Shown: positions 1 to 64,000 of the stretch, one piece after another
Numbering within the stretch: position 1 is the first letter of the stretch
How the letters are laid out: the number at the start of each line of letters is the position of its first letter
The notes under the pieces: model-generated
Told to the model about the DNA's origin: nothing
Seen by the model: the letters and a program-made list of their open reading frames with translations, nothing else
The model's database searches: none
NCBI GenBank assembly: GCA_011800805.1
Contig: MPNW01000116.1
Location: 18,803 to 82,802 of the forward strand
DNA from: Hirudo medicinalis
Taxonomy: Eukaryota; Annelida; Clitellata; Hirudinida; Hirudinidae
Direction of reading: 5' to 3'
Length of the DNA: 64,000 bases
Position numbers and translations under genes: made by a program

Positions 1-170
1 TCTCTCCGACATATGTGGCAAGGGTAATTGCGCCGTCATGGTAGGCCTGGACCTCTCGGCGGCATTCGACACTATCAACCATCAGTTACTGTTGGAGAGA
101 CTTAAGTCCGACTTTGGAATCGATGGCAAGGCGCCTCTGACACTATGCAAATGGCGCATTATAAATTAAC

Positions 171-201
<31 letters not shown>
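1..201 (+). mobile_element. CR1/L2-like LINE fragment, reverse transcriptase plus (ATT)n tail
   Basis: Bases 2-130 read as an open reverse-transcriptase segment containing LDLSAAFDTINHQLL, the typical palm motif of non-LTR retrotransposons. The reading jumps directly to a 3' end (GGCGCCTCTGACACTATGC) and then an (ATT)n run, so the copy has an internal deletion. The same 3' end and ATT tail recur at 17.95 kb (minus), 24.24 kb (minus) and 54.59 kb (plus), which defines one family. It is cut by the window edge and is not functional here. Confidence 0.85.
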
Positions 202-204
<3 letters not shown>

Positions 205-787
205 AATGTTTAAAGTAGTTTGAATTCAAATTTATGTTTAATTTAAGCAAGGAGACAATTGCAACAACAGAATTAGATGCATAATTGAATTGATTACATA
301 TTCTTTCGATAGCTTTAATTTTAAAGGCAATTTTTTAGCAATTAAGAAAAACAAATTGTTCGAGGCAAGTCAAATTTAGTTTTCTCTAAAAAAATGCTTG
401 CTTATATCATCTACTTCACACTTCATATCAATTCTCGAGTGAAATAAATAATGCCAATTTTATTTCAATTCGAGTGATTGCTACTTTAATTCAGAGCTTA
501 CGAAAATTCTGCTCTGAAAATACGTATTTTCAAGACAATGAAAAATTAAAAAATTCACAAAGCTTGCATTAAATTACCATAACTCACTAAATTTAATCCA
601 GATATCTTGTTTTTCATCTATAATAAGCCAAATGATGGACGAGTTAAAAACTACCTCGTTAGTTGATATTAAACATTATTTTTTCTTAATTATACTATCG
701 CAATTTTCTAATTTCACGAATGTACGCGTAACCAACAGTAGTTTCATGAAAATGTACAAATATTAATTACATACGATTTATTTTCAG
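202..787. other. AT-rich stretch, no gene seen
   Basis: No coding exon, RNA or repeat is recognisable on either strand. It is presumably intron or upstream sequence of the immunoglobulin gene, whose first visible exon starts at 788 after a TTTTCAG acceptor. No signal-peptide exon for that gene could be found here. Confidence 0.5.
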
Positions 788-3700
788 TTCTCGGGTCTAA
801 GCAGGATCGAAGAGCAATAGGTTTAAGCAACGAGCCCATTCCTTTGATTTGCGATGTGCCTGATTCTGGTCAACTTTCTATCTCATGGACAGACAAAGTC
901 TACAACGAGGATAATAACCCTAGCCTCATATATAATTCGTCCGTTGGAGAGATTGAGAGAAAGTACGCAGAGAAGGGCTTTTCTGTAAACGAAAATATTC
1001 TCTTCATCCAGGACGAAGTTCAGGACGCATCTGGGCACTACTTCTGCGAAATTCATTTTACAAACGAAACGAAGCTGACAGTGCCCTACGAGGTGCGAAT
1101 CATATGTGAGTTCCACTACTTCTATTACAACACAATCATTTTCTTCAGAATTTTCAGTTATATTGCAGGCAGGACGGAAACCATGTGGACACCCCGTAAT
1201 TTCCTGATAACTCGCTAAGTTATAAGTTCAATATTACTCAATTTTATACATAACTTTATTGTACACAAAACGACCTGTAAAATTTCAAATAAATTTAACA
1301 AGTAGAACTTGCAAAATATGTAAAATAGCATTTTACAGCCGTTTGAAAACCATGAGGACATCCTTATTTATATCCAATAAAACTTGAAATGTTTGATAGT
1401 TATGCAATCAAAATGCACTTTATGCAAATATTATCGATATATAAACCCAAAAAGAGTTAAAATTTAATTTGTAGTTTATAAATAAACTGGAGGTAAAATG
1501 TGTGACAAGGAGTGGGGGCAGATTGAGACCTTCAGACAAGCAAATTATTCGATCAGGGAAAGGATCACAAAAAAATTGGCAAAGAACTAAATGGATCCAA
1601 GACTATAGGCTAGAACTAATTAAAGGCTCGTGAGGATTATAGAACAAAAAATAATCATGAAAGACTCAAGAAACTTACGATTCGTCAGCAGAGACTCCTG
1701 GTAAGAAAGGCAGTTAAATTTTCAGCAAATCAAATTAGAAATGAACTTGATTTACAAATTTGTAAAAGTACATTGTTAAGTTATTTGAGATCTAGTGGTA
1801 TTTTATTATATGAAAAAAGATTAAAGATTTCAGCTCTTAAAAACCATCACAAGTTGGCAGGAGTGGAATGGACCAAAACCATGCTCCCCAACAGGCTGGG
1901 GCAATATTATTTTTTCAGAAGAGAAGAAATTTAACCTGGATGGACCTGATGGTCATCAGTTCTGGCATGACCTCAAGTTAGAAAAAGAAACATTTTTTAG
2001 CCGAAATCATGGAGCAGGATTGGTGACGATTTGGGGAGGAATTTCCAGTGAAGGATTAACTGAATTTCCCTTTCTGGATGGGGGACAGCCTTCAGCAGAT
2101 TACATCGAAGTATTAGAAGATCATCTCCTGCCTTTTGGGGAAGCTTATTATAGAAAAATTTTATTTTCCAGCAAGATAATGCCCCGATCCATAATTGACG
2201 AAGACATTTTTCCAGAGCAGAAATTTGAAAGTTATGAGTTGGCCAGCCTGTTTCCCAGACTTAAATCCTATAGAAAACGTCTGGGGAATGTTGTCAAGAC
2301 TGGTTTACAACAATGGAAGGCAGTTCCACTCCAAATCTGACCTGGAAAACGCCATTATGAGTGCCTGGAAAGAACTGGATGGAAAATTCGTAAAAACCTT
2401 AATAAAATCAATGGATAGCAGTTGTTTTAAAGTTATTGAGAATAAAGGAAACATTATTTCTTATTAATAAATTTTTTTTTTCTTGTTTATCGCGAGGTTT
2501 TAGTCATTTGCTATGATTTTTGAAAGTGTCTTTCATGGTTATTGGACGCCTCGAACTCACGTTTTCTGAATTTTTAAATTAATATGTGAATATATCTTGA
2601 CGAAAATTTAAGAGATAATCATAAATATATAATTACACAACATACTCAAATTTCTCCGCAATAAAATATTTGTTTAGCGAGTTATCACGAAGTAATGGTT
2701 TCCGTCCTGAATGTATATTAATAATCATTTCACATATTGGTAACAAAGTTTAGTTATGTTATTTGTATTCATTGTCAGCTGGACAAAGTTGTCTAATAAA
2801 TCTGGAAGTTATGGAAGGAGAGATTGTGCTCCTCCAGTGCAACTTCACCACATCATTCTCGGCTAACCCATTTTGGATTGACGATATATATGAAATCTAT
2901 ATAGGAGAACATCATTCTGAGTTTATGAATAATGTCTTGACAACACAATTCAAAGCATCTTGGAAACACAATGGAGTCATCTTTAGGTGCATGCAAGATA
3001 ATTTGGAAATCTGCAGCAAAAAGCTGGAAGTCAAATGTGAGCTGTGACCAAATTTTACATAACATATGTAACATATGGCATACGCATTGGCGCACTCTGC
3101 TTAAAGGGAACAGATTAGTAATTTTATATTCCTCAACTTACAATAACTGTTTAATTGTAAATACAAATTGTAAAAAAAATTACACAAGCAATTGCAGATG
3201 AGTTATTAAGTAAGGTAATAAATTCTTACAACTTTAGACAAAGTTAGAGGCATGTATTTACCAGAAGAAAACAAGACTGTTTATCCTGGGGACAACCTCA
3301 CATGCCAGGCTTTGGGCAATCCAATACCAGAAGTTATTGTGACATTGCCCGGTACTAGTTATTCAAATGCAAGCGGTAAGGGACGAGCAAGTTTACAAGT
3401 AGAGGAAGATCTAATGGGGAAGAAAATAACGATCAGATGCGAAGCATGGAATGAGTTGGACGGCATAATTGCCAGGCACACAAATGAATCACATGTCCTA
3501 GTTGTTGGTGAGTTTATCTAGATGAATATGATTAAATTTGGAATTATTTGGAATGTTTAAGCATTTCATATGCCTGTAATGAGAAGCTAGTTTGCATTTA
3601 TATTTAGCCGATCTATTGAGTGTCTTATATTGAGACCCGTCGTTTGGTACAATGGAATGTATAGTGCGGCTTTGTGGTAACTGGATTGCGAATACGGCAC

Positions 3701-5411
3701 ATAATGACATATTGCTTTTTGCAGTCGATTGCAGGAAAGAAACTATCTGAACTAAATCGTGCGAAAATAGTTGCTCTTTTGTATTAAGATGGATAGCGAA
3801 GTATCATCTGTCTAATGTATTTTTCACTTACATCTTTTGGCCTCAAAGAGAAGCTCAGGTGACACAATAGTAGCAATTAGATCACTTAGAGGTCACAAAA
3901 ATTAGGAGGCATGAGGAAACAATATTGTTTTAACCCTGGCGAAAGCATTAATTAATTTTTGTAATTAAATTTAAATTGCTACTTTTAACCGTCATATTTA
4001 GAATCTTGTGTAACACAGCTCTGCAGAACTAAATTAGGTTTACCAGATTCAACGAGTCTTACAGCTCCATACAAATTCTCAACTCGATTATTCAGTTCTA
4101 TTCACTGAATATTTGCTCAATAAACTTACTATTCATTCTAAAATTATTGATTTAAAGTGTTAGTCACTGCAACTAATTACAGTTGAGAATAGTGTGATTA
4201 ATGACAGGGCTTAATAAATGCAGTTTATAATTGGCTTTATTCATTAAATATTCAGTTCACAAAGTATTATCTGCTAGCATCCTAAACACTAAATGACGCT
4301 GTTATTTATTGCATAATAATCCTTTGTGTTGATTATTTACTGAATAGTAATGATCTTCAGTATCTAATATTTTTGTGGATCTGGGATAAGATGATGTGGG
4401 ATTTACAAGATTTTGTCTGGGATGGCTGAGGATTATGCAGCTTCCCTTAATTGCCATCACCTAAGCCATTGAAAGGCACTAATTGTAACGTTCACAAAAT
4501 TTTATTAGAAAGTTAATTAATGGCCTATTGCAAGGGTTACAGCAATAGTTTAGGCTTTTAAATTAGCATCTCTTAAAATAAATCTAATTTTAATTTTAAA
4601 TCCAGAAAAGCCAGCTGAACGACAAAGTGAGTTCTACATATTCTATTAGCTTAAAATTATTAACATTTAAAGTAAAGCATCTGCAAAGGGATATTGTTCA
4701 TCATTAAACTCTCACCAAATACATTTTGCAAGGTTGCAATCACATTTTTGTAGCACTTGAAAATGATAGTGGTTCCTTCCTGATTGTCATCATCATCACT
4801 GCAGCCATCATTTTGCTGCTCCTCATAATTGTCTCTGTTATCATCCTCAATAAGAACAAATGCAAGAAAGATTCAAACAATACTAAAGGTATATTTCAAG
4901 CACTCAACTAACATTCAACCAAGGAATGGAATACTTGTCTCTGGTGCTAATTTACTAATTTGAAATTATTTGATCTATTCCAATGCAATTATTCCTTTGA
5001 TTAATTGTATAGATTGTAACTTATGCTACAGAAGAGTATTAAGTCTTTAAGAATAAATTTTAGATTTAATAACTTTAAAATTGAAAATAAATATTTCCAG
5101 CAAAAGCCACATTACTAAAAGCAGAGTAAGTAGACAAATAATATTTGATAAACATTTTGAAACCAGTTAATGAGATTTTTAATTATGATCACCTTAAGTA
5201 TTCCAAATTGTATCCCAAAGTTTAACATTTAGTTATTCAAACCAATCCATTCTATGTGATAAAATCTAATTATTTTTCTTTGAAATTGTCCACACCAAAG
5301 TTGATTTATATCACAAATGCCTTAGCTTACGATTAAGCATTTTAAAGGAAATGTCACTAATGAGCCATGCTGTTACAAATATGCAGGTCTAGAAAAGATC
5401 CTAAATCATAA
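788..5411 (+). CDS. Immunoglobulin-superfamily type I membrane protein (5' incomplete)
   Basis: Seven exons join in frame: 788-1105, 2779-3036, 3250-3507, 4606-4626, 4733-4888, 5101-5125, 5387-5411. The 1,059 coding bases after the first split codon give 352 residues and a TAA. Exons 1-3 each encode one Ig domain: the first is V-like (Cys, SWTD, then DASGHYFC), the second C2-like (cysteines in LLQCNF and FRCMQ), the third I-like (LTCQALGNP, IRCEAWNE). Every Ig exon is bounded by phase-1 introns, the rule for shuffled Ig modules. A 21-base microexon and a membrane exon follow, with about 24 hydrophobic residues (core IIITAAIILLLLIIVSVIIL) and a basic stop-transfer KNKCKK. The cytoplasmic tail is short, about 30 residues. 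NSS, NET, NFT, NAS and NES are potential glycosylation sites. The signal peptide and any earlier domains are missing. A role in cell-surface recognition or adhesion is inferred only from the architecture. Confidence 0.82.
1170..2709 (+). mobile_element. Tc1-like transposon, inactivated, in an intron
   Basis: Terminal inverted repeats share CAGGACGGAAACCAT, and an inner ATAACTCGCTAA block is repeated at both ends. Between them lies a Tc1/mariner DDE transposase read in pieces from about 1498 to 2467: SDEKKFNLDGPDG (first Asp), FQQDNAPIHN (second Asp) and CFPDLNPIENVWGML (catalytic Glu, 34-residue spacing expected for Tc1). In-frame stops and at least one frame change near 2190 mean no transposase can be made. 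The element sits in the intron between Ig exons 1 and 2. Confidence 0.85.
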
Positions 5412-5849
5412 TGTGAGTATTACTTTTGAGAAAAGTATTTTTCAATAGCTGTCTTTCATTTGTCAATAAATCATTAAATGCAACTGTAACCATAAAACAT
5501 CCATCAAATGGAAAATTCCCACAACTTTAACAACTTCATAAACCATTCATCAAAGTTATTCTTTAAAATGATTTAACACTTCTTCAATGTCAACAAGCTA
5601 TTATTTGGTTTCAGAAATCAGTTCGACACCAGATAGAATTGAGCACATTTAATTTGGTCAATTACAACCATCACCAGCAACATGATTTCAAAATAATTTT
5701 TCTTCATGTTATTGTTATTGTGACAAGCAATACAGTACTCATACGGTCTGTACTCGCACTGTATATAAATTGTTTTCGTTGTTCTTGGTTTTCATGTGGT
5801 ACATTTGAGCTGATAATTGTTGCATTGTCTTGTTTTAAATAGTTGCCTA

Positions 5850-5855
5850 AATAAA
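5850..5855 (+). promoter_or_regulatory. AATAAA polyadenylation signal
   Basis: AATAAA lies 439 bases downstream of the stop codon of the immunoglobulin gene and is a plausible 3' end for it. No other signal is obvious between the stop and this site. Confidence 0.4.
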
Positions 5856-6662
5856 GTTGAGTTAAATACAAAATATCCAACATTAAGATAAAGCAATGCT
5901 TCAACTTGCAGTATAAGAGAAGATGGACCTTAATCTAACAAGATTTTTCCTGAAGAATTTCCTTGCAGCCATTCCCAAGTTTCTATCCTCAAACTTTGAA
6001 AAAGTTGCTAATATTGTAATTTTTAATACTGACAAATGGCTTACAGAATGGACTTTAGCCTACTGGAGCATTTAGACAAATATAGTTTATTGCTACGAAG
6101 AGTGAAACATTTCTGCAAATTTTACAAGAGCTCACTCACCACCATAAACAGTGGTAACATATAAAATTTGAAATTTCAGGATCAAAGCTCATTTTTTTCT
6201 ATTTGGGTGTCGAATCATTCATCACTATTTTCACTTTAGCCGTTTATATTTCATTAAACATCATTTTTTAAATCAATGTAAAAACTCACTGAAAGTAACA
6301 TTTTTTTGGCAGTGAGCAAACTTCAATTCTGAAATCATAAAGCAATGACAAAGGCACAGTAAACCCCAAACTCATCACAAAAATTTAAGTTCCTTTAAAA
6401 GTAATACTTTAAACAGGAAAATGTTTTTCCTGATCAGTCAAATTCTTACACAATCACTTCAGAAGAGCCGTGATTCAACCGACATTCCTTATCAGAATTA
6501 ATTTGATAAGCCAAACTGCAGAAACTGTTTAGCTCATAACTTTCTGGCTTTAGAACTGCACATGTTTGTTTATCTAGTACTACATAAATGGCTCAGCATG
6601 CTTCAACCCTCTTCTACTCTCAATCACTGAATCTTTTTCTTTAAAGTGTCACAAAGGGGGGC
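5856..6662. other. Intergenic, no gene seen
   Basis: No convincing exon on either strand. A 50-codon open frame starting at an ATG near 5922 was considered and left out because it has no recognisable motif or splice context. Confidence 0.4.
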
Positions 6663-6862
6663 TCATGGCTTGAAAGCATTCCATATTCTCTTCTGTGACT
6701 CCAAGTCCTGGGGAATTAGCCAAGCTGTCTCCAAACCACTGATTATGATCTGCTCAGAGGCCTTGCTGAACCTAGCTGATGTCTTTGCCACTTTTTGACC
6801 AGAGGCAGAAATGACTTCACTGATGGCTGAGTTCAGGTCAGCAACATTTGAGAACTTGCTGT
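6663..6862 (-). CDS. Putative terminal exon, unknown protein
   Basis: On the minus strand a TTAG acceptor at 6863 is followed by 65 open codons and a TGA. The encoded segment is rich in Ala, Ser and charged residues (it includes VADLNSAISEVISASGQKVA and ends in WNAFKP) and its base composition is less AT-rich than its surroundings. The acceptor is phase 1, the same as the neighbouring exon at 7092-7243, so both could be alternative last exons of one gene. No upstream exon joining them was found, and I do not recognise the family. Confidence 0.4.
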
Positions 6863-7091
6863 CTAAGATGTAATGACCTAAAGCTCAACCAATTTCAATC
6901 AAAAATTAAAATGCTATGTGCAAATATTTTATTGAAAACTAAAATGGTCATCCACATGCATGAAAAATTTACTTGCCAAAGCAATGGATCAGCAAAGGAG
7001 AAACTTGAAAAACAGTTTGAAAATAAAATTTGATCAAATCACTAATCATCTTTCCAAAACTCATTAAGTAAGCAATGAACCAGTTCAGAAA

Positions 7092-7243
7092 TTAAAGAGA
7101 CATGTCAGATGATGATGTGATATTACTGACACTAGCCTCGTCATCTGCATCATTGCCACCTTGTAAGCTATCCTTGGATAGAAGAGATTCATGCCTTACA
7201 GGTTCATTGACTGAGAACTCAGACTCTAGAGGCCAAAAGTATC
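7092..7243 (-). CDS. Putative terminal exon with acidic Ser-rich tail, unknown protein
   Basis: A TTAAG acceptor at 7244 leads into 49 open codons ending in TAA. The segment starts YFWPLESEFSVNEP and finishes with an acidic, serine-rich stretch (NDADDEASVSNITSSSDMSL), which reads like a genuine disordered C-terminus. The exon lies 505 bases downstream of the phosphatase stop on the same strand. The strong GTAAGG donor at the end of the phosphatase frame is phase 2 and does not fit this phase-1 acceptor, so I do not join them. Family unknown. Confidence 0.38.
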
Positions 7244-7747
7244 CTTAAGATTAATCAACTGAATTTAGACTATATATATAAATATGTGTAAATACTGGTA
7301 TTCATCAGAACAAAAAATGTAGATAGATAAAAACACACAACTACACACTCCTAAATCAAAAATGGACAATTTCACTAGAAACATCTAAGATGCATACAAA
7401 ACTGAAACTTTCCAAAGAGCAAAACTTTCATTAAATACAAGCCACCCAGCATTCAAATGCTTGATAAAATTACTGAATAATCAGAAGTGCCCTACTTTTC
7501 CTGTGAATTAGCCAATCATTTAAAAATAAAGTGTAAAAATAAAAAAAATAATTTTTTGTATATTGTAAAATAATTGCTGGAATCAAGATGATTCATGTCA
7601 ATCGATCCTTAAAGGGCAAATGACAAATAATTCCTTCACAACTAAAAGCTTTGTCTCCAATTTCAGATATTGCTCTCAATCATTTGTGGAGTAAATCAAT
7701 ACTTGGAATCCAATGATTATGCAACGAGTTTGGACTGAACCATTACC

Positions 7748-8419
7748 TTACTGTTTTGCATATCTTCCAACATATTTGAAAACAGATTCAAATGATTTTC
7801 CAATAATATCCAAGAAATGCAAACCTAGAGAGGAATTCTGTTCAGTCTTGTAAACATCAGGAATTTTTCCAATTGAAGATGAAATCATATTGACTGTGGC
7901 ACATCCATCGTAAAGCCTCTTTTCATATTCTATGAGTTGCTCAAAAAATCCTGGGTTTGGTCTAATTTGGGGTCTCACTGCTTTCAAGTATTGGTAAGCC
8001 TCAAAAAGTGTCATACTTTTGTACTTCATCAGGTAGGCAATGCATATTGTTGCTGATCTACTCACTCCAGCCATGCAATGGACAAGTACACCATATGACT
8101 GGTTCTGAGGTAAATATGAACTGGTTTACTCTTAAAATTATCATTATTTCATAAGTAATGCCAACATTAAATTTTAACTAACAATGAATGATCTAATTTT
8201 GTCCGCGCATATGTCGAAGTATTGATGTATCATAACTTCTGGGTCGTCGTCAATCTCTATTTTGAGAATTTCCACTTTATCTATATTAATTGGTTCATTA
8301 GCCGTCGTCAGGTCTATGACAAGGCGTATGTTCCTAAAGTTTATATTTTGTTCGGTTACTCCTAAGATACCGGATATATAAAGATTTTCTAATACTCGAC
8401 TTGGCTGAAAATCATTCAT
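7748..8419 (-). CDS. Atypical dual-specificity phosphatase (DUSP14/18/21-like)
   Basis: Two exons, 8419-8184+1 base (ending 8183) and 8104-7748, splice in phase 0 at GTTAGT to CAG and give a 197-residue protein, the usual size of small atypical DUSPs. The signature VHCMAGVSRSAT supplies the catalytic Cys and Arg (HCx5R). The general-acid region lies in the first exon (EIDDDPEVMIHQYFD), and the conserved KAVRPQIRPNPGFFEQL helix follows the loop. Proteins of this family dephosphorylate Tyr and Ser/Thr residues, commonly on MAP kinases, in the cytosol or mitochondria. The ATG at 8419 (MNDFQPSRVLENLYISG) was chosen because it starts the domain as in DUSP14; the frame stays open upstream but without conserved sequence. 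The four-exon kinase gene lies just upstream on the same strand. The exact subfamily is not certain. Confidence 0.87.
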
Positions 8420-8920
8420 TTTGTCGCCAAGTTTGATTTTAAGATTGTTCCAGAATGTAGCCAGAGTTCCCGACGTTCCCGACGCAAAAGTAATAACGCT
8501 GTAATAAAGTATAATTCTAAGAACCCCCGAGAACCCAGCCCGACCATAGCAAATAGGAACATAGTATTTCAAAACACTTCACTAAAGCCTTCAAATTTGG
8601 TTGAACATGTGTAAAATAATTAACTGTCTTTTTAAAACAGTGAAATATAATTGTTTTTCTTTCATAAAATTGATAGTTTTTATGATTTTCTTTTTCACAT
8701 TTTCTCAGAAATATCTGTCGCTGTCTTGAGTTGAGAATCTGATTGAAAATGTTTTATAGTACGTTTAAAATAGTTACAAAATATATGATGCAGACGATGA
8801 CATTAAAACTATTGAATAATCATTCATTTGTTTTAATTATTAATTAAGGTTCAGCGCTGAGCAGACAAAAACGGAGAAACGTATACCTGGCACTGCTCGC
8901 GCCTGGATGATCTACAGCAG

Positions 8921-11900
8921 TCATTTTTCAGAACCCAAAGTATATTGTGATATATGGTTTTCATCTGGAGTTTGGCAATATTCTCCATACCATCTGGAAG
9001 ATCGTATGTCCGGAAACCACATGCGCCTATCTTCATCCAAAAGAATCCCTTCTATTAACCTCCTACATGAATTGCTACAAGCATTTGGTTCAAACTCAGG
9101 TCCGGCTTGTGTAGCCCTAACCAAAGCTTTTTTATCTTCTGTATTGAATGGCAATTCTCCAATTACCTGATGAAATTAATGAATTTGTTAATATTGTCGT
9201 AAATATTAATAAACCCAGTTGTCAAGGGTGACTTAAAATTATTTTAATGGTATTTGAGATTAAGTAGCCATTATCATTATTTGTCAGTTTCTCGCATATA
9301 TTACTAAACTTTTCATATTATCCCAATTCAATCAATAAATTTGAAATACCCACAAACACGTAAAGAATAATTCCAATGCTCCATATGTCCGCCATTTGTC
9401 CAACGTATGGAGTACCCGTGAGAATTTCAGGACAGGCATAGGCATAGCTGCCGCAAAAAGTCTCACTGAGTTTATATGCTCCATTTATTGGCAACATGTT
9501 TGATCTAGCAAAGCCAAAGTCAATAATCTGTAAGCACAAGATGAAACAAAATTATCAAGAAATTCATTGCACATATTAACTTTTTAATCGCCAGGGATGG
9601 TCGCACAACTTTTATTCCAAAGAAAACAACTTAGATTGCTACTGAATTAACTGAGAAAAAAAACATTTGAGAGTGCAACCACCAAAACACAAAATATTAA
9701 TTTAAAAGTTTATTTGAAATATTTTGGAAATGATACAACTTATTGATTACGATTACAATTACCAGGTGCAAATGTAGATAACTAGTTGAAAATATTAATG
9801 ATGCACAAAATTGCATTTAATTTTTTCTTGCAAATAATTTCGCTGCCTCTTAATCTGCTCTACTAAAATCATTGAATGTAACTTTTAAATCACCTCTTTG
9901 ATCAACAGTGTATCGTATCGTCATAAATGTCTCACCTAATAATTTTGTAATACTTTCTTGCGGGTCAACTGAACTTGCATCAATGATTTATTAAAATGCT
10001 ACATATATTAAAACGGTTCATTAAATTATGTTAATAACTCCTACTTTAATGTTGTTCTTTACATCCAAAAGAAGGTTTTCGCACTTAAGATCCCTATGTA
10101 CAATTCCTATAGAATGTAGGTATTCAACAGCATCACAAATCTGCTTGAACCAGACCCCAGATGCCGGCTCTGACAATCGCTTTGCCTTTCTAATTATGTC
10201 GAGCATACAACCCTTGTTTGCCAGTTCCATGACTAAATAAACCCTTGCATTGGTTTCGATGGTTTGGAGAAATGTTATGAGATGCGGGTGTCTGACCTGT
10301 TAAAGGTAAATAATGTGTCTATATAACGATATTGGAACCAAAGAGAAAGTTACACGTTAACAATTAGTTTTACACTGTACTCGTTACTTTTTAACACTTC
10401 CATCGTCAGATGATATTCTTCAAAAATGTCTATTTGTCAATAGATATTTCAAGTTAAAAGCTATTTCTTGAGCAAGTGCTAAAGAATTACTAAACTCATT
10501 GTTCGTGAGCATTTATGATACCATTACTTTCTCATTGTGGTGACTTCTTTTGAATAGGATTGGACAATGTTTGGATTTTGGAGTGGTTTATGACACAGAA
10601 ATTGGTCTCCTTAAATCAGTGTAAAATAATGTTATGTTGCATTAATAAAGGGAGGCATTGATCAAAAATGGGTCAATTGTTGGTGGCATTCGTCAGCACA
10701 TTTGTCACATTCGAATATAAATTACAAGTATTTGACCTGTCCATCAAAAGCAATTTTAGCATGAATTAAAGATTAGTATTTCGTAGAAATGTCGTCTGCT
10801 AAATCTAATCAAGAGACAGACCTGAACAATTCTGAGACTTTTAAGCTCATATTTCACCGTTATGCCAAGACTCCACCCATTCTCGTAAATATTTATTTTT
10901 AACAATAGAGGCCAGTCTGACTCAAGATATTAGTCTGAATATAGTTCGGACTGAATGTGTTTCGGACTAGGGCATTATAAAGTTTTGGTTCTTGCATGTT
11001 TTGAATGGCTTTTGTCAGCAACTTTCATTTAAAGTGAAATTTATTTAGATTGTAACAAGCAACGTTATATATTTTGCTTCATTAAACAATTTCAAATTTC
11101 TTGACCTTTTATGTTCACAAGTTATACTTCGATAGCTAAATAGTGAGTGATGTGACTTGCCGTTGACTTCCCAGCTTTAGCTCTTATTGTAAGTTTATAT
11201 ATATCCTCTACCATTGGTGAAATATGCATTTAAAGTTTATTGATGCCCAAAAGGAGTCATATAGTATGTATGAAATGCCGGAATTTTCAACTTTGATTCC
11301 TGGTAAATGAGGGTGTTTAACGTTGCAAAGATTTCGTCTTTCTCAATAAATGTGATTAAAATCGATATCATAATTTTCTTTTTGCATCATTATTACAAAG
11401 CCATTGGCATTATGAGCTGTTAAGAGCCAGTTACTCATAAATGTGCATTTGACTCTTGCAGATCTAAAAATAGTAAAGTATAGAGAAAAATCATGCTTGA
11501 ACACGGCCTTCAGTAATTCGTAAACAGTGAGGTGTAAGGAGAGTCCAAATAATATTTTTACAAATTCTCAAAATCATCTCTCGTCGCAAGTTTTCAAAAT
11601 AATCGATTGTTTGCGAAACGCATTTCTCGGTAGAGTAACATGACATATTCGGAGAAAAAAAGTTAACTTTCGTCGTTTTTCACAGCCATAGATGGAGGAG
11701 CCTTTGCCCCTATTTAACAAAATGTATTAAAGAATAACTTATTTGCTTCTCAGAGCGAAGGCGCTTTCTTAACCATAACCACAAAATCACCCAGCATGTA
11801 CGACTATCGATCTAACTTCAATTAGCGACTCGAGGTTATTAATAAAGCATAAGTCATTTGTTGCGCAAAGTTCATTTTTTTTTACAAATTAAACTTAAAA

Positions 11901-12355
11901 TCTGTTGCAGTAGTATTTATATTTAGACTAACTTTTGAATGATAATATTATTAACCTTTTCAATTTATTAATCTCCCAACCATTTATATAGCAGTTGCAT
12001 ACGAAAATTGAATCAATAAAGAAATAAATGTAGTTATGAATTACGATAATGTAAATCATTAGATATAACTCACCTTCTTGACAATGTCTATTTCTCTTGG
12101 GAGAAATTTATCCACATAATCAGATTTTGACTCTATTTTCGAGACTATCTTTATCGCCACTTTAGCATTGTGGCGGGAGGAATTCGCCAAAATGACTTTT
12201 GCGTAAGATCCATAGCCGATAATCTTTAAAGGTTCGTAGCCAAACTGTCCCCAAAGTATCGGCTTAACATCACTCAAGAATGTCTCCTCAATGGTTTCGC
12301 TCTCTTTCGATAGTTTCCTTCTTTTGGAAAAGTGTTTAAAAAATTTTCCACTCAT
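8921..12355 (-). CDS. TSSK: Testis-specific serine/threonine kinase-like protein
   Basis: Four exons, all joined in phase 0: 12355-12074, 10296-10045, 9527-9354, 9166-8921 (TGA). The product is 317 residues from the ATG at 12355, or 335 from an in-frame ATG at 12409. The kinase motifs appear in order: glycine loop [14 protein letters not shown] lysine, [11 protein letters not shown] typical of TSSKs, catalytic [19 protein letters not shown]-equivalent ACPE, and the DIWSIGIIL helix. All catalytic residues are present, so the enzyme should be active. TSSK kinases phosphorylate proteins in post-meiotic male germ cells and sperm; expression here is unknown. The basic N-terminal extension (KHFSKRRKL) is longer than in short TSSKs. 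The gap 10.3-12.07 kb is intron without recognisable content. Which TSSK paralogue it matches is not decided. Confidence 0.88.
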
Positions 12356-12409
12356 TTCCGGAGTCCTGGCTATAGCATTGGTTCCCTTTAACAATATAAT
12401 TATTCCCAA

Positions 12410-13132
12410 AAAGAGTTATGTCAGCAAACAAATTCTACTTCACTAACATTAATTTAATCAATTTAAATTCTTAAGTTGGAAATTCATATGCATTAATTCA
12501 TTGTTATTCTTAAAAGCAACTTGAGATGTCACTTCTTGTTTTGTCCCTTCAAATATTTTTAAAATCGAAAATTAATTAAGATTAGATAGACATTCGCATT
12601 CATAAAAAGTTAGGACTTGTTTACCAATAATATTTAAGACATTTGCAGAAAGCATGATTTGTGAATTCATAAAGGATAACTTTCAAGTGAAAAATTTTTT
12701 TTTTCTAAATTTTTCCAAATTGTTAAATGGGTCTAAATTTTTTAAATTATTACCTACGCAATTTATTTATTTAATTTACTAGAAGTGTTAAATTGTTTCA
12801 GTAAGTTGAAAAGAAAGAGTCAGCATAACTGGATTAACACCATTCTTATGACAAAACAAGCATAACCGATCTGCCAGAATACGTTGTGTCAGAATGGCAA
12901 TTATACCGAGTTAGCTGAGTCATTTTACGTAAACATTACGGAGAATATAATTTAAACAGCGATTTTACGTTGATGCTATTCTATATTATTGTTATATATA
13001 TAGTTCGATTTTTTCATTCTCACGATATCTTGAGTAACAATAATTTCATAAGTGAGGTTTTTAATCTCTGCGGTTCATACAGATGTTATTCCGAAAGCAA
13101 TCGATGAGCTTTTGGTTCTTTGATCATAATCA
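12410..13132. other. Intergenic, nothing recognised
   Basis: AT-rich sequence upstream of the kinase gene. It presumably holds its promoter, but no motif is clear enough to mark. Confidence 0.4.
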
Positions 13133-13157
13133 GGGTTGGGGTTAGGGTTAGGGTTAG
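13133..13157 (+). repeat. Interstitial telomere-like repeat (TTAGGG)
   Basis: A short run of GGGTTA units, one of them altered to GGGTTGG. Related short tracts occur at 16.40, 34.57 and 40.92 kb. The unit is that of most animal telomeres. Confidence 0.8.
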
Positions 13158-14269
13158 CCAATGTTTAAGATTTTAGAACAAAACAAAATTTTAGGCTGTG
13201 TTAAATCACTTTTGTCATTAAATAATTGATGTATTCCTCTTAATTAAGTTATATTCAGTATGTATACATTTTGCATTTTCAAAATCATGTAAGCCGCATG
13301 ATTTTTGCATATTCAAAATCCCGGTAGAGCTTTCAAGTGTAAATACCAATAGACTATATTTACCTCGTATAGGATGAGTCAGTCTGTTCTTGTGAATTTT
13401 ATACATGGTTTAACGTTTATCTCTTTATTCCCACACATCTATAAGGCGATTTAACATAAAGTTCATATTTTAAGATTTGATGTTAAGAAAATTTTTCTAT
13501 TTTTTGATGTTTTATGCTTTTGTCAATTTTTTTCAGCAATCGATTTTTCAGTGTTGTTTACGCGCTATCGCAATGACGCACTGATTTGTTAAAAGTGATC
13601 AAGAACGCATCAAGTCAATTAATTAACTATTCGATATGTGAGCAACATTATATCGATTCATGAGCAAAAAGTATGCCATGTTTTTCCAAATGACTTTTTT
13701 TTTGACAAATCAATCGTTATTAATGCCCATATCTATTGCACTTATGTTGTTATTATGTTATTTTAAAAAGTTTTTAGGATGTTTTTATTACAAAAGTAAT
13801 CGTTTCTATTCTCGTTATTTCTCGATCACATCTCAATTTCTGTTACGAATTTAGGATTAACTTTACGAATGTTAATTCAGAGAGAGGAGGTGAAATATTT
13901 TGTTAAAAATTGCATTACGCAATTTATAAAACTCAAATTTCTAGTTTTCAGTTTTTGGCAATATACGTAAGAGCGAAGAGGCATGTTATGCTTGGGGCCA
14001 TAGTGAAGTGTGCATTATTTATGAAATATGAAGCTTATTAGTGAAATTCTAACAATTATTTGGTCAAATTTGAAACAAAATAAATGTTTCAAGAGTCAAA
14101 TCCATAACAAATATACAATAATAACAAACAATAATAACGTATTCTTGACAAAATCATTTGGATTTTGAGGAGAGTCCAAATATCAGTGATAGCTTTACTG
14201 ATAGTCTGTGAACGATTAGTAGATTTAATAAAAATTTTGCATTTGTTATTCAATAAGTACTCACTCTAA

Positions 14270-14485
14270 ATGATTTGCATCATTTATTTTATGCCTTTAA
14301 GACTACGTCGGCAACAGCAAAAATACTATTTCCACTATCACCATCATCGGCGTCGTCGTAGTCATCGCCGTCGTCGTCGTCATCACATCTCACTGGTCAA
14401 GATGATGGAACTTGAATACTTCGTCCAAAAATTGCGGCTGTTTAATAACAATAACAGTGATACCGTAATAAAAATCCTATTACAA

Positions 14486-14517
<32 letters not shown>

Positions 14518-14540
14518 GAAGAAGAAGAAGAAGAAGAGGA
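14270..14540. repeat. Trinucleotide microsatellites
   Basis: A degenerate CAT/CGT/CGG tract lies at about 14337-14391, then an (AAT)n run passing directly into (AAG)n at about 14487-14540. Both strands give long low-complexity open frames (His/Arg, Asn/Lys, or Leu/Phe), which are artefacts of the repeats and not genes. The rest of 13.16-15.93 kb shows no gene. Confidence 0.75.
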
Positions 14541-15499
14541 GGATTAAATGCTCGAGTGAGTAAGCAGTTAAGTCACACGTCACTAAGAACGTTCGAGTGA
14601 CAGAAAAGTCCTAAATAAAGACCACAGATAACCCTTGTCATAAATGTATGACTTAATTAGATAGAACCGAAATGAACCTGCCCTTACATATAAATGAAAT
14701 CAAATGAATAAATACAAGCTCTTACAAAAACCCCATTGATTTGTACTTGCTGTTTTCTTAATTTTTAGGAAAAAAAAGAATGTAGCACTTGTCCGTTCTT
14801 ATGACGATTTAAAACGGCTTGAAAGCCACCTAGAGTCACATTCATCAATATGTATAGACACAATTTACTTATTTATTTAACGAGAATAAATAATGAATCT
14901 AAATAATTTCGTAAATAAATAAACTTTAAAAAATTACCTAACCAACATGTTCTTAGAGTGCGTGATCGTGACCTAAGGTGATTATATAAAGACTTGCGAA
15001 AAGACTAGATCAGTGTAACTCCGAGGCCGCTATTATTATCATTAACAAGAAGTCTATGCGATTGAATTTCTCAAAAAGTCAATAAATACAGATAGCAATA
15101 GCGGTTGCTAATACGAAATATGCGCAATTAGGTTGTTCTTGAAAGCACCAAGTTAGTAAGGTTTTTTTTGATTATTGAAAATTAATTGACAATCACAACA
15201 AACACTCACATTAATAAAAATAATTTTCTATAAAACAAATTATGTAAACATCTTCATGGCCGTATCCCTTTTCATTTTAATAAGTGAAATGAGGAAATTT
15301 GCTGGTCATGTGAATTTCATTATATTAAAAATTATGTTGCTTTGGCTTCCGAAATTGTATGCAGTTTAAAAGCTTAATTCTGAAAGTTGCATATTTACTA
15401 AATGTAATGAAGAAGAGTTTAGATATTTTAACCAACCTATACTTTTACTTATTTATTTATTTTTATTTATTTGCATAACGGAGATGATTTGGAAATGGG

Positions 15500-15600
15500 G
15501 AAGAGCTAGTTGTTTATTAACGTCCGTTACGTAGCTAGATGATAGTGGTTCGACTCCTTGCTGCTATCGTGAGAGGCGGAAAATCTAAGACTGCATCTAG
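15500..15600 (-). repeat. Degraded tRNA-like repeat (family B)
   Basis: The reverse strand resembles the tRNA-like sequences at 27.89 and 56.40 kb: a region matching CCGCCTC and a degraded box B (GGATTCGAACC-like). It is too damaged to be a tRNA gene. Confidence 0.45.
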
Positions 15601-15934
15601 TTTACAATTTACCGTATATCGGCTCTACCACCAAAATATAAAAAATGAATTTTTAATAAATTTGTAGCCATTTTGTTTTTTTTTTATCCAGGTCATCCAA
15701 CTGAAAACTAGACAAAGAAGAAACAACCAATTTTTAGTTAGAAAAATACAAAAACAGTCTCTTCAAACTAATTATAAGAACTAAATAAGTAAAATAAATA
15801 GAATAGCTTTATTTATGAAGAGAGAGCACGAAAGTAATTGGTTCGACAATATGCTAAGACACATCTTTAACATTGACGCTGTAGCGCGAGGATCCAATAA
15901 TGTTCATGAGAGACGAAGAAAATGCACAATTAGA

Positions 15935-18900
15935 ATGAAATTTTCCTGCCACATGATTTTGTTACTGTTCGCCATATGTCCAACCTTGACCTTCGGAGAG
16001 GAAAACCATCTCTTCAGAAACCTCAGAAGCCAGCAGAGATCAAAGTGGGAGACACCTTGTGGTCACAGAGAACGTATATCAGAATTTTATAGTCACCAAT
16101 TGAGTTTTTCCGCCGAGAACGGCGATCGAACTACCTTGAGCAATGTGATAAAAAACGTTGGTGATATGGCTCAATGTCTGACCAGTAAACTTTTAAGTCT
16201 CAAGACTGTCTACGTAAGTAAATTGATTACTTTGAAAACATTGTTAAATTATCAGGAATCAATCACCAACGATTAAAATAATGCTAGCGAATTTTTGTAA
16301 CGAAGTAGTAAAATTGCTCTCCCTGACCAAGACTTTATATACTCCGGTTAAATATAAGTTTTTCGACAGATTGACATTTTGGTGTCAAGGATTCACCTAA
16401 CCCTAACCCAAGGATTCTCACCTAGCCTCCCAAAAACATTTTGAGGATCCCCCAAGAGTTCCACCCCCACCCCAACCTTCTTTTGTATATAACAACCAGA
16501 AAACTAAAATCCAAATGTTAGGGCCTCGGCTCGTTGATCTTTGATTTATTTTATCGAAATATTTTAACCCATTGGTTAGCTGCTGTTATCGTCTTATTTT
16601 TTAAATGTGTAAAATGAAGAAGTTAGATCAATGTTACCTTGATAAAGCCAAAACAAGGTCATCCCATTAATAGGGCTGAGTAAGTTCACCAACTGCTCTT
16701 GATTAACACCACCAGTGTAAAAATTCCTTATAAATTCCTGATTCAGATAAATGTAAACAATTAACAATCGCGTTAGCCGCAATTTCTTTAATAAAGAATA
16801 ACAACGTTCACCCGTCCTATTATTTTAAGGTATACCCAAATGCTCAACGCTTCTTCTCGTTTCAGGCACAAAAACGCTTCAACGATTCAGAATTGATCAG
16901 AGATTTGGAGAGTCACATGTTTCAGCTCAACGGTAGACCAAAACCTCGAGGGGTAAGAATGCAGTTGACATTTGTATAATTAGATGAAATCTTGAATTGA
17001 TGTTATCATTATTTAATTACAATCTTTATTAATAATGTAACGGAAATAACGATTTTAGCCAAATGCTTTAAAAAATACTGTCTAGCTGAGGAGAAATAAA
17101 ATTTTTAGTGCTATTACATCATGTTAAGCAATTATTTATTTAATTCTAATGAAGTAACTGCTTGCATTACAAGTAATTTTCGTGAAAACAAATTTTAATA
17201 ATTAAAAAAAAAATTGTCGATAATTTGTCGCACCCCCGAAAATAATTTCAACATTCAACTGGACAGCTAGGACAAAGTATGTCATCATCCATAAAACAGT
17301 GCCTTGTATTCCTGGTTGATGTCTAATTTCTTTCGAGCTCTCGTAAAATTTTACAAAAAATATAATTATAATAATTTTATACAAAAATATTTTCACACAA
17401 AATTATTAATAATAATAAATAATTATTATTATAACTATTATATTAAAATATATTAATTCTAATATTAATTAATTAGGTAAGTATTAATCGATTATTAATT
17501 AAGAATTATTAATAATATAATACAATTATGATATTAATATTTAATAAAATAATAATTTTGTAATAAAATATTTTCAAACATAGTAATAAGTATTATTATA
17601 TATAATTACAATATATACTACTAATAATAACTATTTATAATTAATAACATCAATTAGTAATTAATTAACTAACTAATAATTTATTGTTATTACTTATTAT
17701 TTTGTTTGGAAATATTATAATTCTAATATTACTTATATCAGGTAAGTATTAAGCGGTAATTAATAAACAAATCATTAATAATAATTAAATATTAATATAA
17801 TTATAATTACATACTAACATATTAATAATTAGTGATGATTGATAATTAGTTATTAACACAATTATAATTAATGCTTATTAATTAACAATTACTATTATTA
17901 TATAAGAATTACAACATTTTCAAACAAAATAATTAATAATAATAATAATAAAAGTTAATTTGTAAGGTGCCATGTGCATAGTGTCAGAGGCGCCTTATGT
18001 TTTTCGTTTTTCTGACTTCAGGTGACATTTTAAGAGCTCCGGGGAAGGTTGAGCTCTTATGAGGAGAGGTAGTGCGTTCCAGAGGCAGGGGAGGCAGAGG
18101 CAGAGAAACCTCTGCTGACAAGGGATGATTTGTTCACTGGTTGGCGTAATTGAATGGCGAAAGATGAACGAAGACCAGGTGTGTGGCGGCAGAGAGTGAG
18201 GTGATGGAGATAGGGCGGATTGGATGACGTAAGAGTTTTATAAGTCATTAGGGTGATTTTGAAGATGATGCGATTATGGATCGGCAACCAGTGCAATTGC
18301 TTCAGGCAGTCAATGTTATTAAGGGTTAGGTTAAGGAGAACAAGTTTAGCAAGTTTATTTTGTACGCGTTGCAAGGAATGGATCAAAGAGGCAGAAGTAG
18401 TCCAGTAGTCCAGGCGAGAGAGAACTAGACTACGTGCAAGGGCAAAAGTTGTGTTGACAGAGAGGAGCGGACGGATATGCCGAATTGCCCAGATAAGGTC
18501 AAAATCCTGTAATCATTTGACGATGGAGGCGGAATGTTCTTTAATGCTGAGGTGAGAATCAAAAGTAACACCGAGGAGTTTAAAAGTAGTAGAATCAGAA
18601 TCGTCAGAATTAAATAACACTAAATCTTAAAATGTCACTAAAAGTCCACTTCATAATGATTCATAGCATAAGTTTATATCATTATCCATTAAGCCACGAT
18701 TTTAAGAATAGCAAATGTTTAAAAGTAAATTTATCAAGATAAAAGGTCAACTAATTATTCGAGTTGTTTTCACATCTACGGCCGAAGCCGTTCCAGAAGA
18801 TTTGCAAGTGCTAGAAGAGTCTGTCTCTGAGTTATCCGTAGCGAATTGCTACGTTGAGGTAAATGAGTAAGATTGGAATCTAATTAGTCGCCTTATTGAC

Positions 18901-20010
18901 GCGGCTAGGAACTTTTCTTATTCTGAGGTATTAAATATACATAATTACAATGATCTTGAGTCTTGTAGTAGTTGTAATAAATTTTGCTTTTGAGGAAACG
19001 GTATAGATCAAAACTTAATAGATAAAAACTCTATCCACTCGTATATAATGTTAAAATGTATTTTCAATTTTGTTACTTTATTGTTTAAATTTAAAAATGC
19101 TTTGCAATTCTTGGCACTATATCTGAGATTCTTTATTCTTTGCTTTTCCGACTTCTCCGGATTTGCCTTCCAATGATGTCCTCAGCCATAGTAGTATCAA
19201 ACTTTTTTGAGTTTATTCATGACTTAAATATAAATTTAAAATAATTGGCACTTTTTAGATATTAAACTAAGCTAAGCGACGGTAGACACTGCTGCGTCTC
19301 TATTAACTGTAATTGTCATTATTTAGTTTATGTAGTTATCTATATAATAACAGAAACTAAATATAAAATATTTAAGTGCTTTTAGCAAGCCTAAACTTTA
19401 TAAAATAATTACTACTGCTAATGAAATTAAGTCTGCGCAAAAGTATTTACAGAAAAATAATTTTACAGGTCTCACAGAGAACCGATAGTATCTTTGAAAT
19501 CCTTCGCATCATAAGGCTAAGTGCAGAAGATGTGGCTCGTATGGTAGCTTACTGGGAAATGGCCGAAAACGGCGAAAGATTCGATGAACCCGGAGAAACG
19601 TTTGAAAATCAGTTCAGGACAATTGCAGCTGATTCACAATGTGGACTATATTGGATCCTCTGCCACATGCACATGATCATGGAAGAATTTGATCAGCAAC
19701 CTTATTCCATGAGGGCAATGGTAGAAATAAAGCTAATAGAGTAAGTTTTTTCAGAAAATGTAATTTTTTTTTAAAGAAGGGATGTTATGGCTTAAGCTCT
19801 GAAAATCTTATTAATTTTATACTGAAGGATCAAAATAAATCAAAATAATTTTGATTCCATCTAAAGCTGTAAATGTTCGACAGGCAAAATGAAGTGGCAA
19901 ATTCGAGAGCAGCTCGACACTGGAGAGACTATCTTGTCATGGTCTGTCTACACAAGCTCTTGCTGAAACTAAAAATGGAAATGCAAGTTGCTCAAGATTC
20001 TCTGAAGTAA
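15935..20010 (+). CDS. Secreted all-helical protein, candidate four-helix cytokine
   Basis: Exons 15935-16213, 16866-16952, 19469-19740 and 19884-20010 give 254 residues ending in TAA. Introns 1 and 2 are phase 0, intron 3 is phase 2. Residues 1-21 form a clear signal peptide (hydrophobic MILLLFAICPTLTFG, cleavage before EEN). The mature chain has no recognisable domain but is rich in amphipathic stretches: about 44-93, 100-115, 124-155, 165-213 and a C-terminal helix 221-254 (RAARHWRDYLVMVCLHKLLL). Mature cysteines are at 42, 81, 180, 187 and 234. A signal peptide, about 230 mature residues, a basic C-terminal helix and no transmembrane segment resemble IL-6/CNTF-class cytokines. This is inference from pattern, not a detected homology. 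A possible extra in-frame exon lies at 18739-18858. Other secreted helical proteins remain possible. The ATG at 15935 was preferred to an earlier in-frame one because it starts the signal peptide. Confidence 0.68.
17400..17944. repeat. Extremely AT-rich intronic sequence with an internal duplication
   Basis: Almost pure TAATTA-type sequence within an intron of the helical secreted gene. The block starting near 17455 (ATTCTAATATTA, then AGGTAAGTATTAA) reappears near 17720, so a unit of about 265 bases has been duplicated and has diverged. No coding content. Confidence 0.6.
17945..18635 (-). mobile_element. CR1/L2-like LINE, 3' end with (ATT)n tail
   Basis: The minus strand encodes the reverse-transcriptase C-terminal region: FKLLGVTFDSHLSI, ALARSLVLSRLDYW, LQRVQNKLAKLVLL and LKQLHWLPIHNRIIFKIT, with one in-frame stop upstream of the last open part. 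It ends with the family 3' end and an (ATT)n tail at 17,941-17,950. This is the best preserved member of the family in the window. It is truncated at its 5' end and lies in an intron of the helical secreted gene. Confidence 0.9.
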
Positions 20011-21254
20011 GAATCAAAAATCAAATGGGATAATGAATATTCAGGAAGTGGACGCTGGGTAATGAAATGAACAAATATTTACTCATTTTCTTTGTGGTTT
20101 GTCCATTTTCCCCGTAATAATGTTATGTCGGCAAATTTCTGTCTGATTGCTGTATCCTTCGAGATTCTGGTATTTATAAAGTCGAACGGACCAAAATCAC
20201 CCTCGAAATTTGCGAAACTTTCATTAAGCGATTCGCCAAAAAAAGGAGGTCGTAAAGTTTAAACATCTTGGTCCGACTTCGAAAGAGCGAAGAGCATGCA
20301 TATGCCGAAATTTAACAGCTTTACAACAGTTAATCAGTATTCTTCTTAATGTACAATGAATTTATTGTTAAACCTCTTTATGAAGATGTTGTGGACGTAA
20401 ATTTAATTTATCAATTTATGTAGATGTATTTGCTGTTGATTTCCATGTTTAAAGTCAAACTAGCAAGTGGTGCTCAACGAACGCCGACATTTAGCCGACG
20501 ATTGTGCGATTCTAAGATTGGATTTTTTTTCATATTTGAAGTTTTCGATTTAAAAAGAATATCATTTAAATGTTAAAAAGCGACCAATGGCATCTTGATT
20601 TGATTTTCTCTCCTTTATAAAACTTGAATGTAATATCCTAAATATTTACATTTTCTCATTTTCTTTAATTGTTTGACGCTTTGTGTTCCGAATATCACAA
20701 TCGTAAAAATAAAATATTAAATGTTATTCGGAGATTACGATATGTCTGAGCTATTGTAAGCTCCTACCTATGAATAAAAATTGATTCAATCCATATACAT
20801 TCTAGGGAGAATGACTTAATGGTCCGAAAGAATTGAATAATAGCACATTTGTAGTCACCGTGCTACGTAAAAGTTTGGGAAAATCGTAATAGGAAGCAAG
20901 ATATTGTATGAACAGTTTAGCAGATAACAATGTAGCAGTAAAATTCCATTTGAATTTGCTATCAAATTGAAAGGAGTTTGGTCAAAATCTCACGTTGACT
21001 AAAAATACCCTGAAATTTTTCAAGGCTTGAAGAGGTGATTTTTTTTAACGTCATCGCTATTGTTACAGTTATTTGATAAACTGAACCGAGGGATAGTCCC
21101 TTATTATATGCTTACTAAGTCTTTATTGTTATGTCTAAGGGATTTTTGTTAGATGTTATGGGAATTTAACGCATAATAATTTCAGCATATTATTAGGAAG
21201 TTAGAAAATATAGCGTAAAAATCCTGACTTAGTAAAACAGACGGTAATACAATT
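20011..21254. other. No gene recognised
   Basis: Sequence downstream of the helical secreted gene. No exon, RNA or repeat family could be supported on either strand. Confidence 0.4.
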
Positions 21255-22729
21255 GAGGCATTCCATGTCAAATCATCGCAACATCTGACATCATCTTGGA
21301 TTTTGTTGAAATTGGGCACAGTTGTTAAACAAGATGAGTAAGTTAAAAAATAAAATTTTAAAATTTTAGATTTTTTTGGTCAATCGATGTCAGAAATATG
21401 GGCCGTTGAACTTTGATCGAATGCCAACAACTGGCGATGATTGGTAAGTAAATTTGATTCTAGAGCATCTAGAAAGATAATATTTACATCAAATTAAAGG
21501 TATCTGAGAGCTCTATATGGGCAACTTACTTAGACTTTTTATTTTCAATATTTAAAAAATATTGTCATTTTAACACGGCTTATAGTAAGTTCGTAAAAAA
21601 AATTGTTTTCGATTTTTTTTCTATATTCAGATCATTATAAATAACACTTAATCCGGAATTCAGAGTGGGCACCAGTATAGTTTTTAGGTAGTGAATTTTT
21701 TAATATTGCTTAAAAATTGGGAATTCGTTAATCATCTCAGGTGAGACTAATTGTTAATGGATTTTTATTACTCTTTACGTTTGTTATTAAAAAAGGAAAA
21801 TAATTTCACAACATTTTTAAAGTTTCAAAGAAAAGCATAAAACGTATTTAAACTGCATAATATGCTTCTTTGAGCTCTAAAAACGTTTGCATGATATATG
21901 CAAGTCACCATTGACCATCATATCTTGCTGTGACATATCCTTTAACTTTTGCAAATGCAATGGTCTCATAATCAGTGGTGAAAGTATGTAGAACAAGTTT
22001 TATTCTTGATTAATTGCTATAAGAAAATTCTCTCACTTCGAGAGAATAAATTTACCGATTCGTTTAATATTGCCCGAATGTAGTGTAATTTGTTTTGGCT
22101 GCGGTGCGAAAACTTTGAAATTTATTGGCAAATCAATCAATTACCCCTTGTTCATATTCCTCTGTGGTTGCGAAATGGAATATTATAGAGGAGATGTTTA
22201 TTTGGGTGAAAAGTCATAATTGATGTGTGTTCGTAATTTGATCGTCATATAGTCTTTGCAAGCTGGCTTTGTGTCAGCAAGACACTTTAAAGTTCCCCAA
22301 GCCCCATCATAAGGACCTTTACCGTGGGAAGTTGCAAAAAATTTCTGCAGTTATAACAAACCATATTTATTAAAAATATATTATAAATTTGTAACAATTA
22401 TAATGTCTTTCATTTAATTTTGAAACTAAGCAACTCAAGTTACTGAATAATTTATGACATAATTAGCGAGTTCGCAATTTTTAGGCAACATTAAAAAATT
22501 AATTAATAAAAACTATAGGAGTGCCCATTCTGAATTTTGGAATATGTGTTCTTTATCATGGAAAAAAAATCGTGTTCAAAGATTTTAATTAACAATATTT
22601 TTTAAATACTAAAAATAAAAAAGTCTAAGTAAGTCGCCCAAATAGAGCCTTCAGATACCTTTAATTCGATATAAATATTATCCTTCTGGGTGATGTCAGA
22701 TGTTGTGGTGGTTTGCCTTTGAATGCCCC
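21255..22729 (-). mobile_element. Long-TIR DNA element with decayed protein remnants
   Basis: The ends are inverted copies: the left starts GAGGCATTC, the right ends GAATGCCCC, and both are flanked by AATT, a possible 4-base target duplication. The inverted arms reach about 21,745 and back to about 22,440. The left arm holds about 190 bases missing from the right. Shared blocks include CAACATCTGACATCA and TTAAAGGTATCTGA. On the minus strand the core encodes FFATSHGKGPYDGAWGTLK (near 22,340-22,285) and then VKGYVTARYDGQW (near 21,965-21,925), broken by stops. I recall similar motif pairs from unnamed metazoan transposon proteins but could not verify this. A partial second copy lies at 26.82-27.07 kb. 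Confidence 0.7.
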
Positions 22730-23016
22730 AATTATTAAAATGATTACAATAATAAATCAAAAACATTAAAAATTATTACAAAGTAAAATATAAATTTATT
22801 TAAAATTTTAATTATAGTGTCACATTTGTCAACTTGGTGGATGTTGACATTTCATGAATTATATGCATATGGGAGGCAGTGTCTCGCGAATTATATTACC
22901 TATTCAACTAAATTTGCAAATTCGGTCTGTAAGTTAATGAAATAAGCCTCTTTGCTTATTTTGTATTCGTTGTTCAATAAACAAACCTGTGCTTACAAAT
23001 TTGACTAGGTCGGATT

Positions 23017-26000
23017 ATGGCAGCGAGTTGTGAGAATTTGATTATCTGGGTGAGCTTTGGTTTAGTTTCAGTAATTACGAGATAATAGACATCTTCGCCA
23101 TAAATCCAGGAAGCGGCGCATATTTTATAACTTATTTTAAGTATTGAAGAAAATCATGGAAAACTAATCGAAAATGTATTCGAGTATATCCGAAGGAAGT
23201 GTGAGAATATTTAAGTTCATCGAAGCATACATTCTTCGACGCCATTCTACAGTTTTAAAAAATTTGCTAGAATATATATGAACGCTTAATAAATCTGAAT
23301 TAAAGTGATTTATTGTGATTCACAGTTGAATACACTTGACTATCCTGGTCAAGTAGAATCTGTCCAGGACCTGAGTAATGGAGTCATCTTAAGCAAAATC
23401 CTGAAAAACATGTCAGATTATACTAAACCATCTTGCTTATTTTTCTGTAACTCCAAATTATATGTGAAATTTAAAGCTTGTAATGGGTGTGATATTTATT
23501 AATTGCTGATACACTCTGCTTTGCATACATTGCCAGTGCTATTTAAAAAAAATTAGAATGTAAACATGTAAATGTAAACAAATCGATTTCAGCTTTAATG
23601 TACATAAAAAATTTTTGAAACATATTTTGTTAATAGTTGATGCATATTATTTATTGTTTTACTATTAGCATATTTTGTATAAATTAGGACTTATTATTAT
23701 TGTTATTAAAAATATTGTACCTCTTAACTTATGTTCCTTTGTTTATATAAATTTTTAAGCTTATGTTATTGTTTAATTTGTGTTACTATGCACTACTCAG
23801 ATGCCCCAAGGTTTTCAATGAAGATTGGCAAATGAGAATCAAAGGAGATGTTTCAAACAACTGGAGAGTCAAAGTAAATTCAATGTAATAATGATAATGG
23901 CTATTAGGAAGGTGATATGATGTTACTATTGTTATTGTTATAGTTTAAATTATTAAAATCACAATTTCACAATCACAAAATCACAATCACAAAAATAAAC
24001 TGATTGTAATTATTGTTATCATTAATATTATTGCTGTTGTTGTTTTTATTAATATTATTGTTATTGTTGGTATCCTTATCATTGTTTTTCTTGTTGTTGC
24101 AATTGACTGTTATTATCATTATCATATATAAGTTATCATATTATCATTGCAATTATCATTTTCAGGCAAGCAATCTGAAAAAAGTTTTGAGGGGAGTTTT
24201 GGATTACTACTCACAGGTAAGTATTCTGATGGTAATAATACTTAATTTATAAGGTGCCATATGAATAACATCAGAGGTGCTGTTGATCCTGTTCATGGCT
24301 TCTCATGGAAGTGGATCGTATCGAAGAGACGAGGTCGGTTGAGACGAGGGAGCAGTTCCTTCTGGAGAATAGCGTAGTCGTATGAAAAACTTCACTTGGT
24401 GAGATGTGACCAGTGGACTGGTCAGTGTAGGTGAATGAAGGTGATCAAGTATATGAGAAGAGTAAATGAGGTAATGAGGGTGGTTTAGCAGTTTCAAGAG
24501 TGGTATAGGTGGTAAGAGCAATTTTAACAATAATGCAGTGATGATGCAGTTTAGGCAACCAGTGAGGTTTAATTTAAGGAAATCAGAGTTGGTGAGGCTT
24601 GGATGTGGACAATACAAAAAGGCATTGAACTAGTGTTAATGGAAGTGGTGATGAAAGCAATGATAAATTCATTTTTCAGGATTTACAGCTCTCCCTATCT
24701 GAATCTCAAATTCCTGATGTGAATGTCATTGGTAGGTTATCATCGATGTTATCGTGTTCACTTCTCCATCGGCATTATTATATTACATTTGAAAACAAAC
24801 TTGGAAACTGGTTTGTGTGATGGAAGATTATAGAACTACTAATATTTGTGTGACAACTTTTTCACTATTTCTGACTAGTGCAGATATTTTATTGTTGCCA
24901 TTATTTCTGAAATAATTGCCATTGATGCTGTGGCCATTTCATGTCCTTGAAGCTGAAAAGGAGGATGAGAAGGAAATGAGCAAGTTGCTTCAGCTGGTGC
25001 TTGGCTGTGCAGTCAACTGTGACCAGAAGCAGGAGTACATTCAAAAGATCATGGGTTTAGAAGAGAAAGTCCAACACTCTGTCATGATCTCTATCAAGGA
25101 GGTAGTTGATTTTCTTTAAAGTGCTTCTTTATTTTTAACCAATGATATTTATTTATTCATTCAGTTAATGTTGACTGAATCATCCCAGAGTCTAGAAAGT
25201 GAATGCCACCAGGTGGGTCACGAATAGTTGTTTGGTCATATGTATTTCCATATATCCATACTTTAGGCCTTGGCCATTGGAGACCAGAAGAAATTGATGG
25301 AAGAACGAAATTTGCTGGAACTTAGATGCCATGAACTAGACCAACAAGTTAATTTGTTCATTTAATTGATTTAAAAATTTTTATTTTATTCTGCAAAAAA
25401 ACATTTAAACCTTATCTCACATCCTAATATTAATGGTTTCATTGTAAAACAAGTTTCACATTTGAAGTTTCTGGGAGTTTCTGTTATTGTGGATCACATT
25501 CATCATGGATTAGACATATTTCTCTTATTCAATCTAAAATTTAAAAAAATGTTATTATTTCACATTTACGCTCTTATGTTAATAATAATAATATTAATAA
25601 TAATAATAATAATAACACTGCCTTTTTGTTATATTATTCTTTAATTTGTTTTTTTGCAATATTTGACATATTGCAACATTATTTCGGCTTGGCTTCTGCA
25701 TGTCATTCTTGGTTAAGACAAATTGCTTATCTTAAAGAGAAGAATTAATCATAATCTTTCAATATAGCATTTCGTCTAGCATTTCTTTTGTGCAACATTC
25801 ATTAATAATAATTAAGTTGCTTTATTTATGAATAATTATAATAATTATGTATTACCATTTATTTAATGGTTTCTTAATTAATAAAATAAATTATAATTAT
25901 GATGTTTTTACATCCCTGAGTATATTCTGCAGTTTGCCAGAAACACAAAAAATTTATATTTTATAGACCTAGGTTACTTGAAAATATTCCCTTCTTATTA

Positions 26001-29000
26001 TTTTTTCACTTTAATTTTCAAGTTTTCACTTTAGCTCCTCATCCTGAATGATGAGAAGCAAAACCTCAAGGCAGAAAATGAGAACCTCAATAAGAGACTC
26101 AATCAGATGGATATTTTGGAAGACCCAAGGTCAGGTGGCTGATGATGGTGATGACTGATGATATAATCAGATATTTTACAGATGTTAACAATGTATTTAA
26201 TCAGCTATGTCACATATCTTCTTAATCGATTATTAGGAATAATTTATTACTGCTGCAATATTATTATTAATTTTAAAATAAGTCTTTATTTCCATTTAAT
26301 ATCCCTCAAAAGTAAACCTTGACATATTAGGCGTTGGAAAGACTGGAATGATCACTTTGCGAGGTAGTTTCATGATATTGAATGTCAAGATAAGGATGAC
26401 TTGATGTCATGCTTTTTAATCCTTTGAAATGCAAATGAGTTATCCTATGATAATGTCTGTAATGCTGTTGTTTCTTTTCAAAATTTTGAGGGAGCATGGT
26501 ACCAAATAATGATCAAGCTTGTTTGAACCTCATATTTCTAAACTCCATTGACATTATGTGTGGTTCTGATATCCAAGCATTATTAGCAATTCAAATTTCA
26601 ATTTGATGTCAAATTGACTTAGTCATTTGAAGTAGTTTTTTTTTCTTGACCCATTGGGAAATACTTCAATAACATCAAAGAATGATAAAGTAGTGATGCA
26701 TGGCTCTTTACTCAATTTTTATTGTTCATTTTATTATTATTTGCATCGATACATTAATATTATTATAATTCAAGGTGTTATTGATATGTATTTATATCCA
26801 CATAATGGAAATTTATTATCTTTGGACATTAATACCTTTAATTTGATATATATATTATCCTTCTAGGATTTCTAGAACCAAAATTACAATCTATGAACCA
26901 TCATGAGATGTTGGCTTTTGAGATTTGGTCAATGATCCATATTTCTGACAACAATTGACCAAAAAATCTAAAATTTTATTTTACTCATCTAGTTTAACAA
27001 CTTATGCCAAATTTTATCAAAATTCAAGATAGTGATGACGGATGTTGCGTAAATTTAACATGGAATGCCCCAGTACGGTTGATAATACGTATATTTACAC
27101 TGTGCCGTAAGCACGTAAGCACCAGGGACACGTAGACCGTTTACAGAGTGCCGACCGCCGGGCGTTCTACGAGCTGGGTCGTGAATGCAAGACCGTTGCT
27201 TTTAGGGTCGTTCGCAGGAATGCAACCCTCTGAATTAACCTACACAATGTTGTTGTTATATTGAAGTTTGATAAAATAAAAAGCAATATTAAAATGTGCT
27301 GTCAGTGTCAAATACAACTTCAAATTGAAATATTTGCCTTTGAATATTTTAATTGGAATCTCAAAATTGATAAAAACTCTTCCATAAAATATGTTGAGAA
27401 TTTTTATCAAATGCATTTTCAAAACTTTTTTTTTTATCTTCATAATGTTTTTGAACAAAATGTTTATAGTAACTGCACAATAACCTTGCTTTAAATGATT
27501 GTGGCATGCAAGCAATTTTAATTTTTTTGTGTTCCTCAAATTTTACCACAAATCATATTAGATAAATGTGTGTAATCTTGTAATCTTAAACTTTTCTATT
27601 GGCTCCATTAACTCAAGCCCAGGATCTTATCTGCACTCCATATTCCAAGTAACTTTGACAGTTATTATAAATAAATCTTATTTTTTATTCAGCACTCCAT
27701 TGGGCAGACGTTTGCATCAGTTACAAAAGCAAGCAGAACATTTGCAAGAAGAGTTGTTCAAATCAGAAGCAGGTGATAAATTGTTACTAGAGATATCTTG
27801 TTTCACGTCATTTGTATTTGTATTTAGCTGATATTTTGATATTTTTAACTTATTTATCCATACGAAAGCACTAAAAGGTAATTGCTTATTAACGTCCATT
27901 GCATAGCTAGATGATTAGGATGGTGCTCCCGCATCAGGATTCGAATCCGTGCTACCATCATGTGAGGCGGAAGTCTTAACCATTAGACCATGCGAGAGCG
28001 ATATTCAAAATCAAATTACACAGCATGACGACTGTTGCTTCTTAAAAGCAGCATGGTGGAAAGCAACCCATTTGATCTAGCCTGCACAGTCATTTAGGGG
28101 TCATACTTGTTTTCAATTTACAGATCACTGATTTCGATGTATGCAACGACATTAAATTTCAATTTGATCAACATTTTTGTCTGCTAGACACAAAAGTCCT
28201 TAAAGCAATATTTATATTATAGTTTAGATTTTAGGTCAGTGCATTTATTATAATGATTAATAACTTTTTATAATTTTGTTTGATTTCTTTAAAACTTCTC
28301 TTTTAGCAAAAGATGATTACAGAATAAAGTGTGAAATCCTGGAAAAGGAAGTTAAACAACTACAAGCCAAGGTGTTATAATTATATAACTAATGATATAT
28401 AGATAACAATATTTTATGATAAGTACTCAGTAGCAGCAGGTTAGCTTAGGTTGCATGTGGCAATGGTTGTAATGTGTCGCATTCACAACCTAGCCTGCAC
28501 CGCAAGGGGTGACCTTCAGCAGGGCACTATATGAATGGCAGAGCAATTACACATCTGATGTGGATACATAAGGCACTCAAAAGAAACTTAAATACAAATA
28601 CTGCTAAGTTTCTTTTTTTTTTTTGATTAAAATTAAATAATTTCAATGCTAATGTAGAATGAGTTGTTGGGTAAGTTGACAGAAGATTCAAGAAGTATGA
28701 AGGATGAACTGGACATTTTGAGACATAACAGCGACAAAGTTGTTAGTGTGACTTCACCTTTTGACAACATTTTCAGCTTATTCAATGTAACTAAAATTTA
28801 ATATTTTATCATCATCATCATCACCATCTCCTTCATAGCCATTAAAATCAACTACAGGCCAAGTATGAAGTGACCATATCCAACCTGAGGAAGAAATTAG
28901 GTTGGCTTTCTTTTTTAGTGGAAATTATTTTTGATGTGATCTCTGTTTAGCTGAAAATGCAAAGAAAAATTTAAATGCATTTTTTTATATTTTAGAGGAT

Positions 29001-32000
29001 CTAAGTGATTTAAAGGGACAGGTGAAACTTTTTGAGGAAAAGAACTCTTCTTATGTAGAAAGGAACCTAGAGTTGGAAGAGGTAATCTTTTCTTACATTT
29101 TGATGCTATCTATTTATTAACTGAATTTTGATGCTGCCAGAGAAAATAACAGGAAAATAAGCATGGTAAAAACAAATTGAAATTAGAGCAGATGATATTA
29201 ATGAATAAAAATTCCAAGCTTTTACTATTCTGTTGCTGATAAAAGTTTTGTTTTGTCTAGAACAACATTTATAACATATTATATCCCTCATGGTAATTGC
29301 TAGAGTTAAACTAGCTTAGCTAATAAAAAAACTTGGGTAGAGATTGGCTTTCAGTCTTCTATGGAGATCACAAGTTGTTAAGCAAAAAAGAATTAAATTT
29401 ATGTTTCACTTTGTGCAACCATGTGACAGTTTATTCCATAGTTTGTGATTTCCAATGATGTGATCTTTGATATATCTGTCATTCAACCATTCCCTTACGA
29501 AAGCTGTGTTGCAACCACCTGAGCCACTTTCAATCCAAAATATTACGATATTGGTTGGGATGTAATGTGACTGAATGGTTTAAAATTGTAATATAAAGTT
29601 ATAATGGCATTATGATGGCTTCCATCTTTCAAATCACTTTAAATTTTGTGCACTTTCAATTTTTTACTTTAAGATTTGTTAAAATTCTTAAAATTTGAAT
29701 GTATAGTGCAGTTAGAATGAATCTAATTTTAAATTAAGTTAAACCATTTGTGATATTATTATTTCGTTTTGGAATTAGTTTGGAAGTCCTTGCTTTTTTA
29801 AGACTGATCCTTACCTCATATACATGTAAATGTTTAGTTGGTTTACTTAAAAATTTAAACTCATCTTGTTTATGAGACTCTTTACTGCAGGAACTGAAGA
29901 AAGCATATTTGTATAAAGGGCAACTGGAGGTTTATAAGAGGCAAGTGCATGACTTACAGATGAAGATTGCAGAAGAGAACAACAAGGTTGACAAATATGA
30001 ATTTGACATCACCAGATGCCATGAGAAAATTGCTGGACTTCAGCTTGAAAAGGAGGTGATTATGCATGAATTTATGAAATAACTTTTAAATGCTAATTCT
30101 AAATTTCTCATTCGTTTGTTGTTCTGAAGATTGTACGTGTTTATATTGCTGTGTCATCAGGATTATATATGAACTTTAACATTTTAATGATGTTATGACT
30201 CACATCATCTTAGCCAATATGAATTTAAAGAGGACATTGGATTGGTTAGAAGTACTTATGACCTCCAGTTTGTAAGGACTTTTATGCTTCCTATAAGTTT
30301 TCTGTCTATTGATATCTAGATACTAGTATTCAACTGTAGTATTCAACTACATTTTACGAAGGGCCAAATTTTCTTATGCCTGGTGACCGAGGGCCAGATT
30401 ATTTTGAAATCGGTAGTCATTTATCAGCACGACATGCACATCATATCACCAGTTACTTGTGTTTGTACAAGAAGTGGTTTTCAGAAGTTTGTTAAGTATC
30501 AGCACAAGCCACATCTAAAAGAGGCTCGCAACTAAACTGGACTAGGGGAATGGTGAATTTGGAGATGAACTGGGACTGGGTAATTTTTCTGATGAAAATT
30601 TGAACTTGGATGGTCCAGATGACTTTAAATATTATTGGTACAATGTTAGAGGGTTTCAAAAACATTTTTTAAATGTAATTTGGTCTGAACCGCCATTTCT
30701 CCCACTGTTCATCTGAACTTGTTTTCTTAGAGGGGAAGCAGAATTCATCAAAATACCTGGACAACACCGACCAAGTATCTATTTCCGCTATTACAAATTG
30801 TAGAAAATGTTACAAATTTTGAGATGATTATCATTTCCTGAATGATAATGTTCTCTCACATATTTCAAAGCTGGAAAGGAATGTGAAAGTTCTGAAGTGG
30901 CCAGCTCACTCCACTGACTTGAATACCCATCAAAAACCTGTGGGGTATGCTTGCTAGCAAAATGGCAATTTAGCTTTAATTGCAAGCAGTATTCTAGCAT
31001 CCAGTAATTGAAAGATGCTTTGAATGAAGCCTAGAATAGGTTGCATAAAAGGAGCCTGAATTCATTAAAAAATATAGTTCAGGAGCTAGTTATTAAGAAA
31101 GTAGATAAAACACAATAAACACAAATAAAACCCTGGCTCGAATAAAAGTTATAATTTGAAAATTTGAGTTTGATAAATACGAAAATTTGTGTTTCTGGTT
31201 GATTTACATAAATTTTGAGTATTTCCAATTTTTGTGAAATTAGGATGAATTATTTATCTGAGTTTAATAAATTTGATAAATCTATTAATCTTATGTACTC
31301 CAGTACATTGTATGAAAATTGGCTCACATAATTCCCATACATAAAAAGTTATCATCAAAAACATAACTGGGCCATATTCATGAAGCGGCCAGATATGGCT
31401 GGTGTAGTGCATTAGGTGTTTTTATTTAATTCCCAAATCCAATGTTTGCATTGCATGCAATGAGTTCTGTCTCTCATTGCTGGTAACAGTTAATTTATTG
31501 GTAGCATTTTTCTTACTAGTTATGTGATTGTAGTCAAAGTTAGGTGATTACATGTCATTGTTATGAAGTAAGTGTTTTTGTATCAGAGACTCATAGAAGA
31601 GAGAGATGTTCTGAAAGAGATCAACGAAGAACTTAAGCTGATACAATCATCCACAGCAGGTTATAGTGATGATGATGATGACATAATAGATTGTTTTAAT
31701 TATGATTAACAATTATGGAGGTGATTTGCATAGTTTCTTTACCGGTCACTGCTTCATTGATTTAGCAACACATGCTCCAAGCTTGGAGGGGGATGGAGAT
31801 TTGGAATTCATGGGTATCCCTCCTCATGTCAGGTTATCTTATGAGTTTCTGGCTTATGGATCATCTGTGCTAGTTGGAATGAATGAACAGATGTATAACT
31901 AAATCAAAAAGCATTGACTAAAGGCTATTAAACGAATGTTCTTATGAAATACAGAGAAAGGGTGATGAAGTTGCAACATGAGCTCAAAATGCTAAAATCC

Positions 32001-35000
32001 TCCAGTCACGCAACTCCTGAGGAAATTGAGGTTTACAAGAATCTTCTAGTAGATGCTGACAATAGGAAGGAGGACCTTGTAAAAGAGTTGAGGTAAGAGT
32101 GAAGTTGGTGAAGATAAGTAAAAAGGTCATTACAAATGCATTAACATATAGGCTGCAGAATAGAAAAATATTAGAACTTGAAGCAAAGATTGAGGACCTC
32201 ATGGAGATGAATAAAACTCTGGCTCCCTATTCTGGCACACATTCCACATCATCACCATCATCATCTTCACTATCTTCAACATCATTATCATCTCCACTTG
32301 CCAGGACTCCAAAGAAGAAATTAGATGAAATGAAGAACAATGATGCTGTGGTTAGATGGAGATATTAAAAGTACCATTTAATCACTTAGATTTAGCTTTA
32401 TTATGCTTAAAGTTTCTCACATAACGTACCATATAAATGTCTGTCTACCAAATCAGGTGAAGTCAGAACTTGCAGAGGTGAGCAAAAGATTAAAGGAAAA
32501 AGAGCAAGAAATGAAAACCATGGAACAAAAGTATAAGCAGTACCTGGAAAAGGCCAAAATAGTGAGGTTTACTGTTGTTTGACATGCATGATTAATCACA
32601 TTTACTGAAATTATTAGAAGTTTAGTATTGGTAGAGCATCAAACCTATGATTAATATACTTTTCTTAAATGGTATTACTACTGCCAGTGATGCTAGCTAT
32701 ACCCAAGCTTTATCTATATTGTCAGGTTTGGTGATCTTGTTGAAATAAACCGGGGTTATGTAAACTTTGGAGGTTATTGGTTATAAACTAGTGAGTTTAT
32801 TGAGCAAGTATTCAGTGAATAGAACTGAATAGCCGAGTTGAGAATTTGTATGGAACTGTAAGATTTGTGGAAACTAGCTTCTCTAGAGAATAGATCTCTA
32901 AGATGCAATAGGCCCTATTTGTAAGGGTCAATGGCTGGGAGACTTCGACATTGGCACTTGCGGTCAGTTATTATTATATTTATTTTTATTTCAGATAATC
33001 AACCACCATCAGCAGAAGGGGTCAGCTTTACCATCAAACATTACCACACTGGAAGAGAGACTAATAGAAAAGGAAAACGTCATTCAAAAACTGATGGTTG
33101 GGTGATGGTGACAATAATGATTCAAATAATATTTCGATGGGTACTTTCATCCATTCCCTTCAGCACACCCAAAATAACCTGGCCAAACTCATCCACCTCG
33201 ATCCCAGCCTTACCAGCTCTGAATGCTTGATGCAGCTGCACTGGTTGCCTAAATACCTTCATCTTGAAAATCTCCTTAATTACCTGTGCACTCATAGGTC
33301 ACTTCATTTTACAGTTTTGTTGTTTTTGTCAAAATTATCCAGGTGATGATTTTTGACAGACTCACTAACACCATGTCCACCATCCCCTTTGACAGCATTG
33401 GAAGGTTTGGAAGATTATCTAAATCAATAATAGTCTTCTGGTATGTTACAGTTGCATTTCCAGGTGACTGCAGTGACTCTGAGCCTGAGGTGCCTTCATC
33501 AGATTTACTGACACACTTATCTCTATTTAAATTATTTTCTTTATTGATTTAAAATTTTAGAGTCCCCAAAATGGTTTTTGGATCATCGAGGGACTATGAA
33601 GTTAAAATTACTTAACTATGACATTTCAACAATGTAATTGCTCCTTAAATATTCTGCAGCTCTCAATATCGTTCAATCGAGTCCAGTTAAATTCCACATT
33701 GTTCTTCTACATGACGAGTGGAGTGGATAAGAAGCAATCGTTGGGCTTCTTTCCTCCTGTGGGCAATGGCTTGGAAGGACCCTGGTTGCCCCTTGTTTAT
33801 ATTGTCCACTGGTTGGCTCCACCCTTTGAAATGAGCTCCTTTTGTATTTGAAGCAACAATTGTTTGCATTCTTCTCTGTCCTCTGACAAATCTTGACTGG
33901 GAATAACCCTTTTGAATACTTCACTGTTTTTCAGTTTAGAAACATTTTCCAGAATGTGAATTTTTGAAGTCTGACTTTCAAATTTAACCAAAACTGGTCT
34001 TGGTCTTGGTTCTTTATCTACTTTTCACCCCATTTTGAACACATCCACAACTTCTTTATCCATTTTCTTGTTTGATATTTCCTTCAGAAGCTTCAACTCC
34101 ACTCCTTTCATGAAGTCTTTTCTCAGTGTTCTGAATGCTCTTACGACTACCAGGATGACCTTGGCTTTCACGTTCCAAATTCAGTTAATTTCAATCTCCA
34201 AATCCTTGCACTTGCTTTTTCAGTTGTACTTGCTTGTAGTTTTTCAGCTTCTTTATGCGCGATGTTTTTATTGTCGGGGACGGAAACATCAATTAGCATA
34301 TAAGAATTGGATTTTCTGTCCGTGATGACATAGTCCCGCAACATGGTATTCTTGTTTATATTTATCATACTTTGGGGGTGTGTATTCATATCATTTATCG
34401 GGAACTTCATAACTAAGCTCACAGCATACTACACTATGAACACAGCTGTCTAACCCATTATGTCTTAAAATCTTACTTTGATATATGTTTATGAGTGTTT
34501 GGTCCAGAGCTGCCATGATCAAGCTTTCAGTTTCTCCTTTGAGCCCAGCACTTCTTTACCAAGCACAACTTAACCCTAACCCTATCCTAACTATTGTTAA
34601 CTTCTTTGCCAACAAAAGGTTTTTCAATGCTTCAAAAAATTGTCCATGCATTATTATTATTGTTAGCAAGTTAACATGAAATTATGGATGTCCTCATAGT
34701 TTCCATTCTCATTGTATCATGATACAAGGTGATACCATATCATGCAGGATCAATTGAAGGCTCATGAGTCAGAGCAGAAACTGATGCTGTCTGCATTTTA
34801 CAACATGGTGAGAAATTGTCATGCTACAGTTTATTTTATTTATTTATTTTATTTTAACAAAATGAGGGTCACAAATGATCACTAACACAAATTGTAGTGA
34901 TATAGGTTATAGATATATATAGAGTGACATTTAAAAAAGAGTAGTGATGAAAACAGTTAAAGTTATTATATTTGCTTTATTGTTTGTAAAACAGTTAACA

Positions 35001-35644
35001 TATTTGTATGAATATATCCCACAGGTTTTTGTTGCACATTATTACAAAATAAATTTGCATGAATTTAACTTATTATGTTTAAAATTATAAAATCTTTTAA
35101 GGTATAAAAACTAATTTTATGCAATAATTGATGCATTATGAAAACTTATTATGATGCATCTCTCTGGCTGATTTCGCACGTAACATTGTTATGTTGAAGG
35201 AAGCAAGGTGCATGGTTTTAATACAATTTACGAATGCAGAAATGATAATTTGTATTACCAATATTATATTATTATAATAATAATAATATTTGATAATTCA
35301 CTACATCATGTATTGCCACAGACCTATGGTACCACCGTAAATACTGACTGACTATCTTAACTAGGGCTTATTTTGGGGAAAACACAGTAGCTGGTCTTTT
35401 TATTTGATTTAAGTTTACATTTTATAGCAAGGTCTTACATTAAATTTATCAATAATTAATAATGGAAGTGTCAATCACGAAATGTTTTGAAAAACTACAG
35501 AGTGTAAACCTGCACAAGAGAAATGTGGAAGACCGACTCTCTAAAGGAATTTCAACAGTCCCTCAATCCTTTCTATCTAAGCAAAGGCAGATCCAGTCTC
35601 GGAGGGTGTCTAGTGGAATTTCTATCTCTCCCCATGTCAGATGA
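23017..35644 (+). CDS. HOOK: HOOK family microtubule/dynein adaptor
   Basis: Twenty-two exons give 2,010 coding bases (669 residues) with every junction in phase: 23017-23049, 23326-23411, 23801-23873, 24166-24216, 24680-24731, 24953-25101, 25165-25212, 25267-25347, 26035-26129, 27693-27772, 28307-28371, 28658-28741, 28858-28900, 28996-29081, 29891-30055, 31587-31659, 31957-32092, 32152-32350, 32457-32561, 32995-33096, 34748-34807, 35501-35644. The N-terminal Hook domain is recognisable (LIIW, VQDLSNGVILSKIL, DWQMRIKGDVSNNWRVK, LLQLVLGCAVNCDQKQEYIQ); in this family it binds dynein light intermediate chain. A long coiled coil follows (GRRLHQLQKQAEHLQEE, LEVYKRQVHDLQMKIAEENN), with a Ser-rich insert in exon 18, then the C-terminal SFLSKQRQ motif. 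The length is close to Drosophila Hook. The proteins link dynein to vesicle or organelle cargo. The paralogue (1, 2 or 3) cannot be assigned and a single ancestral HOOK is likely. Confidence 0.93.
24235..24620 (-). mobile_element. LINE 3' fragment, decayed, with inverted 3' end
   Basis: The reverse strand carries the same 3' end as the LINEs at 1 and 18 kb (ending at the ATAAGGTGCCAT border on the plus strand). Upstream is a frame-shifted remnant of the reverse-transcriptase tail. It lies in the HOOK intron between exons 4 and 5. Confidence 0.65.
26818..27071 (-). mobile_element. Partial copy of the 21.3-kb long-TIR element
   Basis: The block ends GGAATGCCCC, and its reverse complement reads GGGGCATTCCATGTTAAAT, then the same sequence as the left arm at 21,255 (GTTGTTAAAC, GATGAGTAA, TTTTTTGGTCAAT, TTAAAGGTAT). 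Only one arm is present. It includes the approximately 190-base section absent from the right arm of the larger copy, so that section is ancestral. It lies in a HOOK intron and is followed immediately by a SINE. Confidence 0.75.
27075..27240 (-). repeat. SINE-like repeat, family A
   Basis: The reverse strand starts GTAGGTTAATTCAGAGGGTT (a tRNA-like box A region) and contains GCAACGGTC and CCAGGG blocks shared with copies at 28.44, 44.49, 46.69, 51.21, 53.64, 53.81 and 57.77 kb. Confidence 0.65.
27885..28000 (-). repeat. tRNA-like repeat, family B
   Basis: The reverse strand contains CATGGTCTAATGGTTAAGAC (box A form) and GGATTCGAATCC (perfect box B), spaced as in a tRNA. The acceptor stem does not pair properly, so this is a tRNA-derived repeat or pseudogene and not a working tRNA. 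It lies in a HOOK intron. Confidence 0.6.
28010..28110 (-). repeat. SINE-like repeat, family A, fragment
   Basis: The reverse complement (GGGTTGCTTTCC, then AAGCAACAGTCGTCATG) matches the head of the family A element. The tail is missing. Confidence 0.45.
28436..28605 (+). repeat. SINE-like repeat, family A
   Basis: It starts GCAGGTTAGCTTAGG and carries CGCATTCACAACCTAGCCTG, a block shared by the family, then a tail with GGATACATAAGGCACTC and AAATACAAATAC. It lies in a HOOK intron. Confidence 0.7.
30540..31110 (+). mobile_element. Tc1-like transposase remnant
   Basis: FSDENLNLDGPD at about 30,580 aligns with SDEKKFNLDGPDG of the 1.2-kb element. Further on, SSEVASSLH, a degenerate DLN..Q site and LKDALNEA.NRLHKRSLNS match the transposase C-terminus. 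Many stops and frameshifts. No terminal repeats were found. It lies in a HOOK intron. Confidence 0.6.
33100..33345 (+). mobile_element. LINE reverse-transcriptase fragment
   Basis: FIHSLQHTQNNLAKLIHLD and LMQLHWLPKYL match the copy at 54.2 kb closely at the base level (CACCCAAAATAACCT, CTCGATCCCAGCCTTAC). It is a short piece with no tail, in a HOOK intron. Confidence 0.8.
33680..34022 (-). mobile_element. Retrotransposon ORF1-like fragment
   Basis: The minus strand encodes VLVKFESQTSKIHILENVSK followed by DLSEDREECKQLLLQIQKEL. This is the typical C-terminal pattern of the RNA-binding ORF1 protein of LINEs (RP.. VKF.. K..VL.. S.DL...R). It stays open for 64 codons and then degenerates. It abuts another retrotransposon piece at 34.03 kb on the same strand, but the order is reversed, so they are probably separate insertions. 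Confidence 0.55.
34030..34425 (-). mobile_element. Retrotransposon polyprotein C-terminal fragment
   Basis: The minus strand encodes YVITDRKSNSYMLIDVSVPD, then NIAHKEAEKL and KVILVVVRAFRTLRKDF. This follows the recurring tail of animal reverse-transcriptase proteins (DR.I..N.P.. LIDV.VP.D.N...KE.EK, then K..V.PVVIGALG). It is frame-shifted near 34,180. It lies in a HOOK intron. Confidence 0.6.
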
Positions 35645-37045
35645 GGCAGCCTCATGTTTTGTCATTTTTATGTTGTGATCTTTCATGATCTTATGATCTA
35701 TTATTATTTTATAATCATTAATTAATGTCACAACATTGTAAATGGTATTATTCTTTTTATTATAAAATTTATTATGCTATTCCTCCCAGCTTCTCAGCTA
35801 GTGAAAAGTCCTGAGCACTACCAATCGCTTTCAGTGATTTTCATCAAATCTTCATAATTATTGTTATTATTACCATCATCGTTAAAGTGATTAAAATCAT
35901 ATATTGCCTAATGCCCAATAGTTTGCTTTAGCAACTTCAGTAACAATTATGTCGTAGTATGCTGTGCAAGTGTGAGGAGTTATCACAATTGATAATGTAT
36001 TTGAAATTGTGGATCCAGCTTGTTAAAATCTTAAGGACCTGGATCTGAAAATTTATAATGTGTGTCAGTTTGGTATGTCACAGCTTCAATTTACTAATTG
36101 TCGTGATCTAATTATTTTGTTCAAATTTTATAATTGAATTAGGTTTAATAAAGATCTTAGGATTTTTGTTTTATTTCTATGATTAGCCATTCTATGTGCT
36201 GCTCTGGCATAATATATTTTTATTTACTTTGAATGACGGGGCGATTATGTTGATACACATACCCATTCTGACTTTGGGAGGACACGAAGCCTGAAGGACT
36301 GAAAAACAACACATAAATAAACATGCTAATGTCGAAGCAGAACATTTGCCCATTTAAAGTCTTTATTGTGATTAGGGAAAAACTTGAACGGAATTCCAAA
36401 ATTCAAAATTGTGTCTTGAATGAATATTAACAGGTTGAAATGGTATTAACTAGAATAAAAGGTGAGTTCTGCACCAGATAAATGGCACTGAGGCAGCGGC
36501 CATCAGACACTGGCATTTTCGAGGTGGCGCTGATGAGACAGCTTCAACAACAGTTCTAAAAGTTAATATATAATATAGTTTTAAAACTCTTGCAGTGAAT
36601 TTATGATCAATAATGAGTTTGGAAAAAAGCGAATCTACTACCGCAACTGGAAATTTGAAATTTCATGTCACACCGAATGTGAGGTGGTAGCAGTTTAAAT
36701 GCGGGACAAGTTCTGGTATTGAGCGTTAGCGATGCTCCACGGCCTATTTCATTTTCATTTGCAGCTGCAATTCCTTTGGCCTCTCAATGTGTGCGGCGCG
36801 ATCATCAAAAGTCGGTTGAAGTATTGTGCAATGTTAAAAAAAATTCGACTTTTCTGAGAATTGTTTGCTCTCGAAGAGAAGATACAAGTTCAAGAGTACG
36901 GATTCAATGAACAGATCGGTTTTTTTTAAATTACATTCTAAGTTTTCTATTGCGTCATGACGTGATTCATAACGAGAGGGTTGAACGTTAAGTCATGTTA
37001 GATTATGTGGAGTTGGGACATTGAAAATTAACTCAAAAGGCTTCA
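35645..37045. other. HOOK 3' flank; no further gene seen
   Basis: An AATAAA at 36147-36152 could end the HOOK transcript, though it is 503 bases past the stop. Otherwise no exon or repeat can be supported. The short open frame at 36.72-36.91 kb has no recognisable motif. Confidence 0.4.
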
Positions 37046-37275
37046 TTACATCCGGCAAGCTGTTTTCCTGAAGTTTGATAAATCGTTCGCCAGGATGCAC
37101 TTGCTTTCGATTTCGTCGAAGTAAAGGTCCTTAGGACATTTCATGATTTCAGCATCTCCACTAGAACAGGTTATATACGACCGACATTCAGTCGGATGGA
37201 TGTACACACCGTCCACTTTGTTTGCACAGGATGGTTCCATTAATCTATATTGAAATTGAATTGAATTATCTAGAT
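37046..37275 (-). CDS. CBM14 (peritrophin-A) chitin-binding exon D
   Basis: A TTTACAG acceptor (phase 1) opens a 75-codon exon ending in TGA (...ACRM). It contains one peritrophin-type chitin-binding module with all six cysteines: SCANKVDGVYIHPTECRSY, ITCSSGDAEIMKCPKDLYF and DEIESKC. Such modules bind chitin through surface aromatic residues and are usually attached to chitinases or matrix proteins. The upstream partner exon is unknown: its phase does not match the chitinase donor at 41,950 directly. It could be the last exon of a small secreted protein or an alternative end reached through an unseen exon. Confidence 0.75.
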
Positions 37276-37639
37276 CTGTAAAATTATAAAACAGTTTCAT
37301 AAATTTTCGGAAATATTTTAATTTTATTAATATCAAAATTTCTTTAATTTTTTATGTTATATGCTTATATGGCATTTTGTATTACTTGTATTACGCTTAA
37401 ATTTAGCTCGATCCATAATATTTCCATGACCCATTTTTTAAATGATCTTTCAGTTAGCGACCAAGTCCGTTAGGCTAACTTTCCCTAAAACATTCTTTAT
37501 CGTCATAATTAAGATTTGTCAGAAAAAAGTGCACTTCACAGTGAATGAGGTTCGAGCTAGGAATGTTTGATTTATTATAAAGTTTGCATTCACCATTATT
37601 AAAGGAGTGAACTGAATTTGAACTTGAAGAAGAATTGCA

Positions 37640-37894
37640 TTACTTTAAGCAAAATGTCTTTCTTTCTGGACCCAATTCGTTTTCATAGATGCAGTATATT
37701 TTATTCGTGTCATAAAACGTGTTCATGGGACAGTTTGTGAGGAAGACTCTACCACTGTAGCATGTTACAAATGACCTACAATCCTCTGGGTTCGCGTGCA
37801 TTCCGTTTTTACGTTTCATACAAAAATTGTCTTGTACTGGAAATAATGTTACAGGAACTTCGTTATCATCACTTAAATCAGTCGTGAGGTATTT
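37640..37894 (-). CDS. CBM14 chitin-binding exon C
   Basis: A TTTTAG acceptor (phase 0) is followed by 84 codons and TAA. A short acidic linker (TTDLSDDNEVP) leads to a six-cysteine chitin-binding module: FCMKRKNGMHANPEDCRSF, VTCYSGRVFLTNCPMNTFYD and a final Cys, then ERKTFCLK. It has its own stop, like exons B and D. Its phase-0 start matches the phase in which exon A would end if the one-base gap in A were absent, so A followed by C may have been an ancestral arrangement. Confidence 0.75.
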   Translation of the reverse strand, partial: KYLTTDLSDDNEVPVTLFPVQDNFCMKRKNGMHANPEDCRSFVTCYSGRVFLTNCPMNTFYDTNKIYCIYENELGPERKTFCLK

Positions 37895-39451
37895 CTAAAA
37901 TGCACATTTTTTTATGTAATAACATTTTAAGAAATTTCCAAAAAGTGATAAATAACGTCGGTAAGGGTCCCTTTGTGATACATTTAAATGGAGAATCAAA
38001 CTCCAAGACAGCATCAAGAAAGACGTGCCTTTCCTTCAATATCAATACTTTTACGGACAAACCGAGTTAGATTACTAGTACCTACGGTTAGAGTTGTGGT
38101 GCAGCATGAAAGGCTAACGATGACGTCGTTAGAAAGCTTCAGTACGTACTACGAAAAAGACTTTATACACAAAAGATAGAAACTCGAATCGAATATCTAC
38201 GCGCAAAACGAAAGGTACATAGTCTGCAACTTCGCCATCGATTCAGCTACGACCGATAAGGGTACGGAATATGAAAGATTACGAAATTCGGATGTCAAAA
38301 CGATACTCCAGAGTGTACCGGCAAGCTAATTCCCATGGTAGCCGCCTGCAACTGGAGGGGAATCATACAGATTCTGGAGGGGATTCGGCCTGGCGAGATG
38401 GCGTCTGGTGGGCATTGTGATCCAAACCCGCAGGACACCAACAAGATCTGTAGAGCCCATAAATGCAGCGGACAGAAATCAAGAACATTTAATCTTGGTT
38501 ATTAACAAAATTAAAATGAACTCATTATATAGTTGCACAACCTGTGCGATTTTTAACTGAGATTCTTGCACCTCACGATAAAGCAGGGTTAGTTAAAACG
38601 AATAACCTGAAAGAATAACAGTTAATGAACCTACCCTTCGATGAAACGTGGATAAATAAAATGATCAAAGTGAATTTCGAAATTTTCATGATAACTGATT
38701 TTAGATTGTTTGATTTGGTGACGTTAAACACAGTCTTGTCTAACAACGGATTTATTAAAACTGAATAGATATAAATTAATTAGTGTTGAACGAGCAAAAG
38801 GAATATTTCAAGAAGTCAAGATTTCTTACGTTCCGTTCTACGATAAATATAATTTAAGAGAAAGTATTAAAAAGTTCTTGCCCTTGCTCGATGTACATTA
38901 TATAACGTAGTTCATCCCAACGACGGACGTTTATTTTTGTTTGCTCTTTAATCGATTGCTTTCTGCAGATCACCGGTTTTTCAGATAGAGCGATATATAA
39001 TTCGACAAAGAAATTTACCAAATTGCCATTTTTATAAAGTCATTATCTAAAAATTATTTCTAAAAACTTTGAATGGGTCAGGTTATGGTTCTGGTTTAAA
39101 TTAATTATTGATGTAAATGCATATACCCCCGTTTACTTCATAAACAAAACACCGAAGAATAAAATAAAGGTTGGTTGGGAATGTGTTTCTGCCGATGCCT
39201 TTACTGCTTTTGGAAGAGGTCTGAAAATGTTTCGTTTTCAAAGTTAATTCTTTAAAGAGATGACTGAAAAATTTGGTTTTAAAGTTATGCCACCGCTCGA
39301 ATGCCAAGAGACGTCTCCCGGGACTTCGACTTTTCAGCAATGCAATTGTCAGAGTATTAGCTTCCAAAATTAAAGCAATTACTTGAATGTGCTAAGCATG
39401 CATAGCGCGACCTTTATATAATGGGCGATGATATAAAGACAAACAGTTTCA
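37895..39451. other. No gene recognised; possible mobile-element remnant
   Basis: Between about 38,200 and 38,450 the sequence is clearly richer in GC than its surroundings and reads in pieces like the tail of a retrotransposon protein (TEYERLRNSDVK, GIIQILEGIRPGEM). This is too degraded to name. The rest shows nothing. Confidence 0.3.
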
Positions 39452-39731
39452 TTACATTGCACACTCCTCCCTCCTGGCTTGAGTGAGATTGTTCCCCCAG
39501 TTGCAAACTTTCTTCACGTCGTCAAAATACTCTCCACCTGGACAGTCCATCCCACTGGCTATTTCATTGGAGCACATTAAAAACCGCCTACAATCATTAG
39601 GATATGCGTAGATCCCATTTGCTTTTCCCTTGCAGTTGGGGTCAGGAACTTCAGTCATATTTTTCTCTTCAAGTGACGGCCTTGAAGTGGTGGTCCGCCT
39701 AGACTTACTAAATTTACTGGATTGAGTCCCA
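39452..39731 (-). CDS. CBM14 exon B with Ser/Thr-rich linker
   Basis: A CTAACAG acceptor (phase 2) is followed by 92 codons and a stop. The first about 35 residues are a basic Ser/Thr linker (SKSRRTTTSRPS), the kind that joins a chitinase catalytic domain to its binding domain. The module follows: NCKGKANGIYAYPNDCRRF, LMCSNEIASGMDCPGGEYFD, KVCNW. The phase-2 start fits a GTACGT donor at 41,949 in the last catalytic exon of the chitinase upstream, so this is the best candidate for a chitin-binding 3' end of that gene. Confidence 0.78.
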
Positions 39732-40217
39732 CTGTTAGTGAGAAAAAGCATTTCATTGAAAATAGAAACAAATTTATGGTGCCTCATATAAATATAAAGT
39801 TCAATTTATTTCGATCCTGACTATGAGAGGACTGTATAATGGTTTGATTAAATATCTCAGATTAGATTTGTTTTTAATCCCTAATAAAAGCACATCAGTA
39901 ATATATGTATTTATTAATTTATGATGATGCAACTAAAAACGAGGGAATCGACTGATAAAGTAAATGACTATTGAGAGCTTCGTTTGATAAGCGAGTGATT
40001 TATTAGAGAAGGGGATTTGGGATTTGATTTATTTTGCAATGCCAACTGGTAACATATAGCGTGAGGAAGAGCTCTTGATATAAGCCTTGAAGCAGAAGGC
40101 CAAATTGTTGACAAATTAAAGCAGAAGTCATTGATTGCACATAAGCAATGGTTAATAAGAACAATTTCAATACTTTTGAGGGAAGCATTCGGTTTTTCTG
40201 GCAAGTGTAAGATCTAC

Positions 40218-40403
40218 CTTCCAGTTGCAGACCCTCTCCAACTCGTCAAAATAAAGTCCATCATGCATTTAACGACTTGAGCTATGCCACTGCTGCAGAC
40301 CACGAATGATTCGCAATCGGCTGGATTCACATATTCTCCATTTGGCATTCCATCGCAGTCAAATTCCAATTCATCAGATGATTCATCTGATTCAACTGGC
40401 CCG
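40218..40403 (-). CDS. CBM14 exon A with apparent frameshift
   Basis: A TTTTAG acceptor (phase 2), an acidic Ser linker (ESDESSDELEFD), then the first half of a module (CDGMPNGEYVNPADCESF, VVCSSGIAQVVKC). After that Cys the expected DGLYFDELERVCNW reads only in the next frame, so one base is missing near 40,264 relative to an intact module. Uncorrected, the exon is 186 bases with no stop and is phase 2 on both sides, so it could be spliced between the chitinase and exon B. The donor is AAG/GTAGAT. Either the copy is damaged, or the assembly has a one-base error. Confidence 0.65.
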
Positions 40404-41714
40404 CTAAAAGCAATTACTGAGATTAGTACAGCAAAAACTGCCTATATTTGATATATAGGGTAAAACTGTGTCTATGGACACTTATTTCAAGAACTGTAAT
40501 ACAATTTGACCATAAATTACAGTGCGAAATTACGAAACTTGAATAAAAGCATTGAAATGGTTCAGAAACTTGCCAATAAGAACTTTTTGTAAGAAAAATG
40601 TTTTGTTAACAAAAATTTGTAAAAGTATAAAAAAAGTATCTTCGGATTTAATCATATTTCAAGCTTCCTGTTCGCAAGTGTTCAAGTGGCTTTTGATTGA
40701 TTTTCAGCAGGTTGTTAGCTATGGATTCTCAGAAAAGACCGGTTACCATTGGAAAAGACCTAACCCTGGTTACCGTTGGAAAAGACATTGGAAAAAGTCA
40801 TTTCCAATTATGAAAGAACTAATTCTAACTCAAAATTTACCGAAGACTTCAAAGTTAGCCGACATCAGATGTCAATATAGCGAAGTTAATGTCAAAGTGT
40901 CTGAATGGTTCTGCTTAGCTCAGGGTTAGGGTTAGGTTAGGGTTAGGGTTAGGGTTAGCATCTACCAGTAACAAGTCTATTGCTGGCAGCTCCGGTTGCA
41001 AAGGAATTGAGCAGGACAATTTATATCTGTTCTTCCTCCAGACTTTTTACGAATGAAGTTGCGTTGGACGAAGGATGTGAAATCGCACGAGACAATGATG
41101 CTTGTTTCAATGAAGCTGAACATGAAGAAAGCACTGTCGAGCCTTACAACTGATCATTTACCCCCATGAAGCCTGGAATAAGACATGAGCTCTTATTCTG
41201 TGCCAATTCAATGCCTTTCCTAGAAGACATCATTTGAAATATTAAAGACAAGATCTGGAAGGCAAGGGTTAGGGACACAGAAAGGACCAAACTTACTATC
41301 AAAACATTTTAATAAATTATAATAGCTGCGCGGTTTCTTCTTATATCTTGTCAACTAATGTTAATATGTTGTCAATTTGTATGGGTTTACTATTTCCTTT
41401 GGTTTAACAGCTTGATTTATTCACAGTTTTTACTGCATAGTAAGGTAAAGTTGTAAAGTCTCTAAAACTTTTCGGTTGATAAGAAACGAATTGATTGGTT
41501 ACGCCCAGAATGCATAACTACTTTACGTGGCTTTCTATTGGATTTCTGGGCCCTCCGATTAATGAATGAAACATACTAAAACCTCAGCTAATTTTGTACG
41601 CATAATCGAAAAGCCTATCAAATTATTTGCATAACTGATGTTATCGCATTCTTAATCAGCGAAAAATTTTGTTATCGTGCGTTTTCACCTTGCGAGGTCG
41701 AGAAATATTAAATG
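40404..41714. repeat. Interstitial TTAGGG tract; otherwise no gene
   Basis: Between 40,920 and 40,958 there is a run of GGGTTA units (one a shortened GGTTA). Just before it a stretch of about 27 bases is duplicated in tandem (GGTTACC.TTGGAAAAGAC, 40,740-40,790), inside a 125-codon open frame with no recognisable domain. Both look like repeat-derived sequence. Confidence 0.6.
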
Positions 41715-44700
41715 TTAATTGCAATGTGGAAATACTCGCTTTTTTTGATCATCATTTCTTTCTGGACTCTCACTGGTAGAAACCTCAGCTTTGTCACTGT
41801 TTAAAAAAATGTCACTAAATTTTATTTTGGTGTATAAATAATTACAATATATCGTTATATATATATAGTTATCGTGTCCTACCTTAGCGTTCATCTTTTT
41901 AACAAGTGTTAACATAAACAATACTAAAGCTAAACCAACGATGACGTACCCCTGAAAATTTTGATCAGTTGCATAGTTTAGGGCATTAAGTAGAGGAAAC
42001 TTTTCCGACCCACAGGTGCCTCTGAAATCATCGAAAGACAACTCCCACAAGAACCACCCACCCAAGTTTTTATTCTTTAAGTAATCCACCTGTGTTATTA
42101 AAAAGTAATTTACTATATTTTAGTTTGAAATCTTGTAACAAAAATCTGACACGAGATGTTAACAAAATTTCCTCCTCCTATAAAACTGGCGTGTCCTACT
42201 CTTCAAGTTATGCTGAGGACATTAATTAAATACTACTACAGTATAAGACTGGTGTAATGACTCTTGGAGAATTTTTGAAAATTTTTCAATTCTCAAACTC
42301 ATATTAATGTTGTCACGGAATTAGAGCTTTAATCGTTAAGCTTTTACAAATGAACGGAATGAACGCACCCGTATTATTAATACTATTATTAACAAGTACA
42401 AAGACAGTCTCCGGCAATAAAACGAATGAACAAAGCCAAATCTCAGCGTAATCAACAAATCAAAACTAAGCCTTATTCCCACAGAGTTAAATATCTTTTA
42501 CAATAACATTAAATGTTTTTATATCTGGAAATCATCCTAATAAGGCTAGAACATTCCGTGCTCGAGCAATGCCAATTAAAAGCACTTTTTAGTGGTCTGA
42601 TCATCTACAATCTGATCACTAATCTAAAACGGTGGTTGATAGAAAGTTAATTAGAAAATGAGGGAGATCATTTTTGTCACATTAAAGAATCAAATGTTTT
42701 ATTGAAATGAATGAATGCTAGTGATAAAAATAGTTTTTGCATAAAACAACATGTAACTGTTGAATAACGAGCTGTAACACTTGATGCTCACAATCAATTC
42801 AACACATCTCTGCAAATTAATCCCTTCCCATATAAATGTAGAATGAAAATATCGTGCTAGAACTCCATGAAATTATGGTTTTGCAATGTATTCGACATGA
42901 TTCAAACGAACAATGCTTAAAGGGTTACTTTAATGAACGTAGACAGAAAAACCACATAATTGTTGTGACTCATTAAATTTTTTTGTAATTAAACAATTGC
43001 AATGTTTTTTGTAGAAACTTTCTAATTAAGACAAATGTTAATTTTTCAAGCCTTAAAAATTATTCAAAATGCGATAAAAAGTTGCTCCATTATGGTCTGG
43101 TGATTAATCTGACTCTGGCAGCATATGTTCTAGCCTCGTAATGGAAGCAATCATAACGTAGCGGACGTGACATTAATACACATACACATACACACACTAA
43201 TGATTAGATTTGACATCAATGAAGGAAACGAACTTTCATCGTCAAACTTTTGACGTTATCATAACCAATCCAGGTAGAGCCTGATACCACGTAGGGAGCA
43301 TCCTGTTCCTCAATCCACCTTTTCTCTGAGTTTACATCATTAACGATGGGACATATCTAAAAATGTCATTTAAGGTTCTGTAAATTATTTTTCTGAGTAA
43401 TAAATTGTAACTAATACATACATACAACATACAGTCGAGATATTACAGAGATTTTCTTTATTTTTGCAAACAATATTATTAAATATTATTTATTATTGTT
43501 CTGATAAATATTTCCAATCTTAAATGACTTAATAATTATTATTAGCAATAATTCTTCAGTATTAATCGCCGCTCTTTTTCATTTTTACCTCGTAATACGC
43601 AAGTATCCCACTGGAACCTGTGTGCTTTCCTGCCTGGCAGCCACTAATTGCCTCTGCTCCCACTTCCGTGTTGATGGAAGAGGCTAAAGTGAAGCAATTT
43701 CCATAACTAGCCATGCCCACAAGAAGTTTACTAGCGTCGGCACCATTATCTATCCAGTAACGAACGGCCCAGTCCTACTCAGTGCAATTATTTAAAATGT
43801 AAGACAAACTAATTGTTTGCATTTCAAAATTAAAATAGATCATACCACACTCATAGTATCGTTGCCAATTGAGTAAAGGGGCGAATTATGACCGGTGACT
43901 TTATCAGAGGCTCCGTGAAAACCATACGTCATAATGTTTATGAAATCTAGATGCCTTAGAAAAATGTTTAATTGAAAATTTATATTTGGAATTAATTGAT
44001 TTTCTAATTTTGGAAATACGTCTCCGAAGATACGTCGTTTTGGAGAGGAGCAAAGATGGGTAAAGGATTTTGAGTTTGAGACAAACTATCAAAGGAAACT
44101 TTTCGAAAAAAAAATATAAAAAGTTGACAAAAACTACTTAAAATAACTGAAATAATGTCCCTATATGAATCGTATAACTTTTGTTTTGCTACTTTCTTAC
44201 TTTCCGATGACGTCAATTTCGTATGCCGTTTCCAGGTAATGCTCTCTAGCAGCTACAGCCGCGCTGAGTAACAGCTTTGACCTGTTACCAGACAATTGCT
44301 CTCCATCGAAAGCTTCGCGGAGTTCCTGTCGTACAAATTTAAATGATAATTTTAACAACCAGTCGATAAATGATAATAAAATAAAAGATTCCAAGTGAGT
44401 AAAATATTAACAAAATTAATTTTGTCACTTTAATTTCTTTTCTTTTAAATTTTGTTTAGTCGCGATTGTAGGGAAGACATCGTTGGCATACAGGTTAGCT
44501 TAGAGGGTTGCGTTCCTGCGTGCGGCAGTGAAAGACTACATTCGTTATTTGTTATATGAACAACCCACCCTGTACCGCCAGAGATGCTCTCGGGAAGCGA
44601 CGCTATAGAAATGGTCGAGTGATTATAGTGCTTTCACATTCGTTATGGACGCATAAAGCTCAATACAGATACTGTTACGTAATTACTAATGAATGAGATC

Positions 44701-45555
44701 TACATATTACCTGAACCAAATGACTAAACTTTTGCTTATCATCCGGAGGACTGCCTCTGCTCCCGGGATACTCAAAATCCAAATTTAACCCATCAAAGTT
44801 ATGCAATCTGAGGAATTGAATTGAACTCGTGACAAAACTAATTCTGCTTTCCTTAGTGGAGAGCATGACGGTCATATCATTAGTGCCTGCACTCCATCCT
44901 CCTACTGCCAGCAATACTTTCAGTTTGGTATTAATTTTCTTGAGATCTGTCAGTCGGCTATACCTGGCATTTCATAATTTGATTTTTATTAATTTGGGCG
45001 TGCTGTTATATTGGATAATAATTTTAATATTTCAAATTTGAGCAAATGACATATATAAGCTATATCAAGTTTCTTCATGTTAATCCATCATTTATGGCAT
45101 TTCGTGAAAAACATGATGCCTTACATCCCTTTGCTCCATTCTGTTGGTTCATCACTCCATTCAAAAGCTGCTAAGTTATTGCCCGCTAATTTGGCAAAAG
45201 CCATAATTACATGGGAGCATAGCCTGGAGTCTAAATCCTCAGGAAGGAATTTGAATGCATTTCTATACTGAGACTGGTTGGTATAATAACAAACTCTCAT
45301 GTATTCTGGAAGTTTTAGATAATCTTTAAAATGTACTAAAACGTTTTAGATATTATTTTAAATTTACTTAATATTGCTATTCAATTAATGATGCCAGTTG
45401 ATCATTTATTGCGATTCTTTGACTAAGAGCAAATGACATTATAGTGCATAAGAGCCATTATTATTTAGAATATGTAATAATTAAAAATAATTCTTGCAAC
45501 CCTTTGGAGAAACACAGGCAAGCAATGCTATAAAAAATAACTTCAAACTAGGCAT
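41715..45555 (-). CDS. GH18 chitinase, membrane-anchored or alternatively ended
   Basis: Exons 45555-45501 (signal peptide LKLFFIALLACV), 45293-45125, 44963-44711, 44325-44201, 43954-43846, 43774-43589, 43356-43234 and 42089-41950 or 41883 join in phase. The TIM barrel reads VCYYTN at the start, LLAVGGWS, FDGLNLDFEYPGSRGSPP, INIMTYGFHG, LLVGMASYG and NLGGWFLWELSFDDFRGTCG. In DxxDxDxE the second Asp is Asn, as I recall for Ym1, but the catalytic Glu is kept. Chitinases cleave beta-1,4-GlcNAc links of chitin. After the barrel, the exon either continues into a membrane segment (YVIVGLALVLFMLTLV) or uses a GTACGT donor (phase 2) to reach the tail exon 41796-41715, or perhaps CBM14 exons A and B. 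Unspliced, the frame stays open to 41715. Length about 410-465 residues. Confidence 0.88.
42095..43230. other. Chitinase intron, little content
   Basis: No exon is seen. At about 43,095-43,140 a sequence like TGGTCTGGTGATTAATCTGAC recalls the box A region of the family B tRNA-like repeats. A short CACATA run lies at 43,180-43,197. Confidence 0.35.
44487..44690 (+). repeat. SINE-like repeat, family A
   Basis: It starts CAGGTTAGCTTAGAGGGTTG and contains the ACAACCCACC/TGTACCGCCAGAGATGC section and tail (GGACGCATAAAGCTC, AATACAGATAC). This is one of the longest copies. It lies in the chitinase intron between exons 3 and 4, opposite in orientation to the gene. Confidence 0.7.
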
Positions 45556-45867
45556 TACAAAGCTAGTAGCGATTTTGAGACTTAATGCTTTTGAATTACA
45601 ACGCTTCCGATGTTGACGTCATGCATCTTTGTTTCATGAAATAGTTAAATGTTAAAAGCAAAATTAACTGCAGAACTCATAACTGAAAATTAAAGCCATC
45701 TAAATCAACAACATAAATGCACCTCAGTTTTAAATATGTTGCACCTAAAAAAGTTATGGATGCAGTCCCTGATGAAGTTATTAGCTTATTTATGATTATA
45801 AAGATAATGATAATGAATCCGAATTTGATTCTAGTAGAATATGTTCCAGCGGATTTTCAAGACCACT

Positions 45868-46440
45868 TCAAGGATGGGAATATCTTTCCACGAAGAAAAA
45901 AGTTTGTAAGTTGGAGCGAAACCCGACTTGATCAGAGTTTGTTATTGATAAGGAGAGTCTATTCCAGATTTGCGGACCAATTAAGTCTATGGATCTGCGT
46001 CGAGCTGTTGACGAGGGAGCCTCTGGCTGCTTAACTGAGCCCCCGCCTTCCCGGGATGTGCGTTGCACGGGTGAAAGACAGATAGGACGTCATTTGACCT
46101 AAGAGAGATTTGAATACAAATGCAGATATCTTATACTTTATTCTTTGACGAATGCTTAGCTAATGGAGGTCATGGAGAAATGGAATGTCGTGGGCAGGTT
46201 TTCTTTTCTTGCGAATTATCTGCGAATTATATTGCAGCAGCTGCATTGATGACACGCTGAAGCTGCTCAAAGTACCGACAGGTACGTAAACCAAACAGGG
46301 CTGAGTTGCCGTAGTAAATATTTGAGAGAATCAGGGCTTTTACAAGAAACCTCCTGGCATCTTTCGAGAATGGGCCGGGAACGCTGCAAATTTCTTTGAG
46401 ATGTTTAGCAGGATCAGCGGCATAGCCAGGATTTAAAAAT
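45868..46440 (-). mobile_element. LINE reverse-transcriptase thumb/C-terminal fragment
   Basis: Reading down the minus strand: SKDARRFLVKALILSNIYYG, FEQLQRVINAAA, a stop, FLHDLH then LSIRQRIKYKISAFVFKSLL, and finally LIGPQIWNRLSLSI. This is the expected order for the end of a non-LTR reverse transcriptase. It is a different family from the ATT-tailed LINE and contains several stops. The piece at 47.1-47.3 kb encodes the region just upstream of it and may be the same copy split by later insertions. Confidence 0.8.
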
Positions 46441-46459
46441 TGATCGAACTAGGGGGAAA

Positions 46460-46668
46460 ATTACTTATATGCATATATATATATATATATATATGCATAT
46501 ATATGCATATATATAGTGGTTATAATATATAATATAATTATATTATATTATGCATTATATATTATATTATATTATAATTATATTATATTATTATGCATTA
46601 TATATTATATATATGTTATAACAGTATATATTATAATATATAATATATGTTATATGTATATATATGTA
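46460..46668. repeat. TA-rich palindromic tract
   Basis: Runs of (TA)n, ATATATGCATATAT and TTATATTATA units over about 200 bases. It is self-complementary at many scales and is expected to be unstable. Confidence 0.85.
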
Positions 46669-46689
46669 GAATGAAGGTAAAATGTTAAA

Positions 46690-46850
46690 AATGCAGCAGT
46701 CGTAACATGTCGTGTTCGCAACCCAGCCTGCAGCTCCAGGAAGCGCCCTCGGGTAGGGGCGCTACACAAATGGTAGGGTTATTAAAGGGTGCCCAGTCGG
46801 ATACATAATGCATTCAAAAGATCGGTTAAATACACATATTAAAGATTCAA
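46690..46850 (+). repeat. SINE-like repeat, family A
   Basis: It contains GTGTTCGCAACCCAGCCTGC, CTCGGGTAGGGGCGCTACAC, GGATACATAATGCATTC and AATACACAT. The head is missing. Confidence 0.7.
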
Positions 46851-47094
46851 GTCTACCATGAGTCATTGTAAGTCCTGTTTTAACTAAAGATAGTTTAGAA
46901 AAACCACGTTCTACACTTGCTTTAGTGACTGGCAATGTCATACATATTCTTTACAAATACCGGAGGTCATTGTAGTCCAAAAGGAATTTTCTTGTAAGTG
47001 CCACTAAATGAGGTTACTCAAGGTAACGCAAAGACACTAGTAATTTAATTTTCACTTTAATTTTTTAATTAAAACTTTTAATATGTAACATTAT

Positions 47095-47310
47095 GTCTGA
47101 AACTTTCTAAAGATCCAATGAGCAGGATCGTGTAGTTCCGTTGATATGAGTGGTCATAAAACATTCGGAATCCATCCAAACCTCCCAGAGAAGCAGGATT
47201 AGGTCGGAGCAGATAGCAACCGGCTTGGAAGAGAGCTCAGAAGCAAGTCGGTCGATGGAGCACCACATCACCTCAATTTTGATAAATTGAACTTGGAGTC
47301 GACTGCTGAA
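47095..47310 (-). mobile_element. LINE reverse-transcriptase fragment
   Basis: The minus strand encodes SSRLQVQFIKIEVMWCSIDR and VAICSDLILL, matching the usual RLQLN..KTE.MWC and SDLVL segments that follow the YADD box. The sequence then shifts frame. Confidence 0.7.
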
Positions 47311-47407
47311 CACCCAGTTCTTTCTTCTTTGAATTTATATTATTTACTGATACTAATCTCATTGTTACTTGTGAACTATTATGAGATTTATTATGAGATA
47401 TTTAATC

Positions 47408-48105
47408 AGTGCCGGATTTAGGCATGGTCGGGATGTGCCATTGCATAGGGGCCTCCAACAACCGGACCTTTCACAAAAAACATAACTAGATTAAAAATCA
47501 ACCGTTACAGATGCAATTAAAAACTAATACTTCAAAAGACACTCAAAAACAGAGGTATTTGATATATTGAAAAATATGGAAGTAAACGGAAACAACAGTT
47601 AACCACATAACATAGTTTTAGAACAATTAACAAAACTATTTCAACAGATAATGTTTGAAATGTTAAATAAATCACAATTAAATTTTTATCCAGATTTTCA
47701 ACGTATAAAAAACTTAAAAGACTTGGCCAACGGCCACAAAATTAACGATTACATATTTGAAATCGGCTCAACGTTACCAGGTGAGGGCCTTTGCCCGGGT
47801 TTTGAAGATCTTATTATTTGTGAGGGGGAGGAGCTATGTTTTGCCACAAAAAGTGATGTGTGGTGTAATTTTTTATTTCTTTTTTTTATTTAATGCAATT
47901 TAATAAACTAAGTATGTGTTTAAATTATTTAATTAAATTATGTAATTATTCTGTTTATACTGAATTAAATTGATTAATGGACATTTCCCATACCATTGTT
48001 AATTCCTGCAATTGTTGGGTGGGTATGGATAGTACCGCATTTAGGCATGGTCGGGATGTGCCACTGCTCAGGGTCCTCCGCCTGAGTAAATCCGGCGATG
48101 GGTAT
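47408..48105. mobile_element. hAT-like non-autonomous element or solo ends
   Basis: GCCGGATTTAGGCATGGTCG is found at 47,414 and, as CCGCATTTAGGCATGGTCG, at 48,030. The second copy ends in TAAATCCGGC, the inverted form of the first. Such GCCGGATTTA/GGGGCC ends are common on hAT transposons. An 80-codon open frame at 47,651-47,893 lies between them, without a recognised domain. Confidence 0.5.
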
Positions 48106-48189
48106 GGATAGAACTATTTAGTGTGAAACATTAATATGTCAGGAAAAGTCAATATCTGTGCTAAACTCCATTTTAAGGAGACGCTGCTG

Positions 48190-48600
48190 ATGAAATCTTT
48201 AGTAATAAACTTTTGCCAGAGAGAGACTAAGATGTTTAAGGGTCTAGGAAATTTGAGTTATAAGGAGAGATTAAGAAGGTGCAAATATAAAACAAATCTA
48301 GAAACAAGGGAAGCAGAGGTGATCTCATAGAAACGTTCAAGAGATTAACAGGGAGAGATTTACCGCCTGAGGCCACTAAAAGCAGTTCCACAGGAGGGCA
48401 TGGATGCCAATTACACAGGATGGCAAAGAATTATCTGAAGAATAACTGATTCAGCACGAGAGTAGTTAATCTGTGGAACAAGCTAGACGAGGAGACAACA
48501 CATTCAGATTCGGTGGAACTATTTAAAATAGGACTGTCGAAATTCGGGTATTGAATTATAAAGGAGTGGTTCATCACATAGACATTAGTCTACTTAAGCC
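48190..48600 (+). mobile_element. LINE C-terminal fragment
   Basis: LSYKERLRRCKYKTNLETRE, then in shifted frames DLIETFKRLTGRDLPP and STRVVNLWNKLDEE, match the tail of reverse transcriptases of the type LSY.ERL..L.L.TLE.RR, DLI...K.L.G, RVVNLWN.L. Decayed. Confidence 0.75.
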
Positions 48601-48983
48601 ACTACAAATTAATGTTATGATAAGGTGCTCTAGTGGCCTGACAGAATTTTAGAGTGAGAGCATTTGGTTGAGACTGGATCCACATTTCTCAAACACATTG
48701 ATATGAATTGAAAACCATAAAGTGGAATTTCTGAATGTAATTTCCTTAGTCCATAATAACTGTAGGTGGCATCCATTGGTTGATTTTATTTATTTATTTA
48801 ACATGAAGCAATCGTTCTTTGGTGCCAAGAAATGAAGCGAATAATGTGAAAATCACTCTTTATAAAAATAAGTTCGAATAATGTTATACATGAAAATCTC
48901 TTTTTAATATTAATCAGATATAATATGTATTCTTTTATAATTGTTTAGTGCGAATCTGTATTATAAGCATACTTCCAGCTTCT
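48601..48983. other. CEP89 3' flank
   Basis: AT-rich with no distinct feature. It should contain the polyadenylation site of the minus-strand gene that ends at 48,984. Confidence 0.4.
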
Positions 48984-51900
48984 CTAGACCCTACAGGAAT
49001 CGCACAAATCTGAACTCATTAACTTCAATGTGCTCAATGCTTCACGTTTTGCTACATTCATGATTTCCTCTGGAAACAAAGATCTTGGCGATTTGAGGTC
49101 AACTTGGTATATCCTGCTAATATATTTCATCAATGTTCTGTTTTCACAACGCGAACGTTTGTTGAGTTCTCTCAAATCTCTAAAGACCGATCTGAAAATA
49201 AAACATACTCATTATTTTAGATAAGTAACGTTCAAGAATTTGCAAAGTAAAGGTGAATTCAAAAGGCTGAAATGAAGCAATGTGACTGCAGCCAAAGACG
49301 TACCTCATAAACATAAAACTTAGAGCTTAAAAACTAAAACTACAGCTAAAACTTAAGAAATGGGTTGTCAAAGAATCGGGATGTCAAGTCCCCAGGGGTA
49401 ACCCTAGTGACAATTCTTTTGTCTGTTCTTATTTCGTGCAATTTAGTTTTTTGTGTTTTACGTTTTGCTCAATAATGAAAGACAGCAATATTCAAACAAC
49501 AAAATAAGTTCAACTCAGTGGCTACCTATTCTGCTTCATGATATTTGTACAGTTGTCATCTCTTTCTTCAAGAATGGATTTGAGAACTTTCATCTCCTTC
49601 TCATATTGCTGTTTTTGTAAATTCATGACCTGAGAATGATCCTTCAACCTGGATTTTTTTTTATTAATTACAGTAAAAACAAAAGTAAAGTTTCCTACAG
49701 TGATCTGCATATCTATACGAGCACAACAAATTTTTGCATAAATTTCCTAAATGTGAAATTTACAACTTAAAGTCTTGTAAAGTAATTTAACTATGTAAAT
49801 TGAAATACCAGTATGAAATCATGTTTAAAAATAAACTTTAAACCGAATTAATTAGAAATTTTAAGAGGGAATGCAAATTGATGTGCCATCATTCGTCATA
49901 CCTTTACAAGCTGTTTTAAAAATTGCATAATTATTTAATAAGGGTCTGTTAGAGGAAATGTCTAATATTTTCAGTTATATAAAAATACATCAAGTAGGAC
50001 AAATCAAAAGTTGCATTTGACGTTTAAGAATATGGGGAAGAAAGCAAGACTGGATGAGTGAGAAAGAAGTCGGATTTTGGCTTCCAAGAAGGTAAATTAT
50101 TCAATTTCTGATATTTCAAATGAGCTAAAGTGTTCTAAAACTGTCTTGGGAAACTTCCTAGAAAACAACAGAGGAATATCCTGGGGAAAAAATCTTGGGG
50201 AAAGACTACCAAAACTCTTGGGGGAGGATCTTCAAAATCTTTGGTAAGATACTCCAAAAGGAGATTTCCATTCAAAGATTTACAGCAGCGGCACAAGTCA
50301 GTTATAAGTTGGCGTTCCTATAAAGATAAAGGCCGAGAATCCTAACCTTAATAAAGTAAAAGTAGTAAAACGTTACTCTAGTAAAACGTTTCTCTCTTGG
50401 GCAGTTAATTCAGCCTTTTTTGTAGTGATAATAACGCCTTATTATAATAAGTGTTAAAAGCACAAATCCGAGGCAGATTGAATACATAACATGTAAAATA
50501 GCCAAATTGATTTTTCCTTAAACTTTCAGAAAACAATACAAAAAAAAATCTGAGTAGAACTTCCAAGGTTGGCTGGCAAGATACTTAGTTTAATGTCCAA
50601 ATGTTTAAAATAACTAAATAAATCCAAATAAATGTCTATTAAATCTATGTAGACTTGAGAATTTCCAAATTCTTTCTAACCTTCTCTTTGCAGTTGAATG
50701 TTTTTCGTTTCCTTTCAATGATAAAATCTTGAAAAATTACGTAGGCTTGTCAAAAGGCAATAACTTTGTTTATAAAAACAATAGCAGTGTAATAATAATG
50801 ACATTGTCAAAGAACAAACATTTGTCCAAATAGAACAACATTTGAATCTATCCTTAAATAATAATTTGATCATGTCTTAAAAAAAGAACAAACTTCTGCT
50901 TTCTCTTTGAAGTTGTTGACAACTATTGAAGTCTTGAGCAGTTGGATTAAATCAGTAAGTGTTTCCCTCTCACGATCCTTCATCTGATGATATTTAAGAT
51001 GATATTGTAAAGATGACCATTTATAATGATGATGAGAAAAATAGCATATAACCTTATCTAGTAAAATGTTTCTTTCTTGGGCAGTCAATTCAGCCTGTTG
51101 TTTTAGTAATAATAATGACTTATTATAATAACTGTTGAAGCACAAGAATATAATTTCTAATCAAATAATTACTATGTAAAAACTAGTTCAAAAATTATTT
51201 GGCTTGCAGTTTAGCTCAATGGGCTGCATTCCTATACAAGGGGGTAATGACAACAGTCATAACGCACTGCATTTGCAACCTAGCTTGCAAAGGTCAGGGG
51301 TGCTACTTAAATGGTCTGGCAATTGTGGTGCCTTCAAATCCTTATTTTTCAGATACACAGGGCTCTCAAAATATTGGCTAAATATAAATACAAAACAAAT
51401 GATTTAAGTGAAGTTCAATATTACATTACAAATATTACTAAGCAATTAATATATAAATAGCTCAGTTGTTTTTGGTTTTGAAGCTAACGGTATTAAGGAC
51501 TCTGAACAGAAATCCCTTTATGCCACTGCTCGATTTTGAAATTTTTCCTTTCTTTGTTTTCAACATTCTCAATTTGCATTTGATCATCCTAAAAAACCAT
51601 TTAACAATTAAAAATTATTAACACACTCATAGTAGATTAAAAGTTGAATATTCTTAAAATATTAATTATTTTTAAAGAAAAACTGAAGAAATCCAAAACC
51701 ATAAAATGTTGAGGACAGGGTTAAGGTTAGGTTATGTTGACGAAAAATATAACTAAATTATATAATATAACAAATATAACATATTTACAGTGATATATGT
51801 TATATATAGTACATTTTATAGTGACAATGTCAAAAGGAGAGACTGTTGACAACCTAGAAAGATGGGTGACACTCAGAAAGGCTAGAGTGCCTAATAGGAC

Positions 51901-54900
51901 TGGCTATCTGAGTGCACAGCCACTTTGACAGCTAGTGAGATATGCCACCAGGACTCCTGCTGAAAGGAAGGGGAGAATGACGAGTCCTCAAACAACAAAA
52001 TGGTAATTGGCTTTAACATAGATTTTGAATTTGAAATCTGCCTTGGACAATGACATGCCAGAATGCAAGTATGTTTGCAGGGGACTGTTCAAAATGGAGA
52101 AAGGTTTAAAGATCCACTGCAGCAAGAAGGGGTGTCCAAATGCACCTAAACAGCATGCTGTCTCTCCCAAGCATACAGGTAAAACATCAAATAGCACCAG
52201 ACCAGAAGACAACCATAGTCCCGAGTGTGATTCAGCTTTGGTCCCTCAGTGGAGCCATCCAAAGCATAGGATAAAGTTTTCCTCCAACAAGGAGAAGAAA
52301 ATGCGGCAAGAGTTGGACAAAGTGCTGGGACAAGGGCTGAGGAAGATGATGAAGAATGAATCTTCAATAAAAATATTCACAGAATTCATCTAACAGACAA
52401 GCCTAACAAAGTTTGGTCCAAGACTGATCAAGTGTACAAGCAAGCTGAAACCATCAAAAAGGCAGAAAGAACTAGTGACTCTGAAAGGAAAAGAAAGTGC
52501 TTCACTGTCTTTGGAAGGAGGCTAACGAAAGCGAGAGGAACCTCTTAAGCCTATACGTCATGTGGCTTGATCTAGCGAACATGTCTGGGCCAGTCCCACA
52601 TCAACTGCTTTGGAAAACTTTGGAAAGCCATCACACACCAAGATATGGTGATCAAGATCCTTCAAGAGTATTTCAGAGGGTTTGTGATGAGGTTTTCCAC
52701 AATGGCTTTTACAACAATTTTGGATTTGTTGGGAATTGCCATGGGATGTGCCATCTCTCCCCAAGTCTCTTTGTGTTGGCATGCAGATCCTTCTAAACAG
52801 CGAGGTCCCCCTTTGACAGAGCATCAGAATTTCTACATGTCTTCAATAGAGGCATTCACATAAGACTAGTAATGAACAGATGGCAAACAGTTCAGAGGAG
52901 CCTTGACAAAATGAACAATCTGCTCTATTATCCAAACGAGCCATCGTGCTAAAAAACTAACTTTATAAAAAGTCAGATAAAATTTAAAATATATATACTT
53001 TTCTTTTGTCTTTTTCCTCTTCAGGATAGAATTAAGTCTCTGAATCTTTTGCTTCAAATTCTCAGCAATTCTTTTACATTCATTCTTCTCTTCCTATAGA
53101 ATGAGATGCAATAGCTTTTTTTTTCCATTATACCATCTGTCCATCTATACAAATTTCCATGTGCAACAAACATCAAAACAGATAAATAGTAAAAATGTGC
53201 ATAAATTTGAATGCTTCATAGAGTAATTGTTACATTATAAATTATTTCCAAGTCTGCAGTAATTAGCTTTCATATGCCATAAATTCAAATTTTTCAATTT
53301 AATCTGATTATGCATGTCATGTAAATTTATTGTCCAATGAAATCTTTCCATTTTTATGTTCAATTATAATGCCCAGCAATTAAAACCAAACAATTTAAAT
53401 ATTCTAATTAAATGAATAAGTTGTAATATTTTCAAAATATATTAATAAATCACCTTATTTCTTTCTACGACTTCATGCAAAGCCTCAGTATGTTCTTTGC
53501 GACACTGCTGAAGACATCTGCAAGATCAGTATTCATCATCCATATCGAAGAAAAATGTATTGACCCAGATGAACGCTAAACTAGAGACGACAGTTGTTTG
53601 TACTAAAATAAACTTATTTAGTAAGTGAATTTGTTTAGTGCCGTAATCATGAGCATCATGGGCACTTAAACCATTTATAAGTCTCCCAGAGGTGGTGGTG
53701 CAAGCTGGGTTGCGAACATGACACGTAACAACTGTTGCTTTTACCGTCGCTCGCATGAAGGCAAACCCTCTGAGCCAATTGCATCATTTCTGCATCATAA
53801 TTATATTTGCAGGTTAGCCCAATGACTAATATATATAATTGTAGGTTACCCCAATGGGTTCCTTTATGAAGGCAAAAGTCATAATGTGCAGCGTTCTCAA
53901 CCTAGCTTGCACAATCTCAACCTGGGGAGCACCCTTAGATAGAGGCACCATGTCAAGCAATTGCAGTGCATTCATATCTGATTTCGGATACATTATGTAA
54001 CAATATTGGCTAACAAACGTATGGGATCTTGTCATCATTGCCACAAAATGACATTAGCAACAGTAAGAGTATAAACAGTTATATTATTGATTTTGCTCTT
54101 GCAAGCAGTCTGGTCCTCTCTCGTCTAGAATACTGCCATACTCATCTAGATCTCCCTTTTCGAGGTACTTCTGCCTCACTTATCCACTTCCCTCAGCGCA
54201 CCCAAAATAATCTAGCCAAACTCATTCTCCTCGATCCCAGCCTTACTAGCTCTGAATGCCTGACACAACTTCACCGGTTGCCTATATACCTTCGCATCAA
54301 CTTTAAAATCTCATTAATCAACTATCGTACTATAGCTACATCCAACCCACCCATCTCGACCGTCTCATTCACCGACGCCAAATCCCTGACCACCTTCATT
54401 CATCCTCTGCAATTCATCTACACTAACCAGTCCATAGATCATCCATCATCAATCGAGACTTCGCCCGTGCCGTGCCTGCCGTCCGGAACGACCTTCCCCC
54501 ATCGTTCGGTCTCAACCCATACTTGAACTCTTCGAGCGTCATTTGAAGACCCATCTATCCAAGATGGCATTAAACCAAGAAACAAGGCACCTCTGAGGCT
54601 ATGCTTACGGTGCATATAAATGAACTATTATTATTATTACTGTTATTATTATTATTGTTGTTGTTATTATAGACATAATTAATAATAAAATTTAACAAAT
54701 ATATATATGCCATAAATCAAAAATAAGGTGAGCTGATAAAATATCAACCAACTGTTGAAGCCTTTGGACTTCTTGAAGGTGTTCTTCTTGAGTTATTATA
54801 GATAATTTAGAATTTGTGGTGAAGTCAGGTTTAACCCTGAGATCAGAAAGTTGTGTTTTGAGCTCCTTGTTTTCAAACATCAATTTGTCCCTTTCCAATG

Positions 54901-57900
54901 TCACCAATGTAAACCTCTTTGTCAAGTCCAAAACTGTTGCAAATGTTAATGATTTACTATTAGCATTCATATTACTTTATTATATTTATCATATTAATTT
55001 ATTATATTACAAATAAAATAATGTGCCAAATAACATAACAAAATGTAATACTCATAAATATAGATAAGAGTCTATACCAAATTGGTGAAATGTGTGCGAG
55101 CAAAACAGGACCATTCGAAAATAGCAATGGTTATACTGAATTAATGAAGGCCTTCTTTTTTTTATAACCAAACGAAAATATTTAAAAGATGTGACCAAAA
55201 TAACGAATTTCAAAAAATTTCATGCAAAATGTCATTTATTGCAATAGAAAGTGTTACATATTTTTTGTCAAGTTGTTGGTATCAATAGTTATCGTACCAT
55301 CGAGTACAGACAAAGGGGGAGCTATTATTAGAAGAATTATACAGAAGATTTTGAGCCTCCCTTTTTCTACCAGCTTCAGAAATTGCCACTGCCTTCGAGC
55401 ATATTTCAGCACGGAGCATGGACAATGTCAAGCAGATCCTTAAATATGTAGAGGAACAATGAATCAAAAGCACCCCACTTCCACCAGTTCATGGTCCTAT
55501 TATAGAAAATATGTGCAGACCAATAACGACTTTGAAAGTTGACACAGTCACCTTAATAGGAAAGTAGAAACTTCAGAGTTCAGACTTCATTCAAATCAGT
55601 ATAAGCTCATTGATTCATAAAGAAGGGTTGCAAATCACCCCGATATCCAAGGTTGTTATGATTACAAAAATGCTTCACAAATGTTTTTATGCCTGGTAAT
55701 GATAGTGCTGAACTTTACACCATGATGAACAATGAATTTATAAAAGTTGCAAAGCAAATGTTCTGTCACTCATCATTAAGAAAACTGTTTATATGTTATT
55801 TCCTTAAGTAAGGAAAAGTCCACTCAATGGCCTTTCTATTTGTACTGAAAACTCTGTCTTAGTTTGTATTGACACCTGTAGATTTCTTTAGATTTTTTTG
55901 GATCAAATCTTACTTTCAAACCTCATATTCAATATAGTCAATAAGTTCTAAAAAATTGTTGGAATCATTTCACACATTTGCTACTACATTGCTTTATCAG
56001 TAGCGATCATATTTGGCCTAACAATTCTATGATACTTACCTTGTTGAGCCTGTCCTGTAATCACTTTCTTGAACTTTTCCTTTTCCAGGTTTAGTTGTTT
56101 CAAGATTATTTGATTCTCTTCAAGAACTAAAGCACAGTGCAATTTGAGTTTTTTTCTGTTGATGAAACCGCAATATTCAACAAATATAACAATCTATTTA
56201 TCATTAATAATATAACTATTGTTATTTTTACTGTTGCTGGATGATGTTATTATTATTATTATCATCATTATTATTGTTATTGTTGTTATTATTATTATCA
56301 CTACCGATACCGTCATCGTCATCATTAATTACTCCTCACCATAATACATAAAAGAATACCTCAAAATCTCAACAGAAAAAGAACTGGGTGTTTAAGATGG
56401 TGCCCCACATCGGGACTCGAACCCGTGCCGCACAAGAGTCAAAGTCTTGAACATTAGACCGTGCGAAAGCACGACGCTCCTTGCTTCCAATAGTTCTTGA
56501 GTTTAAAGCTCGTATGCGATTTAGGAAAAGGTGAAAATTGGAAAACTTGAAAGTTGAAAATTGAAAATAGCACAGTTGACCTACGAAAGGCATAGAGAAT
56601 GAAGTGTGCAAATTTCAAGTCACTACCGTTCATCCTTTGGGAGGAGTTCTTGGGACATACAAACACATACGTACACTTTCTAATTTACATTATAGATTCT
56701 ACGCAGTGTCTACTAATATGAATGAATTTTGATTTACAATATAATTGTACTTGCAATAAACAAAAAATGTCATAAAATAAACTACAGAGTGAATAATGTT
56801 TAACTTGGTGTTAAAGTATCATAAATTGATAAGCTTTAGAATATTGAAAAAGGTTTCAAGCATTTAGCCTACAAATAATTTACAGTATGCAGTGGAATCT
56901 TCTGAAAGATTCTTAACGATGTCGTCCGGTGAAATTTTATTAGTTATGACTTTCTCCCAAAATATCAACATTAGTGCTTCCAATAAGTCGTCCAACATCG
57001 TGGGTCTCAGCCTTGTCTTGATTAGATTAATTTTACTGAAGGCCCTTTCACAATTAACTTGAGAGAAAGACATTGTAAATAAAAATTCATAGGCCAAGAA
57101 CAATCTTGTGTATGTGGCACTATGCAAGGAATGTTCATGTAGGATATTTTAGCAACAAGAAATGACATTTTCCTCTGAATTTGATGTCATCTGAAAACTG
57201 ATCTTTCTCATAAAAATAATCAGTTGTAGCAGATACCAAAGTAGAGCCATCACCTTCTACAGAATTACTTAAAAATTCATCACTTCCACATAAATTCCAT
57301 ATAAATTGAGTTATTAATCAACTTTTTACATTAATGCAATCTGGAACTAACAGTTGTTGAGTCATGGGCAATTCTTTCTGATTATTAAAATCAAAAGATG
57401 TCATCTCAATCTGCAGATGGAGCCTCTTGTTCTCTAATGTGATATCCTCCATCTCCTGTCTGAAATTTTCCATCTCAACCTGCCAGGGATGGTGTTTGTA
57501 ATAGCAAAGAAGATGACATAAATTATGACTATGAAAACGATACATTAATCAATGAAATTGTTGGAAAGTAACCTTCATTGCATTAATAACATCATTTAGA
57601 TTGTTCAATTGTTCATCATAAGCCAGCAACAATGGTGACAACTGCTTGGCACTGACCTGTTTTTCATCATAAGGTTGTCATGGTTGCAAAATTAAATAAA
57701 AAATATCAGTGAAAGAATCAATGAAAATGAATAAATGAAATATTAAAGCCTATAATATAATTAATAGCCTATGTCTCCAGGGAGCACCCTTAAGAGATTA
57801 TGCTATGCAAACGGCCGGGTGATTATAGTGCCTTCATTTCCAACGTGAACACTTTAAAGCACTCGAACGATTGACGAATTACAAATTATGTGGAGGATGA

Positions 57901-60421
57901 TTATAATGAATTAGGAATGATCTAAAAAAACAATTGAAAATCAAATTCAGAATAGATGATGTCATGCCAAATTGTATGCCACTGTCATCAGTGCAGTGCT
58001 TCAGTTGAGGACTGAGATTTGTTACTCTCTAATTTATGCAAACTCAACTTTAACTATGATCACTGCTTCTTAAATAAATGTATAAAATAAAATTAATATC
58101 TACATGCAGATGATGCATAGATTTATAGATTGTTGTAGCACAAAAATAGAATACAGAATACAAAATTCAAGCACAAAAATAATTTTTAGTATCATGTGCA
58201 TAGCATTGTAGAAATTACATAAATTGAACAATTTCTCTTCATATTCTTGTTTGCCGTGAGATACGCACAAGTTTGGATTCCCGACAATATAATGGGCTTG
58301 CAATAATAATCAAATTCTAAACCTTAATAATAAAATGGATGCTTAATAATAAAATGCATAGATTATAATTTTTTGAAATCATGAAATATATTCCTTAATA
58401 TTCACAATACGAAGTCCCTGCAAATTCATGGATATTGTTTCAACCAACCAGCCAGGTGGGGTGAGGTCCTTTGAATGGCAAACCATCTATGGATTCAACC
58501 TACCCAATAAATAAATTACCACTAACATATTTAGAGAATTCAAGTCTTGATTATTTGTGATATTTAAATTATTTGTCAGCTCTGACACATAAGGATCATA
58601 TTTTTCATGAAGAATGATCACAAGTGATCTTACTTCTGCAGGGGTTAAGGGTCTAAACTTCCTCTGGTATTTATCAAGTTCTGCATTCAACCTGTGGATG
58701 AGCAGCTTTAAAACTTCGACATCATCTCCTGATTTTTCTTGTTCTTGATGTGAAAGTTATTTTATTTTAAGTATCTATCTAACCTAATTATTAAGATTTA
58801 ACATTATTATCAGATACGAGGTAGGTCTCAATCAGAGAAGTAAATGAATGTGATGAATTTTTTTGACAATATTGACATTAATCTAATAAAATTGTATAAA
58901 AACAAATTAACAAACTATTAATAATTATTAGTTGTCTACAGAAACTTAAGAATAATGTGGAACTCCAATGAAGATAAAATTTCATTATTGAATCTTAAAA
59001 AATTTATTTACTTCACCCAAAAAAAAAAGATGAAGGTTGGTCCATTTACCCAGGAAGTATGAAATATGAGTAAGATAAAGAAAAACGCCAATGTAACAAA
59101 ATTAAATTGACAATTGTCAAAAATTTAGAAGGGTCAAATTGATTAGTAAAACATTGTTAGATTGACGATATCTTCTGGTAATGGATTCTACATGCTAACT
59201 ATTGTATTAGAGTATTTGGTATAGTTTATGGAACATATTGTGGCTTTAGTTTGTAAGTATAGCTTCTTGTGATGGAACAAGATGCTGAAATGTGATTGAG
59301 CAGAGATGTTTTTGTATGACCATGTAACATTGTATAGCATAAAACACTTATCACCTTCATAATCATTTCTGAAGAATGTTGGAATGATAGTCGTTGTAGC
59401 AGAAGAATGCATTGATTTTTGAGGCAGATGAATTTCTGTCACAATTTCCCCTGTATAACTGAAGTAAAATTTTAATTATGTCTCTTACACACATATATGT
59501 CCACATACTTTGAATATTGCCAATTACGATTTGTATGGTAATGCACACTTTGCAATAACACAAAATAAAACATAAAAACAACCTTTGCAATTTCAAATCC
59601 TCCACAGTCTTATTTTTTTTTACTTGAAGCTGAATTAACCTAACATCACTTAAAAAAAACTCAAGTCGCCAAATTCAGAACGACGGTGAAGTTGGCAATA
59701 CGCTGGCAAGAAATTTGACCGTTAATAACTTCGGAATGGATTGAGATAGAGTCGAATTTTTTTTTTATCTGAAAGATATTGACAAGCTAAATATAGTGTT
59801 TGTAATAAAAAGTCTGTGTGTTAAGAGAAAAATTTGTAATCGTTGTCCGAAGTTTCATCCTCTTNTTATCAATTTCTATTTAAAAGAGGATGAAACTTCG
59901 GACAACGATTACAAATTTTTCTCTTAACACACAGACTTTTTATTACAAACACTATATTTAGCTTGTCAATATCTTTCAGATAAAAAAAAATTGCGACTCT
60001 ATCTCAATCCGTTCCGAAGTTATTAACGGTCAAATTTCTTGCCAGCATATTGCCAACTTCACCGTCGTAAATTCAGATATAGAACTAAGTTAAAATTTAC
60101 ATACGAAACAGTTTCTTTGGCATTCTGAAAATCGATCGAACTAGATTCAGTCTCATCGGAACTATGAGGTCTTGCAGGGTGTGTAGAGTCGTGGCTTTGC
60201 AGATTCTCTGAGACTGCTCTAGTCAAAACGCCCTCCTGTGTAATAATTGCAGTATCCGAGGTATTTTGAGTCCCTGAACCACGATTCTAGTCAATGTAAA
60301 CGAAAAAATTTGGATGTGACAATAATTTTGATCAAATCTGGGTCAATATAAAGACCAATTTAATTAAGTCATATCTTACTTTTCTACTTGTAAAGAACTT
60401 TTTAAAATCCTTCGAGAACAT
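48984..60421 (-). CDS. CEP89: CEP89-like centrosomal coiled-coil protein
   Basis: Exons: 60421-60380, 60286-60101, 59629-59583, 58743-58634, 57656-57573, 57479-57352, 56155-56040, 54933-54749, 53507-53454, 53093-52999, 51588-51508, 51094-51053, 50983-50894, 50414-50377, 49648-49526, 49191-48984 (TAG). Most junctions are in phase; 3 to 4 and 10 to 11 are not, so an exon is missing or a boundary is wrong there. The assignment rests on order and wording: DDVEVLKLLIHRLNAELDKY with KFRPLTPAE, then LSPLLLAYDEQL, LVLEENQIILKQL and LTAQERN, which I recall as the order in human CEP89. That protein sits on centriole distal appendages and helps dock the mother centriole for cilium formation. The N-terminus is a disordered Ser/Thr region and the rest is coiled coil. 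About 440 residues are visible, shorter than human CEP89 (near 780), so conserved pieces may be missing. Confidence 0.72.
51205..51395 (+). repeat. SINE-like repeat, family A
   Basis: Head GCAGTTTAGCTCAATGGGCTG, middle GCATTTGCAACCTAGCTTGC, tail AATATAAATAC. It lies in a CEP89 intron. Confidence 0.7.
51840..52930 (+). mobile_element. Non-LTR retrotransposon with zinc finger and reverse transcriptase
   Basis: A 122-codon frame (52025-52393) carries CRGLFKMEKGLKIHCSKKGC, a CCHC-type finger like those before the polymerase of some LINEs. Next come MWLDLANMSGPVPHQLLWKT and, in another frame, IIQEYFRGFVMRFSTMAFTT then MGCAISP, which are reverse-transcriptase fingers and palm (LDL.NA.G.VPH, G...GC..SP). 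At least two frameshifts. The family differs from the ATT-tailed LINE. It lies in a CEP89 intron on the opposite strand. Confidence 0.75.
53636..53790 (-). repeat. SINE-like repeat, family A
   Basis: The reverse strand reads CTCAGAGGGTTTGCCTTCATGC then GTAAAAGCAACAGTTGTTACG and CGCAACCCAGCTTGCACC. It is paired head to head with the copy at 53.81 kb. Confidence 0.7.
53806..54020 (+). repeat. SINE-like repeat, family A, with duplicated head
   Basis: GCAGGTTAGCCCAATG at 53,810 and GTAGGTTACCCCAATGGGTT at 53,843 look like two heads. The body has TCTCAACCTAGCTTGCAC, a CTTAGATAGAGGC block and GGATACATTATG. Confidence 0.65.
54070..54669 (+). mobile_element. CR1/L2-like LINE 3' end with (ATT)n tail
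   Basis: The frame 54,029-54,526 carries LASSLVLSRLEYCHTHL, RTQNNLAKLILLDPSL and LPIYLRINFKISLINYR. It then shifts, ends with the family 3' end (AAGGCACCTCTGAGGCTATG) and runs into (ATT)n at about 54,627. Same family as 1, 18, 24 and 33 kb. Confidence 0.88.
54970..56030. other. CEP89 intron, unassigned content
   Basis: A minus-strand open stretch near 55,280-55,480 (MLRAEICSKAVAISEAG) reads like protein but matches nothing I can name. Mobile-element origin is likely. Otherwise no feature. Confidence 0.3.
56388..56482 (-). repeat. tRNA-like repeat, family B
   Basis: A 73-base stretch (56472 to 56400 on the minus strand) has ends GTGCTTT and GGGGCAC that pair with G-T wobbles, a box A form CACGGTCTAATG and a perfect box B GGGTTCGAGTCCC. 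Three to four extra bases separate the T stem from the acceptor, and bases 8-9 are CG, so it is more likely a tRNA-derived repeat or pseudogene than a working tRNA. Confidence 0.6.
56864..57127 (-). mobile_element. hAT transposase C-terminal dimerisation domain
   Basis: An 87-codon minus-strand frame contains FLFTMSFSQVNCERAFSKIN followed by KTRLRPTMLDDLLEAL, the standard hAT dimerisation motif (S...ERSFS.LK.IKT.LRS.M). No terminal repeats were located. It lies in a CEP89 intron in the same orientation. Confidence 0.85.
57765..57890 (+). repeat. SINE-like repeat, family A, tail fragment
   Basis: Matches the second half of the family: CCAGGGAGCACCCTTAAG, GGCCGGGTGATTATAGTGCC, AAAGCACTCGAACGATTG. 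The head is absent. Confidence 0.65.
59110..59450 (-). mobile_element. Reverse-transcriptase tail fragment
   Basis: The minus strand reads FMLYNVTWSYKNISAQSHFS ... then PLPEDIVNLTMFY, resembling the end of LINE polymerases where WN.LP.DIV...S...F follows a basic segment. It is open for about 84 codons and then broken. Moderate support only. Confidence 0.45.
59671..60077. mobile_element. 389-bp foldback (palindromic) element with 9-bp target duplication
   Basis: From 59,680 to 60,068 two arms of 185 bases are inverted copies with only a few differences, separated by 19 bases (59,865-59,883) that include the single N of the window at 59,865. The ends are ACGACGGTGAAG and CTTCACCGTCGT. AAATTCAGA occurs directly on both sides (59,671-59,679 and 60,069-60,077), a 9-base target-site duplication. 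Long inverted repeats with a 9-base duplication suit a non-autonomous Mutator-type element. It encodes nothing. It lies in CEP89 intron 2, 24 bases downstream of the exon 2 donor. Confidence 0.92.
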
Positions 60422-60604
60422 ATTTTAACTATAGAACCATGTAAATGTCAACAAACTCCCTCGTATCCATGGAGAGCAGAGGGAAGAGGCAAAGACGTTG
60501 GTGAAATATTACCCTTGATATTTTTCTAATTCCATATACTTTTTTTTATTGGAGGGTATATCTAGCTAATTTCAGTAAATTAAAAACAACTGGAGCTGTT
60601 ACAT

Positions 60605-60735
60605 ATTATTTATTTTGTAGATCACCAATGTGGAAAAACAAACTTGTTAAAATTGTTCTTCTCAACCCCACCCTTAATAGCACCGACTGCCTGAAGCAAT
60701 TGCACTGGTTACCGATCCATAATAGCATCATATTC
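60605..60735 (+). mobile_element. LINE reverse-transcriptase fragment
   Basis: KLVKIVLLNPTLNSTDCLKQ with LHWLPIHNSIIF is nearly identical in wording to the LINE at 18 kb. It stops where a hAT end begins, so the hAT element inserted into it. Confidence 0.8.
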
Positions 60736-61131
60736 AGGGCTGGATTAAGGGGGGCCGAAAGGGCCCTGGCCCCGGGCCACCCACCAATATAGGCTTTCGA
60801 AAAAAATGACACAAAATAGTCACAACTAGGAACTGGTTATGCTTTTCTCTCTCTCTCTCCCTCTCTCTCTAATGAATGTGTTCACTGCTTCATGTGCAGA
60901 TTGATGTGCTCAAATAAAGCAAAATCTGAGTCTTCTCAACTTTCGTCTAATGTATTCTGTGATTGGAAACATTCACAAGAACGTCTACATAGTCATGAGC
61001 AGTCAACGACAACCTTCAACATTGAAGGCTACGATTGCTTTCAAGAGGAGGTTAAAAGCAATTGGGCAATGCAGCCCACATTGACCAACCGTTCATCACT
61101 TCATTTGCATCTGTACAAAGCAATACATTAA
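60736..61131 (+). mobile_element. hAT 5' end with N-terminal zinc-finger fragment
   Basis: It starts CAGGGCTGGATTAAGGGGGG, then GGGCCCTGGCCCC, a typical hAT end. A frame at 60,892-61,131 contains MCRLMCSNKAK, NVFCDWKHSQERLHSHEQST, the pattern of the TTF/ZMYM-type N-terminal region of hAT proteins (F.DWK... L..HE.S..H). A (CT)n run lies at 60,845-60,870. The rest of the transposase is absent. Confidence 0.75.
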
Positions 61132-61340
61132 CATGCTAGAATCAAAGACATACAAGGCAGCTTTAGCTTAGTGGCAAGACCGGTTGAAAGTGATACAAGG
61201 AATAATGAATCATATTCAGCTTCAAAATTGAAACAGGTTTCATGTTAGAATCACTTTATTGTAGATGCAAACTGTTGCCTAATAATGCTTTAGACATTGC
61301 AACCTAGTTATTACATTAATTGTTTCATGATAACAAATTT

Positions 61341-63715
61341 TCATAAGTGACATCCTTCACATAAATTGCGTCTGCTTTCAAGGAATTCTTCAATCTCCTC
61401 CACAGTTCTTGGAACATTAGTCATTAATTCCACTCCATCTTTTCTCACAATAATGTTGTCCTCAATTCTGACCTGATATAATTTTATTTAATCCTCTTAC
61501 AAAATTTAAAAACTCAGGTGCAATTACACGAACTAGTTTTATTAAATACTTATTTAAAGCAAATTAATATCAAATAAAAGAAAACCTACCCCTCCAAAAC
61601 CTCTATAACCATCCAGAATATCCTTTACAAAAAACTTTGATTGCAAATTATTGTTGAGAGCCTGATCCAACAACTGAAAAATTTGATGCAATAGTTGAAC
61701 TCATGATGAATAACAATAACTTGTAGAGACACTCAAAACATTCAGTCATGTAATGATTTTGCTCTATATAATTTCCAAAAATCAAATTTTAGAATAACGA
61801 TAAACATCAATGATATAATTTTGAGGAAGATTCAAATGCTCCGGTAATACTTGAAAACATAAAGGCAAAGTAGTAAGACCATTGAGACTAATAATAACCA
61901 ATTATAATGACAGATAGCTAAAATAACATGGCTTTACCACTTGTAACACAATTGCACTAATTGTTGTTTTGGCATTTTCAATTTCTTCTAAGGTCATTCC
62001 AACTATGTCAAGTGAAGTCTCTGCATCTTTAAATCATTTTGCCCATTGATTACGGCTCACTTCATTTTCCAAAATTCCTCTCCAGAATCGTTCCATTGAT
62101 TCCAGGCTTAGCGATTCTTTGATTTCCAGTTTAATGGTGAAATCATCTTTAGAACTTCTCCATATCATAGTTAAACATTTATTTTGGCAATACTTCATTT
62201 ATTTCACCAACTTAATTAATTATCTGGAAGCTTCATAGCAACTCCGTTTTCGAGTTGATTTAGGCGAGATTTTAATGTTCTTACTTTTATTTCATTTTTT
62301 GAACTCCCTCAGAACTGCAAGATCTTTCTGGCAAGTGCCAAGTTTTGAAGTCACCCTTTCCAGTTTTGAGTCTTTGATTCACATGGGATGAAAGTGTTCT
62401 TTTTTTCTCTTTTGCATCTAGTGCTATTGTATACATTCATTTTTTTTGGTTAAATTCAAGATACCACTTGAAGTCAGGCTTGGTAATGCTTTGCCTGCTC
62501 TCTAATTCATTAGAAATATGGTTTGGATTTTGTCTAGGCTTGTCATAAATAATAATAATAATAATAATAATTATATTTCATGCATGAACTATTCTACGAA
62601 AGATTCTAACAGGATTTATGAAGTAACACCCGGGTTCAATGGTAAGCACCATCCTCTCCTCAATGATCCTGTTCATTCTCAGACTCTTCAGTCCAGGCTG
62701 GTTGATCCTCTCAATACCCTGGGGAAATTTGAGCATTCAGAGTGCTAAGATCAGACAAGAGAGATGCATGAGTCAACATTAGTTTACACATTGTGTAACA
62801 ATGCAAAAATATGAAAATGATTTAGTTAACGATAAGTTTCTTTGCATTATATGCTACATTTTTAGTTGATCTTTTGAATGCCTTATGTTTCTGAAGCATT
62901 ATTTAATCACATATATATTTGCATCTATGTAATGATGTTTACTTTGAAATTATAACAATGATGACCACAATTACCTTTGGGTAACCACCAACATCGTGAA
63001 CATCCAGCCCCATGAGATGTCCGAGACCATGGGGCATAAATACGGCACCGAGATGAACGGCCATCATGTCATCCACCGAGCCTTTGAGAAGCCCTGCACT
63101 CTTAAGATCTTCGAGGATCACTCTCTCTGCTAATTGATGCATCTTCGACCAAGGGACTCCTATAATTTTAAACATTATACATCTTCTGCATCCATCAATG
63201 CATTTGTCAATTTAAGTATACATCCACCTGGCTTTGAAGCTCTCATGACAGCTCTATTTGCCCTTAGCACAGCATTGTAGATCATCTTTTGCTTATCTGT
63301 GAATTTTCCATTCACTGGAAAAGTGCAGGTGATGTCAGCAACATAACCATAGTATTCTCCACCCATGTCAAAAAGGCTGTAGAAAAAGATAGATTTTCTA
63401 AGGTTTGTACACAAGGACATAACAACTTTAATATTATAAAATTATTACATTAATTATTAGTTACAATCAACCCACCACAAGTCACCATCTTGGACTTTCT
63501 TGTCATTTGGTGCAGCAGCATGACCATAATGGAGGATGGAGCCATTATGCCCACTGGAAACAGATTGACATGATTATGAGCTACTACTAGTACAAGCACC
63601 ATCAAGCCAACAATGATAGAATTTTAGTGATGGTAACAATAACAACCTTCCACAAATGCAAGTGTATCCCACATGTCTCATGCCTCCTTCTGAGTAGCAA
63701 TGCTTGAGAAATACG
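61341..63715 (-). CDS. PEPD: Xaa-Pro dipeptidase (prolidase), 3' part
   Basis: Seven exons in phase: 63715-63647, 63553-63476, 63376-63228, 63159-62975, 62718-62611, 61673-61590, 61472-61341 (TGA). About 268 residues, the C-terminal pita-bread metallopeptidase domain of human PEPD; the N-terminal half lies beyond the window. The sequence reads [43 protein letters not shown] (two Asp metal ligands), [20 protein letters not shown] (His ligand), LTIEPG (Glu) and RIEDNIIV (Glu). All five manganese ligands are present. Prolidase is a cytosolic homodimer that splits dipeptides with C-terminal proline, important for collagen and proline recycling. It is on the same strand as the CEP89-like gene downstream. 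Confidence 0.95.
61930..62440 (-). mobile_element. Retrotransposon fragment in a PEPD intron
   Basis: The minus strand reads [20 protein letters not shown], a stop, then [14 protein letters not shown]. This resembles the linker before the polymerase in some LINEs (FW..I..., ..N..W, ITLEDI). An upstream basic piece ([16 protein letters not shown]) may belong to it. Tentative. Confidence 0.45.
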
Positions 63716-64000
63716 CTACAAGAACAAATTAAAAATAAAATCAGGGCCTTAGTCATGATATCACATGGCATCACACAAATTAAATCATTTATTAATAACA
63801 AATAGCTAGCATCGCCACCACTTGTAATCAAGTTCTAACCATTCAAGTAATCAAAATAAATATAAGATGCAAGCAAACATATAAGCAAAAAATAAATAAA
63901 AATGCTGAACCCTCAACATATCAAGATGGTAATTATGTTAACAATTTGATTAGCAAGAGCTATCGAAGGCTAATAAAAAAATCTGATCACGATAACATCA
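63716..64000. other. PEPD intron
   Basis: No exon is visible up to the window edge. The next PEPD exon upstream should encode the end of the N-terminal domain. Confidence 0.5.

Follow-up and report, generated by a model that had tools for sequence, protein, structure and literature searches.

The window, a 64,000-nucleotide stretch of Hirudo medicinalis DNA, appears to carry a single-locus leech gene that encodes a secreted, soluble, mostly α-helical and fast-changing protein, known from this leech and one other species. We put the probability of this reading at roughly 55%. As judged from its sequence, the protein would be an orphan of the leech lineage, secreted and helical, for which the family and sequence searches gave no described family. 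It would leave the cell and act outside it as a helical-bundle factor, binding a receptor or some other protein partner via the surfaces of its helices, and residues 50–63 would form a variable loop between two better-kept segments. Among possible partners, a cytokine-type receptor would be the most specific candidate; the main alternative would be a partner in saliva or reproduction. If the protein is not a cytokine, it would be an ordinary secreted protein restricted to one lineage and relevant to leech biology.

Gene Model and Coding Evidence

The gene model consists of four exons on the + strand, joined at GT-AG splice sites and encoding 254 residues, with an ATG start codon at 15935 and a stop codon at 20008–20010 (Table 1). 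An earlier note on this DNA had described the same four-exon, 254-residue gene, and the ATG, the stop codon, the splice signals and the reading frames all agree with that description. Intron 2 also contains an antisense open reading frame fragment (18060–18512), which we take to be reverse-transcriptase-like.

Table 1. Features of the gene model, in window coordinates.
Feature	Position	Strand	Intron phase	Splice sites	Remarks
Exon 1	15935..16213	+			Signal peptide (predicted), residues 1–21; N-terminal segment with C42; predicted helices 48–62 and 65–92 (long)
Intron 1	16214..16865	+	0	gtaagt...tttcag	
Exon 2	16866..16952	+			29 residues; helix-prone NDSELIRDLESHMFQL, then RPKPRG; frame score best of six
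Intron 2	16953..19468	+	0	gtaaga...ttacag	
Candidate cassette exon	18788..18858 (start 18788 or 18797)	+			Keeps the frame with an early end of exon 2 at 16932
Exon 3	19469..19740	+			About 90 residues; C180, C187; frame score best of six
Intron 3	19741..19883	+	2	gtaagt...gacag	
Exon 4	19884..20010	+			C234, stop codon and the final helix-prone segment; best-scoring frame of six
First AATAAA 3' of stop	20708..20713	+			Pattern match only; others at 20773 and 21349

Codon scoring ranked the frame used as the best of six in 4/4 exons. Non-coding windows scored as high in 5.5%, 2.8%, 1.4% and 7.7% of cases, each value being modest. The scoring was trained on 1003 codons from 12 hand-chosen segments of the window (five with a Pfam match, five without, and two outside the Pfam scan), against a background that disregards stops. 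Stop codons make up 9.0% of the triplets in introns 1 and 2, and an open stretch of 93 codons is therefore improbable by chance (p ≈ 1.5e-4, and ≈2.0e-4 for 90 codons, both uncorrected for the number of places examined). On this sequence evidence, we regard the four-exon gene at the locus as real.

Residues 1–21 resemble a signal peptide, with a charged start, a hydrophobic core and a plausible cleavage site (TFG-E). Beyond residue 25, the highest 19-residue hydropathy mean is 1.14, the sole strong segment being at the start of the protein, and no membrane segment is therefore expected. These calls, made from hydropathy and inspection of the sequence, bear out the clean signal peptide and the lack of a transmembrane segment that had been predicted previously, and the protein is probably secreted. 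The mature part, from residue 22, comprises 233 residues (27.5 kDa, pI 6.5) and includes five cysteines (residues 42, 81, 180, 187 and 234), an odd number. The protein has one N-glycosylation motif, at residue 99.

Relatives and Conservation

A search with the full protein yielded two proteins at E ≤ 1 among 144 candidates, P0001 and P0002, and the frame of exon 1 is open in both. P0001 is identical over all 93 residues of exon 1, and its assembly also carries an identical exon 3, on a contig of equal length. P0002, which comes from another species and is the sole cross-species relative, covers exon 1 without gaps and is identical at 69/93 residues (24 differences). Searches with exons 2–4, and with exon 3 alone, gave P0003 as the only match; because this is the window's own exon 3, exons 2–4 are without cross-species support. 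In the leech's own genome, the search found one locus, with four matches that all fall at C116:34737–38809 (E ≤ 10). Pfam gave no families at E ≤ 10 for the protein, and the search of PDB sequences gave three chance-level matches.

The start codon at 15935 is preferred over an in-frame ATG about 40 codons upstream because the upstream stretch varies in both relatives: P0001 differs at 3/40 positions there, vs. 0/93 after 15935, and P0002 differs at 18/40 columns and has a three-residue gap in addition. The similarity to P0002 outside exon 1 amounts to 22/40 columns upstream and 12/16 in the read-through of intron 1, the start of which is as similar between the species as exon 1. Exon 1 therefore has no clear edge in conservation over the sequence on either side of it.

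When an equal number of changes was introduced in a neutral simulation (2000 runs), exon 1 stayed stop-free in 16% of the runs. Simulated changes reached the observed BLOSUM62 mean in 6.9% of the runs and the observed share of positive scores in 25%, which places conservative replacements weakly above the neutral expectation (p = 0.069 by mean BLOSUM62, 0.25 by count). Since the simulation values are modest, exon 1 alone is weak evidence of constraint.

These observations bear on the possibility that the gene model is partly wrong, with an exon missing or spurious or a cassette exon extending to 18858, or that the locus is decaying. Such an explanation would fit the similarity of the exon 1 flanks between species, which is about that of the exon, as well as the candidate cassette exon in intron 2 and the lack of cross-species matches for exons 2–4. 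However, the splice signals and phases are consistent throughout and the frame is the best of six in every exon, and we consider error or decay quite improbable.

The changes in P0002 are unevenly distributed over exon 1, with 10/14 in residues 50–63, 4/28 in residues 22–49, 5/30 in residues 64–93 and 5/21 in the signal peptide. A scan for clusters of changes gave p = 0.004 for a window of 14, 0.040 for a window of 20 and 0.093 for a window of 10, these being the three windows tried.

A variable loop and a distribution limited to the leech lineage would also fit a secreted helical protein that serves in the saliva or the reproduction (cocoon or seminal fluid) of the leech, one that changes fast because its partner changes. 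The animal does have anticoagulant families. The hirudin domain was found in two pieces, as two matches over the curated cut-off, and antistasin gave 46 matches among 115 candidates; both were silent in the 14 control genomes (0/14 each). Hirudin, to our knowledge, occurs in leeches only, and the two families together identify the animal as a leech. Salivary families, however, commonly come in multiple copies, and the present gene occupies a single locus, vs. the 46 matches for antistasin. A salivary or reproductive role for the protein is doubtful, and somewhat more so than the cytokine role considered below.

Models and Fold Search

Exons 1 and 3 were modeled separately with AlphaFold. The model of exon 1, made with a three-row alignment, reached a pLDDT of 54.6 and a pTM of 0.35, and has helices at residues 4–13, 28–38, 48–62 and 65–92. 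Exon 3 alone reached a pLDDT of 56.1 and a pTM of 0.44, with helices near residues 125–136, 141–155, 167–177, 182–198 and 203–209. Both low-confidence models contain helix only and no strand, and with pLDDT values this low, they indicate that the protein is helical but point to no particular fold. The helices in the exon 3 model are short and broken, splitting both presumed long helices, which argues mildly against an arrangement of four long helices.

Foldseek returned no matches in the PDB at E ≤ 0.001, and 16 matches for exon 1 and 12 for exon 3 at E ≤ 10. One of the 16 was a helical cytokine, bovine interferon-gamma, at a noise-level E of 3.9 and a probability of 0.03; none of the 12 was. 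Structure prediction and a fold search had been proposed previously as a check for a cytokine fold; on exons 1 and 3, they gave helices only, broken in exon 3, and no significant Foldseek match.

The earlier note had also described the helical stretches as amphipathic. The hydrophobic moment indicates moderate amphipathicity, but for the last helix (residues 216–254) it is low, at 0.03 at 100° (0.15 for residues 222–245), and lends no support to a clean amphipathic helix there. A simple propensity profile also flags strand-prone stretches within several of the helical segments.

Comparison with Helical Cytokines

The most specific function considered for the protein is that of a class I-type helical cytokine, which would form an up-up-down-down four-helix bundle, dimerise a receptor of the gp130/Domeless or CRLF3 type, and signal through STAT. 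We consider this a fair candidate function, albeit an unlikely one. Less likely again is that the protein is the annelids' first helical cytokine, a four-helix ligand whose gene follows the vertebrate class I exon plan and whose receptor, of the CRLF3 or gp130/Domeless type, signals through STAT in the leech. A literature search over titles and abstract openings found no annelid class I cytokine.

Several features favor a cytokine. By hydropathy, the protein would be secreted and has no membrane segment. The exons encode, in order, the signal peptide with a long helix, a 29-residue segment, helical pairs with a short link at about residues 156–166, and the last helix, a layout that matches the four-exon genes of helical cytokines, and two of the three introns are in phase 0. 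IL-2 and IL-6 genes have such a four-exon layout, and the introns of class I cytokine genes are usually all in phase 0, although this is not strictly defining. In fish, the genes for IL-4/13 comprise four exons separated by three introns in phase 0 (PMC5440397), while those for type I interferons contain four introns of that phase (PMC4929537). The leech genome also contains STAT_bind, with two matches over the cut-off at C445. The IL6Ra-bind and JAK FERM_F2 families had no match in the genome; neither matched any of the 14 control genomes either, so the lack of a match here is no evidence of absence.

Other features count against a cytokine. No cytokine was found among the Pfam families or the three PDB sequence matches, and the fold search gave only the single noise-level cytokine match described above. 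The phases had been correctly given previously as 0 for introns 1 and 2 and 2 for intron 3, the last of which speaks against the cytokine class. Both of the long helices presumed for exon 3 are broken up in its model, the number of mature cysteines is odd, and the 233 residues of the mature part are long for a class I cytokine.

Compared by description rather than by fold, the class I cytokines (IL-2/IL-4, IL-6/LIF/CNTF and Drosophila Upd) are like the leech protein in being secreted, helical and fast-evolving, and in having four coding exons, a phase of 0 in the first two introns and a short link within exon 3. They are unlike it in that no sequence relationship was found and in the phase of the third intron, and the leech protein further differs from them in its broken exon 3 helices, its long N-terminal segment and its odd cysteine count. 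A second comparison, again by description, is with CgIFNLP of the oyster Crassostrea gigas, which is likewise lophotrochozoan and of secreted type. This interferon-like protein is said to match class II helical cytokines in structure, in a table that lists the annelid entry as 'not identified' (PMC9756803).

A Possible Cassette Exon in Intron 2

Seven phase-compatible cassette exons of 60–200 bases with a GTRA donor were counted in intron 2, without a shuffled control, and six of the seven end at 18858. The candidate stretch listed in Table 1, which was first chosen by eye, has a frame score of 0.27, the best of six. A short form of exon 2 would use a weaker donor after 16932, so that 16933–16952 would be spliced out. 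Joined to the cassette exon, this form would yield a product of 272 or 269 codons including the stop, depending on whether the cassette starts at 18788 or 18797, with an overall gain of 18 or 15 residues and a sixth mature cysteine. Alternative splicing of this kind, in which the frame is kept, is possible. The stretch had a single match in the genome, which rules out a repeat.

Surroundings of the Gene

At the start of the window, three open stretches on the + strand (742–3518) have an immunoglobulin-type look by eye and no Pfam match; between them lies what is presumably a mariner-like transposase fragment (1620–2464). On the − strand, 7751–8578 holds a piece of a dual-specificity phosphatase, with DSPc at 7751–8125 (Pfam), and 10024–12415 holds protein kinase pieces at 10024–10299 and 12062–12415 (Pfam).

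Repeated six-cysteine segments that look, by eye, like chitin-binding domains of the peritrophin type lie at 37049–40408 on the − strand, adjoined by a piece of a GH18 chitinase at 44678–44971 (Pfam). Chitin_bind_4 had no match in the genome, and none in the 14 control genomes either, so that alone it is weak evidence; together with the hirudin and antistasin matches, it led us to reject an arthropod origin of the DNA. A short tandem repeat of AGGGTT, a telomere-type unit, occurs at 40922–40958, internal to the contig.

Two COX1-like loci were seen elsewhere in the assembly. One (L009, on contig C456) is open under the invertebrate mitochondrial code and has a repeated segment, as well as flanks that do not look mitochondrial; it is likely a broken nuclear copy. 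The other (L008, on contig C459) is a bacterial-looking COX1 with COX2-like and COX15-like neighbors, and by these labels, assigned by eye, C459 would be a contaminant or symbiont contig in the assembly.
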